Positions 1 through 64,000 of a DNA stretch of 64,000 nucleotides are shown here, one piece after another. The DNA lies in the NCBI GenBank assembly GCA_013415695.1, contig JAAEEP010000011.1, positions 1 through 64,000 on the forward strand, read 5' to 3'. A program made the translations under genes and the position numbers. The stretch comes from Methanomassiliicoccales archaeon. Lineage in GTDB: Archaea > Thermoplasmatota > Thermoplasmata > Methanomassiliicoccales > JAAEEP01. How positions within the stretch are numbered: position 1 is the stretch's first letter; every line of letters begins with the position of its first letter. The notes beneath the pieces are model-generated. The model did no database searches. It worked only from the letters and a program-made list of their open reading frames with translations, and was not told where the DNA came from.

Positions 1-19
1 GACGGCTAATCTTTAAGTC

Positions 20-885
20 ATGCGTTCCAATGCCGGTTCCGGTGAGAGCATTCCCACCTCGGACGTCCAAAACAGATACCTAAACAATGGTTACAAGCTG
101 ACCAAGGTCGGCGTTACAGGAGTGAAGAAACCGGTCACGGTAAGGAGGGGTGACAATGTGATAGTCATCAACTCATCGATCGACGTCTTCGTTGACCTCC
201 CATCCACGCAGAAGGGGTCACATCTTTCCCGGAACCTCGAGGTCATATCGGAACTAGTGGACATGAGCGTCAGGGAACCAGTATCTGGCCTGGAAGTGTT
301 GGCGGCCGACATCTGCAGGCAGCTGCTTGAGAAACACGAGTACGCCTCATGGGCCGAGGTGAACATCACCGGCGATTATTTTCTGGAAAGGGAATCCCCA
401 AGTGGCATGAAGAGCCTGGAATCATTCAAGCTCATGGCCAAGGCGAGGAACAAGAGAGGGGACGGACTCATGAAGCTCATTGGTGTCGAGGTAGTGGGAA
501 TGACCGCTTGTCCATGCGCCATGGAGACCGTGAGGACCTCTTATGACGAATTTGTTCCCAACGGGGGTCCACATACCCCAGTCATCAGCCATAACCAGCG
601 GAACGTGTCATCTGTGATCATGGAGGTGCCAGAGGAATACGATGTCGAGGCGAATGACCTAATTGACATCGTGGAGAATTCGTTCAGCAGTCCCACCTAC
701 GAGATCCTTAAGAGAAATGCTGAGGCAGAGGTGGTGGTGAGGGCACACAGGAACCCCAAGTTCGTGGAGGACGTCATCTACCCGATAACGTTTTGGTCAC
801 CGTAAGAAGCGAGAGCGAGGAGTCAATCCACAAGCATAACGCACTCGCGGAGAGGATGACAACTCTTGGTGAACTGAGAGAGTGA
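20..885 (+). pseudogene. mptA: MptA-type GTP cyclohydrolase, reading frame broken near the 3' end
   Basis: MptA is an Fe(II)-dependent GTP cyclohydrolase that opens tetrahydromethanopterin/folate-type pterin synthesis. Positions 20-805 encode 261 residues with family motifs: SDVQN near the N-terminus, LTKVGVTGVKKPV, FVDLPS, KHEYA, GMTACPCAM and SHNQR. The frame then stops at TAA 803-805. The conserved C-terminus ([14 protein letters not shown], then [13 protein letters not shown]) continues in another frame and stops at TGA 883-885; the frame change falls around 770-790. From memory of the family, about a dozen residues between NPKFVEDV and the VRSE block are also missing, so a deletion of about 40 nt, or an assembly error, is likely. 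The start is ATG 20; an upstream extension cannot be excluded at the window edge. Family identity is certain; whether the gene works is not. Confidence 0.85.
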
Positions 886-1141
886 GTTCTGGTCTGATTC
901 ACATTTCTTGTTCGAATGATCCTCATTTAAGATTGGATTGTCTCCTTTGGCAACAAAGTAATGACTATTGCTATGGTGAGCTATTTCGGTGTTCAAAATC
1001 CTTGGTCTCGGTTACCATCGGGGACATGGGGACCTAAGAATAGGGATTAATCTTTTCTAGAAAGCAAACGTTCACTGTCCAGAACCCGATCGCGATGGAC
1101 AAGCACGACCTTTGCGAATGGTGGAGAATTGAGGTGTGCAC

Positions 1142-1810
1142 ATGATCAAGGCCATTGTAACTGACATTGACGGTACCATCACTGACAGTCGCCGGAGGGT
1201 CCAATGGGAAGCGGTAGAGGCTTTCAGGGAGCTCCAGGATAATGGGATTCAGGTGATGATAGCCTCCGGTAACGTACTTCCTGTTGCGCTTGGCCTGCAC
1301 ATCTTCATAGGCCTGAACGGTCCGATCATCGCTGAGAACGGCGGTATTGTGGCATATGGTGAGGAAGTGCATAAGGTCAACTCCAACCAGAGGCCTCTTG
1401 AGGCCTTTGAGTACCTCAAGGGAGTCTTGCCGGTTGAGCGCCTTTTCACAGATAAGTGGAGGGAAACCCAGGTCGCTCTAAGATTATCAGTAAAAGAAGA
1501 GGACGTTCGGCAAGCGCTCTCAGGTTGGGACTTAGAGATCGAAACCACTGGTTTCGCTATCCACTTGATGGAGAAGGGACAAAGCAAGATGTCTGGGGTC
1601 AAGGAAGCCTGCAGATTCCTTGGAATAGACGTTGACGAGGTGGCTGCCTTCGGTGATTCGGACAACGATGTGAAGATGCTCAGGGGATGCGGTTACGGCA
1701 TAGCCGTGAGCAACGCATCCGAGGCGGCCAAGGGAGCGGCCGATTACGTTTCGAAGGAACCCCATGCAGGGGGAGTAGTCGAGGGCCTCAAATGGCTCCG
1801 ATTACTCTAG
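1142..1810 (+). CDS. Archaeal phosphoglycolate phosphatase (HAD superfamily)
   Basis: This 222-residue HAD phosphatase resembles the archaeal phosphoglycolate phosphatase family (Thermoplasma TA0175 type), which dephosphorylates 2-phosphoglycolate. Motif I is DIDGTITD near the N-terminus, motif II lies in MIASGN, and motif IV is GDSDND near residue 175, followed by GIAVSNA, typical of Cof-like HADs. The cap domain sits between motifs II and III. I chose ATG 1142 over the in-frame GTG 1136 because GAGGTG (1131-1136) is then a Shine-Dalgarno site at 5-nt spacing. It stands alone between two same-strand genes with gaps of about 250 and 110 nt. The substrate is inferred from the family. Confidence 0.85.
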   Translation: MIKAIVTDIDGTITDSRRRVQWEAVEAFRELQDNGIQVMIASGNVLPVALGLHIFIGLNGPIIAENGGIVAYGEEVHKVNSNQRPLEAFEYLKGVLPVERLFTDKWRETQVALRLSVKEEDVRQALSGWDLEIETTGFAIHLMEKGQSKMSGVKEACRFLGIDVDEVAAFGDSDNDVKMLRGCGYGIAVSNASEAAKGAADYVSKEPHAGGVVEGLKWLRLL

Positions 1811-1925
1811 CAAGGAATCCATAGAAGTCGTATATCCAGATATTTATTACTACAATAGAACCTTATATTATTCCACCGGGATCATTCGGTCCCGAGTAGT
1901 GAAATGGAGACGAGATACCTTGAAA

Positions 1926-2084
1926 ATGCTTGGGATCTGTAGCCAATGTGGAAAACCTACGGATCACACATGCCCCTTGTGTGGGAGACTTGTTTGCGCA
2001 GAGCACCGCGACAGGGAAACTGGGCTCTGTCAGTACTGCAGGGGCAGGAAGCCCACGGACACTCCGGAGCGACCCTTGGTCTGA
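1926..2084 (+). CDS. Small zinc-finger protein (HIT/B-box-like)
   Basis: A 52-residue protein dominated by paired metal ligands: CSQC, then CPLC, then C-x2-H (VCAEH), then CQYC near the C-terminus. This cross-brace spacing resembles HIT- or AN1-type zinc fingers, which bind nucleic acid or protein partners. I prefer ATG 1926, which puts the first CxxC near the N-terminus; an in-frame GTG at 1899 would add nine residues. An AT-rich stretch with TATA-like sequence (about 1850-1870) lies upstream. The function is unknown, and the gene ends 2 nt from the convergent TPR gene. Confidence 0.6.
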   Translation: MLGICSQCGKPTDHTCPLCGRLVCAEHRDRETGLCQYCRGRKPTDTPERPLV

Positions 2085-2086
2085 GT

Positions 2087-2578
2087 TCAGCCTAGGATCT
2101 TCTTGACCTCTTCGATGTCCATATCTAGGGCTTTCAGTAGATACTGAAGTGCCTTTCGCTTAATGATCAACAATCCTTGATCGTCCAAAAACTGCTCGTG
2201 CACTTCAGGAGCCCTTCTATAATATGCAACGGCGAATTCTGAGTAGTAGTTCGATGAATTGTCGCTGTCCAGCTCTGCCGCTTTGTTGTATGCCCCTTCA
2301 GCATCGTTGAATCTTCCCTCATCCATGCAGAAGGCGCCCATCGAACTGTAGTAATATGCGTTCTCTGGATCCAACTCTATGGCCTTCCTATACGCAAGGA
2401 GAATATCATCGGATGTGACCTTGGGCACTAGCATGCCAGCCTCAGCCTTTCCGAAATATGCCTCGGCGTTGTTTGGGTCCTCTTTAATAGCCTTATCGAA
2501 TTTCGAGAGGGCCTTCTTGTAATCCCCCTGACCGAGAAGCTGGTATGCCTGTTCGATCAACTTCTGAGAGCCTTCCAT
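2087..2578 (-). CDS. Tetratricopeptide repeat (TPR) protein
   Basis: A 163-residue soluble protein made almost wholly of TPR helix pairs. Repeats read AYQLLGQGDYKKALSKFDKAI, then AEAYFGKAEAGM, then AYYYSSMGAFCMDEGRFNDAE, with the Asn-Ala-Glu-Ala-Tyr and Gly-Ala positions of the TPR consensus. TPR proteins act as protein-binding scaffolds; the partner is unknown. ATG 2578 is preceded by an AAGGTG Shine-Dalgarno site at 6-nt spacing. The gene is transcribed divergently from gatC and convergently with the zinc-finger gene. Confidence 0.8.
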   Translation of the reverse strand: MEGSQKLIEQAYQLLGQGDYKKALSKFDKAIKEDPNNAEAYFGKAEAGMLVPKVTSDDILLAYRKAIELDPENAYYYSSMGAFCMDEGRFNDAEGAYNKAAELDSDNSSNYYSEFAVAYYRRAPEVHEQFLDDQGLLIIKRKALQYLLKALDMDIEEVKKILG

Positions 2579-2741
2579 CAAAGCACCTTATCTGGAGTAA
2601 ATCAAGACTAGGAAATAAAGATTTTCGCCAAGTTATAAGTGCTTGGATAATCAGGAAACAATGTGTACAATGTCGAACCACGACGAACAGTTAAATATTC
2701 TCAGCAGATAATCGATGCTGTCCCATTCCAAGGGTGAGCAC

Positions 2742-3014
2742 ATGGATTTGGAAGTTGTGAGGAAGGTCGCAAGAATAGCCAGGCTCGAACTGTCTGAAGA
2801 TGAGCTTGAAGAGTTCTCTAGAGATCTGGAGGAGATACTGGAGTATCTTTCCGGACTGGATGAGGCGCCATCTTCAGAGGAATATGGATTCAATCCTATA
2901 CCCATTGAGGACTTAATGAGGGAGGATGAGCCATTCATGGACATTGACCCATCGCAGCTTAGGGAGCTACTGGACACATATCAAGATTGGGTAAGGGGGC
3001 CGAGGCTAGCGTGA
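2742..3014 (+). CDS. gatC: Asp/Glu-tRNA amidotransferase subunit C
   Basis: The smallest GatCAB subunit (90 residues), which stabilises GatA and wraps the A-B interface. It has the family's helical start (VRKVARIARLELSEDELEEF), a second helix (LEEILEYLSGLDE), and the proline-containing tail that normally threads between the partners. ATG 2742 is chosen because GGTGAG (2733-2738) precedes it by 3 nt; the longer frame from 2715 adds nine non-conserved residues. It is first in the gatC-gatA-gatB operon and shares its stop codon region (GTGA) with gatA. A TATA-like TTAAATATT lies around 2691-2700. Confidence 0.93.
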   Translation: MDLEVVRKVARIARLELSEDELEEFSRDLEEILEYLSGLDEAPSSEEYGFNPIPIEDLMREDEPFMDIDPSQLRELLDTYQDWVRGPRLA

Positions 3015-4345
3015 CCGACCCTCTATTCATCCAAGGGCTTCATAAGCTGAACGAGCGATTCCAAGTTTTCTCAGAGATCGTGGTGAAGAGTGATGACTGG
3101 GAGATGCCAGATGACGGTTTCCACTTCTCCGCAAAGGACAACCTATGTTCATTAGAGATGCAGACTCGCGCCGGTTCCAAGATCCTAGATGGTTACAGAC
3201 CTCCCTTCGACGCCACTGCCATCAGCAGACTGAAGGAGGCGGGAGGAATACTGGTGGCCAAGGACAACATGGACGAGTTCGGATTCGGGACATTTTCCAC
3301 CAACTGTGCCTATGGCGTCCCCCGCAACCCGTATGATGAAGAGAGGTGCTGCGGTGGTTCCAGCGGCGGTTCGGCAGCGGCTGCCTGTTTGATAGAGGGG
3401 CACCTGGCTCTAGGAGAATCTACGGGCGGTTCGATTGCCTGCCCAGCTGCATTCTGCGGAGTATACGGTCTTACCCCAACCTATGGACGGGTCTCTCGCT
3501 ACGGACTGGTGGATTACGCCAATTCCTTGGACAAGATCGGTCTGCTCTCGCGATCAGCAAAGCAGATAGTGAAACACCTTCCTACCATATCCGGAATGGA
3601 CCTTAAGGATCCCACCTCGTGTGCTCAGCCTGAACTGATACTAGATGGAAGAGAAGCGAGGAACATCGCGATTCCCAAGGAAGCCCTGGAGGGATTAGAT
3701 GAGAACATATCTGACACATTCATGAGGACATTGAAGGAAATGGAATCCTTGGGAATGAACGTGGATGAGGTGAGCATTCCCTCGTTGAGTTTCGCACTTC
3801 CCGCCTACTACATCCTGGCCACCTCGGAATCCTCAACCAATCTCGCCCGCTACTCCGGGATGAGGTTCGGGGTGAGAAACGACAACTACGGCAGTCATTT
3901 CAACGAATTCTTCTCTCAAGTTAGGTCCAAAGAGTTCGGGAAGGAGGCTAAGAGGCGAATCTTGCTGGGAACCTTCTCCCGCATGGTGGGTTTCAGGGAT
4001 CGCTATTACATGAAAGCGCTCCAGGTGAGATCGCTGATCATACGCGAATACCAGAAGGTGTTCGAAGACCACGACGTAGTAATGACGCCTACGATGCCAT
4101 TCGTGGCTCCCAGGTTCGATGAGGTCGATCAGATGAGGCCTCTCGACATGTACAAGGCCGACTTTCTGACTGTTCCACCTAACCTATGCGGCCTTCCACA
4201 CGTCTCAATTCCATCAGATTATGTCGGGAGAATGCCGGTGGGAGTACAGGTCGTGGCGCCTCACTGGGAGGAAGGACTACTAGCAGACATGATGCTGCGT
4301 TGGGAGGATCATTTCGCGCCAGAATATCCGGAGGTGATCCTGTGA
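3011..4345 (+). CDS. gatA: Asp/Glu-tRNA amidotransferase subunit A (amidase)
   Basis: The glutaminase/amidase subunit (444 residues) releases ammonia from Gln or Asn for transfer to Asp-tRNA(Asn) or Glu-tRNA(Gln). The amidase-signature triad is visible: Lys42 (AKDN), cis-Ser117 in GGSSGGS, and nucleophile Ser141 in STGGSIACPAAFCG; the 75- and 24-residue spacings match the family. GTG 3011 is chosen because it overlaps the gatC stop as GTGA; an upstream in-frame TTG at 2987 is less likely. Downstream it overlaps gatB by the same GTGA device. In archaea GatCAB normally serves Asn-tRNA formation because GatDE handles Gln-tRNA, so an Asp-tRNA(Asn) role is inferred. Confidence 0.95.
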   Translation: MTDPLFIQGLHKLNERFQVFSEIVVKSDDWEMPDDGFHFSAKDNLCSLEMQTRAGSKILDGYRPPFDATAISRLKEAGGILVAKDNMDEFGFGTFSTNCAYGVPRNPYDEERCCGGSSGGSAAAACLIEGHLALGESTGGSIACPAAFCGVYGLTPTYGRVSRYGLVDYANSLDKIGLLSRSAKQIVKHLPTISGMDLKDPTSCAQPELILDGREARNIAIPKEALEGLDENISDTFMRTLKEMESLGMNVDEVSIPSLSFALPAYYILATSESSTNLARYSGMRFGVRNDNYGSHFNEFFSQVRSKEFGKEAKRRILLGTFSRMVGFRDRYYMKALQVRSLIIREYQKVFEDHDVVMTPTMPFVAPRFDEVDQMRPLDMYKADFLTVPPNLCGLPHVSIPSDYVGRMPVGVQVVAPHWEEGLLADMMLRWEDHFAPEYPEVIL

Positions 4346-5685
4346 AGATCGGGCTTGAGGTACACCTTCAGCTTCCAACGAGATCGAAGATGTTCTGCTC
4401 CTGTCCCACATCCTCGGATGGGCCGAACAGCTCGATATGCCCAACCTGCCTGGGTTTTCCTGGCTCCAGGCCAAGGATTAACCTGCGTGCCATGGAGATG
4501 GGGTTGTCCATTGCATCATTCCTTGAATGCGAGATCCCCGATGTCACTTGGTTCTCAAGAAAAACATACTTCTATCCAGATCTACCAAAGAACTTCCAGA
4601 TCACGCAGTATGATTCACCCATCGGAGAGCGGGGAAGATTCGTATTCAGAGATAGGACGATCCGCATCACCAGGGTCCATCTGGAGGAGGACCCAGGAAA
4701 GATAAAAAGGATTGGGAAGCCTGGTGAGGAGATATCGCTATTGGACTACAACCGGAGCGGAATACCGCTGGTCGAGATCGTCACCGAGCCTGACCTCAAG
4801 ACCCCTGGCGAGGCGAGGGAGTTCATGTCCAATCTCCTGACTGAGCTCCGAGGATTGGTGGGCCTTAAGGGTTCAGATGAGCAGACGGTTAGGGTGGATG
4901 CAAATATCTCTGTGGGAAAGGAGAGGGTGGAGATAAAGAACATTCTAGGCTTGAAGAATCTCGAGCGCGGGTTGAAATTCGAGGCGGTCAGACAGGCCAG
5001 GCTTTTAAAGGCTGGAAAGAAGGTCGTGAGGGAGACCAGACGCTTCGACGAAGAGCGGAAGGTCACCTTGGCCGCCAGGAAGAAAGAATTCGAAGAGGAT
5101 TACGGCTACATCGGTGAGCCAGATCTTGGCGTATTCCACCTAAAAGAGATGGTCAAGAGGCTGGAGATCAGGGAGACCCCATTGGCCAGAGCTGAACGCA
5201 TCTCCAGAGAGTTCTCCATTTCATCGGAAACGGCCAGGCAGATCGTCCTTACATCGGATCGGCTCGCTGACCTGACCGAAGAGCTTTGCGCAAGGTTACC
5301 GCCCGAGAAGGTACTTCCTTGGATCATGGGACCGATCTCGTCCAGGTCAGATGAGCTTTCAGAAAACTTCGAAGAGGTATCTGGATTCATCTCGGAGATA
5401 GTGGAAGATTTTTCATCTGGGAAGATCACGGATCTCGAGGCAAAGAGGCGCATCGATGCTCTGTTCAGTGAGGATTTGGACCAGGATATTGAAGAGATAT
5501 CCGCCGGGCTCGGACAGCTCATTAACGATATGATCGACGCCAATCCTTCGATCATCGAAGACTACAAACAGAACGAGAAAGCTGCCAACTTCATCATCGG
5601 CCAGGTAATGCGTTCGGTGAAGGGTAGATACTCCTCATCTGAAGTGGTCGACGCCGTCCATATAGAACTTAGAAAGAGGGTCTAA
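4342..5685 (+). CDS. gatB: Asp/Glu-tRNA amidotransferase subunit B
   Basis: The tRNA-binding kinase/transamidase subunit (447 residues): it activates the misacylated side chain with ATP and accepts ammonia from GatA. The start KIGLEVHLQL and the zinc-type cysteines CSC and CPTC (near residues 20 and 36) are typical, as are YFYPDLPKNFQITQYD and LDYNRSGIPLVEIVTEPD. The C-terminal YqeY-like helical domain is present. GTG 4342 overlaps the gatA stop and follows a near-perfect Shine-Dalgarno site, GGAGGTGAT (4330-4338). A longer reading from 4186 runs inside gatA and is not supported. It ends 2 nt before the stop of the convergent aspS. Confidence 0.95.
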   Translation: MKIGLEVHLQLPTRSKMFCSCPTSSDGPNSSICPTCLGFPGSRPRINLRAMEMGLSIASFLECEIPDVTWFSRKTYFYPDLPKNFQITQYDSPIGERGRFVFRDRTIRITRVHLEEDPGKIKRIGKPGEEISLLDYNRSGIPLVEIVTEPDLKTPGEAREFMSNLLTELRGLVGLKGSDEQTVRVDANISVGKERVEIKNILGLKNLERGLKFEAVRQARLLKAGKKVVRETRRFDEERKVTLAARKKEFEEDYGYIGEPDLGVFHLKEMVKRLEIRETPLARAERISREFSISSETARQIVLTSDRLADLTEELCARLPPEKVLPWIMGPISSRSDELSENFEEVSGFISEIVEDFSSGKITDLEAKRRIDALFSEDLDQDIEEISAGLGQLINDMIDANPSIIEDYKQNEKAANFIIGQVMRSVKGRYSSSEVVDAVHIELRKRV

Positions 5686-5687
5686 GG

Positions 5688-7550
5688 CTACTTGGCCTCC
5701 TCCGCGTCCTCAAGATCGATCTCTTCATCCAGGAATTCCATATCTCCCTCAGCGAGAGACATGAGCTGGAGTTCAGAGAGTTTGGATTCTTCAACCGGAG
5801 TCGGTGATCCGTCCACAGGTGACTGGAACTTCTTGTTCTTGGGGAATGCGATGACTTCTCGGATGCTATCACAACCCAGCAGAAGGGAAACGAGTCTGTC
5901 CACGCCTAGAGCGATGCCGCCGTGAGGGGGGGCGCCGTACTCTAATGCTTCCAGGAAGAAGCCGAAATCCTCCACGATCTTCTCTTCGCTCATACCCAGC
6001 ATCTGCAGGATGCGTCTCTGTACCCTTGGGTTGTGGTTCCTGATGGACCCAGACCCGATCTCGGCTCCGTCAAGGCAAAGGTCATATGAAGTTCCCCTGA
6101 TATTCCTAGGATCGCCTTCCACCTTGCCCTCAACCGGGTAGACGAAGGGATGATGGAAGGCCTCAAGACCACCTGTTATAGGATCGACCTCGAAGAGAGG
6201 GCAATCCACCACCCAAACAAAGCGGTGGTCATTTGAGCTTATCAGAGAGAGATCCCTGGCAATTTTGGCCCTCAGAGCGCCGCCTGCCTTCAATGTCTGC
6301 ACCCTTTGTCCTGCAAGGAATAGAAGAAGGTCTCCGGGTTTCGCATCCATCGCCTTTAACAGACTCTCCTTAACTTCATCGGTGAAGTACTTCACTATGT
6401 TGGAATTCAATCCCTCATCAGTGACTCTCATCCATGTTAGGCCACCCATGCCCTGGGACTTGGCCCAGTCAATAAGGCGATCGATCTCCTTCCTGCCGAT
6501 GTTATCTTCACCTTCAGCCGGATCCTTCACAAGCGAAGATTGGAGGTTCACGCAGACTACCGCACCGTCATTCTTCAGAATTCGCTGGAATATCTCATAT
6601 GGCGCTTTCCGGACAATGTCGGAGACATCAGTCAACTCCAAACCATATCGGATGTCTGGAGCATCGCTACCATAGCGCGATATGGCATCGTGATATGAAA
6701 TGCTTGGAAAGGGTGTAACCAGCTTCTGATTGAATACCTTCTTCCAGACATGAGAAAGCACCTTTTCTATGGTTTCCCGAATGTCCTCCTCGTCGACGAA
6801 GGCCATTTCCATGTCAAGCTGGGTGAATTCCGGCTGTCTGTCAGCTCTGGAGTCCTCATCCCTGAAGCACCTTGCTACCTGGAAGTAGCGGTCAACCCCG
6901 CCCACCATAAGCATCTGTTTGTAAAGCTGGGGTGACTGGGGAAGTGCGTAGAAATCTCCGGGTATTGTCCTTGAGGGGACGATGAAATCTCTGGCCCCTT
7001 CAGGAGTGCTCCGGGTGAGCACGGGGGTCTCCACCTCGATGAATCCAAGCTTATCGAACCCCTCCCGGGCGGCAGTGATCAGCCGGTGACGGAAGCGGAG
7101 ATTGGACTGCATCCTAGCTCTCCTCAGATCGAGGTATCTGTACCTGAGCCTTAGGTCCTCCCCCGGAAGCATAGAGTTCTTCTGCTCAGCCACCTCGAAC
7201 GGGATGGGCCTCGAGGAGCTCAGTAACCTTCCATCCTCTATGAGAACTTCCACCATGCCAGTAGGATTCCGATCATCCTCAGTGCCCTCGACGCGATTCC
7301 TTACCACGCCGGTCACCTGGATGACAAACTCCCTGCCGAAGGAGCTAAGCGTGTCCATTAGGACCGCCAGGTCCAGGCCATCTTCCAATGCCTCGGGGTC
7401 CAAAACGACCTGGGTCGAGCCATAGGAATCGGCGAGATCGAAGAACAGAACGCCCCCATGATCACGTGCAAATCTCACCCATCCTGCAAGGGTGACACGC
7501 TCTCTCAGGTCATCTTCTTTGATATCTCCGCATGTGTGGGTTCTCATCAT
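5688..7550 (-). CDS. aspS: Aspartyl-tRNA synthetase, bacterial type
   Basis: A class II synthetase of 620 residues that charges tRNA-Asp. It has the N-terminal OB-fold ([17 protein letters not shown]), class II motifs 2 and 3 ([27 protein letters not shown]), and the bacterial signature [10 protein letters not shown]. It also carries the roughly 100-residue GAD insertion between motifs 2 and 3. Typical archaeal AspRS enzymes are about 430 residues and lack this insertion, so the gene looks bacterial in origin. ATG 7550 follows AGGGG at suitable spacing. Its convergent position next to gatCAB fits a non-discriminating enzyme that also makes Asp-tRNA(Asn), but specificity cannot be read from sequence by eye. 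Confidence 0.93.
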
Positions 7551-7773
7551 ATGCTTCCCCTTCTTGGAATAACTCAAGATGAGTAAATTCCCTTTAAACA
7601 GGAGAAGGTATTAAACATTTTGCACTGCCAATACCAATGGACATTGGATGATTGCATGTTGAATTCGTAAAATTTTTGATTATTGTCCAATAAATCGAAA
7701 TAATACGGTATTTTTTCGTTTATGATGACAATACGATCCTGCGATATGCTATCCTGGCCTTGAAACGGCAAGA

Positions 7774-8244
7774 TCAGTCGGCATCTTCCTCGTCCTGATC
7801 GAACTGCGGTACGAACTCATGAGGCTCCTTAATGACATTGAGAATCACGTAAGTATTAGTCTTCTTCACCCCTTTAATGGTCAGCATCTGCTTTATGACC
7901 CCGGAGAACTCATCCCGATTCTTGCAGGCTACCCAGGCAATCGAGTCACATTCGCCCGTGACGTCGAAGATCCCCACAATATTTTCAATATGCCTCATCC
8001 TTCCCTGAATTTCAAGAAGGTCCCCCTCAACGTAAACATGTACAAGGGCCATGAACTCGTAGCCTAGCTTCAGATAATCGACGTTGGCCCTGTATCCAAG
8101 TATGACTCCACTCTCTTCCAGATGTTTCATCCTTTGGATCAGTGTGGTGGGGTGCACACCCAGCCTCTTGGCGATCTGCCTGTATGACCCTTGGCTTGAA
8201 ACGCAGATCTCCTTGATAATCCTCTCGTCTAGTTCATCAAGCAT
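7774..8244 (-). CDS. Lrp/AsnC family transcriptional regulator
   Basis: A 156-residue regulator with an N-terminal winged helix-turn-helix (LDERIIKEICVSSQGSYRQ, then a recognition helix beginning HPTTLIQRMKHLEE) and a C-terminal RAM/ACT-like ligand domain (YEFMALVHVYVEG, then VTGECDSIAWVACKN). Such proteins form octamers that sense amino acids. ATG 8244 follows GGTGAT at 3 nt; the longer frame to 8418 is rejected for lack of conservation and of a Shine-Dalgarno site. It is divergent from alaX across 172 nt and close to two glutamine synthetase genes, which are plausible targets. An acidic tail (DQDEEDAD) ends the protein. Confidence 0.9.
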   Translation of the reverse strand: MLDELDERIIKEICVSSQGSYRQIAKRLGVHPTTLIQRMKHLEESGVILGYRANVDYLKLGYEFMALVHVYVEGDLLEIQGRMRHIENIVGIFDVTGECDSIAWVACKNRDEFSGVIKQMLTIKGVKKTNTYVILNVIKEPHEFVPQFDQDEEDAD

Positions 8245-8416
8245 AATATCACCATTCATCGAGTCTGGTATGCGACAGAGACGCAGATGTTCAATCAAGA
8301 TGAAAGTATATGTCATTTTGGTATTCAGGAACTGCTCCGCGAATGAAATGGAAATCAAGCAATTTCCCCTTAAGAGCCGGGGAAGATTTATGAGCCATCG
8401 GCCCATTTGAATTCGC

Positions 8417-9589
8417 ATGACTCGCCTCCTCTACCTAGAGGACCCCTGTCTCAAGTCCTTTAAGGCAAAGATCAAGAACGTATATGAGGATTGGATCGAG
8501 CTGGATCAAACAGCGTTCTATCCTGGAGGAGGTGGTCAGGAAGCAGATACCGGTTGGATCGATGGCTTTGAGGTCATTGAAATGAAGAAGGAGGAAAACG
8601 TGCTTCACAAAGTTCCTGGTAATAGGTTCCAAGAGCGGCAGGAAGTGGAAGCCTCAGTAGATTGGGAGAGAAGGCTTGACCTCATGAGAGGGCACACGGC
8701 CGAACATATGCTCTTCTCTGCCCTTTCAAATCTGGTGGAAGATATAGAGCTCATCAAGATATCCATCGGAAAGGAGAAGAAGTCATTCATAGTGAAGGGA
8801 AGAATTGATTGGGACATCATCTCTCTTGCACAGAGGGAAGTGAACGATACCATTGCGAGACGAATTGATGTCGATTGTTCCTGGGTGGATCGAACGGATC
8901 GTTTGCTCCAAGAAATCAGGATCAAGATGGATCGAATCTCAGATGATAAGGTGCGCATCGTCAGAATAGGAGATTATGATGCCGCGGCATGTTCTGGGAT
9001 CCATGTTCCATGCACAGGTGACATTGTGCGGATACTTGTTACAAGGATGACTGTGGCAAAACCCAAGGGTGCGGTGGAAATCGAGTTCGAGGTTGGGGAA
9101 AAGGCCATTGAACGGTCGCTTGAACTGGCTACCATCGCCCTGAAGTCCTCGGATCTGACGGGATCTCACCCCGAGGACCTGATGAAGGCCATTGTGAATC
9201 TGAAGGATGAGGTAGAGAGGGCTAGGAATTCTCTCAAACGCTACGGCCGCCAGGTGCTGGATTCCCTGACGCCTGAGAGCGTCTATGGATTGAATATCTA
9301 CAAGGGAATTTACCATGGTCTTGACAACAAGACCTTGATGATTGCTGCAAACCGCTTTGTGAGGGGAGAAAGGACACTTTGCGTCCTTGTAAATGTGGAT
9401 GATAGAATGATGATGGTAGTCGCTAGGAGTCCCGACCTGACAATCGATTGCAGGGAACTCATTTCCGAGGCATTGGATCCGATAGGCGGAAGGGGTGGCG
9501 GTAAACCAGAGTTCGCCACGGGAGGCGCTCCTTCGACCGAAGATGCAGAGGAAGCCGTTAATAGAATACTGCGGATCTTCAATTCGTAG
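8417..9589 (+). CDS. alaX: AlaX-type alanyl-tRNA editing protein with DHHA1 domain
   Basis: A free-standing trans-editing hydrolase (390 residues) that removes Ser, and perhaps Gly, from mischarged tRNA-Ala. The editing-site zinc motifs are HTAEH (near residue 95) and CSGIH (near residue 193). An N-terminal beta-barrel includes TAFYPGGGGQ. The C-terminal DHHA1 module ends with the typical glycine-rich GGRGGGKPEFATGG. The length matches the long AlaX class. A TATA-like ATTTATG (about 8388-8394) lies roughly 25 nt upstream of ATG 8417, so the transcript is probably leaderless. It is divergent from the Lrp regulator. Confidence 0.9.
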   Translation: MTRLLYLEDPCLKSFKAKIKNVYEDWIELDQTAFYPGGGGQEADTGWIDGFEVIEMKKEENVLHKVPGNRFQERQEVEASVDWERRLDLMRGHTAEHMLFSALSNLVEDIELIKISIGKEKKSFIVKGRIDWDIISLAQREVNDTIARRIDVDCSWVDRTDRLLQEIRIKMDRISDDKVRIVRIGDYDAAACSGIHVPCTGDIVRILVTRMTVAKPKGAVEIEFEVGEKAIERSLELATIALKSSDLTGSHPEDLMKAIVNLKDEVERARNSLKRYGRQVLDSLTPESVYGLNIYKGIYHGLDNKTLMIAANRFVRGERTLCVLVNVDDRMMMVVARSPDLTIDCRELISEALDPIGGRGGGKPEFATGGAPSTEDAEEAVNRILRIFNS

Positions 9590-9688
9590 AAGTCGACACA
9601 CTTTGATTCTCTAATCTATGATTTATCAATTGGACACCTTGATTTGATTCCTATGAACATATGTCGATTCCAATAAGAATTACAATTC

Positions 9689-9720
9689 ATATATAGTGTA
9701 TAGAAAGGTTTTTCTATACA
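9689..9720 (+). promoter_or_regulatory. glnA promoter with a perfect palindromic operator candidate
   Basis: A TATA box (CATATATAG, 9689-9696) is followed at once by a perfect 10-bp inverted repeat: TGTATAGAAA (9697-9706), loop GGTT, TTTCTATACA (9711-9720). The repeat fills the space between the TATA box and the expected transcription start near 9719, where a bound repressor would block polymerase. The gene starts at ATG 9741. It resembles nitrogen-control operators in position but does not match the NrpR consensus GGAA-N6-TTCC. Confidence 0.65.
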
Positions 9721-9740
9721 TTTGTCTATCACATCAACAG

Positions 9741-11093
9741 ATGACACCAACAGATATCGATCCGGAGTTGAAAGAGACCATTCTCTCCAAAATAGACAAA
9801 GAGAAGGTCAAATTCATTGAGATGCAGTTCTCAGACATTCTTGGCACGGTCAAGAGTGTCTCGATTCCCGCGGACAAGGCTGCGAGAGCTCTGGATGAGG
9901 GTGTTTTCATAGATGGCTCCTCGATTTTGGGATATGCCACAATCGAGGAATCGGACATGAGAACCATGCCTATCCCCGAATCGTTCCAGATATATCCTTG
10001 GACGGCAAATGGTTCCGCCAAGACCGCTCGCTTCATGTGTAAGATCTACGACCACCACGGTCACAGATTCAAGGGAGATCCTCGCCTGGTACTTGAGAAT
10101 GCAATGGAGAAGGCCAAGGAGATGGGGTGGGCCTTCAATGTCGGGCCCGAGTTCGAATTCTTCCTTTTCAAGCTGGATGAGAACCGAATACCCCTGCCTA
10201 TTCCCGCCGACACAGGTGGATACTTCGATCTGATGCCTATGGACGAAGGTGAGAAAGTTAGGAAGGACATCATGCTAAGATTTGATGAGATGGGATTCGA
10301 TGTCGAGGCTGGACATCACGAGGTAGCACCTGGACAGCATGAGGTCGACCTTCGGTACAATGAAGCACTGACCGTAGCGGACAGGATGGTAACCCTCAAG
10401 TTCGGCATAAAAACTATCGCGCTGGCACATGGATTCCACGCCTCGTTCATGCCAAAACCGGTCTTCGGTGAGAACGGTTCGGGAATGCATGTTCATCAAT
10501 CACTCATCGAGAAAGACGGAGGGAACGCCTTCGACGATCCTACAGGCGAGTTCGGTCTCAGCGAGAACGCCTTCAAGTACATAGGCGGCCTATTGCACCA
10601 CATTGGTGACGCCTGCGCCATCACCAACGCATATGTGAATTCGTACAAGAGGCTAGTACCAGGATACGAGGCCCCGTGCTACATCTCATGGGCGAATATG
10701 AACAGGAGCGCACTTATCCGCGTTCCCGCCGGAAGGGGTGCAAGAGCGAGGGTAGAACTCAGGAACCCTGATCCCGCAGGTAACCCATATCTTCAGTTCG
10801 CGATAATGCTCGCGGCTGGAATGGATGGTATCAAGAAAGGAATCTATCCTCCAGCCCCTATCGAGAAGGATATCTACAAGATGGGTCCGGCTGAGAGGAA
10901 GAAACTTGGCATAGACAGCCTACCGGAGAACCTGGGAGAGGCGCTTACCCGCATGTCCGAGAGCAAGCTCGTGAAGGAGACACTCGGGGATCACATATCA
11001 CAGCACTACCTCTACCTCAAGAATATGGAATGGGACGAGTTCAGGACCTCGGTGACCGATTGGGAGATCAAGAAGTTCCTTCATATCCTCTGA
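9741..11093 (+). CDS. glnA: Glutamine synthetase, type I (first copy)
   Basis: Makes glutamine from glutamate, ammonia and ATP. The 450-residue length and motifs are those of GS type I: FIDGSS, PEFEFFLF, VAPGQHEVDLRY, SGMHVHQSL, NRSALIRVPAGRG and NPDPAGNPYLQFA. The loop that holds the adenylylated Tyr in GSI-beta reads SLPENLGEAL here with no Tyr, so it is the GSI-alpha kind, controlled by feedback and transcription. ATG 9741 lies about 22 nt downstream of the predicted transcription start. A second copy follows 121 nt downstream with its own promoter. Confidence 0.97.
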   Translation: MTPTDIDPELKETILSKIDKEKVKFIEMQFSDILGTVKSVSIPADKAARALDEGVFIDGSSILGYATIEESDMRTMPIPESFQIYPWTANGSAKTARFMCKIYDHHGHRFKGDPRLVLENAMEKAKEMGWAFNVGPEFEFFLFKLDENRIPLPIPADTGGYFDLMPMDEGEKVRKDIMLRFDEMGFDVEAGHHEVAPGQHEVDLRYNEALTVADRMVTLKFGIKTIALAHGFHASFMPKPVFGENGSGMHVHQSLIEKDGGNAFDDPTGEFGLSENAFKYIGGLLHHIGDACAITNAYVNSYKRLVPGYEAPCYISWANMNRSALIRVPAGRGARARVELRNPDPAGNPYLQFAIMLAAGMDGIKKGIYPPAPIEKDIYKMGPAERKKLGIDSLPENLGEALTRMSESKLVKETLGDHISQHYLYLKNMEWDEFRTSVTDWEIKKFLHIL

Positions 11094-11113
11094 GGAGCCA
11101 ACGCTCCTCTTTT
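11092..11113 (+). terminator. Hairpin plus T-tract after the first glnA
   Basis: GAGGAGC (11092-11098), loop CAAC, GCTCCTC (11103-11109), then TTTT ATTTTAT. The left arm overlaps the glnA stop codon. The shape is that of an intrinsic terminator; archaeal termination mainly needs the T-tract, so the hairpin may instead protect the 3' end. Confidence 0.55.
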
Positions 11114-11214
11114 ATTTTATATCTATATATTTAATTCTGGCTATTATTTTTCATATTTCTTCATATATATATCTAATCGAAAAATTACTTCTAAGGTCAC
11201 TAATTGGAAATGAT

Positions 11215-12582
11215 ATGGAATCAGAAGCGGATGAGCCGGAAAAGACGAAGACTCTGTTGAAACAAGTGGAAGAGAATGACATCAAGTTCGTCGAGATGCA
11301 GTTCTCGGATCTATTGGGTACGGTCAAGAGCGTTTCCATTCCCGCCCGGAAGCTAGGAAATGCTCTTGAGGAAGGTGTCTACATCGACGGTTCCTCGATC
11401 GAAGGTTATTCAGGTGTCGAGGAATCTGACATGAGGGCCAAGCCGATTTTGGATTCATTTCAGGTCTACCCCTGGACCGAGAACGGTCAGATGAAAACGG
11501 CGAGATTGATGTGCACCATCCTGGATCCGTCCCTCGACGACAACGGGAATTCAAGGTTTCCGGGGGATCCCCGACTCATCCTTGAAAGATTGTTGAAGAA
11601 AGTGAGGAAGAAGGGCTGGATCTTCAACGTGGGACCGGAGTTCGAGTTCTTCCTGTTCAAGCTTGGCGCCAATGAAAGGCCTTTCAAGAAACCCTCCGAT
11701 GTGGGCGGCTACTTTGACCTGATGCCTCTTGACAAGGGGGAGATGGTGAGGAAGACCATCATGCTGACATTCGATCAGATGGGATTCGATGTGGAGGAAT
11801 CCCATCATGAGGTGGCCCCCGGGCAGCAGGAGATCGATCTGAAGTACGGCGATGCCCTGACCATAGCTGACAGGATGATGACCATGAAGCTGGGCATAAG
11901 GACCATTGCCCGTCAGTTCGGTCTCCACGCCACTTTCATGCCCAAACCATTCACGGATCAATACGGATCGGCGATGCACGTCCATCAATCTCTCACCGAC
12001 CTCAAGGGGGAGAACATCTTCTATGATGCCGATAACGAGTACGGATTGAGTGACCTGGCGTTGAGATACATCGGTGGGCTGCTGAAGCACGCCAAGGCAA
12101 CCTGCGCGATACTCACCTCGCACATCAATTCGTACCGTAGGCTGGTTCCCGGGTTCGAAGCTCCTTACTGCATCACCTGGGCCAACATGAATCGTAGCGC
12201 ACTGATAAGGGTCCCAGCGGGAAGAGGTTCCAAGACCCGAGTCGAGCACAGGAATCCCGACCCGGCGGGCAACCCATACCTCCAGTTCGCAGTGATGCTA
12301 GCCGCCGGTATGGATGGAATCGAGAACGACATATACCCGCCAGATCCATTCGAGATGGACACTTTCAAGATGGACAAGCGGGAACTCAGCGGAAAGGGCA
12401 TCCAGCGGCTACCGGAGAACCTGGGAGAATCGCTTGATCACATGAGGGAGAGCGAATTGATGCGTGAAGCGCTAGGCGACCATGCGTTCTACAACTTCCT
12501 CCACATCAAGGAGAAGGAGTGGACTGAGTTCCGCCGACAGGTCACTGATTGGGAGCTAGACAGGTACCTCATGAAGATCTGA
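11215..12582 (+). CDS. glnA: Glutamine synthetase, type I (second copy)
   Basis: A 455-residue GS type I paralogue of the upstream gene, with the same order of motifs (FIDGSS becomes YIDGSS; PEFEFFLF; VAPGQQEIDLKY; SAMHVHQSL; NRSALIRVPAGRG). It also lacks the adenylylation Tyr (RLPENLGESL). Differences gather in the surface after MCTI (an insertion with DPSLDDNGN) and at the N-terminus. ATG 11215 follows an AT-rich promoter (CATATATATATC about 11162-11173). No copy of the upstream palindrome precedes it, so the two enzymes are probably regulated differently. One copy may have a regulatory or specialised role. Confidence 0.95.
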   Translation: MESEADEPEKTKTLLKQVEENDIKFVEMQFSDLLGTVKSVSIPARKLGNALEEGVYIDGSSIEGYSGVEESDMRAKPILDSFQVYPWTENGQMKTARLMCTILDPSLDDNGNSRFPGDPRLILERLLKKVRKKGWIFNVGPEFEFFLFKLGANERPFKKPSDVGGYFDLMPLDKGEMVRKTIMLTFDQMGFDVEESHHEVAPGQQEIDLKYGDALTIADRMMTMKLGIRTIARQFGLHATFMPKPFTDQYGSAMHVHQSLTDLKGENIFYDADNEYGLSDLALRYIGGLLKHAKATCAILTSHINSYRRLVPGFEAPYCITWANMNRSALIRVPAGRGSKTRVEHRNPDPAGNPYLQFAVMLAAGMDGIENDIYPPDPFEMDTFKMDKRELSGKGIQRLPENLGESLDHMRESELMREALGDHAFYNFLHIKEKEWTEFRRQVTDWELDRYLMKI

Positions 12583-12677
12583 ACGGCTCATTCAATCATC
12601 TTTCCCTTTTTCTCGCAACCTGTATTGGTGCTTTCAAAAGGTTTAATAGTGAATGGCTCATCACATTAGCTGAGACC

Positions 12678-13037
12678 ATGATGCCAGGTGGAAGAATGAA
12701 TCCCCGTCAGATGAAGCAAGCCATGAAGAAGCTTGGCATCAAGACGGAGGAGATTGAGGATGCGGAAGAGGTCGTCATACGGACATCCACCAGCGAATAC
12801 GTCATCAGCGATCCTGCTGTGACCATGATGGAAGTCCAGGGACAGGTCACTTTCCAGATACTCGGGGACTACGAGATCAGGGAGAGAAGCGATGTGGAGG
12901 CTGGGCCAATCATCCCCGAAGAAGACATCACCCTTGTAATGGAGCAGGCAGGTTGCACCAGGGAACAGGCGATTGAAGCCCTTACATCCTGCGACGGACA
13001 ACCCGCCGAGGCCATTCTGAAGATAGTATCATCCTAA
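12678..13037 (+). CDS. nac: Nascent polypeptide-associated complex protein (archaeal NAC)
   Basis: A ribosome-associated chaperone (119 residues) that forms a homodimer in archaea. The N-terminal basic ribosome-binding part (NPRQMKQAMKKLGIKTEEI) leads into the NAC barrel (VVIRTSTSEYVISDPAVTMMEVQGQVTFQILG), and a C-terminal UBA domain starts near residue 78 (PEEDITLVMEQAGCTREQAIEAL). ATG 12678 is chosen from the family N-terminus; the longer frame from 12549 begins inside glnA. A TATA-like GTTTAATAG lies about 35 nt upstream. hypC follows after 9 nt, with GGTGAG between them, so the pair is probably cotranscribed. Confidence 0.93.
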   Translation: MMPGGRMNPRQMKQAMKKLGIKTEEIEDAEEVVIRTSTSEYVISDPAVTMMEVQGQVTFQILGDYEIRERSDVEAGPIIPEEDITLVMEQAGCTREQAIEALTSCDGQPAEAILKIVSS

Positions 13038-13046
13038 GGTGAGAAT

Positions 13047-13292
13047 GTGTGCCTGGCCATTCCCGGAAAAGTGGTTTCGATCGAGGGCAAGATCGCCGAT
13101 GTCGATTTTGGAGGAGTCAACAAGAAGGTCAATCTTTCCATGGTGGAGGTGTCCGTGGGCGAATGGGTGATCGTCCATGCTGGATTCGCCATTCAGACCA
13201 TGGATGAGCAGGAAGCCCTTGAGACCCTGAAACTCTGGGAAGAGCTTCTTGCCCAAGAAGAAGACTTCAACGACGAATATCCCCTTGCTTGA
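13047..13292 (+). CDS. hypC: Hydrogenase maturation chaperone HypC/HupF
   Basis: An 81-residue chaperone that carries the Fe(CN)2CO unit between HypD and the large subunit of [NiFe]-hydrogenases. The essential N-terminal Cys2 and family motif MCLAIPGKV are present, followed by the OB-fold (ADVDFGGVNKKVNLSMVEVSVGEWVIVHAGFAI). The start is GTG 13047, 3 nt after GGTGAG and fixed by the Cys2 requirement. No hydrogenase or other hyp gene lies nearby, so it implies a hydrogenase elsewhere. Its last 26 nt overlap the convergent methyltransferase gene, and a T6 tract follows the stop. Confidence 0.93.
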   Translation: MCLAIPGKVVSIEGKIADVDFGGVNKKVNLSMVEVSVGEWVIVHAGFAIQTMDEQEALETLKLWEELLAQEEDFNDEYPLA

Positions 13293-13911
13293 GTTTTTTC
13301 CTGCCCCGCAGGCAGACGAAGCCCCCTTTATCATCACCTAGTAGAACAGTATCATGATCTAGAGAAGCCTCCGGCGAAGAATGAAGGCAAGATGCCACCT
13401 TGTCCAATTCAATGGAGGCGTTCTCCATCATTCGTTCGGTTTCTTTCACCGTTAAGAATCTGGCGTGGCAGTAAATGGGATGTCCCAACTCGCCCTTCCT
13501 GATGTAATGGACTCCCCATGATGAGTCCCTGGGTATTATGCATATCACAAGGTAACCCCCTGTCTTTAGAACCCTGGTTGATTCGATTATCGCCGATTGG
13601 GGGTGCTCGAGGAAGCATAGCGTGGTCGTCATGATTACAAAGTCGAAACTCTGATCATGGAATGGTAAGCTCTCCGCCATTCCCAATATGGACTCGAACC
13701 CTCGCATTTTGGCTTTATGCAACATGGGTAATGAGGGATCAAGGCACAAGGTTCCCGCCGGTGAAAGGGCACCAGTACCACAACCAATATCAAGGCCGCT
13801 TCCTGCGAGATTCATGGATCCTATCGCTCCTCGTTCCAAGGCAAGTATTATTGGATGATCTTTGTACCATTCATCGAATTCATTGGAAACGGAATCGAAG
13901 GGATTCTTCAT
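13267..13911 (-). CDS. SAM-dependent class I methyltransferase
   Basis: A 214-residue methyltransferase with the Rossmann SAM-binding motif DIGCGTGALSP (near residue 40), an acidic strand-2 end (LCLDPSLPMLHKAK) and the motif FDFVIMTTTLCFLEHP. It looks like the UbiE/Methyltransf_11 group acting on small molecules; the substrate cannot be told. Its 3' end overlaps hypC, and its 5' end faces a radical SAM gene across a short divergent gap. Confidence 0.83.
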   Translation of the reverse strand: MKNPFDSVSNEFDEWYKDHPIILALERGAIGSMNLAGSGLDIGCGTGALSPAGTLCLDPSLPMLHKAKMRGFESILGMAESLPFHDQSFDFVIMTTTLCFLEHPQSAIIESTRVLKTGGYLVICIIPRDSSWGVHYIRKGELGHPIYCHARFLTVKETERMMENASIELDKVASCLHSSPEASLDHDTVLLGDDKGGFVCLRGRKKLKQGDIRR

Positions 13912-13986
13912 CCCTATTATGAAGTGCTGAATCGCTCATCAACTTTATGGAGATTCGGAATCATCAGCGGAGACTTGACGCTAAGG

Positions 13987-14745
13987 ATGCGGAAAGAAGG
14001 GGACAGGCATTTCTACAAGTTGCTGCCTAAACGAATAACTGATTTAGAGATGAGCGTCGTCTATGGTCCAGTGAGATCCTGGAAAATCGGAACATATCTT
14101 GGAGTTGATCCCATCTGCATTAGTCCAAAAGTCTGCAGCCTCAACTGCATCTATTGCGAGCTAGGTGAAGGAGGAATCCTTGGCGAGCAGAAGTGCCAGT
14201 TCATTCAGACAAAGGTACTGATGGAGGAGCTTGAACACAAGAGAATGGACGAAGTCGATCTCATCACTTTTTCGGGAACAGGAGAGCCCATGCTTGCCTC
14301 GAATCTTAAGGAAATGGCGGAGGCCATCAAGGCGAGGAAGAATGTGTCCCTGGCGATCCTGACCAACTCCTGTCACTTCCTCAACAACGGGAGCATGGAA
14401 GCCCTGGAACCGTTCGACATCGTGATTGCTAAATTGGATGCTGCCACCGGGGAGACATTCAACAAAGTCAATCGGCCTCACAGTTCGATCAGCTTTGAAA
14501 GGGTGTTGGAAGGGATTCGAATGGCGGCTGCCGAATTCCCTGGGAGTTTCAGACTTCAGCTGATGTTCATGGAGGCCAACAAGAACGAGGTTGATCAGTT
14601 GGGGGACTTATGCAATGAGATTGATCCAGACGTCATATATCTGAACACGCCTTTGAGAAGGTGCGGAATCTCACCCTTGAAAGAAGCTGATATGCAAGAG
14701 ATAAGGAAGCATTTCAGGGATTTCAGATTACAAAGCGTATTCTAG
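13987..14745 (+). CDS. Radical SAM protein (COG0731-like)
   Basis: A radical SAM enzyme with the [4Fe-4S] motif CSLNCIYC and downstream SAM-binding elements (TFSGTGEPMLA; ILTNSCHF). The opening VVYGPVRSWKIGTYLGVDPI is characteristic of the archaeal COG0731 group, related to wyosine-synthesis enzymes but of unknown substrate. Start choice is uncertain: ATG 13987 follows TAAGG, while ATG 14050 begins right at the conserved block (MSVVYGPV). The longer frame from 13855 runs through the neighbouring methyltransferase start and is rejected. It is 252 residues from 13987. Confidence 0.8.
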   Translation: MRKEGDRHFYKLLPKRITDLEMSVVYGPVRSWKIGTYLGVDPICISPKVCSLNCIYCELGEGGILGEQKCQFIQTKVLMEELEHKRMDEVDLITFSGTGEPMLASNLKEMAEAIKARKNVSLAILTNSCHFLNNGSMEALEPFDIVIAKLDAATGETFNKVNRPHSSISFERVLEGIRMAAAEFPGSFRLQLMFMEANKNEVDQLGDLCNEIDPDVIYLNTPLRRCGISPLKEADMQEIRKHFRDFRLQSVF

Positions 14746-14777
14746 TCCTGGAGATACCCAAGGTCATTCTCCATTAA

Positions 14778-15425
14778 TCATTCTCGATCAAGTATCTCTA
14801 AGAAATAAGCGCTGTATAGTGGAGAAATGGGATTATGGCCGGACATTCTGTCCTTCACCACGAGAGTGCTTACAGGAGCATCTGAGTGCTGGGTGAAGAG
14901 TATGTCATGGCCTATGCACAAGCCAACGATGAGGTTGAGCTCTGTCCCAGCCCGATTCAGCATTTCAGCCTGCATAATTGGGTTGCAGCCTTTCTCCTCC
15001 CCTTCCCGTATATACGATTCTCGAGGGATCCCCAGCTCCTCTTTTTCCACTGAAAAACACTTGCACATGATCGATGCCACGTCAAGGCCACCTTTTTCAA
15101 TGATTTTGCATATCTTTCCTGCCTCCCAGACAAGTCCGGCGCAGAAGGCCACGCCCACTCTTTCCAAGCCAAGTTCTTTGCAGAAGGCAATGACTTCCGC
15201 AATCCGAGGGCGAATTGGGGTGATAGCTCCATCGATCTCCCTGTAGGTCTCCTTCTCGATCTTGGATGCGACAAGGTACATTGGGGCGACCTTTTCCTCA
15301 AGGTACCTGGATACTATCTCGCTCTCATCGATGCCCTCCTTTAGGATTGGGCAATTGGGATTGATGGGCTCTTCTCCGCTCCGGCATTCATTTCGACCGC
15401 ATCTATCGCATCTGGGGTAGTCCAT
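14778..15425 (-). CDS. DUF1847 cysteine-rich protein
   Basis: A 215-residue protein matching the DUF1847 family of anaerobes. Metal-type cysteines near the N-terminus (CDRCGRNEC, then CPIL) are followed by conserved VGVAFCAGLVWEAGKI, a Cys pair in MCKCFSVEKEELGI, and GLCIGHDILFTQHSDAPVSTLVVKDR. Family members are thought to bind metal; no reaction is known. ATG 15425 starts just before the first CxxC; the frame to 15491 adds non-conserved residues. It lies downstream of, and on the same strand as, porGDAB, separated by its own AT-rich leader. Confidence 0.8.
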   Translation of the reverse strand: MDYPRCDRCGRNECRSGEEPINPNCPILKEGIDESEIVSRYLEEKVAPMYLVASKIEKETYREIDGAITPIRPRIAEVIAFCKELGLERVGVAFCAGLVWEAGKICKIIEKGGLDVASIMCKCFSVEKEELGIPRESYIREGEEKGCNPIMQAEMLNRAGTELNLIVGLCIGHDILFTQHSDAPVSTLVVKDRMSGHNPISPLYSAYFLEILDRE

Positions 15426-15540
15426 ATTCTCAACCTTTTCTTGGAATCGGAATCGTATTTTAAAACCTGTTCCCCGTACAAGATAGCTCAAGCTTGGGCA
15501 GGATGATATTAAAAAATGAAAAACGGAGTAAGTGGTTTCT

Positions 15541-16479
15541 TCACAAGCTGACGAGCTTCAGGAGCCTCTCCCACCGTTCATCTAAGTTCTTCTGGATATC
15601 CTCGATGACAGGTGTCCACTCCTCTTTAAGAAGATGTCGGAAACGACCCTGAGTCTTGAGGTAATCGATAACCGGCTTCTTCTCCTTCTTGCCCTCGGCG
15701 ATTCGCTTGCTCTCCGCAGTGAGCTCATACTCCCCGTTCTCAAACTCGTAAAGAGGCCAAACGCATGTCTCCACCGCGAGCTTGGCGATCTGTATGGAAT
15801 CGGCCGAGTCATAGCGCCATCCCCTTGGGCACGGCGATATGGTGTTGATGAAGGCGGGACCCTCAACCTCGAAACCCTTCTGCGCCTTGGTTATCAGGTC
15901 CTTCCAGTTGTGAGGTGAGGCCTGTGCTGCGTAGGGTATGTCATGAGCGATGATAATCCGGGTAAGGTCCTTGGGGAATTCCTTCTTGCCCGGTATGCAT
16001 GTACCAGCTGGACAGGTCGTGGTCTGAGCACCCAATGAGGTGGCTCCGGACCTCTGGATACCGGTGTTCATATAGGCCTCATTGTTGAAACAGACATAGA
16101 GGAAGTTGTGTCCTCTCTCCACCGCGCCGGACAAGGCTTGAAGGCCGATGTCGTAGGTTCCGCCATCGCCCCCAAAGGTCACGAAGCGAATATCCTCGGT
16201 CACCTTCCCTGTGCGCTTGAGGACGCGGTATGCGCTCTCCACACCTGCCACTGTGGCTGCCGCATTCTCGAAGGCGGTATGGATCCACGGAACCGCCCAC
16301 GCAGTGTAAGGATATACGGTAGTTGAAACCTCGAAACAGCCTGTCGCATTGGCCACGACTACTGGTTTATCCGTTGCCAGCAGCACCTGCCTGGCAATTA
16401 TCGCCTCGGGGCATCCGGCGCACAGCCTGTGCCCGGAAGTGAGCCTCTGGGGCTTGTCGACGAAATCGGCTATCTTCAA
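15541..16479 (-). CDS. porB: Pyruvate:ferredoxin oxidoreductase beta subunit
   Basis: The TPP-binding subunit (312 residues) of the enzyme that interconverts pyruvate and acetyl-CoA plus CO2 with ferredoxin. Cluster-ligand cysteines CAGC near residue 22 and later Cys residues are present, and the TPP/Mg motif runs GGDGGTYDIG to NNEAYMNTGIQRSGATS. It is last in the porGDAB operon and overlaps porA by 4 nt. The four-gene form is the ancestral archaeal arrangement. Confidence 0.96.
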   Translation of the reverse strand: MKIADFVDKPQRLTSGHRLCAGCPEAIIARQVLLATDKPVVVANATGCFEVSTTVYPYTAWAVPWIHTAFENAAATVAGVESAYRVLKRTGKVTEDIRFVTFGGDGGTYDIGLQALSGAVERGHNFLYVCFNNEAYMNTGIQRSGATSLGAQTTTCPAGTCIPGKKEFPKDLTRIIIAHDIPYAAQASPHNWKDLITKAQKGFEVEGPAFINTISPCPRGWRYDSADSIQIAKLAVETCVWPLYEFENGEYELTAESKRIAEGKKEKKPVIDYLKTQGRFRHLLKEEWTPVIEDIQKNLDERWERLLKLVSL

Positions 16480-17636
16480 ACTCTCACCCCCATGAAGTTG
16501 ATCTTCTCACTCTCTCCGGCCGCAAGCTGACGGAACACGTTCTTAATGTCCGCTGGAGGCACGTCCCTCCCTCCAAGTCCGTAAATATAGTTGACGACCC
16601 TTGGTGCATCCTTGGCATCGAGCATCGCTGACCTTACCTCGGGGAACACGGGTCCAGAGGAACCGAAGCTAATGGCACGATCCATGACCGCGACCGCCTT
16701 CTTTCCATCCAGCACCTCCAGTATCTCTTTCTCGGGGAATGGCCTGAACATGCGGAGTTTGACACTACCCGCCTTCATACCCTCGGCCCTGAGTTCATCA
16801 ACGGCGGCTTTGAGGGTGCCTGCAGTGGAGCCGATCGCCATCACGACATAGTCGGCATCATCCGTCATGTAGGGCTCTACGACATTGTAGCGTCTTCCAC
16901 TGATCTTCTCGAAGTCATCGAAGACCTGATTCACTACCTTGGGCACCCTATTCATTGCCTCAACCTGCTGATACTTATGCTCGAAGTACCAATCGAAATT
17001 GTCAAAGGGACCCATGGTCACTGGGTTCTTCACGTCCAGCAAAGGGTACTTGGGCTTAAACTCTCCAACGAAATCCTTTACAACATCGTCGGGAAGGGCT
17101 TGCAGGTTCTCGATCGCGTGAGTGATTATGAATCCATCCAACCCGGTCATCACTGGTAGCTGGATATCGGGGTGCTCTGCGATCCTGAAAGCCATTATCG
17201 ACTGGTCGTAGGCCTCCTGTACGTTCTCCCCGTATAATTGCACCCAGCCAGAATCTCTGGCACCCATCGAATCGCTGTGATCGCAATGTATGTTGATCGG
17301 TCCACTTAACGCTCGATTGGCCACTGCCATCACTAAGGGTGTCCTCATGGATGCTGCTACGTACAGCATTTCCCACATGAGAGCCAGTCCAGCTGAGGCG
17401 GTGGCGGTTGCGCACCTCGCACCAGCAGCCGAGGCGCCTATGCAGATGGTCATGGCCGAGTGCTCAGACTCAGAACACACATACTCTGTGTCTACCTCGC
17501 CGTCGGCGACATAATCAGAAAATGCCTCAACGATGATGGTCTGAGGCGTTATTGGATAGGCCGCCACAACATCGGGATTCACCTGCTTCCAGGCATATGC
17601 TATCGCGGTGTCCCCGTTGACTGCCATCAGTTCCAT
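16476..17636 (-). CDS. porA: Pyruvate:ferredoxin oxidoreductase alpha subunit
   Basis: The 386-residue alpha subunit, with the POR N-terminal domain (NGDTAIAYAWKQVNPDVVAAYPITPQT), ESEHSAM, and domain II with the CoA-region GSTAGTLKAAVDELRAEG. It forms the substrate side of the active site with PorB. The start ATG 17636 abuts the porD stop, and translation is coupled through the operon by 0-4 nt junctions. Confidence 0.96.
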   Translation of the reverse strand: MELMAVNGDTAIAYAWKQVNPDVVAAYPITPQTIIVEAFSDYVADGEVDTEYVCSESEHSAMTICIGASAAGARCATATASAGLALMWEMLYVAASMRTPLVMAVANRALSGPINIHCDHSDSMGARDSGWVQLYGENVQEAYDQSIMAFRIAEHPDIQLPVMTGLDGFIITHAIENLQALPDDVVKDFVGEFKPKYPLLDVKNPVTMGPFDNFDWYFEHKYQQVEAMNRVPKVVNQVFDDFEKISGRRYNVVEPYMTDDADYVVMAIGSTAGTLKAAVDELRAEGMKAGSVKLRMFRPFPEKEILEVLDGKKAVAVMDRAISFGSSGPVFPEVRSAMLDAKDAPRVVNYIYGLGGRDVPPADIKNVFRQLAAGESEKINFMGVRV

Positions 17637-17918
17637 TCACTTTCCCTCCTCTACCATTTCGATGGCTTCCTTGGGGCACACCTTTGCACAGATGCCGCAT
17701 CCCTTGCAGTACTTGTACTTGAACCCCTCCATCTTCTTTTCTTTGATCACTATGCTATCATCAGGACAGTATATCCAGCAGGTCAGACAGTCGATGCACT
17801 TCTCCTTATCCAACACAGGTTTCTTGGAACGCCAGGAACCGGTCTCGTATTCCCTTGCCTTTCCCGCTTCGAGGATCACACCGCCCTCTGGAACATCATG
17901 TGCAGTATCTCCAGCCAT
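17637..17918 (-). CDS. porD: Pyruvate:ferredoxin oxidoreductase delta subunit (2x[4Fe-4S])
   Basis: A 93-residue ferredoxin-like subunit with two clusters: CIDCLTCWIYCP and CKGCGICAKVCP. It passes electrons from the catalytic core to soluble ferredoxin. The N-terminal part (AGDTAHDVPEGGVILEAGKA, then REYETGSWRSKKPV) is the usual PorD leader. It overlaps porG by one base. Confidence 0.96.
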   Translation of the reverse strand: MAGDTAHDVPEGGVILEAGKAREYETGSWRSKKPVLDKEKCIDCLTCWIYCPDDSIVIKEKKMEGFKYKYCKGCGICAKVCPKEAIEMVEEGK

Positions 17919-18478
17919 CAGTCTACCTCCTCGTAGGCCCGCTTGACGCTATTGATATTCTTCTGAATTACTTTATCCGGGAACTTGGCTGAGAATTTGG
18001 CCTGAAGCTCGGCGAGAATGCTATCCAACGACACTATACCCGATACCTTCACGAGAGCACCCAACATTGCCGTGTTTGCAATGGGTCGCCCAACCTCTTC
18101 CAGAGCGATCTTTGTAGCGTTGACCACGTGGATCTCGCCACCATCGCCGAGGGATTCCAGGAGCTTCTCCTTCCCTTCGGGGTAATTCGCAATGATTGCA
18201 CCGCCGGTTTTCAATCCGCCGGTGAGGTCCACATGCCCAACCAGTGTGGGATCCAATATGACCACATAATCTGGATTGTACACCTGGCTGTGAACCTTAA
18301 TCGGTTCGTCGGATATCCTGAAGAACGCCTTGATAGGGGCGCCCATCCTTTCTGGGCCAAACTCAGGGAATGCCTTGATGAATTTGCCTTCTCGTATGGC
18401 GGCTCCCGCAAGGAGTTCATTAGCAGTTACTACTCCTTGACCGCCACGTCCATGCCAACGTACTTCAACGGTTTTCAC
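17918..18478 (-). CDS. porG: Pyruvate:ferredoxin oxidoreductase gamma subunit
   Basis: The first gene of the operon, 186 residues, with the gamma-domain signature RWHGRGGQGVVTANELLA and FPEFGPERMGAPIKAFFRIS. Its promoter lies in the 350-nt space shared with divergent ppsA; a TATA-like TTTAAAAC on the minus strand (about 18511-18518) fits a start near ATG 18478. Confidence 0.96.
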   Translation of the reverse strand: MKTVEVRWHGRGGQGVVTANELLAGAAIREGKFIKAFPEFGPERMGAPIKAFFRISDEPIKVHSQVYNPDYVVILDPTLVGHVDLTGGLKTGGAIIANYPEGKEKLLESLGDGGEIHVVNATKIALEEVGRPIANTAMLGALVKVSGIVSLDSILAELQAKFSAKFPDKVIQKNINSVKRAYEEVD

Positions 18479-18828
18479 AGCAAACCCTCTGAGATTCAGA
18501 ACAGCTAAGTTTGTTTTAAATTCTTCTATCGAACCTAAGTCGTGATTAATCGTTAATGTGATTAATTCATTCGATTTATGTCATCTCGGAAACGATTGTC
18601 ATTAATCACAGGGAGAGAAAGCATACTCGAAAATCACCGTTTGCATTATGAGAGTTCTCGCAATGTCCTCGCCTAATATCGCTAAGATGACTGAAGGACA
18701 ATCCTGCTTAGGAGGTACCTTTAGGAAAGACCATATCCTTTATCCGACAAGAGGTCATATGGTTAAATACCGGCTTGGAGTTGTGACTCCGGCTTGCCGC
18801 TGGGATGCGTTCGGTACGGGGATGAATC
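18479..18828. promoter_or_regulatory. Divergent porG/ppsA control region with three ATTAAT-core repeats
   Basis: This 350-nt gap has no convincing gene. It carries GTGATTAAT at 18542-18550 and again at 18558-18566 (16-nt period), plus the reverse complement ATTAATCAC at 18601-18609. Such spaced repeats suit a dimeric regulator controlling pyruvate oxidation in one direction and PEP synthesis in the other. A Shine-Dalgarno-like GGGGATGA lies just before ppsA. Confidence 0.5.
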
Positions 18829-21150
18829 ATGAAGAAAATACTCAGCATATCCGACCTAAGCGTCAACGACATCGATATAGCGGGCGGTAAGGGTGCGAAC
18901 CTTGGGGAGCTTACCGAGGCCGGGTTCCAGGTCCCCCCTGGCTTCGTGCTCACCACCGCTGCCTATGATTACTTCCTGGAAGAGAATAATCTGGAGGAAA
19001 GACTCCACTCCATATTGTCAGAGCTTGACGAGACTTCCGACAAGTCTCTTCACAAGACATCGAAAGCCATCTGCGATGCCTTCGAGAATGCAGAGATGCC
19101 GTCTGAGCTCACAAAGATGACGATCGATGAATTCAATAGGCTCTTCGGGGGAAACGGTCAATACGGCCTGGTCGCCGTAAGATCCAGTGCCACTGCCGAG
19201 GACCTCCCGACTGCGAGCTTCGCGGGACAGCAGGAGACTTTCTTGAACGTGTTTGAACCCGAGGATCTTTTGAACAAGGTCAAGCGTTGCTGGGCATCGC
19301 TGTTCACTCCCAGGGCAATGTCCTACCGGGCTACTCAAGGATTCGAACATGACAAGATCAAGCTGGCAGTTATCATTCAAAAGATGGTGCGGTCGGATGT
19401 TTCCGGAATCATGTTCACGGTGGATCCCAATTCCGAACTTCCCCACATCATCATCGAGGCGGGCTATGGTCTCGGAGAGGCTTTGGTGAGCGGAAAGGTC
19501 ACTCCCGACACCTATGTCGTGGAAAAGTTTCACAAGCGCATCATCAACAAGCGGGTTGCAAGCCAGACCTGGAAGCTTGTTCGAGGAGAAACCGGGGAGA
19601 CCATAAGACTCGATATCGAAGAAGATCAGCAGAATGCCCAGAAACTGCCTGATGAGATAATCCTTTCTCTTGCGGAGGTGGGGAATCAGGTCGAACTGCA
19701 TTATGACCGTCCCATGGACATCGAATGGGCGATGGAGGACGGTGAGCTATATCTTGTACAGGCTAGGCCTGTTACCACCTTAAAATCGAATTCTTCAAAC
19801 CATCTGCGGATTTCAAAAGGAGGTACCGAGATGACCGTGAAAGATGAGACCAAGGTCGAGAACATAATCACCAAGGGGCTTGCTGCCAGTCCAGGAAGGG
19901 TATCTGGCAAGGTGATCCTCCTAGAGGGCGACATGAGCCTTGACTTGGTGGAGAATGGCGATATTCTTGTCACTCAGATGACCACTCCGGACATGGTTCC
20001 AGCCATGACCAGGGCCGCCGGGATAGTGACTGACGAAGGGGGAATGACATGCCATGCGGCAATCGTCGCACGAGAACTCGGCATCCCCTGCGTTGTGGGA
20101 ACCACAAACGCCACGAAGCTCATCCATGACGGTCAGTTGGTCACCGTCGATGGCAACATAGGGGTCATCATCGAAGGCGTAGAGGAGGTCAAGGAAGAGC
20201 CGAAGCCGACCATCATGGCGCAGGCTACACCGGTCACCGGGACCAAGATACTGGTCAACATTGGAATACCCCAGAAGGCAGAAGAATATGCTAGGCTGCC
20301 AGTTCAGGGAGTCGGTCTAATGCGGATCGAGTTCCTGTTTACGAGCTTCGTAGAGGAGCATCCCCTGAGCCTAATGAAGCAGGGAAGGGGTGAGGAGCTG
20401 GTGAACAAACTCGCGAATGGTCTGGCCATCGTGGGCAGGGCCTTCTATCCTCGTCCAGTGGTAGTGAGAACATCTGACTTCAAGACCAACGAGTACCGGG
20501 AAATGAAGGGAGGCGAGGCATACGAACCCCAGGAATCCAATCCAATGATAGGTTGGAGAGGATGCTCCCGATATGTATCTGAGGAGTACCACGAGGCCTA
20601 CAAGCTGGAACTGATGGCGATAAAGAAGGCAAGGGAGGAAATGGGGCTCAAGAATCTCTGGGTAATGCTCCCCTTCGTCCGCACAATCGAGGAGCTAAGG
20701 ATCATCACCGCGATGATGGACGAGGTTGGTCTCAAGAGAGACAGAGACTTCAAGCTCTATCTCATGGCCGAGGTGCCCTGCAACATTTTCATGGCAGAGG
20801 AGTTCTCCGAACACTGTGACGGTTTCTCCATAGGATCCAATGATCTGACCCAGCTGATCATGGGAGCCGACCGGGACTCAGAGATACTTGGGAGAATGGG
20901 CTACTTTGATGAGAGGAACGAGGCGATCAAGAGAGCCATAAGCCACCTCATAAGGGTCGCTCACTCCAAGGGCAAGGTTGTTTCAATATGCGGTCAGGCC
21001 CCATCGGTCTACCCCGAATTCACCGAGTTCCTTGTGAGAGAGGGCATCGACAGCATTTCCCTGAACCCAGATACCGTGATCAAGACCATTTCCATGGTCG
21101 CATCTACGGAGCAGAGGATAATCCTTGAGTCGCTTCGCAAAAGGGATTGA
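18829..21150 (+). CDS. ppsA: Phosphoenolpyruvate synthase
   Basis: Converts pyruvate and ATP to PEP, AMP and phosphate, the entry to gluconeogenesis. The 773 residues show, in order, the ATP-grasp nucleotide domain (GGKGANLGELTEAGFQVPPGF; VRSSATAEDLPTASFAGQQET), the swivelling domain with phospho-His409 in GGMTCHAAIVARELGIPCVVG, and the PEP/pyruvate barrel ending in SIGSNDLTQL and VSICGQAPS. Divergent from porGDAB, it completes the acetyl-CoA to pyruvate to PEP route. ATG 18829 follows GGGGATGA. Confidence 0.97.
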   Translation: MKKILSISDLSVNDIDIAGGKGANLGELTEAGFQVPPGFVLTTAAYDYFLEENNLEERLHSILSELDETSDKSLHKTSKAICDAFENAEMPSELTKMTIDEFNRLFGGNGQYGLVAVRSSATAEDLPTASFAGQQETFLNVFEPEDLLNKVKRCWASLFTPRAMSYRATQGFEHDKIKLAVIIQKMVRSDVSGIMFTVDPNSELPHIIIEAGYGLGEALVSGKVTPDTYVVEKFHKRIINKRVASQTWKLVRGETGETIRLDIEEDQQNAQKLPDEIILSLAEVGNQVELHYDRPMDIEWAMEDGELYLVQARPVTTLKSNSSNHLRISKGGTEMTVKDETKVENIITKGLAASPGRVSGKVILLEGDMSLDLVENGDILVTQMTTPDMVPAMTRAAGIVTDEGGMTCHAAIVARELGIPCVVGTTNATKLIHDGQLVTVDGNIGVIIEGVEEVKEEPKPTIMAQATPVTGTKILVNIGIPQKAEEYARLPVQGVGLMRIEFLFTSFVEEHPLSLMKQGRGEELVNKLANGLAIVGRAFYPRPVVVRTSDFKTNEYREMKGGEAYEPQESNPMIGWRGCSRYVSEEYHEAYKLELMAIKKAREEMGLKNLWVMLPFVRTIEELRIITAMMDEVGLKRDRDFKLYLMAEVPCNIFMAEEFSEHCDGFSIGSNDLTQLIMGADRDSEILGRMGYFDERNEAIKRAISHLIRVAHSKGKVVSICGQAPSVYPEFTEFLVREGIDSISLNPDTVIKTISMVASTEQRIILESLRKRD

Positions 21151-21193
21151 GTTTGCCTTTAGATAACGGAAAAACGATGAAACAGCGCAGCTT

Positions 21194-21985
21194 CTAATCC
21201 CTTAGAAGTCTTGTGGTTATCTCCACGAATGGATGTCTGGAGCCTTCAATGATCTCGACATCCTCCATGGTCTTGAGGCCCCTCTCCTCTGCGCTCTTCT
21301 CCATGCCAAGGTCGATCTGGACCTCAGGCTCCAGAACGAAGGCGGAGAACTGCTTGACACCCATGTTCTTGGCTGCGAGAACCCGATGGTGACCGTCCAC
21401 TACCACGAAATGATCGTTCTTCTGGATCACGATTATCGGTTCTACCAATCCCCGTTTGATCTCGTGTTGCCTTCCTCTCAGTTCATCGGCGTAGATCTCG
21501 TGTTGAGTGGGTCTGAGTGATTCGATAGGGACGACCTTGCGGCGAACATTGATACGCACCTGGTTCTTGGATTCTAGAAAGGTCTTCACCATCAGTACCT
21601 TGCTGGGGGTTGCCTTCTCGATATGAGAGCGCACGATATCTATATTGGATATTATTCCTACCAGATTTCCTCTCTCGTTGACCACGGGCAGGTTCCTAAG
21701 CCCATAGCGAAATAGCACGCGTGTAGCGTCATCGATGCTCATCTTGGGAGAAACAGTGATGGTTCCTCTTCGGATGATATCCTTGACCCTGGATTCTGGG
21801 TTTGAGGCAGCCCTGAGAAGCTCCTTGGCGGTTATGAAGCCGACCAGGTGGCCATGCTCTGCAACTGGCAATCCGTGGAACTCGGTTGATATCAGCTTCT
21901 CTGTGGCTTCCTCTATGGTGAAGTCTGGGGGAATGGTCACGATGTTCCTGACCATGTAATCCTCGACGAGAACCTTCTTCTCCAT
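21194..21985 (-). CDS. CBS-domain protein fused to a ParB/SerK-like domain
   Basis: A 263-residue soluble protein. Residues about 5-125 form a pair of CBS domains (DYMVRNIVTIPPDFTIEEA, then GLRNLPVVNERGNLVGIIS), which usually sense adenine nucleotides. Residues about 150-225 form a ParB/sulfiredoxin-fold domain with SLRPTQHEIYADEL and VVVDGHHRVLAAKNMGV. From memory, the DGHHR block and the Glu in the PxxHE segment resemble the archaeal free-serine kinase SerK more than chromosome-partitioning ParB. The role is unknown: a nucleotide-sensing kinase or a DNA-binding switch. It converges with ppsA, which ends 43 nt away. Confidence 0.75.
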   Translation of the reverse strand: MEKKVLVEDYMVRNIVTIPPDFTIEEATEKLISTEFHGLPVAEHGHLVGFITAKELLRAASNPESRVKDIIRRGTITVSPKMSIDDATRVLFRYGLRNLPVVNERGNLVGIISNIDIVRSHIEKATPSKVLMVKTFLESKNQVRINVRRKVVPIESLRPTQHEIYADELRGRQHEIKRGLVEPIIVIQKNDHFVVVDGHHRVLAAKNMGVKQFSAFVLEPEVQIDLGMEKSAEERGLKTMEDVEIIEGSRHPFVEITTRLLRD

Positions 21986-22227
21986 TTTCCGCTCCCATTC
22001 TCCCTAAGTCAAAGGGGTCTCAAATAAGTTGTGTCCAACATATCAATCTCCAACTTATGCTCGATGTCATATTATCATTGGTTTAGACGATGAGGGTTGC
22101 TTGCTCCTGTAGAATCATCTGAAGTCCTTGGACCTCTTGGTGACCGAGGTCAGAATGGATGGCCAGTCATCACCTGTCCGAGCAATAGGACTAAATACAG
22201 GTATCCTATTTCCGAGACAACACGAAG

Positions 22228-22324
22228 GCCCCGGTAGTGTAGCGGCCTATCATCCAGGCCTGTCGTTCTCCCCTGGGGGAGCAGATAGCCTGGGACCCGG
22301 GTTCAAATCCCGACCGGGGCGCCA
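22228..22324 (+). tRNA. tRNA-Asp (GTC) with a 21-nt intron at 37/38
   Basis: Acceptor GCCCCGG (22228-22234) pairs with CCGGGGC (22314-22320); discriminator G and an encoded CCA follow. The anticodon stem CAGGC/GCCTG encloses anticodon GTC (22262-22264). The intron is 22266-22286. It folds as a canonical bulge-helix-bulge: 4-bp helix CTGT/GCAG flanked by 3-nt bulges CGT and ATA, with cuts after the second base of each. The T-arm has GTTCAAATC. A TATA-like CTAAATAC lies about 35 nt upstream. Confidence 0.95.
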
Positions 22325-22337
22325 CTCCTTTACCATT

Positions 22338-25300
22338 TTAATTCGGGCGAAGGCGCAATCCCATTATCACGACCACTCCTAAGCCCATCAGGGCGATGAT
22401 GACCAGGAACGGTGTCCAGTCCTGTGGATCATCTCCCTCATCGACTTGCTGTGATTCCACCGCAACTTCGATGGACACGAGGTTGTTGTCCTCGCTGATC
22501 TCGACAACCCCAGCATCGACCTGGAATGCGATCGTGTGATTTCCTACCGTCGGCACCCAATCGAAAACGAAAGAGGCGTTCGATCCGCTCTCCAAAGAGA
22601 AGGTCGTTGTGCTCTCTACCAAACCGTCCAGTGTGAATACGAGGATGGCTTGTTCCACATCCAAGGAACCGGAGTTAATCACCACGATCGAGATGGTCAC
22701 TGCCTCACCCGCGACCGGGGTCTGGTCCATCTGGATGGAATCATTTCCCAAGACGAGTTCGGATACCCGTATCCATATCTCCTGTTGAAACAGGGAGGAG
22801 TTATCATTCTCGTCTATCACTATGAGTGAGACCGTGTAATAACCCTCTAGAGTGAAGGTGTGAATTGGATTGACTTCGGTCGAGACCTGACCGTCTCCGA
22901 AGTGCCAATGATGGGATATTGAATTTCCATCTGGATCATACGATGTGCTGCTTAGATGAATCATATATGGTGAAGAGGGATCCAAGGACCAGGAGAAGTT
23001 CGACACTGGAGCCAGGTTGAGCACATCGAGCACATGGGAGATATTGGACTGGAAGCCTTGATCATCGACGACAGACAGTGTGATCTGATAGACGCCTGGT
23101 CTATCGTAAGTATGGTTGGGGGAGGGCGTGTGACTTCCGGTTCCGTCGCCAAAACTCCAGGACCAGTTGACAATGATCCCGTTCTGGTCCAGGGAAAGGT
23201 CATGGAAAGAGACCTCCATAAGGCTGTAGACCTTTTCAGGGGAGATGATGAAATTCGCGATGGGAGAGTTATTCTCCACCCTCAACTCCATCATTGTGAT
23301 GTTCCAATCATCGGCATCATCCCATACGGTCAGACTAATAGTATAATTCCCAGCCTCGGTGAATGAGTGGACAGGATAGCGCAGATTGGAAAAACTACCG
23401 TCTCCGAAGTCCCAGTACCATTCCATGATTGCCCCATCCGAGTCCTGAGACAGGTCTATGAAGCTCACTTCCTCTCCTGAGAATAATAAGGAGGGATTGA
23501 CATCAAAAAGAGCAGTCGGTGGCCTGTTGGTAGCCTGTATGACGATCGAGGCGCTGGCATCTTCTCCGGAATCGTCAATAACCTCCAAGGTAACGTGATA
23601 AGAACCCCATTGCTGGAATGAATGCGTGGGATTCCTTAGTGAGGAGTATGTTCCATCGCCGAAGTCCCAGCTCCATCCAACGACCTCCCCATCAATATCG
23701 TAGGAGAGATCGTGGAAGTAGATCTCCTGTAAAGTCAGCGGATCGGTTGGAGAACAAGAGAAATCGGCCACTGGAGCTTCGTTTCCCACAACAATGCTGG
23801 ACCGACTAGAACTTGTTCCCCCGCAATCGTCCCATACAGTCAATTTGATAGAGTATGCTCCTTTTTCAGAGTATGAGTGGCTTGGATTCCGCTCCGTGGT
23901 GTTCGTTCCATCACCCATCTCCCACAACCAAGATACGATTTGACCATCATGATCGTATGATCCATCGGTGAACGATATCGTCTCATTCACCTCAGGGAAA
24001 CTTGGTGAATAGTGAATTACAGCAACGGGAAGACGATTTTGGACTGTAATTATCTTAGAAACGGAGCCCCACTGACGATTGTTGTCCATTACCCAAAGTG
24101 TGACGGTGAAGTCCCCGCTTTCCGAGTAGGCGTGGAGCACTTCATCACCGTATTCCATACTGCCGTCCCCAAGATCCCAAGTTCTATTGAGAATCTCACC
24201 GTCGGTGTCCCAGGAGTTATCTACGAACCTCACCACATCCCCAGAGTAGGGAGAAGATGGGGTGGAATCGAAAAGAGCCTCGGGTGGTGAGTTGAGTTCT
24301 GTGCTCGGAAACATCAGCGGATAGCTATCTACGCATATAGTCCCAGGAATGTCATAGGGGTCATCCCCAATGCCATCAGCATCGGGCCAGTTCTGATCGG
24401 GTCCAGAATACCTATCATCAGCGGTGTAGGAGTCCCAGAAATTACCACCCTGTTCATAGGAGCCGTTGAAAGCAGCGTTTGAATCGCAAAATACATCACG
24501 GCTGTTCGTTGTGAAATCGTTCCCGATGATGGTGCAGTTGCTGGATCCTACTATCCTCATACCCGCAAAGTTGTCGTGAAAGGAGCAGCTCTCGACCACG
24601 ATCGATGTTGAGTCGACCAGAAGAAGACCCTCTCCGTTGCCATGAAGGTCAAGTTTTGAAAGAGTTCCATTAGAGCATGATACGATCGCAATATAACCCA
24701 GTGAAGAGTTCGCTTCTATCGTGAAATCATCCTCACCCATCATGTAGAGAACCTCCCCAGAGCTGACCTGGTTCCCTCTCACAAAATGTATGAAATGCGA
24801 AAGCTCAGTTCCATTGAAGGAAAGATCTCTGGTGCTATCGATGAGCGTGTTGTTGACGAGTGTGAGATTCGTTGATCGGTCCACGTTCAGACCTTCGTCA
24901 CAGTTGAGGATGGAGCAATTCTCAATTGATAGATCTCTTGAATCTTCAATACTCATCCCGGTGGAGCAGTCCTCTACGACGATGGAACGAATCGACCCTG
25001 TAGAATTCTGGATGATCATCGCAGCATTTACCTGAGCCGCAACAAGGACATCGATGTTCACACCGGTGGAGTTGGCGACGTGAACTCCTATCTCACTATC
25101 CTCAAATGTGGCATTGAAAATCGTGGGGTGACTTCCTTCGATGTATAGTCCACCGCCGGTGAAGGAGGAGTTTTCAAGGTTCAAGGTACCTTGGACCAAC
25201 ATAATATGGAGTTTGGAATCAAGCGTTTCCAGGTTAGCCCCCACGACCTTCAGATTGGATCCTTCTTCACAGACTATGGCGAGATCGTTTTCGATATTGA

Positions 25301-27605
25301 AATGGATGGAGGAATTGATTATCTCCAAGTTGCCCCGAACTTGAAATGAGGGATACTGGGATGTGGAATTGATGAATAAGGTGGAATTGATTATCCTCAA
25401 AGTCCCGTTCTCCTCAATTGAGAAGAAGAAGTCCTGATAAGATACGACATCACGAATCTCTTCTAGTCCTGTAACCCTGCATCCTACTTCCACCTGGAGT
25501 GAGAGCTGGTCATTGGAAGTCCAGTTGTCCGATGTGAGATTTGTCCTGACGGTCAACGTCTGAATCCCAGGATTTGAGGGTGTCCAGATTAGATTCGCCT
25601 CAGCGGTTCCGTTCATGGGAACATCAACATTGGTGTAAGAGACGACATCCCCTCCGATCTCCAGCTCGACCGGTATCCCGAACTCGTCAACCCTACCGAG
25701 ATTGCCTATCAACGCATGAACGCTGCATTCCTCCCCTGCGAATGACTCATCTATTTCGACATCGAGAACGATTGCATCATGCACCCTCTCTTCCACGAAG
25801 TGGATCTGGGCCTCAGGATCACCGAGAAGATTGAGGGTCATGAAGCACCACCTCATGGACCCCGTGTCAGAGATCATGGGGACAAGGTCGGTCTTTGCGT
25901 CGACAAGGGCGGGACCAAGACCTCGTATGTTCTCCTGGAATATGGCATCGAAGAACTGTTTATCGTACTGCTGTGAAGATCCGTCAGTGTCACCAGGAGA
26001 ATACCAGCCCTCTCTGGAGTTCACCAGCATGGCAACCGCACCATGTTCCGAGCACAGGAACTCCTCGGCGATGGTGTCCACATTATGGTCAAATCCGCCT
26101 ATGAAACACGCCTGTGAGAAGAGGATGAAGTACTGGTCGTTGCTCAGAGAATTCACGCTGGATATTGAAAGATCTGCAAAGCTATCGTAATCCCCGTGTC
26201 CCATGTGGTTGATCAGTTGAACACCATCATTCATCGCTGTGATGAATGCCTGCGAAGAGAAGGTGCTATCCTTCTCGTAGAGAGTCCTCACCTCAATCTC
26301 CAGGTCTCCTTCCGGAAATGTCTCATCTCTGATCTCATCCTTGTAGTCAGCTCCCCAGGTTGGTTTGCTGTCCAGCTTCTCTGCAACTAGAAGAACGGAG
26401 TTCAGATACGGCGAGTCGATAGCCTTCTCATAATCGATGACTTTGTTGACGAAGTTGACGGCCTCTTGAGGAGAGTCTACTGTGGCTCTGCCCACATTGA
26501 CCTCCAACAGGAGATCGGCCTCGTCCCCTAGGCTTCCCCCGCCTTGGTTCCCCCCTTCTCCGTAAATACCATCATTGTCATCATCCCAGCTGCCGTCCAG
26601 ACCTGCGAAGTATGCATCTGCGGGAATATAGCTGGACAGGCTGTGTATCACTCTCACTTCCCTGCAGGGCAGGATCTCTACATCGCCGGCTAGCAATACA
26701 TAATCAGTTCCCTTGGTCTGGTAATAGTCAATGATGAAGTTGCGGATCTGGGTTTGGGTATCATTGCCAGTGTCCTTGTGGCTTTGAGGATCGCCCCAGT
26801 AAAGAGGATTGGAGGTTATTGACTCAATGGTCACAATCTCCCCAGTAATATTCTGAAGGTAACGGGAGTAGGAGCCCCTTTCCATCTTCCATTCGAGCAA
26901 AGGCTCGAAAGATGACTCCAGCGATGAGGATGTGATGATGACATACTCTGCTGTGGCCGTTAAGGAATCGAGTGCAAGACCGATGCTGTTCATGGTTCTC
27001 TCACTACTGTCGGTAGCTAACTCTTGATCTAGTGGCACAGCCTCTAGAGTTAGCTTCGCCTCCTTGGCATATGTCAAATAATTAGTGACCGAGTCGTAGA
27101 TCGCTGGGTAAACCTTGACCAAGGCATAGGAAGAACCGTGCTGCATCTGCACGCCCACGAATTCGACCCTTTCATCAGGGAAAAACCTCTGAGGTGCGAT
27201 TGCTTTTGAATGAATGAATTTGAAATCATCCTCGCCCGAAATCGGAATTTCCTCTATGTTTGAAGCAATAGGATCAAACGGACCAATCGGCTCGAGATCG
27301 ATGAATTCAGCATAAACCTCAGTGACCGAGAAGCCAGTTGGAATTGGTACCATTACACTCTCAAACGGAAGAAGCGGCTCCCCAATCCCTCCATAAAGTG
27401 GGAGATCTTCCATCACAACCTTCCATATCCCTTCCTCGCTCTCAAATGATATTTCGGGAAAAGTAAGATCGTCCCCCCATACCCAAGATTCAGCAGAGTT
27501 TTCAGCTGTTCCTGCTGAGAAAGATGTGCCCAAGCTCGATAGGAGCACGATAGCTGATAGAGACACAACCAGAATTGCGACATGGGCACTCTGCCTCAGA
27601 GGCAT
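22338..27605 (-). CDS. Large cell-surface C25 (gingipain-like) peptidase with beta-helix and PKD domains
   Basis: A 1755-residue secreted, membrane-anchored protein. In order: a signal/transmembrane segment (HVAILVVSLSAIVLLSSLG, about residues 8-27); a C25-type propeptide and catalytic region with the Cys-His dyad His470 (GHGD) and Cys500 (SQACFIG); a CARDB-like domain (about 615-715); a parallel beta-helix of Asn/Ser-rich repeats (about 730-1110); six PKD domains, each with a variant of the W-x-F/M-GDG core (about 1115-1635); a second CARDB-like domain (about 1640-1725); and a C-terminal transmembrane helix (FLVIIALMGLGVVVIMG). Many N-x-S/T sites suggest N-glycosylation. It probably digests extracellular protein. 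ATG 27605 is preferred over TTG 27623. Confidence 0.9.
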   Translation of the reverse strand: MPLRQSAHVAILVVSLSAIVLLSSLGTSFSAGTAENSAESWVWGDDLTFPEISFESEEGIWKVVMEDLPLYGGIGEPLLPFESVMVPIPTGFSVTEVYAEFIDLEPIGPFDPIASNIEEIPISGEDDFKFIHSKAIAPQRFFPDERVEFVGVQMQHGSSYALVKVYPAIYDSVTNYLTYAKEAKLTLEAVPLDQELATDSSERTMNSIGLALDSLTATAEYVIITSSSLESSFEPLLEWKMERGSYSRYLQNITGEIVTIESITSNPLYWGDPQSHKDTGNDTQTQIRNFIIDYYQTKGTDYVLLAGDVEILPCREVRVIHSLSSYIPADAYFAGLDGSWDDDNDGIYGEGGNQGGGSLGDEADLLLEVNVGRATVDSPQEAVNFVNKVIDYEKAIDSPYLNSVLLVAEKLDSKPTWGADYKDEIRDETFPEGDLEIEVRTLYEKDSTFSSQAFITAMNDGVQLINHMGHGDYDSFADLSISSVNSLSNDQYFILFSQACFIGGFDHNVDTIAEEFLCSEHGAVAMLVNSREGWYSPGDTDGSSQQYDKQFFDAIFQENIRGLGPALVDAKTDLVPMISDTGSMRWCFMTLNLLGDPEAQIHFVEERVHDAIVLDVEIDESFAGEECSVHALIGNLGRVDEFGIPVELEIGGDVVSYTNVDVPMNGTAEANLIWTPSNPGIQTLTVRTNLTSDNWTSNDQLSLQVEVGCRVTGLEEIRDVVSYQDFFFSIEENGTLRIINSTLFINSTSQYPSFQVRGNLEIINSSIHFNIENDLAIVCEEGSNLKVVGANLETLDSKLHIMLVQGTLNLENSSFTGGGLYIEGSHPTIFNATFEDSEIGVHVANSTGVNIDVLVAAQVNAAMIIQNSTGSIRSIVVEDCSTGMSIEDSRDLSIENCSILNCDEGLNVDRSTNLTLVNNTLIDSTRDLSFNGTELSHFIHFVRGNQVSSGEVLYMMGEDDFTIEANSSLGYIAIVSCSNGTLSKLDLHGNGEGLLLVDSTSIVVESCSFHDNFAGMRIVGSSNCTIIGNDFTTNSRDVFCDSNAAFNGSYEQGGNFWDSYTADDRYSGPDQNWPDADGIGDDPYDIPGTICVDSYPLMFPSTELNSPPEALFDSTPSSPYSGDVVRFVDNSWDTDGEILNRTWDLGDGSMEYGDEVLHAYSESGDFTVTLWVMDNNRQWGSVSKIITVQNRLPVAVIHYSPSFPEVNETISFTDGSYDHDGQIVSWLWEMGDGTNTTERNPSHSYSEKGAYSIKLTVWDDCGGTSSSRSSIVVGNEAPVADFSCSPTDPLTLQEIYFHDLSYDIDGEVVGWSWDFGDGTYSSLRNPTHSFQQWGSYHVTLEVIDDSGEDASASIVIQATNRPPTALFDVNPSLLFSGEEVSFIDLSQDSDGAIMEWYWDFGDGSFSNLRYPVHSFTEAGNYTISLTVWDDADDWNITMMELRVENNSPIANFIISPEKVYSLMEVSFHDLSLDQNGIIVNWSWSFGDGTGSHTPSPNHTYDRPGVYQITLSVVDDQGFQSNISHVLDVLNLAPVSNFSWSLDPSSPYMIHLSSTSYDPDGNSISHHWHFGDGQVSTEVNPIHTFTLEGYYTVSLIVIDENDNSSLFQQEIWIRVSELVLGNDSIQMDQTPVAGEAVTISIVVINSGSLDVEQAILVFTLDGLVESTTTFSLESGSNASFVFDWVPTVGNHTIAFQVDAGVVEISEDNNLVSIEVAVESQQVDEGDDPQDWTPFLVIIALMGLGVVVIMGLRLRPN

Positions 27606-27667
27606 GGCTACAATAGAACACAATCCGGCTAGAAATAGATTGGCTCATGAATTGAATCGGCTGGCCC

Positions 27668-27997
27668 TCATGCTTCGAATCGTATGCATAGTGTATCCAG
27701 CTTCTTCACCAGATTCCTGGAGATCATCCCTGTCTCCAACCAGCAGGCATTGAATACCCCGCTGGGTACAAGGCAGGTAGGGGTTAAGAAGGCTTCAGCA
27801 GCCTTCTCGAGTATCTTCGAGTCCCTGAACTCTGAGTAATCCTGTATTCCCAGCTCCTTTATCAATTCCGCGTATCGGGCAACGTCCTCGCAGGTGGTTT
27901 CTATTCTTACTTGGAGGGTACCATCCCCCGAATCCTCGACCTCGATCGAGGTCTCGTGGGAGCAAAGGGGCATGTCGACTCTAACCTTGGATGTCAT
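27668..27997 (-). CDS. Small cysteine-containing protein (DUF6951-like)
   Basis: A 109-residue protein with spaced Cys residues: MPLCSHETSIEV near the N-terminus, ETTCEDVARYAELIKEL in the middle, and TPTCLVPSGVFNACWLETGM near the end. From memory this matches DUF6951, small proteins of methanogens and relatives that look able to bind metal. ATG 27997 begins the conserved part; the frame to 28048 adds 17 residues. It is the fourth gene in line after the FecCD-type importer (gap 62 nt), so a role in handling the imported metal or cofactor is inferred. Confidence 0.6.
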   Translation of the reverse strand: MTSKVRVDMPLCSHETSIEVEDSGDGTLQVRIETTCEDVARYAELIKELGIQDYSEFRDSKILEKAAEAFLTPTCLVPSGVFNACWLETGMISRNLVKKLDTLCIRFEA

Positions 27998-28059
27998 GTT
28001 ATCATCCACTTTTGAATAAGCAACTGGGTATAAGTCCTTGATGCTCAACGGTCTGGATT

Positions 28060-28857
28060 TCAGAGATCCTTGCCGTTATTGCAGACGCTGATGATGTTAA
28101 CCCTATGGGCGCCTATCTCTTCGTCATACTTCACATATGCTCGTATCTTGAACACCGCCTCAAGATTCTCGGATGTGAGGACTTTTTCCACTTTACCCGC
28201 TGCCCTGATGGAGCCCTCGCTGAGCATGATCACGCGATCGCAGTACCTGGCAGCCAAGTCGAGATCGTGGGAAACCATTATCACGGTGAGTCCTTCACTT
28301 TTGGCCAAGTCTTGGACCAGATCAAGTACCTCAAGCCGATGGTTGACGTCCAAGTGAAGAGTGGGTTCATCCAGAAGCAGGACCTTAGGCCTCTGTGCCA
28401 GGGCACGGGCAATGATGACCCTCTGCCTCTCACCCCCGCTTACTTGATCTATCTCCCTGTCCGCTAGCCTGAGGACGTCTGTCATTCGCATGGCCCTCTC
28501 AACGATCTCCATGTCCTCTTTGGATTCCCGCTGGAATGTCTGTAGGGCAGGTGAACGACCCATCATCACAACGTCCATGACAGAGAACGGGAATCTTATC
28601 TCGTTGTTCTGGGGAACGACACCGACCTCAAGAGCGATCTCCTTGCGTGATAGCTCCTTCAAGTTCTTTCCCTCGAGAAGCACGGTGCCCAATCTTGGCT
28701 TCAGGACGCGGTTGATGCACTTCAGCATGGTGGTCTTGCCCGAACCATTGGGACCTATGATGCCCACCATCTGCCCTCCGCACACCTGAAATGAGATATC
28801 GGATAGCACGTCCACGCTATTGTAGGCGAAGCTTATTCCGTCCACCTCGAGTCTCAC
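28060..28857 (-). CDS. FecCD-family ABC importer, ATP-binding protein
   Basis: A 265-residue ATPase of the BtuD/FhuC type: Walker A GPNGSGKTT, signature VSGGERQRVIIARAL, Walker B VLLLDEPTLHLD and switch His in MVSHDLD. It drives uptake through the adjacent permease. The start is GTG 28857, read just after the permease stop (TAATGTG), with GGGGTGG as Shine-Dalgarno site. The substrate could be cobalamin, Fe-siderophore or nickel complex; the operator upstream favours metal control. Confidence 0.93.
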   Translation of the reverse strand: MRLEVDGISFAYNSVDVLSDISFQVCGGQMVGIIGPNGSGKTTMLKCINRVLKPRLGTVLLEGKNLKELSRKEIALEVGVVPQNNEIRFPFSVMDVVMMGRSPALQTFQRESKEDMEIVERAMRMTDVLRLADREIDQVSGGERQRVIIARALAQRPKVLLLDEPTLHLDVNHRLEVLDLVQDLAKSEGLTVIMVSHDLDLAARYCDRVIMLSEGSIRAAGKVEKVLTSENLEAVFKIRAYVKYDEEIGAHRVNIISVCNNGKDL

Positions 28858-28858
28858 A

Positions 28859-29899
28859 TTACCACCCCGTCAGACGCCGCCTTCTTCTCAGAAGATAAAT
28901 GAAGAAGGGTGCGCCCATTAGCGCTGTTATTATGCCCACGGGGAGTTCCTCCGGGGCCATTATCGTTCTAGCTAGAGTGTCCATATATATCATGAAGATT
29001 GCCCCCACCATGAGGGTGGTGGGGAGCAGTATCCTGTGATCAGGTCCCACGAAGATACGCATGATATGTGGGACGATCAGTCCCACGAAGCCAATGATGC
29101 CGCTGACGGAGACAGCCGCAGCGGTCATTAGGGAAGAGGCCACCAACACCACAATGGTCACCTTTTGAGTGTCTACCCCGAGGTTCACCGCGTGTTCCTC
29201 TCCTATCATCATGGTGTTTAGATCCCTAGAGATGATGAATACCATGACCGATCCCGCTACAATGAACGGTATGATCACTAAGACTTTGGTCCAGTCCGCA
29301 CCCCATAACCCTCCCATCATCCAGAAGACGATAGAAGCGAGCTGGTCACCGGAAAGGTACTTCATGAAGGATACCAAGGCGGAGAAGAACGCACCTACTG
29401 CTATCCCAGAGAGAAGCAGTGTCTCCACCGGCGTACGTCCATTCACCTTCGAGATAGAGTAGACCAGGAACAGAGTGAGAAAGCAGAAAACGAAGGCCAT
29501 GGCCGGAACCGCGAAAGCACCAGTGGCAAAACTAACCCCAAGCACGATGGCAAGAGAAGCCCCGAACGCTCCGCCGGAGGATAGACCAAGGATGTAAGGG
29601 CTGGCCATCGGGTTCTTGAAGAGACCTTGCATTGCCGCTCCAGAGAGTGCAAGTGCGGCTCCCACCAGACCGGCCATCATGATCCGGGGAAGTCTGATGT
29701 CAATGATTATGGTCCTATTGTTTCCCGTTCCCTCTCCACCCAGAAGTATTCTGATAACCTCACTAAAGGAGATATTGACCATCCCAATAGATATCGTGAC
29801 AATAATTGAGATGAACAGCGCCAACACTAGAAGGACGAGAATCAACGTCCACCTCGAAAGCTTATCCGAGTACAGTGTGGTGAGATCGGGCTCTTCCAT
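28859..29899 (-). CDS. FecCD-family ABC importer, permease
   Basis: A 346-residue polytopic membrane protein with about ten helices and FecCD hallmarks: RLPRIMMAGLVGAALALSGA followed by MQGLFKNPMASPYILGLSSG, and GFVGLIVPHIMR. It forms a homodimeric channel with the ATPase encoded 1 nt downstream. The substrate-binding protein gene lies 79 nt upstream. Confidence 0.93.
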   Translation of the reverse strand: MEEPDLTTLYSDKLSRWTLILVLLVLALFISIIVTISIGMVNISFSEVIRILLGGEGTGNNRTIIIDIRLPRIMMAGLVGAALALSGAAMQGLFKNPMASPYILGLSSGGAFGASLAIVLGVSFATGAFAVPAMAFVFCFLTLFLVYSISKVNGRTPVETLLLSGIAVGAFFSALVSFMKYLSGDQLASIVFWMMGGLWGADWTKVLVIIPFIVAGSVMVFIISRDLNTMMIGEEHAVNLGVDTQKVTIVVLVASSLMTAAAVSVSGIIGFVGLIVPHIMRIFVGPDHRILLPTTLMVGAIFMIYMDTLARTIMAPEELPVGIITALMGAPFFIYLLRRRRRLTGW

Positions 29900-29978
29900 T
29901 TACCCCTGCCTCTTGGGTCCGGTGAAAGGTTTCCTCCTATTAATGTAAAATGGAAAAATGAAAGTGGTTTGTCCTGTC

Positions 29979-30899
29979 CTATACCAAGTCAGGATGGAAC
30001 CAGTGGGCAAATGTCTGAAGAGCCTCGACGATTCTAGGAGTCACCGTGTTCAGATTCTGATCAATCCTGTAGATCTGGTTGTTCTCCACGGCATCGATGG
30101 CATCCCAACCCTCCAAGGATGCGATATCCTGATTGGTCTTGAGACTCTGATCCTCAATAACGATGACGTCTGGGTTCACATCGATTATGTACTCGCTGCT
30201 TGGCTGCGGATACGTGGTCGTGGCGTTTCCGTAGATATTGATGCCACCAGCCATCTCGATGAGGTCATTGGTTATGCTTCCTAGACCTATGGATTTGCCT
30301 GAGCTGAGCTCAAAGTAGACCTTGGGCTTTTCCTCCTCGGTCAGGTTGGAGAGGGAACTTGATATATCATCTATGATCGACTCCATCCCTGAAACGAGGT
30401 CCTGAGCTGCTTGGATTCTTCCGGTGGCATTCCCTATGGACTCGATCGTCCAGAGTATCTCCTGGATGTTTCCAGGGTAGTATACTAGGACCGGTACTCC
30501 CAACCCCTCAAGGGTCTCTATGGTATTGGTCTGATATCCCCAGCATATCACACAATCTGGGTCCAGAGCCATCACCGCCTCCTGATTGAGGGTGTAACCG
30601 CTCCCTACATTGATCTTTTCCAAGGCTGCTGGAGGATAGTCGCTGTACTTGTCAACCCCGACAACCTGATCTTGAGCCCCTATGGAGAAGAGAACCTCAG
30701 TGAAAGACCCTCCTAGGGAAATAATCCTCTCAGGATACTTGGGGATGGTGACATTCTCACCTCTCCAATCGGTTATCTCTACAGTATCTCCAGTTCCATC
30801 TTCATTGTTATTATTCAAATAGATGAAGCCGCCCACGACACCCGCCATAATAACTATTATGATGATGGCGATTGCGGCCATCGTACGATTGTTTGCCAT
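29979..30899 (-). CDS. FecCD-family ABC importer, substrate-binding lipoprotein-like protein
   Basis: A 306-residue extracellular binding protein anchored by an N-terminal transmembrane helix (AAIAIIIIVIMAGVVGGFIYL), then a short Asn/Asp linker and the BtuF/FhuD fold: PERIISLGGSFTEVLFSIGA, VGVDKYSDYP, VICWGYQTNTIETLEGLGVPV. It captures the ligand for the downstream permease. It lacks an obvious lipobox Cys. The promoter carries two nested inverted repeats. Confidence 0.9.
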   Translation of the reverse strand: MANNRTMAAIAIIIIVIMAGVVGGFIYLNNNNEDGTGDTVEITDWRGENVTIPKYPERIISLGGSFTEVLFSIGAQDQVVGVDKYSDYPPAALEKINVGSGYTLNQEAVMALDPDCVICWGYQTNTIETLEGLGVPVLVYYPGNIQEILWTIESIGNATGRIQAAQDLVSGMESIIDDISSSLSNLTEEEKPKVYFELSSGKSIGLGSITNDLIEMAGGINIYGNATTTYPQPSSEYIIDVNPDVIVIEDQSLKTNQDIASLEGWDAIDAVENNQIYRIDQNLNTVTPRIVEALQTFAHWFHPDLV

Positions 30900-30902
30900 T
30901 AC

Positions 30903-30966
30903 ATTACCCCTATTTCCATTTAATCCGTAACACTATTAACATATATTGTGTTACGAAAGGGGTAAT
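30903..30966 (-). promoter_or_regulatory. Nested inverted repeats at the importer promoter, NikR-like half-sites
   Basis: Inner repeat: CGTAACAC (30926-30933), 14 nt, GTGTTACG (30948-30955). The 14-nt spacer holds the minus-strand TATA box (AATATATG). Outer repeat: ATTACCCC (30903-30910) and GGGGTAAT (30959-30966); the inner-side arm also works as the Shine-Dalgarno region. The GTGTTAC half-site and 14-nt spacing resemble reported NikR sites (from memory of Geobacter NikR). Confidence 0.6.
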
Positions 30967-31147
30967 AGTGCTACTCTTCTTAAACAATTCGCATATTTAT
31001 TAGCAAGAACTTGAAAAAAGGTATTAAGAATGCGCAATTTTGGAGTATGCAGGACGATGTTGGTGTCTCTGATTGACCGGCATTTCGCCCCGATCAAGAA
31101 AAGGTATCGCCAGAAAATCTTAAGTAATGAACTTCATTGAGCGTACT

Positions 31148-31489
31148 ATGCGGAGCCTCCTTAGGGCTAAGATCCACAGGGCAAAGGTCACCGAGGCCGA
31201 TCTCGATTACGTGGGGAGCATAACGATAGACTCAGCACTGCTTGAGAAGGTGGACATATGGCCGGGAGAGAGGGTTCTGGTCTCGGATCTCAATAATGGC
31301 AATAGGTTCGAGACATACGTTATAGAGGGGAGTGCTGGCTCGGGAATTATCGGAGTCAACGGCGCCGCAGCGAGACTGGTGGATGTGGGAGACGAGATCA
31401 TAATCATGGGATTCGAAATCACTGACCATCCTATAGAACCCAAGGTGATACTCGTTGATGATGACAACCGCTTCGTTCGACAGCTATGA
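31148..31489 (+). CDS. panD: Aspartate 1-decarboxylase, pyruvoyl type
   Basis: Makes beta-alanine from aspartate for pantothenate and coenzyme A. The 113-residue proenzyme has the family start RSLLRAKIHRAKVTEADLDY, the self-cleavage site Gly23-Ser24 (YVGSITID), NRFETY with the catalytic Arg and Tyr, and GVNGAAARL. Ser24 becomes the pyruvoyl group. ATG 31148 matches the usual PanD N-terminus; ATG 31127 would add seven residues. This is the bacterial enzyme; most archaea use the PLP enzyme MfnA. Confidence 0.93.
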   Translation: MRSLLRAKIHRAKVTEADLDYVGSITIDSALLEKVDIWPGERVLVSDLNNGNRFETYVIEGSAGSGIIGVNGAAARLVDVGDEIIIMGFEITDHPIEPKVILVDDDNRFVRQL

Positions 31490-31551
31490 TGCGGTCGCAA
31501 TTCTGATGTTTCTTAATCACACTTCTGCATATTGATATCGGGGGAATTCAT

Positions 31552-31983
31552 ATCAAGGTCAAACTCTACAGCGACGGGGGTGCAAGGGGCAACCCGGGTG
31601 ATGCAGCCTATGCGTACATTATCTGCGCGGAGGACGGGAGAATAACTAAGGAGAGCTCGAGATACATTGGATTCTCCACCAACAACGAGGCAGAGTATTC
31701 GGGCCTCTTGGCCGGTCTTGAGGACGCTTGGAACCTTGGAGCCCTCGAGGTCGAGGTAATCATGGACAGTGAGCTCGTGATCAAGCAGATGAGAAAAGAA
31801 TACAGGGTCAAGGCAAGGAACTTGAAGCCATATTATGATGAGGTGGTGAAGAGGGTAAAGGATTTTGAAAAGGTCACATTCACTCATGTCAAGAGGGATG
31901 ATCCCATGATCTCACGAGCGGACACCTTGCTCAACCAGGAACTCGACGATCATGAGCTCTTGAAGAAAATCAAGAAGAGCTGA
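31552..31983 (+). CDS. rnhA: Ribonuclease HI, apparently without a canonical start codon
   Basis: Degrades RNA in RNA-DNA hybrids. The catalytic acids are all there: YSDGGARGNPGD, NNEAEYSGLLAGL, MDSELVIKQM and ISRADTLLNQELDD. The frame is open from the TGA at 31504, but no ATG, GTG or TTG occurs before the catalytic DGG. ATC 31552 is placed 7 nt after GGGGG (31540-31544) and lines up with the family N-terminus, so it is my best start (143 residues). The first in-frame ATG (31708) would remove the first catalytic Asp and Glu. It converges with hisS at 1 nt. Confidence 0.85.
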   Translation: MKVKLYSDGGARGNPGDAAYAYIICAEDGRITKESSRYIGFSTNNEAEYSGLLAGLEDAWNLGALEVEVIMDSELVIKQMRKEYRVKARNLKPYYDEVVKRVKDFEKVTFTHVKRDDPMISRADTLLNQELDDHELLKKIKKS

Positions 31984-31984
31984 A

Positions 31985-33229
31985 TCAAAGGAAGAATTCT
32001 GCGAGACCCGGAAGGTCCACCAATTTCTGCTCCCCAGACTCCATGTTCCTGATCGTGACCGAATCCTGCTCCAACTCCTTCTCGCCCACGATAATGGCGT
32101 ACTTGGCACCCACCGAGTCAGCATACTTGAAGCTCTTTCCCAAGCTCCTTCTCATGAGATCCACATCGGCCCTAACACCGGATCTTCGAAGCATAGAGAC
32201 GATCTCGAAAGCCTTGCTCCTCTGTGCGTCCTTGACCGGGATAACAAAGGCGTCCAAGCCCTCGACCTCCAACTCCAGGCCCTCGTTTTCAAGCGCCAAC
32301 ATCACCCGGTCGAAACCGATTGCGAAGCCTGTAGAGAACACCCTCTCCCCTCCGAATAGTTCTGATAGAGAGTAAGACCCGCCACCACAAACCTGCTTCT
32401 CTGCGCCAAGGCTCGGAGCTTCTACCTCGAAGACGATACCAGTGTAGTAATCAAGACCTCGGACCACCCCTAGATCGATCTGGACGTTTTCGACTCCGTA
32501 GCTGATTAGGACTTCTAGTACTCCCTTGAGATGATCGATGGCCTCGCCCTCCATGCCCTCGATCACAGAAGCATCTCCGCAGATCTCAGTGAGATCGAAT
32601 ATCTTGTCAATCATGTCATCTTCCATTCCGGCCGCCTGCATCAGGGGCCTAGCCTCCTCGTACTGCTTCTTGTCCAGTTTCTGCAGCACAATGGCGGATG
32701 ACTCCGTGTCGAGACCTTCATCCTCAAGTATCTTCCTCAGTATTCCTATATGCCCTACCCTGATGGTGTATTCCTTCAGACCGATGGCTTCCATGATGCT
32801 GGCGGCAAGGCCTATCACTTCCGCATCGGACTCTGGGGTCTTGGTGCCTACGAGTTCGACCCCGAATTGGTGAAATTCGCGGTACCGACCGCTCTGAGGT
32901 CGCTCGTAGCGAAAACAGGGGCCTATGTAGAGTACCTTCAAAGGTCTGGGATTATTGCTCAGATCGTTCACGAAGAATCTGATGACCGGAGCCGTTAGCT
33001 CGGGCCGAAGCGAGATGTCCCTTCCCCCTTTGTCCTGGAAAGCATAAATCTCATCGACGATGTTCGGCCCAGATTTCAGGGTGAAGAGCTCGGTATGCTC
33101 GAAGGTGGGTGTAGCAACCTCCCTGAAGCCGAAGCCTCGAGCGGTGGAACGCATTATTCCCTCGAGCCATCTCCTTTTCTCCATCTCCTCAGGACCGAAA
33201 TCCCTGGTCCCCCTGGGCCGCTGAATCAT
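31985..33229 (-). CDS. hisS: Histidyl-tRNA synthetase
   Basis: A class II synthetase (414 residues) that charges tRNA-His. It has motif 1 around PTFEHTELF, motif 2 CFRYERPQSGRYREFHQFG, the His-specific VVRGLDYYTGIVFEVEA, and an anticodon-binding domain from about residue 320 (DAFVIPV). ATG 33229 follows CAGGAT; the family start is IQRPRGTRDF. Fifteen extra in-frame residues upstream are not conserved. Confidence 0.96.
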   Translation of the reverse strand: MIQRPRGTRDFGPEEMEKRRWLEGIMRSTARGFGFREVATPTFEHTELFTLKSGPNIVDEIYAFQDKGGRDISLRPELTAPVIRFFVNDLSNNPRPLKVLYIGPCFRYERPQSGRYREFHQFGVELVGTKTPESDAEVIGLAASIMEAIGLKEYTIRVGHIGILRKILEDEGLDTESSAIVLQKLDKKQYEEARPLMQAAGMEDDMIDKIFDLTEICGDASVIEGMEGEAIDHLKGVLEVLISYGVENVQIDLGVVRGLDYYTGIVFEVEAPSLGAEKQVCGGGSYSLSELFGGERVFSTGFAIGFDRVMLALENEGLELEVEGLDAFVIPVKDAQRSKAFEIVSMLRRSGVRADVDLMRRSLGKSFKYADSVGAKYAIIVGEKELEQDSVTIRNMESGEQKLVDLPGLAEFFL

Positions 33230-33300
33230 ATCCTGAGCAATGTATAGGTCGATATTAAGGGTTTCTAGAATCACTTGCCATATGGGTAATCGATTGCCTC

Positions 33301-34512
33301 TCAGAAGCTGTTGAGGGCATTGTCCATATCCTCCTTGAGGTCCTCAATATCCTCTATGCCCACTGACAACCTGATGAGCTGGTCTTTGATCCCCATCTTT
33401 GCCCTGTCCTCTGGCGATAGTGCGTGATGGGATGAATTCAAGGGCATGCTGGCTAGACTCTCGACACCGCCCAGGGAGGTCGCCATAGCGAACAGCTCGA
33501 ACGATCTGAGAACATGTTCGGCGTCTTGCCTGCTACCCTTGACGTTGAACGAGACCATGCCGCCGAAGTCGCGGAGCATCTTCTTTGCCAGAGAATGCTG
33601 CGGGTTGGACTCCAATCCAGGATAGTAAACACCATCCACTCGAGGATGGTCTTCGAGGAACTCCGCCATCGCCATTCCGTTCTCCGAGTGCTTCTTCATC
33701 CTCAGAACGAGCGTGCGCATCCCCCTCAGCAGGAGGAAAGCGGCAACGGGGTCAGGCGATCCACCGAAAACGATCCTCTGATCCCATATGGCCTCCATAT
33801 CATTTGAGGAGCCTACAACCGCTCCCGCGAGAACGTCGGAGTGACCGTTCAGGAACTTGGTGCAGGAATGGATCACAAGGTCAACGCCCATTTCGATCGG
33901 GTTCTGATTCACGGGGGTGGCGAAGGTGTTGTCCATGACCACTTTGGCTCTGGCCTCGTGGGCTACCTTGACAACTTCCGGGACATCAGTGATCTTAAGC
34001 AGAGGGTTGGTGGGTGATTCCAGATAGACTATCTTGGTTACATCGCTTATGGAATCCACGATCTGCTGTGTGTCGGTTGAATCAACTAGACTGACTTCAA
34101 TGCCCATCCTGGGGAAAGAGTTGCGCATCAGGTTGAACGACCCTCCATAGACATCCTCAACTGAGACTATGTGGTCCCCTTTGCTCAAATATGTGAGAAG
34201 GGTGGTGGAGATCGCGGCCATCCCAGAGGAGAACAACAGTCCCTTCTCGGCCCCCTCCATCCTGGCCAGCTTGTCTGTCACCGCCCTTTCAGTTGGGTTT
34301 CCGTACCGGAGGTATATGTAGGTACCATCGGGCACCTCCCCCTCCCATGTTAATGGATCCTCGGTCGGGAAGAAATAGGTTGACGTCTGAAAGATAGGTG
34401 TGATGACATTTCCAATCTTGGAATCGATATACTCGCCGTACCTCGCGGCAATCGTCTCCATTCCTTTGAACTTCTTTATCTTGTCTGACCTGCTCTCGTT
34501 ACCGTTAGCCAT
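33301..34512 (-). CDS. Trans-sulfuration PLP enzyme (cystathionine gamma-synthase/lyase family)
   Basis: A 403-residue fold-type I PLP enzyme. Landmarks are TPIFQTSTYFFP, RYGNPTERAVTDKLARMEG, FSSGMAAIS, VYLESPTNP, MDNTFATPVNQNP and the PLP lysine in HSCTKFLNGHSD, followed by LGGVESLASMP. Members make or cleave cystathionine, or split methionine or homocysteine; the exact reaction cannot be settled by eye. The C-terminal IRLSVGIEDIEDL is typical. It stands alone on the minus strand, 71 nt downstream of where hisS begins. Confidence 0.9.
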   Translation of the reverse strand: MANGNESRSDKIKKFKGMETIAARYGEYIDSKIGNVITPIFQTSTYFFPTEDPLTWEGEVPDGTYIYLRYGNPTERAVTDKLARMEGAEKGLLFSSGMAAISTTLLTYLSKGDHIVSVEDVYGGSFNLMRNSFPRMGIEVSLVDSTDTQQIVDSISDVTKIVYLESPTNPLLKITDVPEVVKVAHEARAKVVMDNTFATPVNQNPIEMGVDLVIHSCTKFLNGHSDVLAGAVVGSSNDMEAIWDQRIVFGGSPDPVAAFLLLRGMRTLVLRMKKHSENGMAMAEFLEDHPRVDGVYYPGLESNPQHSLAKKMLRDFGGMVSFNVKGSRQDAEHVLRSFELFAMATSLGGVESLASMPLNSSHHALSPEDRAKMGIKDQLIRLSVGIEDIEDLKEDMDNALNSF

Positions 34513-34600
34513 ACGAGTCCCCCTCTGTACCTATTCCCCTACAGTCGTTTAAACAATAGATGAGAATGATCCCCTCTTTGATAAGGTTTCGCCGATTCAG

Positions 34601-35716
34601 CTAGGCAGAGCCGTTCCTTCTGATGATTATTGAGATTATATCTCCATCTTTGACCTTATGTTCTAGCCCGACGGTTTGCCCCGGAAACTTCGCGCTCTTT
34701 CCCCATACATTGGCATAGCGGAAGTTAGGTCTGAATCCACGGTGTATCTGATCACATACCTCCCCAATGGTACTGCTCCTTCTGACGATCATGGGTTCAT
34801 CCAGGTCAGCCTCTTGTCCTTGTGGCTTCATGTAGACCCGGATTAGATCAAGTTTTTCGAAGATCGCTTCAGTGAGCACTTCAAGTCCCTCATCTTTCTC
34901 TGCGGAAACCGGAATTGGGTCCCATTCGGAAAGTTCTTCTAATAAGAATCTTGCCCGCTCCTCGTCGACAAGGTCGATTTTGTTCAGGATAACCAATGCG
35001 CTGCTGTAGATCCTGTTTCCGGTCAACACATCGATGAGCTGATCCTCGGTGATATCCTCCCTGATGACTACATCAGCATTGATGTAACCGTATTCCATCA
35101 CCACGATCTTGGCAATCTCTTCGTCGATCTTGGTCAGCTCAACTGTGGACTTGATAGTGACCCCCCCGCGCTCACGCCTGTATATCACCACATCTGGGGA
35201 ATGCTGATTCAACCTAAGGCCCGAGTCTTGCAGCTCCCGGACAAGCACCTCCACGTGTGTCTCGAAGACATCCAGAATGATAACGATGAGATCAGCAGAT
35301 CTGACTACGGAAAGTACCTCCCTCCCCCTTCCCTTACCCTTGGACGCACCCGCTATCAGCCCAGGGAGATCGAGCACCTGTACCTTCGCATGGTCATGTT
35401 CCATGATGCCTGGAATGACATCCAGCGTGGTGAAGTGATAAGATCCCACATCGCTATTCGCATCAGTGAGCTTATTCAGGAGAGTGGACTTGCCAACGCT
35501 GGGAAACCCGACAAGAGCGATGGTGGCATTGCCAGATTTCTTCACACCGTAACCTTTCCCAGTACCTCCTGAGGAACGACGTTTCTCAAGCTCCTCCTTG
35601 AGGCGGGCCATCTTAGCCTTGAGGCGGCCTATGTGCTGCTGGGTCGCCTTGTTGTAATCGGTCTTGGAGATCTCCTCCTCGATGGCCTTTATCTGCTCCT
35701 CGATGCTGCTGGACAT
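34601..35716 (-). CDS. DRG-family GTPase (Rbg/Obg superfamily) with TGS domain
   Basis: A 371-residue translation-associated GTPase like eukaryotic DRG1/Rbg1. An N-terminal coiled coil (EEQIKAIEEEISKTDYNKAT) leads to P-loop GFPSVGKSTLLNKL, switch DLPGLIAGASKGKGRG, NKIDLVD and a C-terminal TGS domain (MKPQGQEADLDEPMIV). It probably binds ribosomes. Its start abuts the carbamate kinase stop, so the two are cotranscribed. Confidence 0.94.
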   Translation of the reverse strand: MSSSIEEQIKAIEEEISKTDYNKATQQHIGRLKAKMARLKEELEKRRSSGGTGKGYGVKKSGNATIALVGFPSVGKSTLLNKLTDANSDVGSYHFTTLDVIPGIMEHDHAKVQVLDLPGLIAGASKGKGRGREVLSVVRSADLIVIILDVFETHVEVLVRELQDSGLRLNQHSPDVVIYRRERGGVTIKSTVELTKIDEEIAKIVVMEYGYINADVVIREDITEDQLIDVLTGNRIYSSALVILNKIDLVDEERARFLLEELSEWDPIPVSAEKDEGLEVLTEAIFEKLDLIRVYMKPQGQEADLDEPMIVRRSSTIGEVCDQIHRGFRPNFRYANVWGKSAKFPGQTVGLEHKVKDGDIISIIIRRNGSA

Positions 35717-36673
35717 CTACCTTCCCTGCACGATGTGGGTCCCTGCCCTTCCTTCAAGAGCCTTCTCAAGGAGTTCTGGCATCGTAATTATGACCTTCAC
35801 TCCACCGCCTCTCAGGAACTCGATCGCTGCCTCTACCTTGGGGCCCATTGAACCTGGCGGGAAATGTCCCTGCGCCAGATATTCTTCGATCTCACTGGCT
35901 GTTACCAAGTCCAGGGGACATTGATCCTCTTTCCCAAAGTTCAGGTAAACACGGTCGACATCCGTGAGAAGTAGGAGAAGCTTCTCATCAATGGCACTGG
36001 CCAGGACACAGGCTGCCAGATCCTTGTCTACGACTGCCTCAACGCCCTTTAGTCCCTCTTTCTTCCTGATCACTGGAATTCCTCCGCCGCCGGCCGCCAC
36101 CACTACCTCTGATTGCCCCTCGCCGCCGAACACCAGACGCTTGATCGCCCCCCTCTCGATGATGTCCATTGGCCTGGGTGAGGGTAGAACCCTCCGAAAC
36201 CCTCCTCTCCTCAGATCTTCAATGAATCTCCATCCCCTCTCTTCCCCGATCTCTCTGGCCTCCTCCTCAGAATAGTAAGGCCCGACCGGTTTTGTGGGGT
36301 TGTCGAAAGCTGAGTCGTCGGGGTCCACCAGGACCCTCGTTAATATGCAAGTGACCACTTTGTCCATTCCCAATTTTTCAAGTTCTTCCTTCATTGCTTG
36401 CTGGATCATGTATCCTAAAAGTGCCTGGGATTCGGCGACACAGACATCAATCGGCATCGGTGGAACATCGTCCCTGAGAAGCTCGTTCTGAAGGAGGATG
36501 TTACCTACCTGGGGGCCGTTGCCATGGGTAATGACCATGTCGTATCCACCCTTGATGAGCTTGGCTAGATGGACACAGGTCTCCCTCAGATTGGCCATCT
36601 GGTTGTCGAAGGTGGCTTGCTGACCTGCCCTGAGTATGGCATTACCACCTATGGCCACGACAGCAGTCTTCAT
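35717..36673 (-). CDS. arcC: Carbamate kinase
   Basis: Transfers phosphate between carbamoyl phosphate and ADP. The 318 residues show the amino-acid-kinase fold: VAIGGNAIL at the start, THGNGPQVGNILLQNE, VAAGGGGIPVI, DKDLAACVLA and GSMGPKVEAAIEF. The usual role is catabolic ATP formation from arginine or citrulline, or carbamoyl phosphate supply; no arcA or arcB lies nearby. The DRG gene follows directly. Confidence 0.94.
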   Translation of the reverse strand: MKTAVVAIGGNAILRAGQQATFDNQMANLRETCVHLAKLIKGGYDMVITHGNGPQVGNILLQNELLRDDVPPMPIDVCVAESQALLGYMIQQAMKEELEKLGMDKVVTCILTRVLVDPDDSAFDNPTKPVGPYYSEEEAREIGEERGWRFIEDLRRGGFRRVLPSPRPMDIIERGAIKRLVFGGEGQSEVVVAAGGGGIPVIRKKEGLKGVEAVVDKDLAACVLASAIDEKLLLLLTDVDRVYLNFGKEDQCPLDLVTASEIEEYLAQGHFPPGSMGPKVEAAIEFLRGGGVKVIITMPELLEKALEGRAGTHIVQGR

Positions 36674-36775
36674 AACCCAAACACCTCGAATGGCTTCGCA
36701 TGAAGATTTCTAGTATTTAGGATTTCCTTCGGCCCGAACCAACTACCAGGATATGAAGGCATCCCAAATGTTAAA

Positions 36776-37798
36776 ATGATGAAGCGCAATCCAGGCGCGA
36801 TGGCTGGAGACGGCTTCAAAGAGCGTTTCGAGGAATTCAAGAAGACGAAGTGGGCAATTCCCATCGGCCTGGTGATCACGGTGATCGTGAACATCGTGCT
36901 GCTGTTGACGACATGGTATCTTTGCTTTAGCTACGCCCTCATCGCCGTCGTAGCCTTTGCGATTCCATATTATTTTGGATTGAAGAGTCTCAAGAAGCTT
37001 GCGCTTTTTGGGGTGGCGCTCTTCCTTATATTGGGAATAGTCTTCGGCATCTACACCGCTGATCTCTACAAAACGTATGAGGGAGACGCCGTGGAATCTC
37101 CCAACGGGGAATTGACCAACGGAACCATGACCGGTCTTGGCGGTGACCAGTTCCAGTACATGGTGTTCCTGAATGGCGGTAATGGTAGCCAATCCGTGTT
37201 CGTCATTGTCGAGAACAATTGGGGTTCGGAGATCGGTTACAACGAGACCATGGATCCATTGGGTCCAGCCACATCCGATGGACAGTTGTATGTCAAGAAC
37301 ATGACCCTGCCAAATGATGATGTATATTTCTATGTCTATGTCGCGGAAGGGACAGATGGCTGGATCTTCTCATACAGAGGTACAGGACCTATTAGGGTGC
37401 CGTTCGAAACATTTACGATAAGTTGGATCATCTCTGACATCCTGGTCGTCTTCATCAACATTGCCATCCTGTTCTTCATACTCCTGGGCCTGGTGTACTG
37501 GACCAAATCTTCGAGAGAGAGGCAAGAGAGAATGCAGAAAGAAAGGGACGAGCTTGCCCTCCCGAAGGAATATGAGGAGAGTCCCATCGAGGAACCCGGT
37601 ATCCAGGAGAAGTACGTCTGCTCCGAGTGTGGTGTGGAGGTCCCATCTGACGCTAGTGAATGTCCTCAGTGTGGAGAGTCATTCGAGGAAGAGGGAGACA
37701 AGGTCAAGATGACAGGGGAGTTGAAGTGCCCTAAATGCAGTGCCGACCTCGTCGAGACCGACAAGAGGTGCTGGAACTGCGGGACCAAGATCAAGTGA
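36776..37798 (+). CDS. Membrane protein with C-terminal double zinc ribbon
   Basis: A 340-residue protein. Three hydrophobic stretches near the N-terminus (about residues 27-50, 52-65 and 75-92) precede an extracellular beta-rich domain with several N-x-S/T sites (about 100-200), then another transmembrane helix (ISWIISDILVVFINIAILFFILLG split around residue 210-235). A charged linker follows, then two zinc ribbons: CSECG/CPQCG and CPKCS/CWNCG. The function is unknown; zinc ribbons of this kind often bind partner proteins. ATG 36776 is the first of two. Confidence 0.75.
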   Translation: MMKRNPGAMAGDGFKERFEEFKKTKWAIPIGLVITVIVNIVLLLTTWYLCFSYALIAVVAFAIPYYFGLKSLKKLALFGVALFLILGIVFGIYTADLYKTYEGDAVESPNGELTNGTMTGLGGDQFQYMVFLNGGNGSQSVFVIVENNWGSEIGYNETMDPLGPATSDGQLYVKNMTLPNDDVYFYVYVAEGTDGWIFSYRGTGPIRVPFETFTISWIISDILVVFINIAILFFILLGLVYWTKSSRERQERMQKERDELALPKEYEESPIEEPGIQEKYVCSECGVEVPSDASECPQCGESFEEEGDKVKMTGELKCPKCSADLVETDKRCWNCGTKIK

Positions 37799-37896
37799 AC
37801 AAGGTTCGCTAACCTCACTCGATAACATTTATCTACAACACAAAGGATAAGTCAAAAAAGGATAGAGATTATCCAGCTCGGGGATGGGATGAGTTA

Positions 37897-39885
37897 ATGG
37901 CCTCCGTAGCAGAGCAATTGGCTAGGAAGCAGAAGGAGATCTCAGTTTCAGAATTCTTCGAGAAGAACCGCCAGATACTTGGTTTCGACTCAATGACGAA
38001 AGCACTCATCATGGGCGTCAAGGAGGCAGTTGACAACTCCCTCGATGCCTGTGAGGAGGCATCCATTCTACCAGAGATCATGGTCTGCATCGACCGCATC
38101 GATAACAACGAGTACAAAGTGACTGTGGAGGATAACGGCCCCGGAATTGTGGCCAGACAGGTCCCTAACGTATTCGGAAGATTGCTTTATGGTTCGAGAT
38201 TTCACGCTGTCAGACAGTCAAGGGGGCAGCAGGGTATCGGGATCAGTGCTACGGTCATGTACGGACAGATCACAACGGGAAGGCATGCTACCGTGAAGTC
38301 CAAGACAGAGGGTGAGGAGGCCGCCGTCGAGATGGACATCATGGTCAACACCAAGAAGAACAAGCCAGAGACTCTGAGAAAGGAGTTCAAGATTTGGGAC
38401 GGAAAGGATCACGGCACAAGGATAGAGTTCTACATGAAAGGACGCTACGTTTCAGGACGGCAATCTGTGTTGGAGTACCTGAAGCAGACCGCGATCGTGA
38501 ACCCCCATGCCACTCTTGTATTCATCGACCCGGATGGAAGGAGATTTCTGTTCGAACGGGTGAGCCACGAGCTGCCGCCATCATGCAAAGAGATCAAACC
38601 CCACCCCCTGGGCATCGAACTTGGAACACTGATGAATATGGCCTCATCTACCAAGGAGAAGAAGGTGCAGGGTTTCCTCACCAAGGACTTCTCAAGGATC
38701 AGCACCAGAGTTGCCAAGGAGATATTGGAGAGAGCTGACATCAATCCCGCGGCAAAGCCCTCAACACTCAAATTGGACGAGTCCAAGAGACTGTTGAAGG
38801 CAGTCTCCCAGGTGAAGATAATGGCACCTCAGACCGACTGTCTTTCCCCGATAGGGGAAACCCTGATAAAAAAGGGATTGAAACACGTACTTTCCGATTA
38901 CAAACCCGAGTTCTACACCCCCCCGATCACTCGGGATCCCAAGGTCTACGGTGGGAATCCATTCCTTGTCGAGGTAGGCATAGTGTATGGTGGAGACCTT
39001 CCAAAGGACCAGCAGGTGACCATCCTCCGGTTTGGAAATCGAGTTCCCCTTCTGTATCAGCAGGGGGCGTGTACCATAACAAAATCCATCGAAGCCGTTG
39101 ATTGGCGGCGATACGGATTGGAACAAAGGGGGGGCAAGGGCATACCATATGGGCCCGCCATAATCCTTGTACACGTGGCTTCTACGAAGCTTCCATTCAC
39201 CTCCGAGGCCAAAGAGGCCATAGCAGACATGGAGGAGATCAGAGCGGAGGCTGAACTCGCCCTGCGCACCTGCGGAAGGAAACTCAAGACCCACCTCAAC
39301 AAGAAGGAGACAAAGTCCAAGACAAGGGTCAAGTTCGAGATTGTCAAAGAGCTGCTCCCACAGATCGCGGAGAAGAGCGCGAGAATCGTTGGAAGGAAGG
39401 TCCCTCCGCTTGGCAAGACCATCACCAAGATAATGAATGTGGTGTGGATCGACGACTCGGTGGACTGGGTCGGGGACCGTCATAGGGTCAGTATTTCAAT
39501 ATATAACTATACTCCAACTGGTAAGAAGTTCAACCTTCACTCGATCATTCCAAACGGGGCGATGATCGGTGGCTATGGAGAGATCAAACCAAAGGAGATC
39601 AGGAACGATGGGAAGGTCGCCTGGGAGTTAAAGCGCATATCTTCCACTGAACAGATGAACATTGTCTACGATCTCATCGGACTGGAGAGCGACGATTACG
39701 ATGATAATGAGCTTTACATCAGTGGCATCAATCCGGTGGGTGTCATAGGTGTAGAGCCCCTTCCTGGTGATTGGGACATTGAGGATGTCACTGTCGTGGA
39801 GGAAGAACCCGAGGAAGACCAGGTTGAGGAGGAAGAGGAAGAGGTCGATTACGACGAGTCTGGGGAGGTGCTTAACGATGACTGA
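37897..39885 (+). CDS. top6B: DNA topoisomerase VI subunit B
   Basis: The ATPase gate of topoisomerase VI, which relaxes and decatenates DNA by double-strand passage. The 662 residues contain the GHKL boxes [21 protein letters not shown] and [10 protein letters not shown], then an H2TH region and the transducer with the ATP-sensing lysine area. An acidic tail ([20 protein letters not shown]) ends it. It overlaps top6A by 8 nt (ATGACTGA). Confidence 0.97.
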
Positions 39886-40972
39886 AGAGAGGAATAATCA
39901 GGCTGTCGCCAAGTTGTACGACATCGCCGAGTCGATCTATGAGCAGATAGAGAAGGGGCAGATCCCTCGAATGGTTCTACCCCTTCGCACCAAGAAGAAC
40001 ATCAGGTTCGATCGAAGGACAGGTGTTTGGAAGTACGGAAAGGAGAGCGGCGCCCGCTCGGCAAAGCGTACCAAGGGTGCTCAGATGCTCCTCCGCACCA
40101 TGTACATGCTGGAGTTCATCCAGGAGATGATCGAGAAGAGCAAGTCGTCCACGCTCAGGGAGATGTACTACATCTCAGAAGGGTGGGAGAAGGGTAAGTT
40201 CTCCTCCCAAGACGAGTCCAACTCCCTCGCAGAGGATCTGGAGATCATTACTGGATGTATGAGGGAGGATTTCAAGCTCCGCCCGGAAGAGGATGGAGCC
40301 AGGGTCATTGGCGATCTTACTATAATCGAGACAGATCGCAAGGGAAAGAAGAAGAAGATCAACTGCCGTGACGATGTGGGAGACTCCGGGTACAGCATCC
40401 CTTATAACGTTGAGAAGGAGAAGGTAGAACTGATCTCATCTGACGCCCAGTTCATCCTTGCTATCGAGACCGGCGGTATGTTCGATCGATTGGTGGAGAA
40501 CGGCTTCGATGAGAACTATAATTCAGTCCTTGTCCACCTAAAAGGACAACCTGCCCGCAGCACGAGAAGGTTCATCAAGCGTCTAAATGAGGAGATGGGA
40601 CTTCCTGTTCTGGTGTTCACCGATGGTGATCCTTGGTCATTCAGGATATTCGCATCAGTCGCTTATGGTGCCATAAAGACCGCTCATATCTCAGAATATC
40701 TCGCCACCCCTACGGCTGATTACATTGGGATAACTGCCTCAGACATCGAGCAGTTCAAGCTTCCCACGGATAAACTGACAGAGGTGGACATCAGGGCCCT
40801 AAAGGCAGAGCTCAAGGACCCAAGGTTCAATGATCAGTTCTGGCAGGGAGAGATCGAACTCATGCTGAATCTCAACAAGAAAGCTGAACAACAGGCTCTC
40901 GCCAAGTACGGTCTCGATTTCGTGACAGATGAATACCTTCCCACAAAACTCAAGGAACTCGGCATGATCTAG
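39878..40972 (+). CDS. top6A: DNA topoisomerase VI subunit A (Spo11-like)
   Basis: The DNA-cleaving subunit (364 residues). The catalytic Tyr lies in REMYYIS (Tyr97/98), in the winged-helix CAP domain, and the Toprim metal site is formed by [18 protein letters not shown] and FTDGDPW. ATG 39878 follows GGGGAGGTG (39862-39870) and overlaps the top6B stop; a longer frame from 39767 lies inside top6B. Its last 4 nt overlap the convergent lysS. Confidence 0.97.
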
Positions 40973-42516
40973 AAAAGGGCTTCCTTTATCCTGCCAATCA
41001 CGAATTCCTTGTCAAGGGTCGACAGGAAGTGACCGAGCCTTGGGCCGGAGGTCCTTCCTATGAATATCTTGTAGAGGACCTGAAATCCTTTCTTGGCACC
41101 GGTCCCTGAGGATTTTGTGCATTCGTATACCGCGTTGTGTATGTCTTCCCCTTCCCACTGCATACCTTCAAGCGAGGATAGTATGCACTCGAGAAATCCT
41201 CTTTCGCTGCTATCCAGCTCCACCTCGGGAAGGTCGTCTAGAATTTGGAACCTGACCATGTCAGGGGCGTAACTGTTTAACCAATATCGGACACAGCGCA
41301 TTCTCTCACGCAGCAGATCCATATCGGCATCATCCATCTCCACCAGATGCTCTGTTCTCTTCAGAATATCCAGTACAGATTTGAAATCGCTCCCTATCTG
41401 AATCACGCTGACCAGGTGACGGTAGGGCACCTGAACCGGCATCCTTTCGCGGACCTCTTTGGGCTGTGCAAGCTGGTATGCCCTCAGCAGATCCTCCTCT
41501 ACTTCGCTGCATCCACCCGTGTAGTAGAGTCTCTCATATCGGTCGTACTCGTCCACCGAGTCGATAATGCCCAATCCCGGATCGTAATCGATGTGACGGT
41601 CAGGATTGTACCTCAGGACCAAGAAATTGAGCACCTCTGCAGGGGTTATCCTAAGAGCATCTATCCCCGTAACAACCGAACCTGAAGATTTGTGCATCTG
41701 CCCCTTCCCCTTGAGCTGGATGAACTCGTAGGCTATGGGATGAGGTGGTTCGATGTCGAACACCTCCTTGGCGAATCTGACGCCACTATCATATGACCCT
41801 CCGGCGGCTGCGTGGTCCTTTCCGAAGGGTTCGCAGGTGACCCCGAAGATCTTCCACTTGGCGGCCCACTCGATCCTCCAGGGGAGCTTGCCATCGTCCT
41901 TCCTGATATCGGCCCTCTCCTCATCTCCGCACGGACAGTTGAAGGTCACATAGGGATATTCATAGCTCAGAATCTCAACATCACCAGGTACAAAGCAACC
42001 ACGACAGTCGCAGCGTGGGGTGTAGGGAAAGAATGAATCAGAAACCTCTCTACCTGTCACTTCCCTGAGGATCTGGATGACTTTCTCCTTGTGGGCGATG
42101 ACGGTGTCGATAGCCTCCGCGAAGGTCCCCTTCTCGTACAGTTCATGGGTCCAGTGCACATCACAATGTACACCCAACTCTTCCAACGAGTCGAGGAAGG
42201 GTTTAATGAAGTGATGGGCGTAGCTGTCGTGTTCGGAACAGGGACAAGATATGTGGCTCAGAGGTTTTCCCACCTCTGTCTCGAATTCCTCCGAGAGGAA
42301 GGCGTACCTCTTTCGAAGGGGGTCGAATGAGTCCACTAGGTATATCAAGCTCACGTCAGCCCCAATTCCTGCTAGTGACTTTCGAAGGGCTTCAGCGGTA
42401 ATGGATTCCCTCAAACTTCCTACGTGTATGAATCCTGAAGGGCTGATACCTGTTGAGATAAGGTGCCTGTTACCTTTCTCAAGAAGATTCCTTGCCTCGA
42501 CGTCCGCCCAATGCAT
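40969..42516 (-). CDS. lysS: Lysyl-tRNA synthetase, class I
   Basis: A class I LysRS (515 residues), the archaeal alternative to the class II enzyme. The HIGH-type motif is in ISPSGFIHVGSLRE and the KMSKS-type motif in GQMHKSSGSVV. A zinc-type cluster (CDCRGC, then CPCGDE) sits near residue 170-205. The C-terminal helical bundle binds the anticodon. ATG 42516 follows GGGAG. The gene points toward top6A. Confidence 0.96.
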   Translation of the reverse strand: MHWADVEARNLLEKGNRHLISTGISPSGFIHVGSLRESITAEALRKSLAGIGADVSLIYLVDSFDPLRKRYAFLSEEFETEVGKPLSHISCPCSEHDSYAHHFIKPFLDSLEELGVHCDVHWTHELYEKGTFAEAIDTVIAHKEKVIQILREVTGREVSDSFFPYTPRCDCRGCFVPGDVEILSYEYPYVTFNCPCGDEERADIRKDDGKLPWRIEWAAKWKIFGVTCEPFGKDHAAAGGSYDSGVRFAKEVFDIEPPHPIAYEFIQLKGKGQMHKSSGSVVTGIDALRITPAEVLNFLVLRYNPDRHIDYDPGLGIIDSVDEYDRYERLYYTGGCSEVEEDLLRAYQLAQPKEVRERMPVQVPYRHLVSVIQIGSDFKSVLDILKRTEHLVEMDDADMDLLRERMRCVRYWLNSYAPDMVRFQILDDLPEVELDSSERGFLECILSSLEGMQWEGEDIHNAVYECTKSSGTGAKKGFQVLYKIFIGRTSGPRLGHFLSTLDKEFVIGRIKEALF

Positions 42517-42670
42517 ACTATCAAACTCCCGAACATCAAATCTGCGTATAAAACCTTGTTGTGCAACGCATCCAGCTTAAAGATGCGGAATTTGACTTTC
42601 GAATCACCTTGACCGGAATTGCACGATAGCCTATGACAATATGTGGAGTGAAGGAACGGCCTGGACAATG

Positions 42671-42680
42671 TATAAATATA
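42671..42680 (+). promoter_or_regulatory. TATA box of the Sec61-beta gene
   Basis: TATAAATATA is centred about 27 nt upstream of ATG 42702, which predicts transcription starting at or next to the start codon. GGAGG at 42686-42690 is also present but spaced 11 nt, so the mode of initiation is open. Confidence 0.6.
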
Positions 42681-42701
42681 ATGATGGAGGATTAGTGGCT
42701 G

Positions 42702-42866
42702 ATGGCCAAGAAGAAAGGTGATGGTTTCCAGTCGGCCGCCGGTCTCATTAGATACTTCGATTCCGAGGACGATAAGGCACTTAAGATAAACCCTTGGTTC
42801 GTCGTTGGCCTATGTGCGGCCATCGTGGCAATTGTTGAGATACTGAGAACCCTGTATCCTGTCTGA
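42702..42866 (+). CDS. secG: Preprotein translocase subunit Sec61-beta
   Basis: A 54-residue single-helix subunit of the archaeal SecYEG translocon. The cytosolic start MAKKKGDGFQSAAGLIRYFD is the family signature, followed by the conserved KINPW and one transmembrane helix (FVVGLCAAIVAIVEILRTL). The stop is TGA 42864-42866. It stands alone with its own TATA box, divergent from lysS. Confidence 0.93.
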   Translation: MAKKKGDGFQSAAGLIRYFDSEDDKALKINPWFVVGLCAAIVAIVEILRTLYPV

Positions 42867-43249
42867 TTATGATTATATTTCCTCAGGGTGACCAAGTCCT
42901 TCGTGTCCATTGAATCTTCCAGAATATCGGTGTTTTGTTCTACGTTCGACCACACTGGATGGCATTCTCATTGATTGAGCTAGTATCTTTTTAACCTAAG
43001 ACGCATCAGGAACCAGATCTTGCCAAATAATCTATCTCCTCACTTGCGTTATCAATGATTGACACTAGATCACGTTAGAATCGCCGAACAAGTGCAGATC
43101 ATAGGGATTCGATGAACATGAGGAAAAGAATCCAGATAATAAACCAAAGTAGTAGCAACCACCGACATTCGTAATCGATCTACTGGTTCTTGACCACGGT
43201 CTAAGTTCACCCGAAATGCTTATATTTAAGCCACTTAATCATCAAGGCC
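42867..43249. other. Intergenic stretch, 383 nt, no gene recognised
   Basis: No open frame with a plausible start and no tRNA- or box C/D-like fold was recognised. The right end holds the promoter of the next gene: CTTATATTTAAG at 43219-43230, about 25 nt upstream of ATG 43250. Confidence 0.5.
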
Positions 43250-43480
43250 ATGGCATTCGCGTCATTTCACTATGAGAAGGCTTTCGAGGACAAAGCGATG
43301 GAATATATCATGAACGCTGGCACCTCGCTGAATGTTGTCGAGAAGAAATGGGGAAGGATTTCACCCAAGACTCAGGATTGGGCATGGACGAACGTTGAGG
43401 AGGCACTCTCTAAGAAGGATGGCCTCAACGAAGAGCAGCAGGCTCGCCTTGAAGAGGTCAAAGCCAAGGTCGGCAAGTAG
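43250..43480 (+). CDS. Small acidic/basic helical protein of unknown function
   Basis: A 76-residue protein, not recognised. It opens with an aromatic stretch (FASFHYEKAFEDKA), has a Trp-rich centre (KKWGRISPKTQDWAWTNVEEAL) and a charged helical end (NEEQQARLEEVKAKVGK). No Cys and no membrane segment. A strong TATA box (43219-43230) sits so close that the transcript should be leaderless, which suggests good expression. The gene is isolated in a low-gene-density stretch. Confidence 0.6.
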   Translation: MAFASFHYEKAFEDKAMEYIMNAGTSLNVVEKKWGRISPKTQDWAWTNVEEALSKKDGLNEEQQARLEEVKAKVGK

Positions 43481-43637
43481 ACCCAAAATTCTTCTCTAAT
43501 TCAATACTTCTTAACGGGGAAACCCGACCTTACCCCTATTTTATTCTTAGAATTTCACGCATTGATGCAAGTCATAGATTCGCATAAAAATTAAAGATAT
43601 GGGGCGTTGGATAGCGTATCCAACGGCCCGTTAGTGT

Positions 43638-44792
43638 TTAGACTTTCCTGCAGTCGATAGCGATCTTGCCTGGAGCCTTCCTCTGCTCCTGTCTGAGAAT
43701 TTGGTTAGGCAGGTCGCTCAAGGGCTGGACATCCGCGCAGATGCTCTCGAAGTTGACACCGATCTTCTTCGCCTTCTCCATGACGGCGATTGCGGTCCTG
43801 TACTCGAACCTGCTGTATCCCCAGTCACCGAAGCAGTCGACCTCCTTGTTGCAGAAGTCCACATGCGGGTTGACCTTGGTCTCACCAGTGTTGGTGAAGT
43901 GGCCCATCTCGACGACGGTTCCACCGCGCCTTACCAGCTTGAAGGCCTCACTGAAAGCAGCGGGAACACCCGTCGCCTCCATGACGGCGTCTGCACCGAT
44001 TCCATATGTGAGATCAAGAATTGCCTCCACACGATCATCGGTTGTGGGATACTCGTTCATATCGATGGTAGCGGTCGCTCCCAACTTCTTGGCCTGCTTC
44101 AGCCTCGCCGGAATGCTGTCGATGACAATGATGTTGTTCATTCCGTACACGTTGGCTGTAACTGTGTGGCACTGTCCAATTGGTCCGGCACCCTGTATCA
44201 CCATGGTCTGGGAAGGATCGATTCCCTCACCAAAGGCAGCGGAGTCAGTCCCCCCGGCCTGCATCCTCTTGAATGCTCGGGTCGCCACTGCCATGGGCTC
44301 CACAAGAACCATTTCCTTCTCGGTGAAAACGCCCTTGGGGAACTTGAACACGGGCATCTGTGGCTGCAGATACACCCGCTCGGCAAAGGCACCCCAGAAG
44401 TGGGGTGGCTCATCGCACGAGTGGCCACTGATTCCTACGACCTCCATGTTCATGCAGAGGCTCTCCCTTCCAGGAGTGTTGTGGCAGAACCAGCACTTTC
44501 CACAGGTTCCCAGGCAACAGCAGATAAGGTCGCCTTCCTCGAGGGGCTTTCCAGTGTAGTCGGTCTCAACTCCCTCTCCAAGTTCCCTGACGGTACCAAA
44601 CCACTCATGCCCGAGAATGTGGGGCATGGGCACAGGAAGCCGTCCGTAAACCATGTGAGTATCAGTTCCACAGACACCACAGAGGCTGACATTGGCAACA
44701 ATGGTGCCAGGGTCGGCCTTTGGTTCAGGATAGTCTCGCATTTCTAAGTTGTCCGTTGAACCAGTTTTAGTCAGAACCATTGCTTTTGGCAT
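43638..44792 (-). CDS. Zinc-dependent medium-chain alcohol/polyol dehydrogenase
   Basis: A 384-residue MDR dehydrogenase. Catalytic zinc ligands lie in CGVCGTDTH and GHEWFGTV, and the structural zinc lobe in CLGTCGKCWFCHNTPGRESLC. The NAD(P)-binding motif is IQGAGPIGQ, followed by an acidic strand end (VIDSIPARLKQAKKLGA). It oxidises an alcohol, sugar or hydroxy acid; the substrate is unknown. ATG 44792 follows AGGAGG. It lies downstream of a GlcD/GlcF-like pair, gap 149 nt. Confidence 0.88.
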   Translation of the reverse strand: MPKAMVLTKTGSTDNLEMRDYPEPKADPGTIVANVSLCGVCGTDTHMVYGRLPVPMPHILGHEWFGTVRELGEGVETDYTGKPLEEGDLICCCLGTCGKCWFCHNTPGRESLCMNMEVVGISGHSCDEPPHFWGAFAERVYLQPQMPVFKFPKGVFTEKEMVLVEPMAVATRAFKRMQAGGTDSAAFGEGIDPSQTMVIQGAGPIGQCHTVTANVYGMNNIIVIDSIPARLKQAKKLGATATIDMNEYPTTDDRVEAILDLTYGIGADAVMEATGVPAAFSEAFKLVRRGGTVVEMGHFTNTGETKVNPHVDFCNKEVDCFGDWGYSRFEYRTAIAVMEKAKKIGVNFESICADVQPLSDLPNQILRQEQRKAPGKIAIDCRKV

Positions 44793-44941
44793 TAGTTCTC
44801 CTCCTGACCGTTAGTATTTTTCTCAACCGTTATGAATGTTTCGACATACAGCGATATCATTTGGACAGATGGGCTTGTACTCGTTTCAATTCCGTCAACG
44901 AAATCCGAAAATGGTAGCATCAATGAAAGGAAATGAGGGGT

Positions 44942-46039
44942 TTAGTTTGAACGAATCTTCGAAGCGACATACTCAGCGAAATCGACCACGGGAATGCATC
45001 CTTCAGCAGCGTCAGAGAGGTTCGTTCTGCAGAATGGACATGGCGTGATGATCATTTGCGCCGCGGTGGTCTTGGCTTCTTCGACACGCTTCTTGGCTAT
45101 ATTGATGGCAAGATCATTATCGAAGCTCTTGACCCCGCCACCAGCACCGCAGCAAAGGGAGTTCTCTCTGCAGTGCTCCATCTCCACTAGTGTTGCGATG
45201 CGATTAAGCACCCTTCTTGGAGAGTCAAAGACCTTCATGTGTCTTCCCAGATGGCATGGGTCATGGTAGGTGACGAAATCCTCGCTCTTCCCTATGCTCA
45301 ACTTCCCTTGTTCCATGAGGCGATCCACTAACTCTGTGATGTCCAAGACCTCAACGCCCTCCATCTCGTACTCCTCCTTGAGAGTCCGGTAGCACCCTGA
45401 ACACGAAGCGACGATCGTCTTGATTCCGGCTTTCTCAAATTCATTGACGTTGTGATCTCGAAGCTCCTCTGCGACATCTGGGTAACCGGACCTTCTCATC
45501 ACAGAGCCACAGCACCACTCATCCTCTCCCAGGACCCGATACATGACTCCAGCGGCATCAAGTATATCCATGGTCGCTATAACGGTTTCAGGTCTGCGGA
45601 AAGCGGCGGTGCAGCCCATGAAGTAGAGCGTGTCGGCCTCGGCATCCCGCTTGAATTTATTCTTGTCGGCCATCTCCGCCCCATAGGGATTGTAGAACTG
45701 GTCTATTCTCTCCCTGAGAATCCTGTGCTTCTTAGGACTAAGCCCCATATCAACTATGTCGGCTCGGGCGTCCTCGATGATGTCCAGAGTCTTGACCCCT
45801 GGAGGACAGCGCTCCTTGCAGTCACCGCAGGTGGTGCATTGGAAAAGACGCTCTACCGCCTTTTCATTCACCTCGATGTCACCATCAAGGATCGCCTTGA
45901 TGAAGGTCATTCTCCCCCGAGCAGAGGCAGAATCCCAACCCAACTCACTGACCGCCGGGCAGATGGCCTTGCAGAAACCACACCTAATGCAGTACTCTAA
46001 GGGCTCCCTGTGCTTCGACAACCTCTGGAACTCGGTCAC
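44942..46039 (-). CDS. Fe-S oxidoreductase, GlcF/HdrD-like (two [4Fe-4S] and two CCG domains)
   Basis: A 365-residue electron-transfer protein. Two ferredoxin motifs (CIRCGFCKAICP, CTTCGDCKERCP) are followed by two CCG domains (CCGSVMRRSG and CCGAGGGVKSFDND). This is the layout of GlcF and of HdrD-type subunits. It overlaps the upstream FAD subunit by 4 nt, so the two form one complex that oxidises a 2-hydroxy acid and passes electrons to an unknown acceptor. Confidence 0.9.
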   Translation of the reverse strand: MTEFQRLSKHREPLEYCIRCGFCKAICPAVSELGWDSASARGRMTFIKAILDGDIEVNEKAVERLFQCTTCGDCKERCPPGVKTLDIIEDARADIVDMGLSPKKHRILRERIDQFYNPYGAEMADKNKFKRDAEADTLYFMGCTAAFRRPETVIATMDILDAAGVMYRVLGEDEWCCGSVMRRSGYPDVAEELRDHNVNEFEKAGIKTIVASCSGCYRTLKEEYEMEGVEVLDITELVDRLMEQGKLSIGKSEDFVTYHDPCHLGRHMKVFDSPRRVLNRIATLVEMEHCRENSLCCGAGGGVKSFDNDLAINIAKKRVEEAKTTAAQMIITPCPFCRTNLSDAAEGCIPVVDFAEYVASKIRSN

Positions 46040-47424
46040 TTTTTCACCTCGAACAGCTTGCCGGGGTTCATGATTCCCTTGGGGTCGATGGCGTTCTTGA
46101 TTCGCTTCATGATCTCTACGCCGACCTCTCCGTGCTCTTCGGTGAGCAGGTGCATCTTCTCTATGCCTATTCCATGCTCACCGGTGATAGTTCCCCCTAG
46201 CTCGATGGCCATTCGATTGATGTCATCATGTGCTTTGTGAGCCCTGTGACCCTCCTCAGGGACCCGCAGATCTGCGATGATTAGTGAATGGATGTTTCCA
46301 TCTCCCACGTGTCCATAACTGGAGATCCGGAGATCGTGCTTCTCTGATATCTCGTTGATTCTGGTTAGTGCCATGGATATCCTGGAAAGCGGGACAACAA
46401 TATCAGTGGCTATCGGTCCAGGTTTGAGCCTTACCTGGGTGGCGTAAAGGCGTTTTCTTCCAGCCCACATCTGTTCCCTCTCCTCCTTCTCAGTGGCCAT
46501 TTCGATACCGAGGCAGCCTTCTTCCATGGCGATCTTTGTGAACCTGTCAAGATCCCTGTTGATCTCAGACATGTCCTCGCCATCAAGCTCGAGGAATAGC
46601 ATGCCTGCAACATCTGGAAGGTTCAGGTCCGTAGTCTCGTTCATGACTTCGATGGCGATGCGATCTATCAGCTCGATCGCTGCGGGAACAATGCCACTGG
46701 TGATCGTCTTCGATACTGTGACCCCAGCCGCCTCTATCGTTTCAAAGCTGGCGACAGCGGTCGCAACCTGCTTGGGAAGTGGTTTGAGCTTGAGCGTGAT
46801 TTCGGCGATGACGCCCAGGGTGCCCTCAGACCTGTTGAAAAGGTGAACAAGATCATAACCGGAGGCGGTCTTCATGACCCCCTTTCCCGTCTTGAGAACC
46901 CTTCCATCGGGAAGGATAATAGTAAGGGCCCGGAGGTAATCGGCCGTGGTGCCATACTTGACCGCCCTCATACCGCTCGCATTCTCCGCTACCATGCCGC
47001 CTAGGGTGCAGACATCACCGCTAGCAGGATCTGGGGGGAAGAATAATCCAAATGGACGGAGAAACTCGTTGAGATTGGTGAATATCATCCCTGCCTCCGC
47101 CGTTACTGTGAAGTTCTCGATGTTCAATTCGGTTACGCGATTCATCCTTGTGAGGTCAAGAACAATTCCTTTCTTCAGCGGAACGCATCCTCCTGTGAGA
47201 CAGGTTCCGGCGCCTCTAGGCACTACGGGGATCTCATGCTCATTGGCGATCTTCATGATCTGTGATATCTCATCAACTGAGTTGGGACGACATACGACAT
47301 CAGGGAACACACCCTTCCCCACCGCAAACGAGTCCTTTGAGTAGCAGACCAGATCCACTGGATCAGTGGAGACATTGTCTGCCCCCAAGATGTCAATGAG
47401 CCCATTGAGAATCTGTTTATCCAT
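46036..47424 (-). CDS. FAD-linked 2-hydroxyacid oxidase/dehydrogenase (GlcD-like)
   Basis: A 462-residue VAO-family flavoprotein. The FAD-binding domain shows VVPRGAGTCLTGGCVP and GGMVAENASGMRAVKYG; the C-terminal part carries SYGHVGDGNIHSLI and GEHGIG, hallmarks of D-lactate/glycolate dehydrogenases. ATG 47424 follows GGTG; the in-frame GTG at 47436 is the alternative. A minus-strand TATA box (AATTATATATCC) lies about 45 nt upstream. It pairs with the GlcF-like protein. Confidence 0.9.
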   Translation of the reverse strand: MDKQILNGLIDILGADNVSTDPVDLVCYSKDSFAVGKGVFPDVVCRPNSVDEISQIMKIANEHEIPVVPRGAGTCLTGGCVPLKKGIVLDLTRMNRVTELNIENFTVTAEAGMIFTNLNEFLRPFGLFFPPDPASGDVCTLGGMVAENASGMRAVKYGTTADYLRALTIILPDGRVLKTGKGVMKTASGYDLVHLFNRSEGTLGVIAEITLKLKPLPKQVATAVASFETIEAAGVTVSKTITSGIVPAAIELIDRIAIEVMNETTDLNLPDVAGMLFLELDGEDMSEINRDLDRFTKIAMEEGCLGIEMATEKEEREQMWAGRKRLYATQVRLKPGPIATDIVVPLSRISMALTRINEISEKHDLRISSYGHVGDGNIHSLIIADLRVPEEGHRAHKAHDDINRMAIELGGTITGEHGIGIEKMHLLTEEHGEVGVEIMKRIKNAIDPKGIMNPGKLFEVKK

Positions 47425-47640
47425 ACTGATAGCCACCTAATCCACTCCACTTATGGGAATGGGATATATAATTTTCACCTGCTAAGAAAGATTCTTGTTA
47501 GCCTTTCCCAGTCAATTCATTGGTTTTCGTAATCAATAATAGACAACGATATTCAATCCGTGCCGAGAACGCTGGAAAAAGCTAACGCTAAAGACCTAGA
47601 AAAATAAAAAAGAAAGGGAAGGTAAGTTTGTTCTTTCCGC

Positions 47641-48783
47641 CTAGCGTCGCATGAACTTGTCTCTGTATGCGGTACCGATTGCGTCGGTGGCAACAAGCGC
47701 ATCGACAAGGCGCGGCACGGTAAGCGGATATGGGTTGTTATGTGCATACGGATGAGCAGGATTGCAGGTCGCAGAAGCGCACATCTCCAGATCATCGTAG
47801 GTGGTACCAATCTCAGCGAGCGTGGTCGGAAGACCAACGGTCAGGCAGAAGTTGATAACTTCCTCCAAGAGAGCCTTGGGCTGGTTCTCCATGATCAGCT
47901 GAGCGATAGTACCGATAGCAACAAGATCACCGTGCTCGGGCTTGGGAGCCTGGAATCTGCCTGGAGAGTTGGTAAGGCCATCATGTATCGCATGGGCCGC
48001 AGCCAATCCACCAGACTCGAATCCCAGACCAGAGAGCAGGGTGTTCGCCATAGCTACATTCTCGTATGCGTCGGTGATGGCCTGCTTCTCGTTTGCGAGC
48101 TTGGCCAGATATCCAAAGTTGATCAGGTTCTCATAGCAGAACTGAGCAAGCTTGGTAGCGGCTGACGGAGGTCTTCCACCATCGATCAGGGCATTCGGCG
48201 AGTATGATATCGCGACGGCCTCTGCCTCGAACCTTGTCGCCAGAGCGTCTCCCATACCAGCAACGAGCCACTTTACGGGTGCCTGAACGGTCACATCTGT
48301 CGGCACGATAACAAGGTCTGGGCTCCTGTAGTAGAACAGAACAGCCTCAACGGCATGCTTTGCATCGTACTGAACCGACAGTGCGCTGCATGGAGCATCT
48401 GTGGATGGAATGGTGTTTATCAAGGCGATTGGGACTCCTGCGCCGTATTCAACGCTGGCCACTGCCTTCGCAAGGTCCATGATGGACCCGCCACCTACTC
48501 CCACAACGAAATCGGCTCCGGACTCTTTTACTTTAGCAGCGAGTCTGTCTATCTCGGGCTTCGTGCAGTATCGAACACCCTTCTCCATACCGACAATATC
48601 TAGACCGTGCTCCGCGAAGTCGGCTTTCATATCGTCTTCGATGCCGTTTATCGAACGTGTTCCGCCAAGAACGAATGCCTTGGAGCCAAGCAACTGCTTG
48701 CGTCTCCCCAGTTCTTTTACCGCGCCTGGACCGAAAACATAACGGTTCGGCGCAGCCATCACCTTAATTCGGGTGTCTATCAT
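47641..48783 (-). CDS. gldA: Iron/zinc-dependent glycerol dehydrogenase family protein
   Basis: A 380-residue group III alcohol dehydrogenase. It has the NAD-binding GVGGGSIMDLAKAVA, NTIPSTDAPCSALSV, and metal ligands in AAHAIHDGLT and PEHGDLVAIG. The order fits glycerol dehydrogenase (glycerol to dihydroxyacetone); related archaeal enzymes make glycerol-1-phosphate, but the STDAPCS block favours GldA. ATG 48783 starts the conserved MIDTRIKV. A T-rich tract on the minus strand (about 47605-47625) follows the stop. Confidence 0.87.
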   Translation of the reverse strand: MIDTRIKVMAAPNRYVFGPGAVKELGRRKQLLGSKAFVLGGTRSINGIEDDMKADFAEHGLDIVGMEKGVRYCTKPEIDRLAAKVKESGADFVVGVGGGSIMDLAKAVASVEYGAGVPIALINTIPSTDAPCSALSVQYDAKHAVEAVLFYYRSPDLVIVPTDVTVQAPVKWLVAGMGDALATRFEAEAVAISYSPNALIDGGRPPSAATKLAQFCYENLINFGYLAKLANEKQAITDAYENVAMANTLLSGLGFESGGLAAAHAIHDGLTNSPGRFQAPKPEHGDLVAIGTIAQLIMENQPKALLEEVINFCLTVGLPTTLAEIGTTYDDLEMCASATCNPAHPYAHNNPYPLTVPRLVDALVATDAIGTAYRDKFMRR

Positions 48784-48812
48784 AGGCAATTTTTTTTCCC
48801 CCTTTGGGTAGG

Positions 48813-48846
48813 ATCAGCTCATTTCCAGTCTAGTTCCTGAGCTGAT
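48813..48846 (-). promoter_or_regulatory. 9-bp inverted repeat in the leader of the glycerol dehydrogenase gene
   Basis: ATCAGCTCA (48813-48821), 16 nt, TGAGCTGAT (48838-48846), perfect. It lies 30-63 nt upstream of the start codon and downstream of a TATA-like TTTATTGC (about 48862-48869, minus strand), so it could be an operator or an RNA hairpin at the 5' end of the message. Confidence 0.5.
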
Positions 48847-48991
48847 AGTTCTTCCTCCATTGCAATAAAGAAACGAACTGTATTTGTAACTTTCGGAGTG
48901 TCCAAATTACCAACCTCGAATCTTCGCACTGTTTCTTCTGTAGTATGTAAAGTCAACTGGATATCCATATGCTGTCATGGTAATTGCTGAA

Positions 48992-49828
48992 TCAAGGGTA
49001 ACCTTGCTCAATCCAGTACTCAGCAATCTCCAAGGGCGTCGCGATCCAAACGTCTCCCTTACTCCTCATAAGCTTGACAATTCGGTCAAGCATTCTCATC
49101 CTTGATGGTCTCCCTATGGCCTGAGGATGCATGACTATGGTGAAAAGCGCCCCCTCCTCGCGAAGGCCTTCGAACTCCTCGGACCATATCTGGAAGACTG
49201 CTTCCTGACTGGAAATTCCACTCTGGTACTCGAGTGGAGGAAAGAAGTTGAAGGCAAAGTATGTCCAATCCATTGTACACCAGTGAAATGGGATCTCTAC
49301 TATCTTCCCCTTCTCCCTTTCATGAACGTATGGGGTCTCCCATGCCATCATGTTGCTCTCATAAACGAAGCCTTCCTCGACCAGGATGTCGAGCGTCTTA
49401 CTACTGATATCGAATGCTGGTGCCCGGTATCCCTTTGGCCTTCGACCGGTTATTTCCTCTAGGGCGTGGAGGCCCTTTTCCATCTCCTCCCTCTCACCCT
49501 TTTCGCCAAGCATTGAAGGGTTGAGATGGGCGTAGCCGTGGTGCCCTATCTCCATACCCTTGCGATCTATCTCCTTAACGAGTTCGGGCCTCTGCTCGGC
49601 CAGAAGGCCTGGGACGAAGAAGCACCCTTTTATCTCGTGGTTCTCCAAGAATTTGAGGATCCTTGGAATGGCTACATTAGGGCCGTATTGACCCATGGAG
49701 AGCACGACGGGGTTGTATTCCTCACCTTCTTTCACGGCACCTGTTCTCTTCATGATGTTCTTCCATGAAATGTCCCCGTCACAGTCGAATGTCAGGCATG
49801 CTGCGCACTTAGCCCCGTTCTTCCACAT
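48992..49828 (-). CDS. Polysaccharide deacetylase family protein
   Basis: A 278-residue NodB-homology protein. The metal-site motifs are CLTFDCDGD (catalytic Asp pair) and GHHGYAHLNPS (metal His), with RAPAFDIS and a late VMHPQAIGRPSR. The lack of a signal peptide and the match to PuuE-type enzymes suggest an amide-cleaving role on a small molecule rather than on a wall. ATG 49828 follows GGTGAG; 25 upstream residues in frame are not conserved. Confidence 0.85.
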   Translation of the reverse strand: MWKNGAKCAACLTFDCDGDISWKNIMKRTGAVKEGEEYNPVVLSMGQYGPNVAIPRILKFLENHEIKGCFFVPGLLAEQRPELVKEIDRKGMEIGHHGYAHLNPSMLGEKGEREEMEKGLHALEEITGRRPKGYRAPAFDISSKTLDILVEEGFVYESNMMAWETPYVHEREKGKIVEIPFHWCTMDWTYFAFNFFPPLEYQSGISSQEAVFQIWSEEFEGLREEGALFTIVMHPQAIGRPSRMRMLDRIVKLMRSKGDVWIATPLEIAEYWIEQGYP

Positions 49829-50018
49829 GGTCTCACCTATGAGGAATACCATGTTTGGATTTATCTCGTTTCCCATAGCAGACGAAAGCATGCTTGACCC
49901 CATCTTCCATTTGATTTGTAATTCGGGGATGTCATGCAGGAACTCGAATAAACCCTTAAATCAAGAACGTGGAGGATTGAAATACCATGAGCTTCGTTAT
50001 TTTAACGTGGGTGAAACC

Positions 50019-50249
50019 ATGGTGCTCGCTTTCATATTGGTCGCCACAACCTCTTGCTCCTCCTATGAGGTCAGGGATCGACTTCTAAAGGTGGATGTAG
50101 TGAAGGAAGCACACGTTGTATTCGGCCAGTACGATGTGTTGGTCAAGGCCGAGGTACCTGATTCCGAGGCTCTGGGCAAGTTGGTCTTCGGAGAGATCAG
50201 GGCGATCGACTGTGTGATCAGTACTGCCACTCTCACGGTGCTTCCTTGA
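50019..50249 (+). CDS. Stand-alone RAM (Lrp/AsnC ligand-binding) domain protein
   Basis: A 76-residue protein that is only the C-terminal ligand domain of Lrp/AsnC regulators: FILVATTSCSSYEVRDRLL, then VVFGQYDVLVKAEVPDSEAL and CVISTATLTVL. With no DNA-binding domain it may modulate another Lrp protein by co-assembly, or act as an amino-acid sensor. ATG 50019 follows GGGTGA at 4 nt. A dehydrogenase gene begins 22 nt downstream, so cotranscription is likely. Confidence 0.85.
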   Translation: MVLAFILVATTSCSSYEVRDRLLKVDVVKEAHVVFGQYDVLVKAEVPDSEALGKLVFGEIRAIDCVISTATLTVLP

Positions 50250-50271
50250 ACTAGTGGAGGGGGTGAAGGTC

Positions 50272-51225
50272 ATGCGTATGGTGTTCACAGAACTGCTGGA
50301 GAACAGGGAACTGGTGATCGAAGGACTGCCTGACGATGATCTAACTATATTCGACCATCCCCTGCGAAAAGATGAGCTGGTGCAGGCGGCGAAAGGAGCA
50401 GAGGTTCTATCTGTTTTCATTTATACTGATATCAGGAAAGAGGTCATCGAGCAGTTACCAGATTTGAAATTGATAGTCACGCGCAGCGTTGGATTCGATC
50501 ACATCGATGCGAAGCACGCTCTCGATAAAGGCATAGAGGTATGCCACGTCCCGGATTACGGAGCACATGTGGTGGCTGAGCACGCATTCGCACTCCTACT
50601 CGCCATAGCCAAGAATGTTGTTAGGGCGGATACTTACGTGAAGAGCGGGAGGAGATTCGACTTTGAACCCTTCCTGGGAACCGAGCTCAAGGACAAGACA
50701 ATCGGAGTCATAGGGACAGGAAAGATCGGAGCGGAGGTCATCCGTATTGCCAATGGATTTGGAATGAGAGTCGTAGCCTTCGATGTTTATCAGAACCTGC
50801 CCCTTGCGGAGAAATATGGCTTCAACTACATGAGCTTGGAGGAACTCCTTGTGCAAAGCGATTTCATCACCCTTCACGCACCACTTACCCCAGGGACGCA
50901 TCATCTCATCAACGCTGATTCGATATTAAGAATGAAGAGAGGAGCCATGTTGGTAAACGCGGCAAGAGGTGGGCTGGTTGATAGTCAGGCTCTGAAAGCA
51001 GGTTTGGAGTCGGGTCATATCGCTGCAGCGGCCGTGGATGTCCTAGAGGAAGAGGACGATCCTGGAAGCGACCCCCTACTGAATGCACCAAACCTTGTGA
51101 TAACCCCCCACTCTGCATTCTTCACAAGGGAGGCACTGGAAAGGATAGCAAGGACCACTCTGGAAATAATTCAATCCTACAAGAAGGGCAAAATACTGAA
51201 CCGAGTTCCAACTGAATATCTGTGA
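50272..51225 (+). CDS. D-isomer-specific 2-hydroxyacid dehydrogenase
   Basis: An NAD-dependent reductase of 2-keto acids (317 residues). The NAD motif is GVIGTGKIGAEVIRIANGFG, and the catalytic Arg, Glu and His lie in NAARGGLVD, AAVDVLEEED and ITPHSAFFT. The YGAHVVAEHAFALLLA block is typical of the LdhA subgroup. ATG 50272 follows GGGGGTGA. Together with the GlcD/GlcF pair this suggests D-lactate or related hydroxy-acid turnover. Confidence 0.9.
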   Translation: MRMVFTELLENRELVIEGLPDDDLTIFDHPLRKDELVQAAKGAEVLSVFIYTDIRKEVIEQLPDLKLIVTRSVGFDHIDAKHALDKGIEVCHVPDYGAHVVAEHAFALLLAIAKNVVRADTYVKSGRRFDFEPFLGTELKDKTIGVIGTGKIGAEVIRIANGFGMRVVAFDVYQNLPLAEKYGFNYMSLEELLVQSDFITLHAPLTPGTHHLINADSILRMKRGAMLVNAARGGLVDSQALKAGLESGHIAAAAVDVLEEEDDPGSDPLLNAPNLVITPHSAFFTREALERIARTTLEIIQSYKKGKILNRVPTEYL

Positions 51226-51247
51226 TATCAGTAGGATTTCTGGATCT

Positions 51248-52450
51248 TCAGATCATTGCCCGACCCAGTCTTCTCCTGAACGTATAGGTGAGAAGTGGAG
51301 GAGCAACAAGAGTGGTCACTAGTGACATAGCCACCACAATTGAGAACATGCTGTTGGTAATCGCGCCGTATGATAGACCGATTGAGGCGACGATGATGCC
51401 CACCTCTCCTCTTGGCACCATTCCCACTCCGATGATAGCCGCTGATTTTCCACCAAGCTTGATTGCTCCTAGGCCGCATCCAAAGAACTTGGTAACGATC
51501 GCCACTACTGTGATGATAAGAGCAAGGAAAGCGACCTCCCCAAAGGAGGATATGTCAACGGATATTCCAACGAACAGGAAGAAGAATGGAACAAGGAACT
51601 CGCTTATGGATTCGAAACCTTCCTTGCAGGGGGCAATGTCTTCCAACTCAGCAAATGTCATGCCTGCCAAGAACGCCCCGATTATGGCAGCCAGTCCAAC
51701 GAAGGAGGCGAGCGCTGATAATCCAAAACAGACGATAAGGGCAAGTGCGAGCGGGGAAATAAGATGCTTCTTCTTTTTCTTCTCCTTCCAGGGTGTGAAA
51801 CGGTGAGGAGCCCATTTCCTGGCCCTGGGCAGAAACCTGGTGCCTATGAATATGACGGCCAGAACGAAGGCGACGGCAAGTCCGGCCACGATCGCCACGT
51901 CCAGAAGGTTGAGGGTGCCACCAGCTGCCACTCCCACCACAATCGCTAGGATGATCATGCCCAGGATATCATCGATTACAGCCGCTCCAATGATCACCTT
52001 GGATTCTATAGTATTGGTGAGGTTCATGTCTCTGATGACCCGTGCGGTGATGCCCACGCTGGTGGCGACCATGGCGGCTCCCATGAATAACGCTTCCACC
52101 GGTCGATGGGTTGCTAGGTCTATGATCAAGTATCCCGCTACGAACGGCACGATCACGCCAAGCACCGCCACCATGGTGGCGGTTCTACCAACCATCTTGA
52201 GATCAGAGAACCTCGTTTCCAATCCAACGGTGAATAGAAGGAATATCACACCGAGCTCGGCAAGGACCTGAAATACCTCGAAGTCGGTCTCAAGACGAAG
52301 ATACCCGAATAATATGGTGTTACCGATGATGATGCCCACTAGGATCTCGCCAATCACGGCTGGCATCCCGACCTTCTCGAACAGGATAGCACCCAGTCTG
52401 GCAAAGAGAACTAGAATGAATAGCTGAAATAGTATCCATTCGATGTCCAT
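51248..52450 (-). CDS. Cation/proton antiporter, CPA2 (NapA/KefB-like)
   Basis: A 400-residue membrane protein with about 12 helices. CPA2 signs: GEILVGIIIGNTILFG, FTVGLETRFSDL, ATSVGITARVIRD, the ion-site segment AAVIDDILGMI (Asp-Asp) and GAFLAGMTFAELE. It exchanges Na+ or K+ for H+. A basic loop (KEKKKKKHL) sits mid-protein. No regulatory TrkA domain is attached. Confidence 0.92.
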   Translation of the reverse strand: MDIEWILFQLFILVLFARLGAILFEKVGMPAVIGEILVGIIIGNTILFGYLRLETDFEVFQVLAELGVIFLLFTVGLETRFSDLKMVGRTATMVAVLGVIVPFVAGYLIIDLATHRPVEALFMGAAMVATSVGITARVIRDMNLTNTIESKVIIGAAVIDDILGMIILAIVVGVAAGGTLNLLDVAIVAGLAVAFVLAVIFIGTRFLPRARKWAPHRFTPWKEKKKKKHLISPLALALIVCFGLSALASFVGLAAIIGAFLAGMTFAELEDIAPCKEGFESISEFLVPFFFLFVGISVDISSFGEVAFLALIITVVAIVTKFFGCGLGAIKLGGKSAAIIGVGMVPRGEVGIIVASIGLSYGAITNSMFSIVVAMSLVTTLVAPPLLTYTFRRRLGRAMI

Positions 52451-52729
52451 CGGGCACCTCAGGTGTTAATTGATATTGTCTATATAATGCTGATGAGTAT
52501 AATTTTCCGTCATTGAAGGAGGTCACTAAGATCGATACCATTCTCCATTTTCTGTCAATTGCTAGGTAGTCACATAATTCATTTGTAGATTCTTCCGGGA
52601 CATTTGCGGTCGTTGGAGCGAGATCGTAGCGTCTCGATTGAGAAGTTGAGATTAGTGACACCAACATCCTTTTTATATCAGAAATCTTGTTGATACGAAA
52701 TAAACAGGAATTCGAGAGGTATTATTGAA

Positions 52730-53194
52730 ATGACACTTTGGAAGTATGAATTATCAAAGAATTACCCAGTGATAACATTGGACCGTGTCTTGCACTCGAG
52801 CGTCATTTACCCACTGGCCTACGGCCTGATCCCTAGGACATACTACGATGACGGTGATCCTCTGGATGCTATGGTCATGATCACTGAGGCCACTTTTCCG
52901 GGTTGCGTGATCGAAGCCCGACCTATAGGCATCCTGAACATGGTGGACGAGGCGGGTGAGGATGACAAGATATTGGCTGTTGCGGTCGGGGATCCACGAT
53001 ACTCGGAGATCCGGAGTCTGGATGATGTCCCCTCTCATCAACTGAGTGAGATCACGGAATTCTTTCACACGTACAAGAGCCTGGAAGAGGGAAAGAAAAC
53101 AGAGGTTCTAGGATGGCAGGGTGCCGAAGATGCCCATGAGGCCATCATGAACGGTATCAAGATGTTCAATGATAAATTCGGGAACAGACTCTGA
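52730..53194 (+). CDS. ppa: Family I inorganic pyrophosphatase, short N-terminus
   Basis: Hydrolyses pyrophosphate. Most active-site residues are visible: KYEL, LDRVL, YPLAYGLIPR, DDGDPLDAMV, DEAGEDDKILAV, and YKSLEEGKK. The 154 residues are about 20-25 fewer than usual: the first strand, which holds the Glu equivalent to E. coli Glu20, is missing. Upstream in-frame codons contain no other start and do not restore it. A TATA box (TTTTATATC, 52671-52679) and GAGAGGT precede ATG 52730, so the short start looks real. Confidence 0.88.
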   Translation: MTLWKYELSKNYPVITLDRVLHSSVIYPLAYGLIPRTYYDDGDPLDAMVMITEATFPGCVIEARPIGILNMVDEAGEDDKILAVAVGDPRYSEIRSLDDVPSHQLSEITEFFHTYKSLEEGKKTEVLGWQGAEDAHEAIMNGIKMFNDKFGNRL

Positions 53195-53224
53195 TCCCGG
53201 TTTGAAAAATGGAGGAAGCGCAGA

Positions 53225-53368
53225 TCACTCTTCCTTCTTGAATCCCTTCTTCAGACCTTTACCGATTCCTTTTGTGACATCTGCACCCTTCTTCAGGCCC
53301 TTCCCCACTACCTCTCCGGTCTTCTCAGCGGTTTCCTCAACCTTACCCTTCTTCTCTTCTTCTGACAT
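53225..53368 (-). CDS. Lys/Glu-rich small protein
   Basis: A 47-residue protein, ATG 53368 with GGAGG at 6-nt spacing, stop TGA 53225-53227. It begins MSEEEKKGKVEETAEK and has a repeated Gly-Lys pattern (VGKGLKKGAD, then IGKGLKKGFKKEE). Such highly charged, low-complexity proteins may bind nucleic acid or membranes; the function is unknown. It converges with the pyrophosphatase gene. Confidence 0.6.
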   Translation of the reverse strand: MSEEEKKGKVEETAEKTGEVVGKGLKKGADVTKGIGKGLKKGFKKEE

Positions 53369-53468
53369 CAAAGTCCTCCAATATTTCTATGGACAGAGAT
53401 AGATAGTGAGGTCGAAGAATAAGAAATTATTCACAAGAACCTGGAGAGATCCATTCAATCTATAACTG

Positions 53469-53852
53469 TCAGAAGCTGACGAATTGTATATGCTCAAAAT
53501 GATCTTCACCACGGAAAGTGTCTAACATCCTCCTGATGTCCTCGGCCGCTCCTTTCACGATGAAGACCTCAAGACATTTGCTATTCTCTAGATGGGAGTG
53601 TATCTGAGTGGAAACCTGATCCTGGAATTCATGCCGCATCTCGTCCAGCTTATTGGAACGATGTGAATCATGAACAATAACTAGGACTCCCTCGACCTCT
53701 CCCCTCAATTCGTCTTTATTCCTCATTTCGATCTCGGCCGAGCGCAAGCATGCCCTTATGGCCTCACTCCTTCCAGTGAGGCCTAAAGACTCCTGGATGC
53801 GCTCGAGAAGTTCTATGTTCTTCTCGGTCAGGGAAACACTAACAACGGGCAT
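53469..53852 (-). CDS. nikR: NikR-like metal-responsive regulator
   Basis: A 127-residue ribbon-helix-helix repressor with ACT-like metal domain. The N-terminal RHH (VVSVSLTEKNIELLERIQ, then RSEAIRACLRSAE) is followed by a metal domain whose likely nickel ligands match E. coli NikR: His in MRHEF, two His in IHSHLENSKC, and that Cys. A TATA box (minus strand, 53883-53890) lies 30 nt upstream of the start, so it has its own promoter. It sits 59 nt downstream of znuB. Confidence 0.88.
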   Translation of the reverse strand: MPVVSVSLTEKNIELLERIQESLGLTGRSEAIRACLRSAEIEMRNKDELRGEVEGVLVIVHDSHRSNKLDEMRHEFQDQVSTQIHSHLENSKCLEVFIVKGAAEDIRRMLDTFRGEDHFEHIQFVSF

Positions 53853-53911
53853 CTGGGCTCACCTTCTGATGTTGTTAAGAACTATATAAAGTTTGGATTG
53901 AATGTCGACGA

Positions 53912-54739
53912 TCATCTTCCCAACCTACCATATGCCACTGCCAAGAGGAAAACCCCGACGCCGGTGAACACTATGATGCCGCTGGCAGCTACATCGAAGA
54001 GGGCTGAGATGAAAATGCCTAACGTGGTAGTCAGTAGTGCGAGAAATATGCTGGCCAACAATGTCTTCCTGAATGATTGATTTAGTTGGAGGGCGGACAG
54101 TCCGGGAAGGACGAGGAGAGCAGCTACCAGTATTATTCCCACGACCTTGATGGAAATGACTATTGTGACCGCTACCAGGACATTGAATGCTACAGCCAGA
54201 GAGGTCACGGGTATTCCATTTAACCGGGCAGCCTGCTCGTCGAAGGTTATCGAGAGTAGCTCCTTGTAGAATATTCCCATGATGGTAAGCGATATCATGG
54301 CCAGAATGGCGGTCACGACCAGCTCGTTGGTGTCGATGGTGAGGATAGAACCGAATAGGTAGCTGAATAGATCCACGGTAAAACCTCCAGCCGCACTTAC
54401 CACGATCAATCCTAGTGAGAATCCTGCTGCCAGCATGACTGCCATAGCGGCATCTGAGTGAGCAAGTCCCCTGGTTCTCATGTAGGCAATCAGAAGAACT
54501 GAGAATACGGCGAATACCAGGGCGGTGAGTATTGGCTCCACGCCCAGGAGAATTCCAACTGCTATTCCCCCGAATGCGGTATGGGCTACACTGTCCCCTA
54601 TCATAGACTCTTTTCTCAGAACGATCAAAAGTCCCACAACGGCGCAGGTCAAAGCCACTAGGGCGCCCCCTATGAGAGCATACTGGAAGAATTGATAACC
54701 AAGGAGCCTCACGATCTCCTCGATGAAAAAATCAGACAT
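53912..54739 (-). CDS. znuB: Zinc/manganese-type ABC importer, permease
   Basis: A 275-residue membrane protein of the ABC-3 family with about eight helices; DSVAHTAFGGIAVGILLG, then SDAAMAVMLAAGFSLGL, and VGIILVAALLVLPG are family blocks. ATG 54739 overlaps the ATPase stop by 8 nt; the longer frame to 54826 lies inside znuC. Confidence 0.92.
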   Translation of the reverse strand: MSDFFIEEIVRLLGYQFFQYALIGGALVALTCAVVGLLIVLRKESMIGDSVAHTAFGGIAVGILLGVEPILTALVFAVFSVLLIAYMRTRGLAHSDAAMAVMLAAGFSLGLIVVSAAGGFTVDLFSYLFGSILTIDTNELVVTAILAMISLTIMGIFYKELLSITFDEQAARLNGIPVTSLAVAFNVLVAVTIVISIKVVGIILVAALLVLPGLSALQLNQSFRKTLLASIFLALLTTTLGIFISALFDVAASGIIVFTGVGVFLLAVAYGRLGR

Positions 54740-55514
54740 TCCTGAAGGCCCCCTTGCACTCGTGTTCGTGAAAAGCAAAATGAAAATGCTCCCCATAGGC
54801 CTTTTTAAGGAGCCCCTCAGCATCAAGATCTGGAGTTATCGAAGCTGAGTGAACATGACGGTTAACACAAATGACCTTGTTCATCCTGCAGAAGACTGCT
54901 GTTAGATCATGTGAGACCACAATGATAGTGGTGCCGTTCTCAAGGTTCAGGTTGCTGAGCAGTTTGTAGAACTGCTCAGTGGTCTCGGCATCCACCCCTG
55001 AAAGTGGCTCGTCAAGTAGTAGAAGCTCGGGGTTCCTGACCAGGGCCTTGGCGACGAACATGCGTTGTTTCTCGCCACCAGACAGCTGCCCGATCCTGCG
55101 GTCGGCGAGGGAGGTGATACCCATGAATTCCATGGCCTGGTCCACCTTCTCCCAGTCCTCCTGCTTTAATCTACGACCGAGATTCCGACCGCTAACTTTT
55201 CCAAGACCCACCATCTCCCTGACGGTCATTGGGAAGTGATGGTCGAAATTTATCGCATTCTGTGAAACAAACGCGATTCTATTCCAATCTCTGAATTCGT
55301 CGATTTTCTGTCCAAAGAGGAGGATGTCTCCATCCTGTCGAGGTAGAACGCCGAGCATAGATAGGAGCAAGGTTGTCTTCCCACCCCCATTTGGGCCGCA
55401 GATACCGATATAATCGGATTTTTCTACAGTGAAATTAGCGGATTCGATTACCTTTGAATTCGACCTTGTTACGGTAAGGTTTCTGATTTCGATGATCCTC
55501 TCTTTCTCACTCAT
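54732..55514 (-). CDS. znuC: Zinc/manganese-type ABC importer, ATPase
   Basis: A 260-residue ATPase with Walker A GPNGGGKTT, signature LSGGEKQRMFVAKAL, Walker B LLLLDEPLSGVD and switch VVSHDLT. His-rich C-terminus (EHFHFAFHEHECKG) may bind metal. It lies between znuA and znuB. Confidence 0.93.
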   Translation of the reverse strand: MSEKERIIEIRNLTVTRSNSKVIESANFTVEKSDYIGICGPNGGGKTTLLLSMLGVLPRQDGDILLFGQKIDEFRDWNRIAFVSQNAINFDHHFPMTVREMVGLGKVSGRNLGRRLKQEDWEKVDQAMEFMGITSLADRRIGQLSGGEKQRMFVAKALVRNPELLLLDEPLSGVDAETTEQFYKLLSNLNLENGTTIIVVSHDLTAVFCRMNKVICVNRHVHSASITPDLDAEGLLKKAYGEHFHFAFHEHECKGAFRNV

Positions 55515-55553
55515 TTATTCCCCTCATCCATTCTTCGGAACTGCTTTGTGAAA

Positions 55554-56486
55554 TCAACCACCCAACCCCTGAACAAGGTTTTCCAGGTTGGCTTCCATCT
55601 GTTCGATGTAGTCCATACTTTCGGCTGGGCCGGTCATCAAGTAAAGCTTGAGGACGTCTACGGAAATGAGTGTTCTGTCTTCCACCTCCGATTTGAGGGT
55701 CTGGATATAGTCATCGGAGAAGACGGGATCAAGGAACAGAGTGTATATCCCTTCATCCACCATTCTGTCAGCGAGGTCTGCGATCGTACTTGGACTTGGC
55801 TGTTCATTTGCCGATATGCCCAAGACCCCCTCTTGCTCGAATCCATATCGTTCAGCAAGATAATTATATGCGGTGTGTGTGACGAAGATTGTGTGGAACT
55901 GAGTTGATGCCAGTCTATCAAGGTATCGATCGTCCATCTCCTGTAAAAGCGAGTCAAGGTTGGCCCACCTCTGACCGTAATAGCTGGCATTTGCACCGTC
56001 AGCCTCCACAAAAGCCAGGTAAATTGCCTCCGCCTGCTTTCTTGCCAAGAACGGGGATATCCAGGTGTGTGGGTCCAGGCCACCGTGATCGTGATGATCG
56101 TCCTCGTGGCCCTCCTCCAGATTTATCTCAGCAGTGGTTTCAAGGATGATCTTGGGATTGTCGTCAATTATGGGGATAATTTCGTTCTCGATCCATGGTT
56201 CCAGCCCTGCCCCGTTGTAGATGAAAACATCAGCCATATCTGCTTGGAGAATGTCCGAGGCTGATGGGTACCAGGAATGGACCTCCATGTTGTATGGGAT
56301 GAGCGTGCTGACAGTCACATTCTCCCCCCCTATTCTCTCAGCAAGGTACGCCAATGGATAGAACGAGGTCACGACCTTAAGCTCAATGGAATCATCTGCG
56401 GGGGAGGCCACCAACGAAGCAGCACCTAATGTAGCTAGAACGATGACTACACCAATTAGGACCACCCCGAACTGTTTACCGTTCAT
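55554..56486 (-). CDS. znuA: Zinc/manganese/nickel-type ABC importer, metal-binding protein
   Basis: A 310-residue cluster A-I binding protein. An N-terminal hydrophobic anchor (VVLIGVVIVLATLGAASLVA) is followed by VVTSFYPLAYLAERIGG, metal His in MEVHSWYPSASD, a His-rich loop (GHEDDHHDHGG) and a late THTAYNYLAERYGF His, plus LFLDPVFSDDY. The loop favours zinc; nickel remains possible because of the adjacent NikR-like gene. The promoter has AT-rich repeats. Confidence 0.92.
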   Translation of the reverse strand: MNGKQFGVVLIGVVIVLATLGAASLVASPADDSIELKVVTSFYPLAYLAERIGGENVTVSTLIPYNMEVHSWYPSASDILQADMADVFIYNGAGLEPWIENEIIPIIDDNPKIILETTAEINLEEGHEDDHHDHGGLDPHTWISPFLARKQAEAIYLAFVEADGANASYYGQRWANLDSLLQEMDDRYLDRLASTQFHTIFVTHTAYNYLAERYGFEQEGVLGISANEQPSPSTIADLADRMVDEGIYTLFLDPVFSDDYIQTLKSEVEDRTLISVDVLKLYLMTGPAESMDYIEQMEANLENLVQGLGG

Positions 56487-56518
56487 CTAGGTCCACCGGA
56501 TATCCAATTTCTCACTAT

Positions 56519-56584
56519 TTAATAATGTTATACTTATATGTTATTAAAATGATGATAATTTTAATTTAATATCTTATTAAAATT
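56519..56584 (-). promoter_or_regulatory. AT-rich repeats upstream of znuA
   Basis: TTAATAA (56519-56525) and TTATTAA (56541-56547) form an inverted repeat; ATTAAAAT (56543-56550) and ATTTTAAT (56558-56565) form another; TTATTAAAAT recurs directly at 56541-56550 and 56575-56584; ATGTTAT recurs at 56525-56531 and 56538-56544. Some may simply be promoter AT-richness, but the set suggests metalloregulator sites. Confidence 0.4.
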
Positions 56585-56657
56585 CAAGAATAAGATTAAC
56601 TCGATTCTAGTAACTAGATTGCCACCCATATGGCACTGGTATAAGATAGAAAAATAG

Positions 56658-56732
56658 TGCTCCCGTCGGGATTTGAACCCGAGTCACAGGCTCGAGAGGC
56701 CTGAATGATTGGCCGGTCTACACTACGGGAGC
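56658..56732 (-). tRNA. tRNA-Glu (CTC)
   Basis: Read on the minus strand: acceptor GCTCCCG (from 56732) pairs with CGGGAGC, discriminator A at 56658, no encoded CCA. Anticodon stem CAGGC/GCCTG holds loop CTCTCGA, anticodon CTC (56696-56694). The T-arm contains GTTCAAATC. A TATA-like GGTTTATTAAAG lies about 30 nt upstream. No intron. Confidence 0.95.
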
Positions 56733-56836
56733 CTTGGCACGGCAATCAAATCCTCTTTAATAAACCTTTTTCCCATCTACTATTTGATATCTGACACGGA
56801 AAAAGGATATGCAACCCCTTGAATACAACTCTTGAG

Positions 56837-57355
56837 ATGAAGAGCGAGAGATTCCCCTATAGTAAACAGCAGTTCATGGTCAACCTACTCCTACTGCTCA
56901 TGCTGATCATAATACTTCCATTGGTCCTGCTGTCCATCCAGGGGGTAGACTTTCTGCTCCTTGCCGGCATGATCGGATTGGTGATTGTCCTGATAATCGT
57001 ATTCTCCATATCACCAATACTCACCGCACATCAGCTCTCAAATCATGAGATCGTTCTGAAGCAGGGTATCTATTTCAAGGCCAATATCCCTCTGGAATGC
57101 ATAAAATCGGTGAGAAGGATCGATTCCGGTCCAAGAAGGACCGGGATATGGTTCAAGATCTTCGAAAAGGTTCTCTATGTCACCACGAGACGCTATGACC
57201 TTGTCGAAATCCAACTGAGAAGCGATCAACGTTTCGGGTGGGCTCTTTGGAAGACCGCGGATCGAGTCGTGTTCGACACACTCGATAACGCCAGGTTCCT
57301 CCACGCGATGGAAGAAAGGGGGATCACTCCCTCCAGTCCAGCCCTAAGGTCCTGA
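56837..57355 (+). CDS. Membrane protein with a PH-like (bPH) domain
   Basis: A 172-residue protein: two adjacent transmembrane helices (LLLLLMLIIILPLVLLSI and LLLAGMIGLVIVLIIVFSI) followed by a soluble beta-rich domain that resembles bacterial PH domains (HQLSNHEIVLKQGIYFKANIP, then CIKSVRRI). The function is unknown. ATG 56837 is chosen over TTG 56819 (six more residues); neither has a clear Shine-Dalgarno site. Its last 32 nt overlap convergent nadE. Confidence 0.65.
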   Translation: MKSERFPYSKQQFMVNLLLLLMLIIILPLVLLSIQGVDFLLLAGMIGLVIVLIIVFSISPILTAHQLSNHEIVLKQGIYFKANIPLECIKSVRRIDSGPRRTGIWFKIFEKVLYVTTRRYDLVEIQLRSDQRFGWALWKTADRVVFDTLDNARFLHAMEERGITPSSPALRS

Positions 57356-58124
57356 TGCCGATTTTCGGGATGAGGGGCATCTTCCTCTTGTGAACGGTTG
57401 CCAGATATTTACTCCAGACATTCTCGACCAATTCCAGGTCAATGCTGGTCCTTTCCACTATCTCTTGGTTGGAAAGACCCAGCTCAAAACCAAGGAGAAT
57501 CCTGTCGAGATCCTCATAGCTAACTCCCATCTCGCCCTCATCGGTCTGTCCTGCCCAGAGTCCTGCCGAAGGTGGCTTCTCCACGATGTGATCTGGTATG
57601 CCTATCCTCCGGGCCAGCTCCCTTACCTCGCTCTTATAGAGATCCCCAATGGGTAGGAAATCGGAACCACCATCACCAAACTTGGTGAAATATCCAACGA
57701 GAAGCTCACTCTTGTTGCCTGTTCCCATCACCACCCTGCCCATGAGATTGGCATGGTGGAAAAGTACGATCATTCTGCACCTTGTCATTACATTTCCCAT
57801 GAGATCCTTACGCTCAGCGGATGGCAGGAATTCAGAGAATGCGGACACGGTACTGGATATTCGGACCACCTTGAATTCCATGCCGAAGATTTCAGCCAGC
57901 TCTTTGGCGTCCTCGAGGTCCTTCGCCGACGAGGTATCGGATGGCATGTATATGGCCAGTACTTTCTCTGGTCCAATGGCTTGGGATGAGAGAACGGCAA
58001 CTACGGCGGAGTCTAAGCCACCGCTCAGACCAACGACCACGCCTTTGCCCCCGCTTTCCACGACCTTCTGCCGGATGAACTCCTTGATTATGAGTTCCGT
58101 ATCGTCCTTGAGCGTCGGGCGCAT
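57324..58124 (-). CDS. nadE: NAD synthetase, ammonia-dependent type
   Basis: Amidates nicotinic acid adenine dinucleotide to NAD. The 266 residues hold the N-type ATP pyrophosphatase motif GLSGGLDSAVVA, the GTGNKSELLVGYFTKFGDGG core and FLPIGDLYKSEVRELA. No glutaminase domain is attached. A nitrilase-fold gene starts 91 nt away on the other strand and could supply ammonia. Confidence 0.95.
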   Translation of the reverse strand: MRPTLKDDTELIIKEFIRQKVVESGGKGVVVGLSGGLDSAVVAVLSSQAIGPEKVLAIYMPSDTSSAKDLEDAKELAEIFGMEFKVVRISSTVSAFSEFLPSAERKDLMGNVMTRCRMIVLFHHANLMGRVVMGTGNKSELLVGYFTKFGDGGSDFLPIGDLYKSEVRELARRIGIPDHIVEKPPSAGLWAGQTDEGEMGVSYEDLDRILLGFELGLSNQEIVERTSIDLELVENVWSKYLATVHKRKMPLIPKIGIRTLGLDWRE

Positions 58125-58215
58125 CGAGCTGTGTATTCCTCAACACACTATAAGAATTACTCCACACCGCCTGCAAAAATAAAATAGGAGGATACCTTCT
58201 TTCAAACTGATTGAC

Positions 58216-59031
58216 ATGAGGATCGCTCTTGCACAGGTCCCCTGCCACCTGGGGGAAAAAGAGAGGAATCTGGAGAGCATGGAGAGAATCGTTGGAGACA
58301 ACGAAGCAGACCTATTCGTGTTCGCCGAGACATTTCTTACTGGATATATGGTGAGGGATAGGTTCTTCAACCTGGCCGAGACCTCAGACGGGGAGAGTAT
58401 AACTAGAGTGGAATCGATCGCTGAGGAGAACGATTGCCACATCCTGTTCGGGGCCCCCATGTGGGATGAGCATATTCCCGGCATCTTGCGGAATAGTGCA
58501 TTATCAGTATCGCCCAAGGGAGAGATGCAGAGATACGACAAGTTGTTCCTGGCGAACTTCGGCCCCTTCGAGGAAAAGATCTACTTCGAGCAAGGTGCCT
58601 CACCCAACATATTCGAGATCGGGGGAATGAAGTTCGGAGTATGCATCTGCTATGACCTGTTCTTCCCTGAACTGGCCAAGCACTATGCGATGACCGGGGC
58701 GGACGCCCTCATATGCATATCTGCGGCACCAAATACATCGAGATCTCTATTCGAGCGGATCATTCCAGCTAGGGCTATTGAGGACACGATATTCTCCATC
58801 TATGTCAATCAAGTCGGCACCCAGCTCAACCAGATCTTTCATGGAGGCAGCCAGGCATTCTCCCCAAGAGGAACGGAGATGACCAGGTGTGATTACTTCA
58901 CCGAGGATCTTAAGGTAATCGAGATAGATCGGAAGGAGCTGGAGATCGCCCGTAAACTGAGACCAACCCTCCGAAACACCCAGGCTTCAAGCTGGTGCTC
59001 GGATTATTGGACATGGCTGGGGGCCGAATAG
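58216..59031 (+). CDS. Nitrilase-superfamily amidohydrolase
   Basis: A 271-residue C-N hydrolase with the Glu-Lys-Cys triad: Glu in FAETFLTGY, Lys in YDKLFLANFG and Cys in GVCICYDLFFPE. The superfamily cleaves amides or nitriles; possible roles include omega-amidase, carbamoylputrescine hydrolase or a separate glutaminase for NadE. A TATA-like AAAATAAAATAG lies about 30-40 nt upstream of ATG 58216. Confidence 0.88.
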   Translation: MRIALAQVPCHLGEKERNLESMERIVGDNEADLFVFAETFLTGYMVRDRFFNLAETSDGESITRVESIAEENDCHILFGAPMWDEHIPGILRNSALSVSPKGEMQRYDKLFLANFGPFEEKIYFEQGASPNIFEIGGMKFGVCICYDLFFPELAKHYAMTGADALICISAAPNTSRSLFERIIPARAIEDTIFSIYVNQVGTQLNQIFHGGSQAFSPRGTEMTRCDYFTEDLKVIEIDRKELEIARKLRPTLRNTQASSWCSDYWTWLGAE

Positions 59032-59068
59032 AAATGCGGTCATGCCTAGGTCCTTTGGAGACTTGCTC

Positions 59069-60301
59069 ATGGTAGAGGAGTACTTCACGCTTCTCATAAT
59101 CGTCACTCTTGCGTTCATCACTCCCCTGATCTTCACCAGAATAGGGGTTCCAGTGGTGGTGGGGGAAATACTTCTCGGTCTAGCCGTGGGCTTCATAATC
59201 TGGATATATAATTCGATGACTGGACAATCTCTTCTGCTCGTTGGGGAGTCTGTCCTATTCCTTGCCACCATCGGTTTCATATTTCTAATGTTCTTATCAG
59301 GACTGGAGCTTGATTTTGCCAGGCTTGAAGGTATAGGTAGAAAAGCCATTTTCAGAGGTGCCTTGATCCTCCTGGGAACCATGATGATCGCCTATCCCCT
59401 CACTGGATTACTGGGCAGGGCGAGCGACACTCCCATTGACGCTGCCTACATGACCCTCGTCCTCTCCACCACGAGCGTAGCCATCGTCCTATCCGTGGTC
59501 AGGGAAATGCGCATTTCGAGGAAGAAGTACGGCCAGCAGATCATCATTGCGGCACTGATTGCCGATATGGCCACCATGATACTGATCACGGTGTATGCTA
59601 TCTCACTACAGGTGTTCCAGACTGGGGATCCAATATTCGGATTCATCGCTATACTCCTGTTCGTGATGATCTTTTTTTTCTTCTTTGCTATCTACAAGAT
59701 TGGGTCCTGGGCAATATGGTACTACCCGGATATACTGAAGAAGTTCTTCCGCTCAGACGACCCGCATGAGATAGGCGTCAGAGCGTCACTTGCCATCATC
59801 TTCGTCTTCGTCGCTGTGTCAGCATTCATCGAATCAGAGGCCCTGGCAGTTCTCGGTGCTTTCCTAGCGGGCGCGGTAATCTCCCTACTGTTCCAAGAAG
59901 GCGCTATCCTGGAGAAGAAGCTCTACGGCATAGGGTACGGTTTCCTGGTGCCCCTCTTCTTCATAACCATTGGCATCAACTTCGACTTCGACGCGATCCT
60001 GAACGTTCAGGCTCTCATCCTGCTTCCCTCACTGTTGCTAATCGCGTTGGCTGCAAAGATCGCACCCTCTGTTCTATTTGCGGGGAAGTGGAACCCTAAA
60101 AAGAACCTGACTACAGGTATCATCCTGACGGGAGGCCTATCACTAATGATCGCAGCAGCAGAGATCGGTCTACGGCTAGGTATACTAGATTCTACCCTGC
60201 ATGGCGTGCTGATTCTGGTCGCCATCGTCTTCGCTATCGTTTCGCCCATAGTCTTCAAATACATGTATCGTAAGTTCAACCTAGAGGGGGAGGCAGCATG
60301 A
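59069..60301 (+). CDS. Cation/proton antiporter, CPA2 (KefB-like)
   Basis: A 410-residue membrane protein with about 12 helices: GVPVVVGEILLGLAVGFI, FLMFLSGLELDF, TTSVAIVLSVVREM, and GAFLAGAVISLLFQEGAILEKK. It probably exports K+ or Na+. ATG 59069 follows GGAG; ATG 59042 adds nine residues. It overlaps the next gene by ATGA (60298-60301), whose KTN protein is probably its gate. Confidence 0.9.
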   Translation: MVEEYFTLLIIVTLAFITPLIFTRIGVPVVVGEILLGLAVGFIIWIYNSMTGQSLLLVGESVLFLATIGFIFLMFLSGLELDFARLEGIGRKAIFRGALILLGTMMIAYPLTGLLGRASDTPIDAAYMTLVLSTTSVAIVLSVVREMRISRKKYGQQIIIAALIADMATMILITVYAISLQVFQTGDPIFGFIAILLFVMIFFFFFAIYKIGSWAIWYYPDILKKFFRSDDPHEIGVRASLAIIFVFVAVSAFIESEALAVLGAFLAGAVISLLFQEGAILEKKLYGIGYGFLVPLFFITIGINFDFDAILNVQALILLPSLLLIALAAKIAPSVLFAGKWNPKKNLTTGIILTGGLSLMIAAAEIGLRLGILDSTLHGVLILVAIVFAIVSPIVFKYMYRKFNLEGEAA

Positions 60302-61644
60302 AGGTAATCATAATCGGGGGTGGGAGGCTAGGAAAGCAACTGGCTAACGCCATTCCCGATTCAGTAATTGTAGAATACGAGAAGGAAAAAACCGCCCTTC
60401 TCCGGACCTTGTATGGAAGGGATAGGGTTATTGAAGGCACAGGCACCAGTGAGGAGATACTCAAGGCGGCTGGAATTGAGGAAGCCAGTGCAATCGTGAT
60501 TGCTACCAACAGCGATCATACCAACTACATCGTGGCGCTGATAGCTGATAGATACAAGGTGCCGAAGGTCATCGTCAGGGTGGACAACCCGGAGAATGTT
60601 GAAATATTCTATCAGATCGGTATTGAAACTGTCATCTGTCCAGCTATCATCGCCGCCAAAATGATCAACAGCACCCTTTATCCAGATGCCAGGGAGATCT
60701 CGGAAATCCATGTATTCGAGGACTCGCCACTCCGGGGCAAGTGCATCAAAGACATCGGTCTACCTCAGAATGCAATGGTGGCAGCTGTCCTTAGAGGTCA
60801 TCACTTCATGAAGCCGGGTGAGGACCTGATGATGGAGAGAGGAGATCATCTCATTGTCTGCTCAACTGGCAGTACAGTTCCAGGGGCCGAAGACATTATA
60901 TCAGGTGGTGAGAAGAAGCTCCGACCTTTCGACAATATATTAGCAGTGCTCAGAGGGGATAACGATTTGGACATTGTTCTCAAGGAAACCCTCTGCCTGG
61001 CTGGAAGCTTTGATATCGAGCTCACGGTGGCATCTCACATTCCAGATCTCATTGAAAAAGCAGTGTCTCGAGCGAAGAATACTGGTCTTGGTATACGGAC
61101 CCACGTAATCAATTCCGAGGGTCTTGGCGAGTTGGGATGGTTGTGCAAGAAAGACCTCAACTATGTGGATTGTGTGGTCTTTGCCCCCAATGGCAAGCAT
61201 ACCAGGGGCTCCAAAGTGGAAACCAAGGAGATCGTGCGCTTCATCAAGTCATTGAATATCCCAGTACTGATCAGCCGGGGTACATGCCCCTACAGGAAGA
61301 TTCTTACCATGATGGGTTTCGAGGATACCTGCCAGAAGAGCGCAAACTTCGCTTTGAAGGTCGCGATGCTGACCGGTGCGGACCTCCACGTGATGAATTT
61401 TCGTGATCCAGAAGACCTGGAACAAGAAAGGATTCTACAGATCAAGCGCCTGGGAAGAATGTACGGAATCGATGTGAAGGAAGAGGTCGTGGAGGGCAAT
61501 CCTACCATCGAGTTCGTGAGCAAGGTCATCTCAGGTGATTTCGATCTTGCTGTCATCAACTGGGATAGCACCATTCTGAAGAGGGATGTACTCAAGCGAA
61601 TGTTCTACGAGGCTCCCTTGAGCATATTGGTCTACACCAGCTGA
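60298..61644 (+). CDS. TrkA (KTN/RCK) regulator fused to universal-stress-like domains
   Basis: A 448-residue cytosolic protein. Residues about 1-120 are TrkA-N with IIIGGGRLGKQLA and the NAD(H)/ATP pocket; about 130-205 are TrkA-C (IHVFEDSPLRGKCIKDIG); the rest (about 215-448) reads as a pair of USP-like alpha/beta units (FDNILAVLRGDNDLDIV; ADLHVMNFRDPEDLEQE, then YEAPLSILVYTS). It probably gates the upstream antiporter in response to nucleotides. Confidence 0.85.
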   Translation: MKVIIIGGGRLGKQLANAIPDSVIVEYEKEKTALLRTLYGRDRVIEGTGTSEEILKAAGIEEASAIVIATNSDHTNYIVALIADRYKVPKVIVRVDNPENVEIFYQIGIETVICPAIIAAKMINSTLYPDAREISEIHVFEDSPLRGKCIKDIGLPQNAMVAAVLRGHHFMKPGEDLMMERGDHLIVCSTGSTVPGAEDIISGGEKKLRPFDNILAVLRGDNDLDIVLKETLCLAGSFDIELTVASHIPDLIEKAVSRAKNTGLGIRTHVINSEGLGELGWLCKKDLNYVDCVVFAPNGKHTRGSKVETKEIVRFIKSLNIPVLISRGTCPYRKILTMMGFEDTCQKSANFALKVAMLTGADLHVMNFRDPEDLEQERILQIKRLGRMYGIDVKEEVVEGNPTIEFVSKVISGDFDLAVINWDSTILKRDVLKRMFYEAPLSILVYTS

Positions 61645-61690
61645 CTGAATGGTAAATATTAAATCCATTCATGCAGTTGGTGGCGGCTAG

Positions 61691-61792
61691 GCCGAGGTAG
61701 CCCAGCCTGGTAAGGCGCGAGCCTGGAGCCCTTCACGGGACAGCAAGCTCGTGGGGTTCTTCCCCTCGGGAGTTCGAATCTCCCCCTCGGCG
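61691..61792 (+). tRNA. tRNA-Ser (GGA) with a 17-nt intron at 37/38
   Basis: Acceptor GCCGAGG (61691-61697) pairs with CCTCGGC (61785-61791), discriminator G, no encoded CCA. Anticodon stem CGAGC/GCTCG, anticodon GGA (61725-61727), intron 61729-61745. The long variable arm (GGGG/CCCC) is that of a class II tRNA and confirms Ser. The splice site is a relaxed bulge-helix-bulge: the CTGG/ACAG helix has one mismatch. A TATA-like TAAATATTAAA lies about 30-40 nt upstream. Confidence 0.93.
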
Positions 61793-61810
61793 CTTTCTAA
61801 AAGCAAATAA

Positions 61811-63154
61811 TCAGAATCTCATCTTGTTCTCGTAGGAGGGAATCGACACTTCCACGTCAAGATCACTCAGGTAACGGTTGAAGAGTTCAGGACATTCTGT
61901 GTGAATGGGGACAACGACCTTCGGAGAGACCCTCTTCACCATCTCCTTGATATCATGAGGTCTCGCATGACCGGAAGCATGCACCTGGTAAAGGGGTATG
62001 CCTAAGTACTTGAGCCAGTTTCGCAGGCGATCGTAACTTATCCACATCTCCTCACTGAAAGGCTCGCTCGAGGAAAGAATGTATGCACTTCCGGGTTTGG
62101 GGTCGATGTCGATCGATTCGTTCATGTCGAAGAGAGTGAAGGTGATTATCATCTCCTCTTGTCTCCTGTTGACGTCCTCAGCCGTCAACACATCGGAACA
62201 AGCATTCACTACCTCATCCTCATGAGCATAGCGGACTTGCTTGAAGCGCTCGAAGACCGCGAGATCCCCCAGGTCGAATGGGAGACGAATGCCCTGGGAC
62301 TCGAGATGAAGCAGGGCGAATGCCTGCTTCATTGAAACTGCAAGCTTCCTTCCCGTATCCTCAGCGATACTGGCAAAGGTTGACATTCGGTCGAAGTCAA
62401 AAACTGGATACCCAGCCAGGACCAACCCATTTGTGTGATCGACGACTTCCATTGCCTTTGCATGGACGTCCTCTTCCCTGTTCATGCGAGAGCCCTGCAT
62501 ACCAGTGCCCTCGACGATAAGCACATCCGGCTCCATTGAGCTAGTGAATTCCAGAAAATCCATGGAGTCCTTCGCTCTTGGACCGTGGAATCTTATGTCA
62601 CCGGTATACACAACTCTGGTCTCACCATCATCCAGGGCGGTTCCACGAGCCCCAGGGATCGAATGATCCACTGGATATTGGGTGATCTCAAAATTTCCCA
62701 CTCTCACGGGTTTGGAGCCTATCTCATCGAAAGTCTTGCAGCATTGCCTACCGTTGCCCTTGGTGAACTTGGCAATGAATTCCCCGGCCTGGGGTAGACC
62801 GCAGTACTCTCTTGCCAGAATAAGGTTATTGGTCATCTTGCTACCCATGATCGGTATCTCATCCTTCAGGAAGCGAATAGGGTCGTAGTGATCAGTGTGA
62901 GCGTGAGAAACCACAACAGCATCGGGGGGAGGGGCACTGTCATCTCCCTTGTATATACCCGGTAGGTCAGGTAGGATTCCGAGGTGGATCAGATGCCTAA
63001 GTTCGCGTGGGCTAAGAAAGGGTTCCTCGAAATACTCCTTCTCTCTGGCGAAATTCTTGCCGAAGTCAAGAAATATCTGGCTCTCAGAAGAGATAACACG
63101 TATCTTGTTACCTCCGATCTCCCCCACCCCACCGAAGAAGCTCAATTCGACCAA
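61811..63154 (-). CDS. RNase J-like metallo-beta-lactamase nuclease
   Basis: A 447-residue metallo-beta-lactamase/beta-CASP protein. Metal motifs are SHAHTDHYD, PVDHSIPG and YTGDIRFHG; the RMMBL end reads VHASGHARPHDI and VVVPIHTECPELF. It is likely an RNA exo/endonuclease in mRNA turnover. TTG 63154 is the start, with GGAGGT (63168-63163) at 8 nt. It is convergent with tRNA-Ser at a gap of 18 nt. Confidence 0.88.
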   Translation of the reverse strand: MVELSFFGGVGEIGGNKIRVISSESQIFLDFGKNFAREKEYFEEPFLSPRELRHLIHLGILPDLPGIYKGDDSAPPPDAVVVSHAHTDHYDPIRFLKDEIPIMGSKMTNNLILAREYCGLPQAGEFIAKFTKGNGRQCCKTFDEIGSKPVRVGNFEITQYPVDHSIPGARGTALDDGETRVVYTGDIRFHGPRAKDSMDFLEFTSSMEPDVLIVEGTGMQGSRMNREEDVHAKAMEVVDHTNGLVLAGYPVFDFDRMSTFASIAEDTGRKLAVSMKQAFALLHLESQGIRLPFDLGDLAVFERFKQVRYAHEDEVVNACSDVLTAEDVNRRQEEMIITFTLFDMNESIDIDPKPGSAYILSSSEPFSEEMWISYDRLRNWLKYLGIPLYQVHASGHARPHDIKEMVKRVSPKVVVPIHTECPELFNRYLSDLDVEVSIPSYENKMRF

Positions 63155-63313
63155 GGGACCTTACCTCCACGATTGGAATGGGGCTGTTGATGCTTGAGAT
63201 TTTCCGTACTCCTATGAAAACCATTACATCATTGTTTGATGAACTGGAGGGGAAAGCTCCATAATGTCAATAGTGCAATAAGGGCCTGGAATCGTAGGAT
63301 TGGAGGCCTTGAT

Positions 63314-63811
63314 TTGAAGGTCAATGTGGATCTGGGATTAAAGGACGTACCCGGGACATTGGTGGGAGCGCTTGAACCCATTTCATCGTTGGATGGGAAC
63401 ATCGTGGGTGTGGTCCATCACCACGACAAGGTACTGGGAGGAAGGATCATTGTCAATGTTACTTTCGAGATAAGCTCACAATCTAGGCTGGAAACGCTGA
63501 AGGAGATTTGGGAAAAGAAGGGTATAGATATTGTCAGCCTGGGACCCCTTTTCGAGACCTATCCCATGGAATTCCTGCTGGTTGGAAATATACCTCCCAG
63601 CGAGCTGAGTAGCATTGCTCACGGACTTGAATCACTTGAAGATATGGACTCCATGGACATTCGCCTGGCTGGATCTTCAACCAAGGATGAAAGGGCGGCT
63701 TTGGTCTTCGGCAAGATGAGGACAAGAAAAGGGTTGAAGAAGATGGAGTCAATCCTCAGGGAACGTGGCAATCGGGCCGGTTTCATCGTAATTCGGGGAC
63801 TGGGGGATTGA
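63314..63811 (+). CDS. ACT-domain protein preceding homoserine dehydrogenase
   Basis: A 165-residue protein with an N-terminal ACT domain (VNVDLGLKDVPGTLVGALEPIS, then GNIVGVVHHHDK) and a less clear second alpha/beta part. It probably binds an amino acid such as threonine or methionine and tunes the downstream enzyme. I prefer TTG 63314, which has GGAGG (63302-63306) at 7 nt; ATG 63239 would add 25 residues. The next gene starts 1 nt after the stop. Confidence 0.75.
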   Translation: MKVNVDLGLKDVPGTLVGALEPISSLDGNIVGVVHHHDKVLGGRIIVNVTFEISSQSRLETLKEIWEKKGIDIVSLGPLFETYPMEFLLVGNIPPSELSSIAHGLESLEDMDSMDIRLAGSSTKDERAALVFGKMRTRKGLKKMESILRERGNRAGFIVIRGLGD

Positions 63812-63812
63812 C

Positions 63813-64000
63813 ATGGACCTCCTGATAGCTGGTTTTGGTGTTGTGGGACAGGGCGTCGCTGAAGTTCTGGCCTCAAAAAGGGACCATCTGGAATCCGAAC
63901 TGGGTGAGAGTGTCAGAATCATTGGTGTCTTTGACTCCAGATCAATCGCCCTCTCGAAAGAAGGACTCGATCCATTAAAGCTCATCCGCATCAAATCCTC
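63813..64000 (+). CDS. hom: Homoserine dehydrogenase, N-terminal part (cut by window end)
   Basis: The first 62 codons are present: the NAD(P)-binding start LIAGFGVVGQGVAEVLASK and VRIIGVFDSRS are typical of homoserine dehydrogenase, which makes homoserine from aspartate semialdehyde. ATG 63813 lies 1 nt after the ACT-protein stop, so the pair forms an operon for threonine/methionine synthesis. The catalytic part lies beyond the window. Confidence 0.85.
   Translation, partial: MDLLIAGFGVVGQGVAEVLASKRDHLESELGESVRIIGVFDSRSIALSKEGLDPLKLIRIKS

Follow-up and report, generated by a model that had tools for sequence, protein, structure and literature searches.

A Fec-type importer operon behind a predicted NikR-type operator, a probable route for nickel uptake in a Methanomassiliicoccales archaeon

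We found that a four-gene operon for a class II (BtuCD/FecCD-type) ABC importer, located in a 64,000-nt stretch of a Methanomassiliicoccales genome (the window), stands directly behind a pair of half-sites of the NikR type, which supports the prediction of a NikR-type operator in its promoter. The operon probably encodes a NikR-repressed importer that would bring in nickel or a nickel chelate for the methane-forming enzyme, and we are fairly confident that the best explanation is a BtuCD-type nickel importer operon repressed by a canonical NikR from elsewhere in the genome. The features discussed are collected in Table 1.

Table 1. Features of the importer locus and the two NikR-type proteins of the host.
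Feature	Position	Strand	Remarks
DUF6951 protein (PF22263)	27668..27997	-	Pfam 66.5 bits, cut-off 27
FecE/BtuD-type ATPase	28060..28857	-	Pfam ABC_tran; under equivalog cut-offs
FecCD/BtuC-type permease	28859..29899	-	Pfam 337 bits
Substrate-binding protein, Peripla_BP_2, hydrophobic N-terminal segment	29979..30899	-	Pfam 128.8 bits
Predicted NikR-type operator pair CGTAACAC-N14-GTGTTACG	30926..30955	-	exact match; equivalents before orthologous operons in relatives
Third phased half-site GTAGCAC	30968..30974	-	one mismatch to GTAACAC
NikR-like paralog at the end of a znuABC-type operon	53469..53852	-	NikR_C domain
Canonical NikR (L090)	C3:144461; L090 16797-17246		another contig (C3), near hypA-hypD

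The palindrome, already claimed by the first-pass annotation, is exact on the strand of the importer genes and lies 26 nt upstream of the ATG of the gene set. Within the window it is the sole match at ≤3 mismatches (shuffles: mean 0.03), and the genome-wide scan for half-site pairs proposed in that annotation returned it as the only exact copy of GTAACAC-N14-GTGTTAC in the 1,992,406-base genome. The half-site had been assigned to Geobacter NikR; this holds for its type but not for its orientation, as the Geobacter consensus reads GTGTTAC-N13/14-GTAACAC and the importer half-sites face the opposite way. In half-site, spacing and order the site agrees with the reversed motif GTAACAC-N13/14-GTGTTAC published for Desulfotalea psychrophila and for D. 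vulgaris nikK (PMC545781); two half-sites of a known type lie 14 bp apart within a promoter. The putative TATA box of this promoter, AATATATG, lies inside the spacer, so that the operator may surround it, but in several orthologous promoters of relatives the operator sits slightly downstream of the apparent TATA box. In the minus-strand reading a third half-site, overlooked before, precedes the pair by 13 bp; its spacing, taken alone, is within chance in the window, and nikM of one relative (G054) likewise has an array of three half-sites.

For comparison we used 61 genomes of the same order as the host (very probably Methanomassiliicoccales), whose own genome is nearly complete. The N13 form of the pair (≤1 mismatch) was found at 24 sites in these genomes, against 0 in the backwards control, and 15 of the 24 stand before nikM, before operons of Fec-type importers or before a methyltransferase-FecCD operon. 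N13 is the spacing enriched across the order; N14 pairs overall show no excess over the backwards control, and for this reason only their positions were used as evidence. NikR-type pairs lie directly upstream of nikM, of other Fec-type importers and of a cfb-like (F430-synthesis) operon, so that the same sites recur at recognised nickel genes of relatives. One of the Fec operons with such a site adjoins larC; others are accompanied by SAM methyltransferases, in G053 also by two nitrogenase-like genes. Sites in genus g17 (G041, G047, G053, G055, G029) were left out of the nickel count: they lie between convergent genes beside topA and resemble terminator hairpins. Three genomes (G021, G034, G043) carry sites, and no canonical NikR was found in their fragmented assemblies. 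Upstream of the 31 canonical nikR loci, which served as negative control, no site with ≤2 mismatches was found, giving no sign of nikR autoregulation at these loci; the exception is a second nikR copy in G025.

Among 20 promoters of the orthologous importer itself, 10 carry a pair (≤2 mismatches) no more than 150 bp away, compared to a mean of 0.035 and a maximum of 1 in shuffles, with the signal peaking at spacers 13 and 14 and the operators spread over several genera. The link between operator and importer is not universal among orthologues, since the other 10 promoters, including those of genus g8 and of the syntenic G005, have no site; the syntenic orthologue in G054 retains one good half-site and a degenerate partner. 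Half-site orientation varies freely among the relatives, unlike the reversed deltaproteobacterial motif, the behaviour expected of a near-palindromic half-site if a symmetric ribbon-helix-helix dimer recognises it. The only other GTRWYAC pair of the host at 13/14 spacing lies on contig C7 upstream of a radical SAM gene; in G004 and G008, homologues of this gene with 45-47% identity are part of the importer operon itself. From the operator and its recurrence in related genomes we infer that the pump probably serves the nickel uptake of the cell.

Which protein would occupy this operator? The NikR-like gene of the window had been put forward, and Pfam bears out its NikR_C domain. Encoded in the same window as the operator, the protein retains, in the alignment, the four metal ligands of the His-His-His-Cys high-affinity site. 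As regulator of the importer it is nevertheless highly unlikely: of the two paralogs it scores lower (61 against 107 bits), it reaches only 57.8 of the 175 bits set by the NCBIfam equivalog TIGR02793, and it is without the Arg that canonical NikR has in its DNA-contacting TRIG-V/I-S strand. In addition, its gene closes a znuABC operon, and in relatives its neighbours are znuABC, ZIP-like or P-type ATPase genes. The znuABC promoters are sharply enriched in TTAATAA-N15-TTATTAA (8 summed mismatches versus 36 in shuffles), which is the likely operator of this znu-linked protein. It is a divergent, znuABC-tied paralog and probably not the regulator of the importer. The better candidate is the canonical NikR, in which all four Ni ligands are conserved and which can be aligned over its full length with a solved NikR.

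The importer call of the earlier annotation stands, with Peripla_BP_2, FecCD, ABC_tran and DUF6951 all recovered by Pfam on the minus strand of one operon, which is flanked by panD, hisS and a gene for a large PKD-repeat protein. Such importers are usually named after vitamin B12 or siderophores, and the best NCBIfam models are indeed of the BtuC and BtuD types, while the best solved relatives of the binding protein are B12-binding and haem/iron-complex-binding proteins, the B12-binding one ranking first. Since the organism probably also uses corrinoid methyltransferases, the importer might carry cobalamin or another corrinoid, the palindrome then having another meaning. We regard this as very unlikely. 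The BtuC, BtuD and BtuF equivalog cut-offs are all missed (340/461, 287/537 and 85/234 bits), and the permease stays under every NCBIfam equivalog cut-off for B12, haem or siderophore permeases. Neither a cobalamin riboswitch (Rfam) nor adjacent cobalamin genes were found at the importer, and the host has only two FecCD permeases, the other one lying with cobS, cbiZ and cbiB in a cobalamin-salvage cluster. The protein families are thus those of BtuFCD, but another host locus fits the B12 role, and the operator in front of the importer is of the NikR type that recurs at nikM and cfb-like genes.

Methanogens have a large nickel need, for F430 and hydrogenase. The host encodes methyl-coenzyme M reductase (MCR), hypA and hypD, and the HypC previously cited as a sign of nickel demand was located at 13047-13292. 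Searches of the host genome for CbiM/NikM and for NicO found neither, so that apart from the importer no recognised nickel uptake of these types is encoded. Nickel uptake in methanogens is little known besides the predicted NikMNQO (PMC10617489); this ECF-type system has the same NikR-type sites upstream in relatives but an unrelated transporter architecture. The proposal that the importer carries nickel gains from this absence, from the operators at nickel genes and from the separate cobalamin-linked Fec system.

NikR control of Fec-type nickel uptake is already known in Helicobacter: in Helicobacter pylori, Ni is imported by the ABC system NiuBDE (PMC5140060), and the fecD-fecE genes are NikR-repressed (PMC5385501). 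The predicted system resembles these by type in its Fec-type permease, ATPase and binding protein, its nickel cargo and its NikR control; it differs in that theirs are bacterial and the HpNikR operator reads TRTTA/TAWTA with a 15-nt spacer. The deltaproteobacterial NikR regulon (Rodionov 2004, PMC545781) shares half-site, spacing and reversed orientation, but there the operator precedes nikMLKQO or nikK and here an archaeal Fec-type importer. There are also arguments for an importer of iron/siderophore complexes or general metal chelates that NikR merely cross-regulates: the family is mostly iron, siderophore or haem, genes for iron-type transporters are among those under NikR control in H. 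pylori (PMC5385501), and NiuBDE also carries cobalt and bismuth (PMC5140060). Given that the host would then be left without recognised NikM or NicO uptake, and that the sites in relatives cluster at nickel-related genes (nikM, the cfb-like genes and, beside larC, one Fec operon), such an importer is unlikely. A Ni-regulated importer could still have a different cargo, for instance cobalt or F430.

A narrower form of the nickel explanation, which we hold only tentatively, is that nickel enters not as simple Ni2+ but within a tetrapyrrole or dedicated nickelophore, i.e. F430 or a chelate that the products of the radical SAM and methyltransferase genes would make or process. Large chelates are the usual cargo of BtuCD-type importers, the importer operon of G004, G008, G027 and G042 includes radical SAM genes, one radical SAM gene in G000 carries a NikR-type site, and the methyltransferases and the nitrogenase-like pair of G053 point the same way. 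A nickelophore biosynthetic cluster was not found, though, the radical SAM protein has no assigned substrate, and the NiuBDE precedent needs no tetrapyrrole.

The fourth gene had been described as a DUF6951-like partner and passes the gathering score of that family. Judged from homologues, its start codon is probably the ATG at 27997 and not the TTG at 28048. Three cysteines (C29, C53 and C92 in TTG-start numbering) are invariant among 38 aligned sequences, and in G037, G017, G034, G040, G016, G027, G003, G042, G051 and G005 the gene comes last in the orthologous operon. Paralogs lie beside mcr and arsenic genes and in several unrelated contexts; a contig scan of related loci returned only three paralogs, in Thermoplasmata/Methanomethylophilaceae records, which helped to assign the order. 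A sequence search of solved structures gave no match, the AlphaFold model built with four sequences was unusable (mean pLDDT 46), and we found no paper on DUF6951. We know of no DUF6951 or radical SAM partner for Helicobacter NiuBDE. This small Cys-conserved protein may handle metal on the cytosolic side, and the nickel-chaperone role proposed for it earlier is a hypothesis. Rather doubtful is the wider proposal that in this order of methanogens BtuCD-type importers take up nickel as a complex chelate (nickelophore, F430 or a precursor) made or processed by a co-regulated radical SAM protein or methyltransferase, with DUF6951 as a new thiol-based metal-handling family serving the importer and, via its paralogs, also MCR and the detoxification of arsenic.

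In the mechanism we propose for the nickel importer, the four genes would form one operon whose cargo is Ni2+ or, more likely, a nickel chelate. With sufficient nickel, the canonical NikR would repress it; its tetramer would place one ribbon-helix-helix dimer on each of two half-sites, spaced by roughly two helical turns, and so block the core promoter. A drop in nickel would relieve the repression, and binding protein, permease, ATPase and DUF6951 protein would be produced together, the last possibly handling the metal in the cytosol.

If this is true, the Fec-type importer with its NikR-type site would fill the nickel-uptake gap in a methanogen without NikM, and misnamed 'B12/siderophore' importers could be reassigned by their regulon. 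The free orientation of the half-sites would be a simple, testable property of a symmetric ribbon-helix-helix dimer reading GTRWYAC. Finally, the nickel NikR and its znu-linked paralog with an operator of its own would offer a clean case for a change of both metal and DNA specificity in metal sensors.

The promoter of the window's FecCD-type importer carries the pair CGTAACAC-N14-GTGTTACG, which lies 26 nt 5' of the ATG of the binding-protein gene. The paired NikR-like half-sites that the first-pass annotation had placed here are exact, and a genome-wide scan for half-site pairs confirmed the importer pair as unique both in the window and in the 1.99 Mb genome (G000). When 200 nt upstream were scanned, half-sites with at most one mismatch were found at -75, -55 and -34, adding to the earlier list a third, phased half-site that by itself is no better than chance. 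As the intergenic gaps are only 79, 1 and about 60 nt, the four importer genes are likely to form a single transcript. The DUF6951 frame, the last of the four, probably starts at the ATG at 27997; 44 nt 3' of this gene, a large secreted-type protein with PKD-like repeats is encoded on the same strand.

Coordinates of the importer operon and of related features (window positions unless a contig, C, or extracted locus, L, is named)
Feature	Position	Strand	Description
Importer operon	30899 down to 27668	minus	Peripla_BP_2 substrate-binding protein, FecCD permease, ABC ATPase, DUF6951 protein
Promoter pair	30926-30955		NikR-type half-sites
Secreted-type protein	22338-27623	minus	PKD-like repeats
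znuABC-type operon	53469-56486		NikR-like gene last
NikR-like gene	53469-53852	minus	NikR_C match
Canonical NikR, G000	C3:144461		NikR_C match
Second pair, G000	C7:53920-53946 (L093 5921-5947)		5' of radical SAM gene
DUF6951 copy, G000	L091 5901-6242		3' of mcrA
N14 pair, G035	L167 8325-8352		5' of methyltransferase
Importer-linked region, G053	L169 1149-6274		two nitrogenase-component-1-like genes

The deltaproteobacterial NikR motif derived by Rodionov et al. 2004 is GTGTTAC-N13/14-GTAACAC, and the reversed order GTAACAC-N13/14-GTGTTAC was noted in Desulfotalea psychrophila and before Desulfovibrio vulgaris nikK (PMC545781). In contrast to the main motif, the window site has the reversed form, as in D. 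psychrophila. Nickel genes of related genomes from the same order are preceded by all three pair arrangements (outward, inward and tandem). Both GTGTTAC and its complement GTAACAC are accommodated by GTRWYAC, which is its own complement. The core of GTRWYAC, TRWYA, is also the dyad motif given for HpNikR, which has its half-operators two helical turns apart (PMC5385501). One symmetric ribbon-helix-helix dimer per half-site would leave the orientation free and the spacing fixed.

The same importer, mostly near panD and hisS, was examined in about 30 relatives. Exact inward N14 pairs precede the orthologous binding protein in G037, G017 and G040, pairs with one mismatch in G034 and G021 (inward) and G028 (tandem); G004 has an exact tandem N13 pair and G008 a pair with two mismatches. 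Overall, 10 of 20 orthologous promoters contain a pair (at most two mismatches, within 150 bp) versus 0.035 in dinucleotide shuffles (maximum 1), although the genomes of genus g13 are not mutually independent; G000, G028, G004 and g13 represent different genera in three families. Scanning spacers of 8-21 gave 3 promoters at 13, 8 at 14 and at most one at every other spacer. Among the promoters compared, those of genus g8 and G005 are without a NikR-type site.

Across G000 and 60 genomes of the same order, the reversed N13 form (at most one mismatch) occurs at 24 sites versus 0 for the backwards control. As read from the flanks, sites lie directly 5' of nikM in G040, G012, G037, G043, G027 and G054, and others precede Fec-type importer operons in G047 (adjoining larC), G006, G019, G009, G044, G053, G030 and G058, the first gene being a CooC/ParA-like ATPase in G030 and G058; in G025, a site of this form stands 5' of a methyltransferase gene that has a FecCD gene nearby. 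The other orientation is also found 5' of nikM (G002, G030, G056), of a Fec-type binding protein (G009) and of a second nikR copy (G025). G035 has an N14 pair 5' of a methyltransferase gene, and the genes behind it encode NifH, CbiX, Mur-ligase and nitrogenase-type domains, a predicted set matching expectation for cfbC, cfbA, cfbE and cfbD of F430 synthesis. No site with at most two mismatches was present within 250 bp upstream of 31 canonical nikR loci, which served as the negative control. SAM-dependent methyltransferase genes recur in or beside NikR-site Fec-type operons (L163, L160, L162, L237, L156), CooC/ParA-like ATPases are encoded at L165 and L166, and two nitrogenase-component-1-like genes follow such an importer in G053. 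In genus g17, GTAACAC-N13/14-GTGTTAC also occurs between convergent genes by topA, at a distance of 2.5-4 kb from nikR (L005, L007, L008, L077, L088), where the pairs are perhaps terminator hairpins.

Apart from the importer site, G000 has just one GTRWYAC pair with a spacer of 13 or 14, and it stands 5' of a radical SAM gene. In G004 and G008 the closest homologues compared (45-47%) lie within the importer operon, as do more distant ones (36%) in G027 and G042; thus the two predicted targets of G000 map to a single operon in relatives.

G000 has two NikR_C matches. The protein on contig C3 (107 bits) aligns over its full length with solved NikR (entry 2bj1, 133 bits) and keeps the four Ni ligands and the invariant TRIG-V/I-S strand common to the order's other canonical NikRs. 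The window protein (61 bits), previously proposed as the importer's regulator, keeps the ligands but has PVVSVS in place of this strand. Its relatives neighbour znuABC, ZIP-type or P-type ATPase genes (some named by eye). TTAATAA/TTATTAA pairs occur in nine znuA promoters, and their fit peaks sharply at a 15-bp spacer, where the mismatches sum to 8 (36 in shuffles); the window's znuABC-type promoter has TTAATAA-N15-TTATTAA, also present 5' of znuA in relatives. Its znuABC linkage and this motif suggest that the window protein is probably a zinc-side regulator with a different operator, and that the znuABC-linked genes would make up a zinc-type regulon under the control of a NikR relative. With its weaker match, altered strand and place at the end of a znuABC-type operon, its assignment to the importer is probably wrong. 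In G021, G034 and G043, fragmented assemblies, sites are present and canonical NikR was not found.

The fourth gene had been proposed as a nickel chaperone. DUF6951 has three invariant cysteines across 38 sequences, which fits a putative role in thiol-based metal handling; chaperoning nickel would be just one candidate function. The window type is the importer operon's last gene in ten relatives and lies near the importer in others. G000 has four copies, one beside the mcr operon; elsewhere, copies adjoin ACR3/ArsC arsenic detoxification, ArsP-like permease and MtaBC genes (by eye from sequence). Paralogs occur in arsenic-operon-like sets with ACR3, ArsC and an Fe-S protein at L095 (G035) and L102 (G027). 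DUF6951 relatives among named records come from Thermoplasmata and Candidatus Methanomethylophilaceae; together with the mcr operon of G000, this makes it very probable that the order searched is Methanomassiliicoccales.

Neither CbiM/NikM nor NicO was found in G000 (completeness 99.6%), and HypC, invoked earlier as a sign of a nickel need, is indeed encoded, as are HypA, HypD and MCR. The second of the two FecCD permeases adjoins cobS, cbiZ and cbiB; therefore the B12 uptake role is probably filled by that system. The window importer proteins fall below every equivalog cut-off for systems that take up B12, haem or siderophores, and no riboswitch was detected. NiuBDE of Helicobacter is an ABC importer of this kind able to carry nickel (PMC5140060), and Helicobacter fecD-fecE is NikR-repressed (PMC5385501). 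The nickel reading is well supported as far as regulation goes, and less well for nickel as the actual cargo. NikR-controlled Fec-type nickel import is a known kind of system; new here is a variant from an archaeon that lacks NikM, with a radical SAM partner as well as DUF6951.
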